Source: Tannerella sp. (GTDB lineage Bacteria; Bacteroidota; Bacteroidia; Bacteroidales; Tannerellaceae). Taken from it: DNA of 13,790 nt. Both the position numbers and the translations under genes were made by a program. Where the stretch lies: positions 1 through 13,790 of the forward strand of contig JAITQL010000156.1 in the NCBI GenBank assembly GCA_031288935.1. The letters run 5' to 3'. Positions 1 to 13,790 of this stretch are shown here, piece after piece; the first letter of the stretch is position 1, and the number at the start of each line of letters is the position of its first letter. The notes under the pieces were generated by a model. It was not told where the DNA came from. It saw nothing but the letters and a program-made list of their open reading frames with translations, and did no database searches.

Positions 1-231
<231 letters not shown>

Positions 232-258
232 AACCGGAGAAGACGCAGGAACAACCGC

Positions 259-615
259 GTATACCCGATTTTATTTTCAGTATGCCGGGGACGGTTTTCG
301 GTGCACCGGATTGCATTTCCGGTGTACCGATTTCTATTTTCAGTGTACCGGATTTCTATTTCAGTGTACCGGATTTCTATTTCGGTGTACCGGATTTCCT
401 TTCCGGTGTACCGGATTTCCTTTCCGGTGTACCGGATTTCAATTCCGGTGTACCGGATTTCAATTCCGGTGTACCGGATTTCCTTTCCGGTGTACCGGAT
501 TTCCTTCCCGGTGTACCGGATTTCTATTTCGGTATACCTGATTCCATTCCCGATGAACCCAATGCCATTCCCGGCGTACTGATTTCTATTTCCGGTATAC
601 TTGACCCCGAATTGT
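259..615. repeat. 21-bp tandem repeat array, about 17 units, each with a CCGG-flanked dyad
   Basis: Seventeen 21-bp units follow one another with no insertion or deletion. Units start at 259, 280, 301, 322, 343 and so on to 595. The central units (343-531) are nearly identical: a constant 15-base core GTGTACCGGATTTCN-like segment and about six variable bases (CTTTCC, AATTCC or TATTTC). The edge units (259-321 and 532-615) have diverged, as expected for an ageing array. At unit junctions the perfect dyad TCCGGT-GT-ACCGGA occurs, for example at 402-415, 423-436, 444-457, 465-478 and 486-499. Because 21 is a multiple of three, several frames stay open on both strands and read as heptapeptides (VPDFLSG, VYRISFP; GKEIRYT on the minus strand). 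No frame has a good start or matches a family I know. I read it as a DNA repeat of unknown role. A repeat-protein gene cannot be excluded. Confidence 0.9.
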
Positions 616-748
616 CCACTGGCCGGTTTCCCCATACTGTCATCCCGTTCCCCGGAACAAGCCGTTCATACCCGTTAGTATCTACCGGAAAATATTCGTG
701 TATTTCGAGCAAGAATATTAAAAAAATGAGAGGTGATTTTAAATGTAC

Positions 749-837
749 AGTCTCTGTGTTTCTCTGTGCCTGCTCTGTGTCTCTCTGTGTAACTAAACAT
801 TTATTACACAGAGCAGGCACAGAGAAACACAGAGGCT
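749..837. repeat. Perfect 29-bp inverted repeat with 25-base loop (large hairpin)
   Basis: Bases 752-780 are the exact reverse complement of 806-834. One G-T position and two further pairs extend the stem to 749/837. The arms consist of iterated CTCTGTG-type motifs, and the 25-base loop carries a further CTCTCTGTGT copy. No run of T follows on either strand, so this is not an ordinary intrinsic terminator. No coding sequence flanks it closely. The stem is long and perfect enough to form a cruciform or a very stable RNA hairpin. It may belong to a dispersed family of short inverted repeats, because the hairpin at 12145-12182 has similar wording (CTCCGTGCCTCCGT). Flanking bases 616-748 and 838-936 show nothing I can name. 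Confidence 0.9.
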
Positions 838-936
838 TTCAGACGGATTATCAACATAGAAAACTCTTCTGGCTTGTCCAGGTTAGGCATTTTGGCTTGA
901 TTTTTCTGCGCAACTCATTTCACAGCGAGACGGAAC

Positions 937-987
937 AAAAAAAGAGGTAGAAAACATGAAAGGAAAAACTCCTTCCGTCTTTCTACC
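937..987 (-). terminator. Intrinsic terminator closing the trp transcription unit
   Basis: On the minus strand GGTAGAAA (987-980) pairs with TTTCTACC (953-946). An inner stem GGAAGG (976-971) pairs with CCTTTC (963-958) with one G-U pair and a 7-base loop. The stem is followed by TC and seven T (943-937). It lies about 80 bases past the trpD stop, with no gene between, so it should end the trpBEGD transcript. A weaker hairpin without a T-run (AGGGAT/ATCCCT, 1047-1068) sits immediately after the trpD stop. Confidence 0.75.
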
Positions 988-1068
988 CCTGTAACAGACA
1001 CAAGGCGATGATTTTGCTAAACTTCCCGCCCGGCGACACGCATGACAGGGATTTTGAATCTACATCCC

Positions 1069-2064
1069 TTACCCGTTGATCTCCACAAACCGTTTAAACA
1101 CGTCCAGCGCCCGTCCGGAGGCCAGCGATTCGCGCGCCTCGTCGATGCAGGCTTCGAGCGTCTTGTCGGGACAGAGCACCTGTATGGCAAAGGCGGCGTT
1201 GGCAACGACGCAGTTGCGTTGTGCGTCGGTGGCCGTGTTGTGCAGCACGGCGGAGAAGATGCGGGCGGCATCGGCAGGCGTGTCGCCTCCGAACAGATCG
1301 GCTTCCTGCACGCGCTGAAAGCCGATTGCCTCCGGCGTGTAGATTTTCTCCTTTTCCGGCATGGTGACTTTGAACTCGCCCGTGAGCGAAATCTCGTCGT
1401 AGCCGTCCAGACTGTGCACGACGCCGAAACGGATCCCGCTTGCCTGATACGCATACGTGTAGAGCCGTGCCAGCGGCAGGTTGTATACGCCCAGCAACTG
1501 GTATTGCGGGATGGCCGGGTTGACTAACGGGCCGAGGATGTTGAAGAAACTGCGCACGGCGAGGTTTTTGCGCACGGGTGCAACGGCTTTCAGCGCCGGA
1601 TTGAACAGCGGTGCGTGCAGGTAGGCGATGCGACAGGTGTCCAGCGAGGCGCGCAGCTTGTCGATGTCCGTCGTGAACTTCACGCCGTGCTGCTCCATGA
1701 CGTTGCTGGCGCCGCTCACCGACGAGGCGCCGTAGTTGCCGTGCTTTACCACGTGATAGCCGGCGCCGGCCAGTACAAAACAGGCCGACGTGCTGATGTT
1801 GAACGTGTTTTTCCCGTCGCCGCCCGTCCCTACGATGTCGATGAAGGGGTAGGCGGACAAATCGACCGGAAGGCTCATTTCCAGCAGGGCTTCGCGGAAA
1901 CCGGTCAGCTCTTCGACGGAGATGTTGCGCATCAGGAAAACCGTGATCAGACTGGCGATCTGCGCTTCGTTGCATGTGCCGGATGCAATGCGCTGCAACA
2001 GGGTGCGCGCTTCGTTCCGGTCTAAATACTGGTGTTCAAATAAACGATACAATATCTGTTTCAT
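1069..2064 (-). CDS. trpD: Anthranilate phosphoribosyltransferase
   Basis: This cytosolic enzyme transfers phosphoribose from PRPP to anthranilate, the second step committed to tryptophan. The 331-residue length is normal for the family. An N-terminal helical domain (about 1-70) precedes the PRPP-binding motif GTGGDGKNTFNIST at 79-92. The second substrate loop KHGNYGASSVSGASN follows at about 107-121, and NILGPLVNP near 175. These are the expected signature regions. The ATG at 2064 opens the frame and sits 33 bases after the trpG stop, so the two are probably on one transcript. It is the last gene of the unit: a terminator follows, while trpC, trpF and trpA, which usually come next in Bacteroides-type operons, are absent. 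Confidence 0.97.
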   Translation of the reverse strand: MKQILYRLFEHQYLDRNEARTLLQRIASGTCNEAQIASLITVFLMRNISVEELTGFREALLEMSLPVDLSAYPFIDIVGTGGDGKNTFNISTSACFVLAGAGYHVVKHGNYGASSVSGASNVMEQHGVKFTTDIDKLRASLDTCRIAYLHAPLFNPALKAVAPVRKNLAVRSFFNILGPLVNPAIPQYQLLGVYNLPLARLYTYAYQASGIRFGVVHSLDGYDEISLTGEFKVTMPEKEKIYTPEAIGFQRVQEADLFGGDTPADAARIFSAVLHNTATDAQRNCVVANAAFAIQVLCPDKTLEACIDEARESLASGRALDVFKRFVEING

Positions 2065-2097
2065 GATTCTTTTTGTTTTTGACAGTTTATAGGTGAA

Positions 2098-2664
2098 TTA
2101 TTGCACAAGCCAGTTGTGCAATATGGTTTTGCCCTTGGGCGTGAGGACGGATTCGGGATGAAACTGCACGCCGCGCACGTCGTACGTACGGTGGCGAAGC
2201 GCCATGATCCGGCCTTCCGCGGCATCGACGGCCGTCACTTCCAGACATGCGGGGAAGTTCTCTTTCGATACGACCCACGAATGATAGCGTCCGGCGCGGA
2301 AGCCGGGTTCCAGGCCGGCAAACAGCGGGTCTTTTACCGTAATGCGGATATCCGAACAAATCCCGTGGAAGACGTGCGTCAGGTTCAGCAGCTTTGCGCC
2401 GAAGACTTCGCCGATGGCCTGTTCGCCGAGGCATACGCCGAGGATGCTTTTCGTCGGCGCGTAACGTTCAATCAGCGGCAGCAGCAGTCCGGCTTCCGAC
2501 GGGATGCCCGGGCCGGGCGAGAGGACGATCTTGTCGAACGCCGCCACGGCATCCAGCGAAATCCGGTCGTTCCGGTGTACTTCTACCTCTGCACCCAGCT
2601 CCAGCAGGACATGCCGCAGGTTGTAGGTGAAGGAATCGTAATTGTCAAACAGCAGTATTTTCAT
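2098..2664 (-). CDS. trpG: Anthranilate synthase component II (glutamine amidotransferase)
   Basis: This small subunit releases ammonia from glutamine and passes it to TrpE, which makes anthranilate from chorismate. It is a single class I amidotransferase domain of 188 residues, the usual length for a stand-alone TrpG. It starts with the typical LLFDNYDSFTYNL, followed by the SPGPGIP loop at 49-55. The nucleophile elbow GVCLGEQAIGE has Cys78, and FHPES supplies the other catalytic residues His169 and Glu171. The residue after the elbow glycine is Glu where many homologues have His or Gln; it is not part of the catalytic triad. The ATG lies three bases after the trpE stop, implying tight translational coupling to its partner subunit. 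A role in folate synthesis as PabA is possible in principle, but the operon position favours tryptophan. Confidence 0.96.
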   Translation of the reverse strand: MKILLFDNYDSFTYNLRHVLLELGAEVEVHRNDRISLDAVAAFDKIVLSPGPGIPSEAGLLLPLIERYAPTKSILGVCLGEQAIGEVFGAKLLNLTHVFHGICSDIRITVKDPLFAGLEPGFRAGRYHSWVVSKENFPACLEVTAVDAAEGRIMALRHRTYDVRGVQFHPESVLTPKGKTILHNWLVQ

Positions 2665-2667
2665 GGC

Positions 2668-4071
2668 TTAATGAATTAATGTTTCCGCCTGGCGAATGGC
2701 TTTGTCCAGCGCTCCCAGCTTGTTGTTTACTTCCTGCAACTCGCGTTCCTCGTTGCTGAGCGCCACAATCCCTGCGCCCGCCTGATAGTAGAGGACATTG
2801 CCGCGGCTCACGAATGTGCGTATCGTGATGGCCTGATTCAGGTCGCCGTTCAGTCCGATGAAACCGATGCAGCCGCCGTATGCGCCGCGGTTTTGCTTTT
2901 CCAGTCCGGTAATCAGCTCCATCGCCCGCACTTTGGGCGCGCCGCTGAGCGTGCCGGCAGGGAAGGTGTCGATGTAGGTCTGCACGGCGTTGCTGCCGGC
3001 ATTGATTTCGCCGCTCACGCGCGAGACCAGGTGGATCACGTGGCTGTAATACTGCACCTCCTTGTAGAAATCGACCTGTACATTGTGCGCGTTGCGGCTC
3101 AGGTCGTTCCGTGCCAGATCCACCAGCATGACATGTTCGGCATTCTCCTTTGGATCGGCCAGAAGCAGTTCGGTGCGCTGCTTGTCCAGCGTCTCGTTGC
3201 CGGAGCGGAACGTTGTCCCGGCTATCGGGTCGATGCTGGCGTGTCTCTTTGTCACTTTGCAGTGCGTTTCGGGCGACGAGCCGAAAATACGGAATCCCCC
3301 AAAGTCGAAGTAAAACAGATAGGGCGATGGATTGATACTCCTCAGAGTGCGGTAGACCTTGAAGTCGTCGCCCTGAAAAGCCTGCTCGAAACGGCGGCTC
3401 AGCACAATCTGGAACACGTCGCCGCGCTGACAGTGGCGGATGCCTTCGCGTACCGTCGCCTTGTATTCGTCGTCGGTAACGGTCGACGTGCGCTGTCCGA
3501 CGGTGTGGAAGTTGTACGACGCAAAGTTCCGGTTTTCGATCAGCGTTTCCATCTCTGCCAGATGATCGGCTTCGCCTTCCTGCAAAAGCTCGATCACCGT
3601 CAGTTCGTTTTTGAAATGGTCGAACACGAGGTAATACTTATACAGGAGATACAGCATGTCCGGCGCGTCGTTTTCCCGGTGATGAATTTCCATTACGGGG
3701 ATATTCTCGAAATAGCGTACGGCGTCGAAGGCCGTGTAACCGAACAGGCCGCAGAAGGCGTTTCCTTCTCCTTCCACGTCAAAAGCGCTCAGGAAGACGT
3801 TCAGGGCGTCTGCTACGGAAAAGTCGGCAGACAAAGGTCGATGCACTGCCGTGCCGTCGGGATAAACCGACGTGGCTTCCGCACGGTTGATGCCGATTCG
3901 CGCCAAAGGGCAAAGCGTAATGAACGACAGGCTGTTCTCGTCGCCGTGGAAGTCGGAACTTTCCAGCAGCGCCGATTCGGGATAGATGTCGCGTAACTTC
4001 AGGTACAGGCTGACCGGCGTATGCAGGTCGCTCAGCAGTTGCTTGCTTGCAGTTGTAAATTTGTAACTCAT
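2668..4071 (-). CDS. trpE: Anthranilate synthase component I
   Basis: The large subunit converts chorismate to anthranilate using ammonia delivered by TrpG. From the chosen start it has 467 residues, normal for the family. The N-terminal part carries LLESS at 35-39, the motif that in characterised TrpE proteins lies in the allosteric tryptophan site, so feedback inhibition is likely. The chorismate-binding domain shows GDVFQIVLSRRF, NPSPYLFYFDFG, PIAGTTFRSGNE, KENAEHVMLVDLARND and GTLSGAPKVRAMELI in order. The frame is open up to 4113, but the extra 14 residues are encoded by a low-complexity AT-rich spacer and overlap the trpB end. The ATG at 4071 (MSYKFTTASKQLL) matches the usual N-terminus and leaves 23 bases after trpB. 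Pabb-like function is less likely given the LLES motif and the neighbours. Confidence 0.96.
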   Translation of the reverse strand: MSYKFTTASKQLLSDLHTPVSLYLKLRDIYPESALLESSDFHGDENSLSFITLCPLARIGINRAEATSVYPDGTAVHRPLSADFSVADALNVFLSAFDVEGEGNAFCGLFGYTAFDAVRYFENIPVMEIHHRENDAPDMLYLLYKYYLVFDHFKNELTVIELLQEGEADHLAEMETLIENRNFASYNFHTVGQRTSTVTDDEYKATVREGIRHCQRGDVFQIVLSRRFEQAFQGDDFKVYRTLRSINPSPYLFYFDFGGFRIFGSSPETHCKVTKRHASIDPIAGTTFRSGNETLDKQRTELLLADPKENAEHVMLVDLARNDLSRNAHNVQVDFYKEVQYYSHVIHLVSRVSGEINAGSNAVQTYIDTFPAGTLSGAPKVRAMELITGLEKQNRGAYGGCIGFIGLNGDLNQAITIRTFVSRGNVLYYQAGAGIVALSNEERELQEVNNKLGALDKAIRQAETLIH

Positions 4072-4073
4072 AC

Positions 4074-4112
4074 GTTTGAATTGAGAATTAAGAATCAAGA
4101 ATTGTGATTGCA
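4074..4112. repeat. AT-rich spacer with iterated AATTCT-type words between trpB and trpE
   Basis: The short gap reads, on the minus strand, as near copies of AATTCTTGATTCTTAATTCT ending in CTCAATT. It overlaps the last codons of trpB. Comparable spacers occur after nuoN (5606-5640, units of GAATCTTT) and in front of trpB (5318-5340). They look like simple intergenic filler and explain the false upstream extension of trpE. Confidence 0.5.
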
Positions 4113-5294
4113 CGTTTGAAAGTGTTTGATATAGGTATCCATGTCCTTGTCGCCCCGTCCCGAAACGGTCAGGACAACAATGTCCGACGGTCGAAACGGC
4201 TGCTTTTTCAATATGCCCAGGGCATGCGCACTTTCCAGCGCCGGAATAATACCTTCCAGCTTTGTCAGTTCAAAGGCGGCCTGCAATGCCTCGCCGTCAT
4301 CGACAGGCAGCACGGTCGCCCGCTGTTCGTCGGCCAGATACGCATGTATCGGCCCGATACCCGGATAGTCCAGTCCGGCGGAAATCGAGTAGGGTTCTTC
4401 GATCTGTCCGTCTTCGTCTTGCATCACCAGCGTGCGTGCGCCGTGAATGATACCGAGTTTTCCCAGTTGAATGGTGGCGGCGCTCCTGCCCGAATGGACG
4501 CCCTGGCCACCGGCTTCGGCCAGGATGATTTTCACACGCCCGTCGTCCAGGTAATGGTAAACCGTGCCGGCTGCGTTGCTGCCTCCGCCCACGCAGGCAA
4601 TCAGGCAGTCGGGATAGTCGCGTCCTTCCTTTTCAGCCAGCTGCCATTTAATTTCTTCGCTGATGACGGATTGCAGGCGTGCCACCAGATCGGGGTAGGG
4701 ATGCGGCCCGACCGTCGATCCGATGATGTAGAACGTGTCCGAGGGATGGCAGCACCAGTCGCGGATGGCCTCGTTGGTGGCATCTTTGAGCGTCATGTTG
4801 CCGGAGGTGACCGGCACGACCTCGGCGCCCAGCATCCGCATCTTCTGTACGTTCGGCTGCTGACGCTCCACGTCCGTTTTCCCCATGTACACCACGCAGG
4901 GCATGTTCATCAGGGCGCAGACCGTAGCCGTCGCCACGCCGTGCTGTCCGGCGCCCGTTTCGGCGATGATGCGCTGCTTGCCCATCCGCTGCGCCAGCAG
5001 GATCTGTCCGACGGTGTTGTTGATCTTGTGTGCACCGGTATGGTTCAAGTCTTCGCGCTTGAGGTAGATGCGGCAATGATACTGTTCGCTCAGCCGCTTC
5101 GCCAGATACAGGGGCGAGGGTCTGCCGGCATAATCGCGCAGCAGGCGGTGAAATTCCCGCTTGAACGAATCGCTGTCGAGCACGCCGAGATACGTCTTTT
5201 GCAGGTCGCTCACGCACCGGTGCAGAATCTCCGGGACATACGCCCCGCCGAATTTTCCGTAATATCCATTTTCGTCTACTTGATAAGTTTTCAT
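4095..5294 (-). CDS. trpB: Tryptophan synthase beta chain
   Basis: This PLP enzyme joins indole and serine to give tryptophan, normally in complex with TrpA. From the ATG at 5294 it has 399 residues, the typical length. The N-terminal GYYGKFGGAYVPE is characteristic. The PLP lysine is in LNHTGAHKINN (Lys90 from this start), followed by ETGAGQHGVATA, GSTVGPHPYP, the phosphate-binding CVGGGSNAAG and AEAGGQG. ALESAHA and the serine/glycine loop LTVSGRGDKD come near the C-terminus. A TTG nine bases upstream is in frame, but the ATG is the better start. It is the first structural gene after the leader and attenuator, so its expression should respond to tryptophan. Its partner gene trpA is not in this window. 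Confidence 0.97.
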   Translation of the reverse strand: MKTYQVDENGYYGKFGGAYVPEILHRCVSDLQKTYLGVLDSDSFKREFHRLLRDYAGRPSPLYLAKRLSEQYHCRIYLKREDLNHTGAHKINNTVGQILLAQRMGKQRIIAETGAGQHGVATATVCALMNMPCVVYMGKTDVERQQPNVQKMRMLGAEVVPVTSGNMTLKDATNEAIRDWCCHPSDTFYIIGSTVGPHPYPDLVARLQSVISEEIKWQLAEKEGRDYPDCLIACVGGGSNAAGTVYHYLDDGRVKIILAEAGGQGVHSGRSAATIQLGKLGIIHGARTLVMQDEDGQIEEPYSISAGLDYPGIGPIHAYLADEQRATVLPVDDGEALQAAFELTKLEGIIPALESAHALGILKKQPFRPSDIVVLTVSGRGDKDMDTYIKHFQTCNHNS

Positions 5295-5345
5295 ATATGC
5301 CAATTAGCGTTTCCTGTTATTTAAATCTTCGAATCTCCATGAAAC

Positions 5346-5382
5346 AAAAAAAGGTCTGTCGTGAGTATGACAGGCCTTTTTT
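5346..5382 (-). terminator. Terminator-like hairpin of the trp attenuator
   Basis: On the minus strand AAAAAAGG-C-CTGTC (5382-5369) faces GACAG-A-CCTTTTTT (5360-5347), with an 8-base loop and a run of seven T (5352-5346). One position (C5374 against A5355) is mismatched on this strand; on the + strand the same position would be a G-U pair. It lies between the leader peptide stop and trpB, which is where an attenuator terminator belongs. Part of the loop and 3' arm can pair instead with upstream leader segments: TACTCAC (5367-5361) with GTGAGTA (5421-5415), or CACGAC (5363-5358) with GTCGTG (5410-5405). Those pairings could act as antiterminators. Confidence 0.75.
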
Positions 5383-5413
5383 CATCACTTTTCAGATAAA
5401 TACGCACGACGTG

Positions 5414-5476
5414 TTACTCACAATGTATAAATTGCATGCGCCACCACCAATATGTATTTACTGAAAACATTTCCAT
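5414..5476 (-). CDS. trpL: trp leader peptide with three consecutive Trp codons
   Basis: A 20-codon frame starts ATG at 5476 and ends TAA at 5416-5414. It encodes MEMFSVNTYWWWRMQFIHCE; a second ATG at 5470 would give 18 residues. Three TGG codons stand side by side at 5449-5441. The frame lies just downstream of a consensus promoter and about 120 bases upstream of trpB, and is followed by a terminator-like hairpin. Three adjacent codons for the rarest amino acid, directly before a trp operon, are the hallmark of a ribosome-stalling leader. CGCATG (5440-5435), right after the Trp codons, can pair with CGTGCG (5408-5403), giving a 1:2 type stem. When Trp-tRNA is scarce the ribosome would stall before that segment and free the antiterminator. 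The peptide itself probably has no other role. The mechanism is inferred from layout. Confidence 0.88.
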   Translation of the reverse strand: MEMFSVNTYWWWRMQFIHCE

Positions 5477-5495
5477 TCAATAATTAATTCGGCTG

Positions 5496-5531
5496 CAAAT
5501 ATAGAGTGTTTTTTTGAACGGACAAGCAAAA
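5496..5531 (-). promoter_or_regulatory. Promoter of the trp operon (Bacteroidetes type)
   Basis: The minus strand carries TATATTTG (5503-5496), a full match to the -7 consensus TAnnTTTG of Bacteroidetes. TTG lies at 5525-5523, 19 bases upstream, within an overlapping TTTTGCTTG that serves as the -33 element. Transcription would start near 5489, giving a leader RNA that begins about a dozen bases before the leader-peptide ATG. Bases 5532-5634, between this promoter and the nuoN stop, hold only GAATCTTT repeats and a weak TTTTGC/GCAAAA inverted repeat (5546-5565); I see no convincing terminator for the nuo unit. Confidence 0.75.
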
Positions 5532-5634
5532 CCGGCTAAAACTTTTTTTGCGATGCTATGCAAAATAATTGGCAGTACGATAGTCGAACGGGGATGGCGC
5601 CTGCTTGAATCTTTGAATCTTTAAATCTTTGAAT

Positions 5635-7053
5635 TTAATTAAATCCGCTGATCCAGTTGTATACCGTACCGAAGAGGCCGAAGGCGATCACGCCGGCGGT
5701 ACAGAGAATCAGGCTCAGTTGCGTGTAGCGGTCGCTTCGGAAGGTGGCGATGGGCTGTTCGGCGGGCTGAATGTACATGGCCTTGATGAGCAAGAGGTAG
5801 TAGTAAAGTGAAATGACCGTATTGAGCAGTGCGATGAATACCAGCAGCTCGAATCCGGCGCGAAAGGCGGCCATGAAGATGAAGAACTTGCTGAAAAAGC
5901 CGGCGAAGGGCGGTATGCCGGCCAGCGAAAAGAGGGAGATCATCATCAGGAAGGCCAGCCTGGGATTCGTGCGGTAGAAGCCGTTGTAGTCGGAGAGGGT
6001 CATTTTGCCGTTCGTCTGCTGTTCCGTCACGGTGAGGATGCCGAAGATGGCCAGGTTTGCCGCCAGATAGACGAGGGCATAGAAGACGAGGGCGGTGAGG
6101 CCGGCGTTGTCGGCGCCTATCACCCCCAGCATCAGGTATCCGGCCTGCGAGATGCTGCTGAAGGCAAAGAAGCGTTTCAGGTGCTGCTGGCGGATGGCAA
6201 ACAGGTTGGCGACCGTGATGGTGACGACGATGATCCAGCAGAGCATGTCCTGCCACAGCTGCATCATCGGCGCAAAGACCTTGAGGAAGATCATCATCAG
6301 GGTGAACACGGCGGCTATCTTGGAAACGACCGACAGGTAGGCCGTCACCGGCGTCGGCGCTCCTTCGTACACGTCCGCCGTCCAGAGATGAAACGGCGCC
6401 AGCGAAATCTTGAAGGCCAGTCCGCTGAAGAAGAAGACCAGCGCCATGACTTGCAGCGGGCTGCCGGTCAGACCGGCCGGCACGTCGTCGAAGTAAAGCG
6501 TGCCCGTTGTTCCGTAGATGTAGGAAATACCATACAGCATCAGCCCCGACGAGAACATGGCCGAAAGGATGTATTTCGCACCGGCTTCGGCTGCGTGACG
6601 CTTGTACTTGTCGAACGCCACCAGACAGGCCATCGGGATGGAGGCCAGTTCAAGCCCCAGTACGAAGGTCAGGAAATGACCGGCGCTGATCATGAAAAAC
6701 ATCCCCAGCAGCGTGGACAGGGTCAGGACATAAAACTCGCCGCGCTTGTGCTGCGTATCCTCGCGCCCGAGCCACGTCGCCGCCTGCATCATCACGATCA
6801 GCGTCCCGAAGGAGAGGATGGTCTTGACGACGCTCATCATCGGGACGCAGCGGTACATGCCGCCGAAAATGCTTGCAGGCTCCGGCGGGGGAATCAGGTT
6901 GAGCGCAATATGGACGGTCATCAAAACGCACGCCCACATGTGAAAATAACTGCGCCCCTTTTCTCCGCTGAACAAATCATACAGGAACAGGATCACCATT
7001 ACCGCCATAAGCGATATTTCCGGGCGCATTGATAAAAATTGACTGTAGTCCAT
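5635..7053 (-). CDS. nuoN: NADH-quinone oxidoreductase subunit N
   Basis: This is one of three antiporter-like membrane subunits that move protons in respiratory complex I (inner membrane). The 472 residues form a string of about 14 hydrophobic helices, as expected. Visible signature parts are the TM5 glutamate in [10 protein letters not shown] (Glu135), the TM7 lysine in [14 protein letters not shown] (Lys215), the broken-helix segment [17 protein letters not shown], and [19 protein letters not shown]. The ATG at 7053 follows the nuoM stop by 21 bases, so the two are co-transcribed. It is the last gene of its unit; the trp promoter begins about 100 bases downstream. Quinone oxidoreductase-like antiporter subunits of Mrp or hydrogenase complexes are related, but the L-M-N order makes complex I the best call. 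Confidence 0.95.
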
Positions 7054-7074
7054 CTCTCTTTCTCTCCTTTGTAT

Positions 7075-8553
7075 TTAGTTTAATGCAATAACCGTCCACA
7101 CGCTTTCGCCTACCATGCGACTGATGCCGAACGGCGCCAGCCCCATCCCTGCAATGGCGACGATGAGGCATACCAGCGTCAGCCGTTCGTCCCACGTAGC
7201 GTCCGTCAACTTCAGGTGAGCCGGATTTTCCACCTCGCCGTACAGGATTTTCCCGATCAGGCGCAGGATATAAACGGCCGTAATCACGATGGACGTCGTG
7301 GCGATGACCGTCAGGGTGCGGTGGAAGACGTCATTCCACTCAAATGCGCCGACGAAAACCGTCATCTCGGCCACGAATCCGCTCAAGCCCGGCAGTCCGA
7401 GGTTTGCCAGTCCGGCAATCACGTATCCGACCGACAGAAAGGGCATGATCTTCATCAGTCCGCTCATTTCGCGGATGTCGCGCGTATGCGTGCGGCTGTA
7501 GATCATGCCGATCAGCGCAAAGAAAAGCGCCGTCATCAGTCCGTGCGAAAGCATCTGCAAGACAGCGCCGGTGACGGCCGTCCGCGTCATCATCAGGATG
7601 GCAAACAGCACCAGACTGCAATGCGATACCGACGAATAGGCATTGATGTACTTCAAGTCCTTCTGCACGCAGGCCGAAAAGGCGCCGTAGACCACGCCGA
7701 CCGTCGTCGGGATCAGGAATATCCAGGCCTGCTCGCGGGCGGCTTCGGGCATCAGATAGATGGCGATGCGGAAACAGCCGTAGCCCCCCAGTTTCATCAG
7801 CACCCCGGCGTGCAGCATGGATACGGCCGTCGGCGCTGAGGCATGGCCGTCAGGACTCCATGTATGAAACGGAAACAGGGCGCCCAGCACGCCAAAGCCG
7901 ATAAACGTGAGCGGGAAAAAGACCCGCTGCACCTCTACGGGCAACGGCAACCGAGCAAGCTCGTTCAGGTGCATCGTCGTTGCACCCGTACCGAAGTAGA
8001 CACCCAGTATGCCCATCAGTATAAAAGCAGACCCTCCCATCAGCATCAACGTCAGTTTCATGGCGGAATATTCCTTCCTGCCGCTGCCCCAGACGCCGAT
8101 CAGCAGATACATCGGGATCAGCGCCACTTCATAGAACAGGAACAGCGTGAACAGGTCGAGTGAAATGAAAAAGCCGAAGACACCCACGCTCAGCAGGCAG
8201 AACCACAGGAAAAACTCCTTGGTGAGCGGCTGCATCTTCCACGACGCGAACGTACCGGTGAAGACAATGATGGCCGAAAGCAGCAGCATGACGACCGATA
8301 CGCCGTCCACGCCGACGGCGTAACGGATGTGCAGCGGCGCGTACCAGACCAGGTCGGCCGTAAACAGCATTTCCGCCGTATCGCCGCCGCCGCGCCGGTG
8401 CAGGTACAGGAAAACCAGCGTCACCGCCAGCGCCAGCAAAGCCGACGCCCCCGCAACCATCACCGCGCGGATTTGTTTTATCCCGCGGGCGCCCCACAGT
8501 CCCAGCATCATCAACAGGGGGACAAGTACGAATAAAGACAAGAAGTTCATCAT
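7075..8553 (-). CDS. nuoM: NADH-quinone oxidoreductase subunit M
   Basis: This is the middle antiporter-like proton channel of the complex I membrane arm. It has 492 residues and 14 or so membrane helices. The TM5 glutamate is present in FLFYEVALIPMYLL (Glu142), and the TM8 lysine in HAGVLMKLGGYG (Lys254). FPFHTWSPDGHASAPTAVSM is the typical NuoM loop, and KDLKYINAYSSVSH follows. The oddity is TM7: the segment FIGFGVLGALFPFH has Leu223 where NuoL (FIGGAGKSAVFPLH) and NuoN ([14 protein letters not shown]) have lysine. Two ATGs stand in tandem at 8553 and 8550. The gene starts 12 bases after the nuoL stop and clearly belongs to the same operon. Confidence 0.95.
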   Translation of the reverse strand: MMNFLSLFVLVPLLMMLGLWGARGIKQIRAVMVAGASALLALAVTLVFLYLHRRGGGDTAEMLFTADLVWYAPLHIRYAVGVDGVSVVMLLLSAIIVFTGTFASWKMQPLTKEFFLWFCLLSVGVFGFFISLDLFTLFLFYEVALIPMYLLIGVWGSGRKEYSAMKLTLMLMGGSAFILMGILGVYFGTGATTMHLNELARLPLPVEVQRVFFPLTFIGFGVLGALFPFHTWSPDGHASAPTAVSMLHAGVLMKLGGYGCFRIAIYLMPEAAREQAWIFLIPTTVGVVYGAFSACVQKDLKYINAYSSVSHCSLVLFAILMMTRTAVTGAVLQMLSHGLMTALFFALIGMIYSRTHTRDIREMSGLMKIMPFLSVGYVIAGLANLGLPGLSGFVAEMTVFVGAFEWNDVFHRTLTVIATTSIVITAVYILRLIGKILYGEVENPAHLKLTDATWDERLTLVCLIVAIAGMGLAPFGISRMVGESVWTVIALN

Positions 8554-8565
8554 GCGTTTCCGTTT

Positions 8566-10443
8566 TTAAACCAGTAATAAAATCACAACCAAAACAAGCG
8601 CCCCGCTTAGGAAGACGATGGTGTATTGCTGTATGTTTCCGCTTTGCAGACCCTTGATACGGACGCTCGTCGCGTTCGCCGTTCCTGCCAGCCGGTTCAT
8701 GAAACCGTCTACCACATGCCGGTCGAACCAGGCTAACGGCGTGGAAATACATCCGAAGATGATTTTATGCGTCACAAACCGGTAGACTTCGTCGATATAG
8801 AAACGGTGGTATGCTGCCCGGTACAGGCTTTTGAACCGCATGACCGGCCTGCCGCCGGCCGTTTTATACGCCAGCGTGGAAAGTGCAATCGCCCCCACTG
8901 CCGCCGACAGGCTGATGACAGCCACCGTTGCATCCAGATGAATGGCGTAAGCTTCGCCGTTACTGCTGACGAATTGTCCGAAGGGAATGAACCCGGCCAC
9001 GCACGTCAACCCGGCCAGAATCAACAGCGGGACGGTCATCGTGCGCGGCGCTTCGTGCGGCAGCGGATGTCCGTCGCCGGCATCATAGGCCTTGTACCAG
9101 AAAATACGATAGTACAGGCGGAACATGTAAAACGCCGTCAAGGCGGCGATCAAACTCATAACGATCCCCATCGCCGGACTGAAGCGGAAGCAGGCCGCCA
9201 GAATCTCGTCCTTCGAGAAGAAACCGCTGAACGGCGGAATGCCCGAAATGGCCAGACAGGCGATCAGGAATGCGAGGTGCGTAACGGGCAGGTATTTCCG
9301 CAGTCCGCCCATCGCCGTCATTTCGTTGGAATGGACGGCATGGATGATGGCGCCGGCGCAGAGGAAAAGCAGGGCTTTGAACAGGGCGTGCGTAAAGAGA
9401 TGAAACATCGACGCCATGTAACCCAGTCCGCCCGTATGCGGGTCGGCGGAGGTACAAACGCCCAACGCCACAATCATAAAGCCGATTTGCGAGATGGTGG
9501 AAAAAGCCAGTACCCGTTTGATGTCGGTCTGTACGCACGCAATGACGGCGGCAAAGAACGCCGTAAACGCACCGGCATAACCCGCCCAGTGCAGTATTTC
9601 GGGCGCATAGCCGATGTACAGGGGAAACATCCTGGCAAGCAAGTACACGCCCGAAATCACCATCGTCGCCGCATGAATCAGTGCGCTGACAGGCGTCGGG
9701 CCTTCCATCGCGTCGGGCAGCCAGATGTGCAGCGGGAACACGGCGCTTTTGCCGGCGCCGCCGATAAACATCAGTCCCAGTGCAAGGGGAATCATCGCCC
9801 CGGCCGCCGCCAGCGCCCCCGTCTGCGGAGTAAATGAAAAGCTGCCGGCATAAAATCCGTAAACCAAAATACCGATCAGGAAACCGAGATCGGCGAAACG
9901 GGTGACGACAAAGGCCTTCTTTGCCGCCGCCACAGCCGTTGCACGGGGATAATAGAAACCGATCAGCAGATAGCTCGAAACGCCTACCAGCTCCCAGAAT
10001 ACGTACATCTGGAAAATATTGGTCGCAACGACCAGTCCCGTCATCGACAAGGTAAAGAGCGACAGAAACGCGAAATAGCGCTGGAAACCCCGTTCCCCTT
10101 TCATGTAACCGAGCGAATAGACGTGAACCGTCAGCGAGACGGTAGAGACGACAACGAGCATCATCACCGAAATCGGGTCGAGCAGGATACCGAAGTCGAT
10201 ATGCAGCGATTCGTTGAAGGGCAACCAGGTGAAATTGAAGAGTGAGAGCGTCGGGAAAATCCCGTCCGCATCCCGTCCGCCGCCGAAGTATCGCGCAGCC
10301 GCCAGACAAGCCAGCCCGGTCACGAGCGCCAGAACAGTTGTTCCGATAATACCCGCCGTGCGGGGTTTCATATGCTTTCCGCCCAGTCCCAGCCATAGAA
10401 ACGAGCAGAACGGAAGAATCAGTATCCAAATTGTAAAATCCAT
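8566..10443 (-). CDS. nuoL: NADH-quinone oxidoreductase subunit L
   Basis: This is the distal antiporter-like subunit of complex I, with the long lateral helix that braces NuoM and NuoN. From ATG 10443 it has 625 residues, in the normal range. Visible parts are VYSLGYMKGERGFQRYFAF, the TM5 glutamate in FWELVGVSSYLLIGF (Glu151), the TM7 lysine in GGAGKSAVFPLHIWLPDAM (Lys232) and EGPTPVSALIHAATMV. TDIKRVLAFSTISQIGFM and a final hydrophobic anchor (VFLSGALVLVVILLLV) complete it. An ATG four codons upstream (10455) lies one base after the TPR stop and could be used instead. The MDFTIWILILPF start fits the family better. Close spacing to the TPR gene and nuoM indicates one transcript. Confidence 0.96.
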   Translation of the reverse strand: MDFTIWILILPFCSFLWLGLGGKHMKPRTAGIIGTTVLALVTGLACLAAARYFGGGRDADGIFPTLSLFNFTWLPFNESLHIDFGILLDPISVMMLVVVSTVSLTVHVYSLGYMKGERGFQRYFAFLSLFTLSMTGLVVATNIFQMYVFWELVGVSSYLLIGFYYPRATAVAAAKKAFVVTRFADLGFLIGILVYGFYAGSFSFTPQTGALAAAGAMIPLALGLMFIGGAGKSAVFPLHIWLPDAMEGPTPVSALIHAATMVISGVYLLARMFPLYIGYAPEILHWAGYAGAFTAFFAAVIACVQTDIKRVLAFSTISQIGFMIVALGVCTSADPHTGGLGYMASMFHLFTHALFKALLFLCAGAIIHAVHSNEMTAMGGLRKYLPVTHLAFLIACLAISGIPPFSGFFSKDEILAACFRFSPAMGIVMSLIAALTAFYMFRLYYRIFWYKAYDAGDGHPLPHEAPRTMTVPLLILAGLTCVAGFIPFGQFVSSNGEAYAIHLDATVAVISLSAAVGAIALSTLAYKTAGGRPVMRFKSLYRAAYHRFYIDEVYRFVTHKIIFGCISTPLAWFDRHVVDGFMNRLAGTANATSVRIKGLQSGNIQQYTIVFLSGALVLVVILLLV

Positions 10444-10456
10444 CGTTTTATACATT

Positions 10457-11287
10457 TCAATAGGTTTGCTTCAGCAAGGTTTCGATGGTTTTGGCGTCGT
10501 AACCCATCGACAAGGCTTTCTTGAAATCAATAGCGGCCGAGGCTTTCTCGTATTGCGCCAGCTTGACCCGTCCGCGCAGGAAATACAGCTCGGCAGAAGG
10601 TTCGGCCACTTCGGCAAAAACTTTATTCAGGTCGGCCATCGCCCGTCCGTTTTTATTCATCAGGTAATAAAGTTCGGCGCGTTCCTCATAAAGCCGCCAA
10701 TACTCGGGTCGTTTACCGATCAGGTAATTAAAAATCACTTCGCTGTTATCATAATTCATTCGCGCTTTTTCCAGAATGGCATAACCCAGTCGCCCCTGGA
10801 CGGTTTCTTTGTTGATGTCAAGGATCTTTTCAAAATCAGCCTCGGCCAGGATGAAATTTTCAGTCCTGATATAAAGCAAACCGCGCTGAAACAAGACCTC
10901 TTCATTGACCGGACTGATCGAGAGTATTGCCTGATAGTCGTTCAAAGCCTTTTCCGTTTCGTTCATTTCGGTATACAGCTGGGCACGATTCGAGAGAATC
11001 AATTCATTCTTTGGCTGCTGATTCAGCGCTGCCGTATAGGAAACAAGCGCATCGTCCCATTTTCCCTGCCGGCGCTGAATCGTCCCCAGATTGGTGAGCA
11101 GCGCATAATTATTTCGATTGCCCGGTTCCAGCCGCATCGCCGCCTTCAAACATTCTTCAGCCGCCGGCAAGTCGTTTTTATCTACGTAATCATAGCTTTT
11201 TTCAATCATTTCCTCGTAGGTCTGTGCATGTGCGCATCCCCATGCCACAAGCATCAAAAGTATACCGGATAAAACAAATGTCCTCAT
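10457..11287 (-). CDS. Secreted tetratricopeptide-repeat protein
   Basis: From ATG 11287 the product has 276 residues. It begins with a signal peptide: positive MR, hydrophobic TFVLSGILLMLVAWG, and probable cleavage at AHA-Q near residue 21. Export to the periplasm is therefore likely. A cysteine at residue 18 does not sit in a good lipobox. The rest is a set of about six TPR-like helical pairs. Examples are the stretches around 61-94 (NYALLTNLGTIQRRQGKWDDA), 95-128 (LSNRAQLYTEMNETEKALNDY), 131-162 and 233-266. TPR arrays bind protein partners, but the partner is not evident. The frame is open up to 11341 only through a TTG, and a promoter sits there, so the ATG is preferred. The gene ends one or a few bases before nuoL and probably shares its transcript. 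A role in complex I assembly is possible but is guesswork from position. Confidence 0.85.
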   Translation of the reverse strand: MRTFVLSGILLMLVAWGCAHAQTYEEMIEKSYDYVDKNDLPAAEECLKAAMRLEPGNRNNYALLTNLGTIQRRQGKWDDALVSYTAALNQQPKNELILSNRAQLYTEMNETEKALNDYQAILSISPVNEEVLFQRGLLYIRTENFILAEADFEKILDINKETVQGRLGYAILEKARMNYDNSEVIFNYLIGKRPEYWRLYEERAELYYLMNKNGRAMADLNKVFAEVAEPSAELYFLRGRVKLAQYEKASAAIDFKKALSMGYDAKTIETLLKQTY

Positions 11288-11308
11288 ATTCTTTTCTTTT
11301 ACGTGGTG

Positions 11309-11342
11309 CAAATCTACGCAATAAAACGCATCGGCGAACAAA
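11309..11342 (-). promoter_or_regulatory. Promoter for the TPR-nuoLMN unit
   Basis: The minus strand has TAGATTTG (11316-11309), matching TAnnTTTG, and TTTG (11342-11339) 22 bases upstream as a -33 element. The predicted start of transcription is a few bases before the ATG at 11287, leaving a short leader. It lies inside the TTG-initiated extension of the TPR frame, which argues against that longer start. Confidence 0.6.
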
Positions 11343-11390
11343 ATAAAAAAATAATCCGGGTCGACAGTACTGTAGTTTTAGCTTTTTTAT

Positions 11391-11398
11391 TACCTTTG
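11391..11398 (+). promoter_or_regulatory. Promoter -7 element for rpsP
   Basis: TACCTTTG matches the Bacteroidetes -7 consensus TAnnTTTG. It is preceded by a T-rich stretch (TAGTTTTAG near 11373-11381) that may serve as a weak -33 element. The distance to the rpsP ATG is 37 bases, leaving a leader of roughly 30 bases with A-rich sequence (CAAACAAA) directly before the start, typical for this phylum. Confidence 0.6.
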
Positions 11399-11435
11399 TC
11401 CCCGCTAATGTAAATATTATAACGATTCAAACAAA

Positions 11436-11978
11436 ATGGCAACAAAAATCAGATTGCAAAGACATGGTCGGAAAGGTTACGCCTTTTATCAGATCATAGT
11501 CGCAGACAGCAGGGCTCCACGGGATGGAAAGTTTATTGAAAGGATAGGTTCATATAATCCGAACACTAATCCTGCTACAATAGATTTGAACTTCGAGAGA
11601 GCTTTGCATTGGTTACAGGTAGGCGCACAGCCGACTGACACAACACGTACGCTTCTTTCCCGCGAAGGGGTATGCTTGAAAAAGCATTTATTGGACGGTG
11701 TGAAGAAGGGTGCATTTGACGAAGCCGCCGCCGAAACGAAGTTTCAGGCATGGCAGACAGAGAAGAAACAGTCTTTACAAGCCGTAAAAGACCATGACCG
11801 CGAGGCAGTCAAGGCGGCAAACAAAGCGCGTTTGGAAGCAGAAAAAGAATCCAGTAAGGCGAAGGCCGATGCGATAGCGCAGAAGAAAGCCGCTCTGGCC
11901 GCCGAAGCAGCTAAAAAAGCGGCCGAAGCAAGTGCGGCTGAAGCAGCTGCCGCCGCCGAAGCGGAAAAGAATGAATAA
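11436..11978 (+). CDS. rpsP: 30S ribosomal protein S16 with long charged C-terminal extension
   Basis: S16 binds 16S rRNA and is needed for assembly of the small subunit. The core domain occupies about residues 1-80. It starts [20 protein letters not shown] and includes [21 protein letters not shown] and [21 protein letters not shown], all characteristic. The core is normally about 80-90 residues; here the protein has 180. Residues about 105-180 are a Lys/Glu/Ala-rich, helix-forming tail ending in repeated Ala and Glu codons. Such tails are known from Bacteroidetes S16 proteins, so this is lineage-typical and not a fusion. The gene stands alone: own promoter upstream and terminator 33 bases downstream. 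The rimM and trmD genes that follow rpsP in many bacteria are absent. Confidence 0.97.
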
Positions 11979-12010
11979 GCATTTGGATGTTTAATTGTTT
12001 CATTGTGAAT

Positions 12011-12049
12011 GAGAGGATGGGGAATTATTTTTTCCATCCTTTCTTTTTT
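12011..12049 (+). terminator. Intrinsic terminator of rpsP
   Basis: GAGAGGATGG (12011-12020) pairs with CCATCCTTTC (12034-12043), ten pairs including one G-U, around a 13-base loop. Six T follow directly (12044-12049). It begins 33 bases after the rpsP stop. Confidence 0.85.
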
Positions 12050-12144
12050 ATCAATGATCCGCCTCCCCCTCCGCCCTCCTCCGAAAGAGCTATTGTTTAT
12101 ACACGAATTAAAATCAAGACAAACGCCGGAAATATGAATGGAAT

Positions 12145-12182
12145 ACGGAGGCACGGTGATTTGTTTTTCTCCGTGCCTCCGT
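12145..12182. repeat. Perfect 12-bp inverted repeat between convergent genes
   Basis: ACGGAGGCACGG (12145-12156) is the exact reverse complement of 12171-12182, with a 14-base loop. It lies between the ends of rpsP and the convergent outer-membrane protein gene. No T-run follows the stem on either strand, so terminator function is uncertain, though position between converging genes would suit it. The arm wording resembles that of the 29-bp inverted repeat at 752-834. Apart from this, the rpsP terminator and a weak AAACGG/CCGTTT pair (12232-12254), the 307-base gap 11979-12285 holds nothing I recognise. Confidence 0.8.
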
Positions 12183-12285
12183 TGCCGTGCCAGAGTTCAA
12201 ATGTTCATCAATTCATTGATTAAACATTTTGAAACGGGGTTCTTTTCTCCGTTTTCCCTGTCGGGAATCCCTGTTCATGCTGTCA

Positions 12286-13014
12286 TTAAAAATGGAAACC
12301 TAATGTGGCTGTAAACGAAATTTCCGAATCCGTATAGCTGTACCTGTTGTCGTGTGAATATGAAACGTATGCCTGATTTTTGAACCCGGGCAGCTGGAAA
12401 TACATTCCGCCTCCATTCCTGAATGGAAATTCATACCCAAGGGCAAACTCATAGTATGTACCAAGGGGATTGTAGGAGCCAAACGTACTTTTGTATCCGT
12501 AGTCAGCCACAAGATACCCGGATGCGGGTCTGGCGCGGAATCGGTACTTTGTTCTCAGGAAAGCGCCGTATTGCCCGTATTCATCCCGTTCATTCATGAT
12601 TCCGACTCCAACCCCGACCCCCATCTGGAAGTGCCGGGTGAACTTGTATGAATACATGACGCTAAGCATCGTGGACTCTTCAAGATAGTCGGAAATCCAG
12701 TCGTATTCGAGCTGCAAGGAAATTTGATGCCTTCTGTACGGTTTTTCAACCGCACCGTCGGCAGCGGGCGTGACTGATAAATCCGAACGGCAGATTTCTT
12801 CTCTTCCGCTGCTGAAGATGATTTTGTTTATCGAAGACTTGCTCAGTTCGTTCACGGCCGTTTCGTCCGGATACACAAACTCTACCTGTTCTTCCGTATT
12901 CCGCAGAATTGTGACGTTCAACACCTCTCCGTTCCCCGTGATTATCCTGTCCTGGGATTTGGCTGTTATTGGCGCAAGTAACAGCATGATTACTAAAATC
13001 TTTTTCATGTCCAT
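12286..13014 (-). CDS. Outer-membrane beta-barrel-like protein of unknown function
   Basis: From the ATG at 13014 the product has 242 residues; another ATG at 13008 (MKKILVIMLLLAP) gives 240. A clear signal peptide, MKKILVIMLLLAPITAKSQ, points to export. After it comes a small region (about 21-75) reading DRIITGNGEVLNVTILRNTE to KSSINKIIFSSGREEI. This resembles the short beta-rich module that precedes barrels in many Bacteroidetes proteins. From about residue 90 on, alternating aromatic and polar strands follow (QISLQLEYDW, MLSVMYSYKF, GAFLRTKYRF, GTYYEFALGYEF, EISFTATLGFHF). The chain ends in Phe, common in outer-membrane barrels. No specific substrate is evident. The frame open to 13029 relies on a TTG. 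It begins 31 bases after the thioredoxin-like gene, so both are likely on one transcript. Confidence 0.75.
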   Translation of the reverse strand: MDMKKILVIMLLLAPITAKSQDRIITGNGEVLNVTILRNTEEQVEFVYPDETAVNELSKSSINKIIFSSGREEICRSDLSVTPAADGAVEKPYRRHQISLQLEYDWISDYLEESTMLSVMYSYKFTRHFQMGVGVGVGIMNERDEYGQYGAFLRTKYRFRARPASGYLVADYGYKSTFGSYNPLGTYYEFALGYEFPFRNGGGMYFQLPGFKNQAYVSYSHDNRYSYTDSEISFTATLGFHF

Positions 13015-13045
13015 CCGGTTTGCAGTCAATAAAACTTCATTTTTA

Positions 13046-13585
13046 TCATTCCCTGACTAACAGGAACTCTTTGATTTGTTCCACGATGGTCGCTTTGGGC
13101 AAGGCTCCCGCGGCAGCTTGCGGCTTGCCTTCGAGCGGAACAAACAGAATCAGCGGAATACTGTTGATGCCGAAAACCGACGCCAGTTCCCGTTCACTGT
13201 CCACATCAATCTTGTAAATGTCAATCCGGCCCTTGTATTCGGCAGCCAGTTCCTTCATAACGGGAGCAACCCGTTTACAGGGGCCGCACCAGTCGGCATA
13301 AAAATCAATGATACACGGTCTTTTGCCTTCATACACCCATTCGGAGGAATTTTTCTCATAATTATATATCTTTGACAGGAAATCCGCTTTATTCATTACG
13401 ATTACTTCGCCCTTGCCGTTTCCCGTCGACTGGGCGTTAGAGCAGTTTACGTTGAAAAGCATCAGCGAAACAATGAAAAGAAACGCCCCGTATTTTGTAC
13501 GCAGACGGTCGGACACAAACGAACTGAAACGAAAAGCAGAAAGATTGCTTGTCATCGGACGGAATTTAGAATATACTTTTCCCAT
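13046..13585 (-). CDS. Exported or membrane-anchored thioredoxin-like protein
   Basis: The thioredoxin fold reduces or exchanges disulfides. The domain covers about residues 60-179 and contains FYADWCGPCKRVAPVM, with the CGPC pair at Cys100 and Cys103. IYKIDVDSERELASVFGI and the cis-proline loop NSIPLILF (Pro144) follow. Residues 1-33 are polar and basic, then FLFIVSLMLFNVNCSNAQ is a hydrophobic stretch. It could be an uncleaved anchor or a signal peptide cut near Ala51, so the domain should face the periplasm. Start choice: the frame is open to 13726, but the preceding 47 codons read as AT-rich spacer and contain a promoter, so the ATG at 13585 is preferred. MTSNLSAFRF at 13555 is another option. 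The pair with the outer-membrane protein downstream may be functional, but this is not shown. Confidence 0.85.
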   Translation of the reverse strand: MGKVYSKFRPMTSNLSAFRFSSFVSDRLRTKYGAFLFIVSLMLFNVNCSNAQSTGNGKGEVIVMNKADFLSKIYNYEKNSSEWVYEGKRPCIIDFYADWCGPCKRVAPVMKELAAEYKGRIDIYKIDVDSERELASVFGINSIPLILFVPLEGKPQAAAGALPKATIVEQIKEFLLVRE

Positions 13586-13622
13586 GATTAATTCTTTAGT
13601 TTGGTAATTATAAATATGGCGG

Positions 13623-13630
13623 CAAAGATA
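13623..13630 (-). promoter_or_regulatory. Promoter -7 element for the thioredoxin/outer-membrane protein pair
   Basis: TATCTTTG on the minus strand (13630-13623) matches TAnnTTTG. A T-rich stretch lies directly upstream, and TTG at a shorter than usual distance is the only -33 candidate. The element lies 38 bases before the ATG at 13585, inside the rejected longer reading frame. Confidence 0.5.
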
Positions 13631-13722
13631 GAAAAAAAAGAAACAAGATGCGGAGGCAGTCGTTAACCATTCATAATTCATACGTCCGATACAAACATTC
13701 GGCAAGGCAAACGTATCCCGAT

Positions 13723-13790
13723 TCATATCGTAATATGTCCGCGGACATGCACGCGGGAATCTTTTTCTTCAACCAACGGCAGCGCATTCA
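13723..13790 (-). CDS. Possible C-terminal end of a gene running off the right edge
   Basis: On the minus strand a frame enters from the window edge and ends TGA at 13725-13723. It reads NALPLVEEKDSRVHVRGHITI. The charged, regular composition looks like a protein C-terminus, but only 21 residues are visible and I recognise no family. Its stop overlaps an ATG (ATGA) at 13726. A 14-base perfect palindrome, ATGTCCGCGGACAT, lies at 13735-13748 within it. Confidence 0.4.
   Translation of the reverse strand, partial: NALPLVEEKDSRVHVRGHITI

Follow-up and report, generated by a model that had tools for sequence, protein, structure and literature searches.

The window, by which we mean the whole 13,790-nucleotide stretch of Tannerella sp. 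DNA that was analysed, carries a tryptophan operon on its minus strand. The first structural gene of the regulated operon is trpB (4095..5294, with its ATG at 5294; Pfam PF00291), and it is followed on the same strand by trpE (2668..4077; PF00425 and PF04715), trpG (2098..2664; PF00117) and trpD (1069..2064; PF00591 and PF02885), giving the order trpB-trpE-trpG-trpD downstream of the leader described here. We noticed no trpC-like frame in the window; a different contig of this genome has a partial IGPS match that begins at its base 1. The window trpB is 77-85% identical to those of the 80 named relatives listed, and the nearest among those listed are Tannerella, Prevotellaceae, Massilibacteroides and Parabacteroides records. 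Upstream of the leader, on the same strand, Pfam matches identified three genes of the nuoN, nuoM and nuoL kind, names that we assign from the Proton_antipo families and the gene order. The window also holds two repeat arrays. Positions 295-600, 0.5 kb downstream of trpD, hold about 14.6 copies of a 21-bp unit with 83% matches, and the repeat itself seems to account for the open reading frames listed on either strand at that place. The octamer TTGAATCT is repeated 3.8 times at 5605-5634, between the stop of the nuoN-like frame and the trp promoter.

Transcription of the leader would start at a promoter whose -7 element, TATATTTG (5503-5496, minus strand), is of the type TAnnTTTG, which we take to be the Bacteroidota promoter consensus and by which we identified the element. 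The same motif is found 20-51 nt ahead of the leader ATG in 84 of 85 distinct leaders and in about 4% of shuffled upstream sequence. A -33-like element with TTG (about 5523-5526, minus strand) was read in the window only. Downstream of the promoter we read a leader peptide frame, MEMFSVNTYWWWRMQFIHCE (5414..5476, minus strand), of 20 codons with the stop TAA; leaders of the NTYWWWR type precede trpB in relatives as well. Parabacteroides distasonis (L031) is one species in which this leader occurs, and Bacteroides thetaiotaomicron or Flavobacterium johnsoniae would be expected to carry it too. It includes three adjacent Trp codons (TGG; 5441..5449, minus strand), the proposed sensing site. Hairpin search and folding placed an intrinsic terminator hairpin with seven T (helix 4; 5346..5382, minus strand) next, so that an intrinsic terminator stands between the leader and the first gene, trpB, as is expected of a ribosome-mediated trp attenuator. 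The original prediction of a terminator-like hairpin with seven T followed by trpB thus held, with the hairpin at 5382-5346 and the trpB ATG at 5294. It had also pointed to a C-A mismatch in the stem as a reason to test the strength of the hairpin; the mismatch is present, and the hairpin still folds with -13.8 kcal/mol (z -6.39), a value that none of 200 shuffles attained.

A cmscan search of the window returned Bacteroid-trp (RF01692) as the sole Rfam family over its cut-off, at 5496-5369 on the minus strand, with 51.0 bits against a threshold of 49. The match stops in the 5' arm of the terminator because the model itself ends there (position 131 of 131), and the model therefore contains no antiterminator. 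Weak matches to other Rfam families, such as Thr_leader, were far below their cut-offs and follow the terminator hairpin. The window element combines the gathering score of the family with a position upstream of trp genes and an open reading frame with Trp codons; such a short frame is presumably a feature of the family. The leader is a member of the Bacteroid-trp family, which was catalogued in 2010, and is not new; as a representative of a catalogued family it is therefore an ordinary finding in itself. Whether an attenuator of this kind had been described for Bacteroidetes, a question raised at the outset, is answered in the affirmative by Rfam RF01692 and by Table 1 of Weinberg et al. 2010 (PMC2864571), where Bacteroid-trp is given as a candidate cis-regulatory RNA of Bacteroidetes. 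The discussion section of PMC6414381 compares it with the E. coli trp leader.

We monitored the distribution of the family in counts that are lower bounds, obtained with stricter filters and with few candidates scored per genome. RF01692 was detected in at least 26 of 41 genomes of the genus at E<=1 (at least 4 over the cut-off), in at least 35 of 247 genomes of the order at E<=0.01 (at least 12 over the cut-off) and in at least 47 of 395 genomes of the phylum at E<=0.01 (at least 38 over the cut-off). A TrpB match of at least 650 bits is present in 31 of the 41 genus genomes, and RF01692 (E<=1) was found in 26 of these 31 as against none of the other 10. Reading the sequence upstream of trpB in the five misses by eye uncovered a leader in G003, G011, G038 and G040, those of G038 and G040 with W-R-W and a single Trp codon. 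By weak match or by eye, 30 of the 31 TrpB-bearing genomes of the genus carry a leader. The remaining genome, G032 (L188), is alone in the genus in encoding a full TrpB without a leader that can be recognised within 300 nt upstream of the gene. The curated cut-off of RF01692 misses most of the true leaders of the genus, with 4 of 41 genomes over it versus a leader in 30 of the 31 that bear TrpB.

The Trp codons are similarly widespread. In 105 trpB loci, drawn from the genus genomes and 80 named records with some genomes present in both collections, TGGTGG lies upstream of trpB in 97 and is absent in eight (L022, L028, L030, L048, L073, L074, L077 and L099). Of the eight, L022 (which shares its genome with L186) and L048 possess a leader in which Trp is encoded once, the sequence upstream of L073 and L077 is only 197 and 74 nt long, and for L028, L030, L074 and L099 the 300 nt ahead of trpB show no leader. 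The 97 loci correspond to 85 distinct sequences; addition of L006 and L107-L163 gave 143, of which 140 are distinct. A terminator-like hairpin was found in 139 of these 140 distinct TGGTGG leaders, the exception (L115) being cut by the contig end. The first terminator search, over the 85 leaders, had missed L060 and L065 and mispicked L059 and L105; the revised search mends three of the four, and L059, for which it still picks the wrong hairpin, was kept in the pairing tests over 139 leaders described below. The run consists of three consecutive TGG codons in 92 of the 139 and of two in 47, in a set that was selected for TGGTGG. Within 300 nt upstream of trpB, three leaders with one Trp codon (L186, L193 and L048) and one with a split pair, W-R-W (L184), nevertheless keep the terminator and the strand at the stop codon that is discussed next. 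In such leaders the sensor has possibly decayed naturally or been retuned.

The antiterminator appears to be a single helix, helix 3, between a segment at the leader stop codon and the loop and 3' arm of the terminator. Pairing and conservation define its two strands on the minus strand: the putative antiterminator strand UUGUGAGUA (5415..5423), which overlaps the stop codon, and its partner UACUCACGA (5359..5367), made up of the terminator loop and the first bases of the 3' arm. In the window the two form nine contiguous pairs, including one U-G (5423-5415 with 5367-5359), and the score of this helix is attained when the leader stretch is shuffled by dinucleotides in 1.1% of 5000 cases. The original prediction contained two pairings. 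That at the stop codon is real and conserved, with nine contiguous pairs in place of the seven proposed. The other, a six-pair GTCGTG:CACGAC interaction after the stop, is not conserved and was rejected; it is probably due to chance because it is limited to one of 31 window-type leaders, the window itself.

To compare helix 3 across the 139 Bacteroidota leaders, we scored, for each leader, the best helix without interruptions that the RNA downstream of the Trp codons can form with the terminator loop plus 3' arm. The mean score was 18.09 versus 11.17 for shuffled sequences, and the score was above the shuffle mean in 138 of 139 leaders; the per-leader shuffle p was at most 0.05 in 106, and the helix was 7-9 bp long in 119. 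An enteric-style pairing with an equally long piece of the terminator 5' arm did no better than shuffled sequence and was rejected (mean 11.24 versus 12.05, above in 40 of 139). These two scores bear directly on the foremost rival explanation, according to which the same ribosome-mediated attenuation uses another antiterminator pairing, for example an enteric-like one with the 5' arm, and the complementarity of helix 3 is a by-product of a conserved hairpin apex. The terminator apex and the stop-codon segment are indeed both conserved, so that their complementarity is partly fixed in the lineage. Set against this are the poor pairing of the 5' arm, the strong pairing of the loop and 3' arm, and the finding that helix 3 holds in groups with different letters (GUCGUAAG, GUCGUGA and UUGUGAGUA).

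The variation in helix 3 was followed by column in 126 leaders that could be aligned in register; 13 of the 139 were not alignable. In this register, which was chosen to maximise pairing and hence favours pairs, columns 2-7 pair in 120 to 126 leaders, columns 1 and 8 in 96 and 95, and columns 9 and 10 in 50 and 64. The central pair, column 6, is G-C in 65 leaders, A-U in 56, G-U in 4 and A-A in 1 (n=126). A permutation control with 500 deals of the partners in columns 1-8 gave 92.4% pairs observed against a mean of 87.0% and a maximum of 88.5%, a modest excess; random partners still pair at 87.0% because the letters are conserved. By motif, the 139 leaders fall into type B (UCGUAA or UCGUAG, 56), type F (GUCGUGA, 36), type W (the GUGAGU kind of the window, 31) and others (16). 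Swaps of leaders and terminators between B, F and W lowered the mean score from about 18.4 in native combinations to 12.7-16.6 in five of the six combinations. The exception is F leaders with W terminators, where the letters are complementary too and the score, 18.58, is no lower than the native one. Within a single type, swapped combinations scored about 18, on a par with native ones, and the mixed remainder (16 of 139) scored 15.06 in native combination and 12.4-16.0 when swapped.

On the best TrpB tree of 97 rows, which leaves out the 29 of 126 leaders lacking a usable TrpB, we count at least 6 changes of the leader base in column 6. Only one independent pair of switches falls on well-supported branches, a number with which a sign test cannot reach significance and which favours the view of helix 3 as a by-product. 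For the predicted helix 3, the contrast with the 5' arm is stronger evidence than covariation. Taken together with TGGTGG in 97 of 105 trpB loci and helix 3 in 138 of 139 leaders, the G-C and A-U pairs of column 6 give a positive outcome to the check that had been suggested with the original prediction, namely conservation of the Trp-codon run and the stems in relatives with compensatory change.

The leader stop codon overlaps the 10-nt antiterminator segment in 113 of the 126 leaders; 90 have it at +4 and 23, the window among them, at +8. The use of two registers on the same strand suggests that masking by the terminating ribosome would be under selection. The stops of the remaining 13 leaders lie at +12 (three), just before the segment (two) or 27-39 nt past its start (eight). 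In these eight late-stop leaders (L012, L050, L061, L069, L083, L094, L108 and L119; 8 of 126) the frames read through the strand, and simple masking by a terminating ribosome does not explain them.

Two further helices involve the leader frame. The RF01692 alignment and the minimum free energy (MFE) fold identify helix 1, the outer stem of a long leader hairpin, with GUAAAUAC (5454..5461, minus strand) as its 5' arm and GUAUUUAU (5396..5403, minus strand) as its 3' arm. Directly after the Trp codons, UGCAAU (5431..5436, minus strand) is the 5' arm of helix 2, placed by the helix 2 count and the MFE fold. The 5' part of the antiterminator strand also pairs in helix 2. The 3' arm of helix 2 reaches the antiterminator strand in 123 of 126 leaders and fails to do so in 3, and its mean score is 13.2 versus 8.7 for shuffled codon stretches, above its own null in 114 of 126. 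It has 6 pairs in the window, 9 to 11 in 19 of the 31 window-type leaders and only 4 in 22 of the 126, of which 17 are of type B. Judging from these pairings, helix 2, in which the codons after the Trp run pair with the antiterminator strand, would be the anti-antiterminator.

Folding of the stretch 5500-5346 gave -40.6 kcal/mol (z -2.62), a value that 3 of 200 shuffles attained, and its MFE structure consists of one long leader hairpin and the terminator. We then modelled a stalled ribosome with the second Trp codon in the A site, assuming that about 12 nt downstream are covered. Refolding under these conditions showed that the helix 3 structure is the minimum, or at most 0.5 kcal/mol from it, from emergence of the loop until 11 nt of the 3' arm are out. 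Beyond 11 nt the window terminator is favoured, with an advantage of 1.7 kcal/mol once the U-run is complete and of 4.2 kcal/mol seven bases later. The helix 3 structure comes within 0.5 kcal/mol of the minimum at some transcript length in 122 of 126 leaders, and at the end of the folded stretch the terminator is ahead by a mean of 8.9 kcal/mol (n=126). When the ribosome was placed at the stop codon of the window, the terminator remained. As the full-length terminator is more stable than the helix 3 structure, antitermination, if real, must therefore be kinetic. That the terminator outcompetes helix 3 at full length also lends some weight to another antiterminator pairing; with the evidence on both sides considered, we regard that explanation as unlikely.

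Anatomy, conservation and refolding all point to an alternative pairing that is exclusive with the terminator and is placed for release by a ribosome stalled at Trp codons and for masking by one at the stop. The leader is very probably a Bacteroid-trp (RF01692) member that works by ribosome-mediated transcription attenuation; its parts and exclusive pairings come from sequence comparison, and its behaviour in the cell is deduced from them. When Trp-tRNA is plentiful, the ribosome would reach the stop codon and cover the antiterminator strand (5423-5415), upon which the terminator would form and transcription would end before trpB. When Trp-tRNA is scarce, the ribosome would stall on the TGG codons and cover the codons of the helix 2 5' arm together with the 5' arm of helix 1; the size of the ribosome footprint is the basis for the predicted covering of the helix 2 arm. 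The antiterminator strand, left free, could then pair with the emerging terminator loop and 3' arm as helix 3, holding back the terminator hairpin until RNA polymerase has passed. If the leader carries no ribosome at all, helices 1 and 2 would sequester the antiterminator strand and the terminator would form. The presence of promoter, 20-codon leader, three TGG codons, exclusive pairings and terminator bears out, at the level of sequence, the original description of a complete ribosome-mediated trp attenuator. Its proposal that a ribosome at the stop would mask the competing strand and a stalled one expose it agrees with the position of the helix 3 strand at the stop codon, with refolding and with conservation.

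An explanation with no regulation by Trp would see in the locus a simple leader gene whose terminator is constitutive, or would assign the terminator to the upstream nuo genes. The nuo-like genes are on the same strand and the terminator is stronger than the antiterminator at full length, as this explanation would have it, yet a conserved promoter motif separates those genes from the leader, the Trp run is conserved upstream of trpB, the leader co-occurs with trpB and the alternative pairings are conserved, all of which makes it very improbable. Least probable of all is direct control by a protein or tRNA in place of the translating ribosome: TrpR, TRAP and T-box do control trp genes in other phyla, but neither TrpR nor T-box control makes use of a conserved leader with Trp codons, RF01692 alone and no T-box was over its cut-off in the window (cmscan), and a TrpR search gave 0 hits in the 41 genus genomes, many of which are incomplete (G000 is 56% complete), with E. 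coli positive in the control.

Ribosome-mediated attenuation as outlined above resembles that of E. coli trpL, in which a leader peptide contains adjacent Trp codons, the position of the ribosome selects among exclusive hairpins and an intrinsic terminator precedes the first gene. The two share the adjacent Trp codons, the ribosome-chosen hairpins and the terminator ahead of the first gene. They differ in that the E. coli antiterminator (2:3) takes the 5' arm of the terminator, whereas the predicted antiterminator here takes the loop and 3' arm with a strand that overlaps the leader stop codon. Sequestration of the terminator 5' arm, the enteric topology, was not found (40 of 139 leaders above shuffled, versus 138 of 139 for the loop and 3' arm). 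The initial likening to the logic of the enteric trp attenuator is therefore right as to the logic, but the antiterminator seems to grip the other side of the terminator.

The enteric trp leader is Rfam Trp_leader RF00513 (PMC3766115). The actinobacterial trp attenuators named in PMC4833913, those of Corynebacterium glutamicum and Streptomyces venezuelae, belong to the same control class in another phylum, a likeness at the level of description. Passages of PMC4833913, PMC3766115 and PMC7366714 do not give the mechanism. The non-enteric topology of the antiterminator may be an unreported detail, judged by Table 1 and other passages of Weinberg et al. 2010, whose supplement may give a mechanism. 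Compared with Bacteroid-trp RF01692 itself, the window leader shares the phylum, the leader frame with Trp codons, the outer stem and the terminator 5' arm, and differs in that its stop-codon strand can pair with the loop and 3' arm, an interaction that the model does not contain. The new part is this mapped antiterminator of putatively non-enteric topology, drawn from comparison of leaders. Bacteroidota probably have a distinct and widely conserved form of trp attenuation, in which the stop-codon strand would act as an antiterminator that invades the emerging terminator loop and 3' arm, a kinetic block and not capture of the 5' arm. This adds to the catalogued family a testable switching mechanism and an antiterminator missing from the Rfam model: helix 3 predicts which bases to mutate, offers a reason for the conserved letters around the leader stop codon and gives the Bacteroid-trp leader a topology unlike the textbook one.
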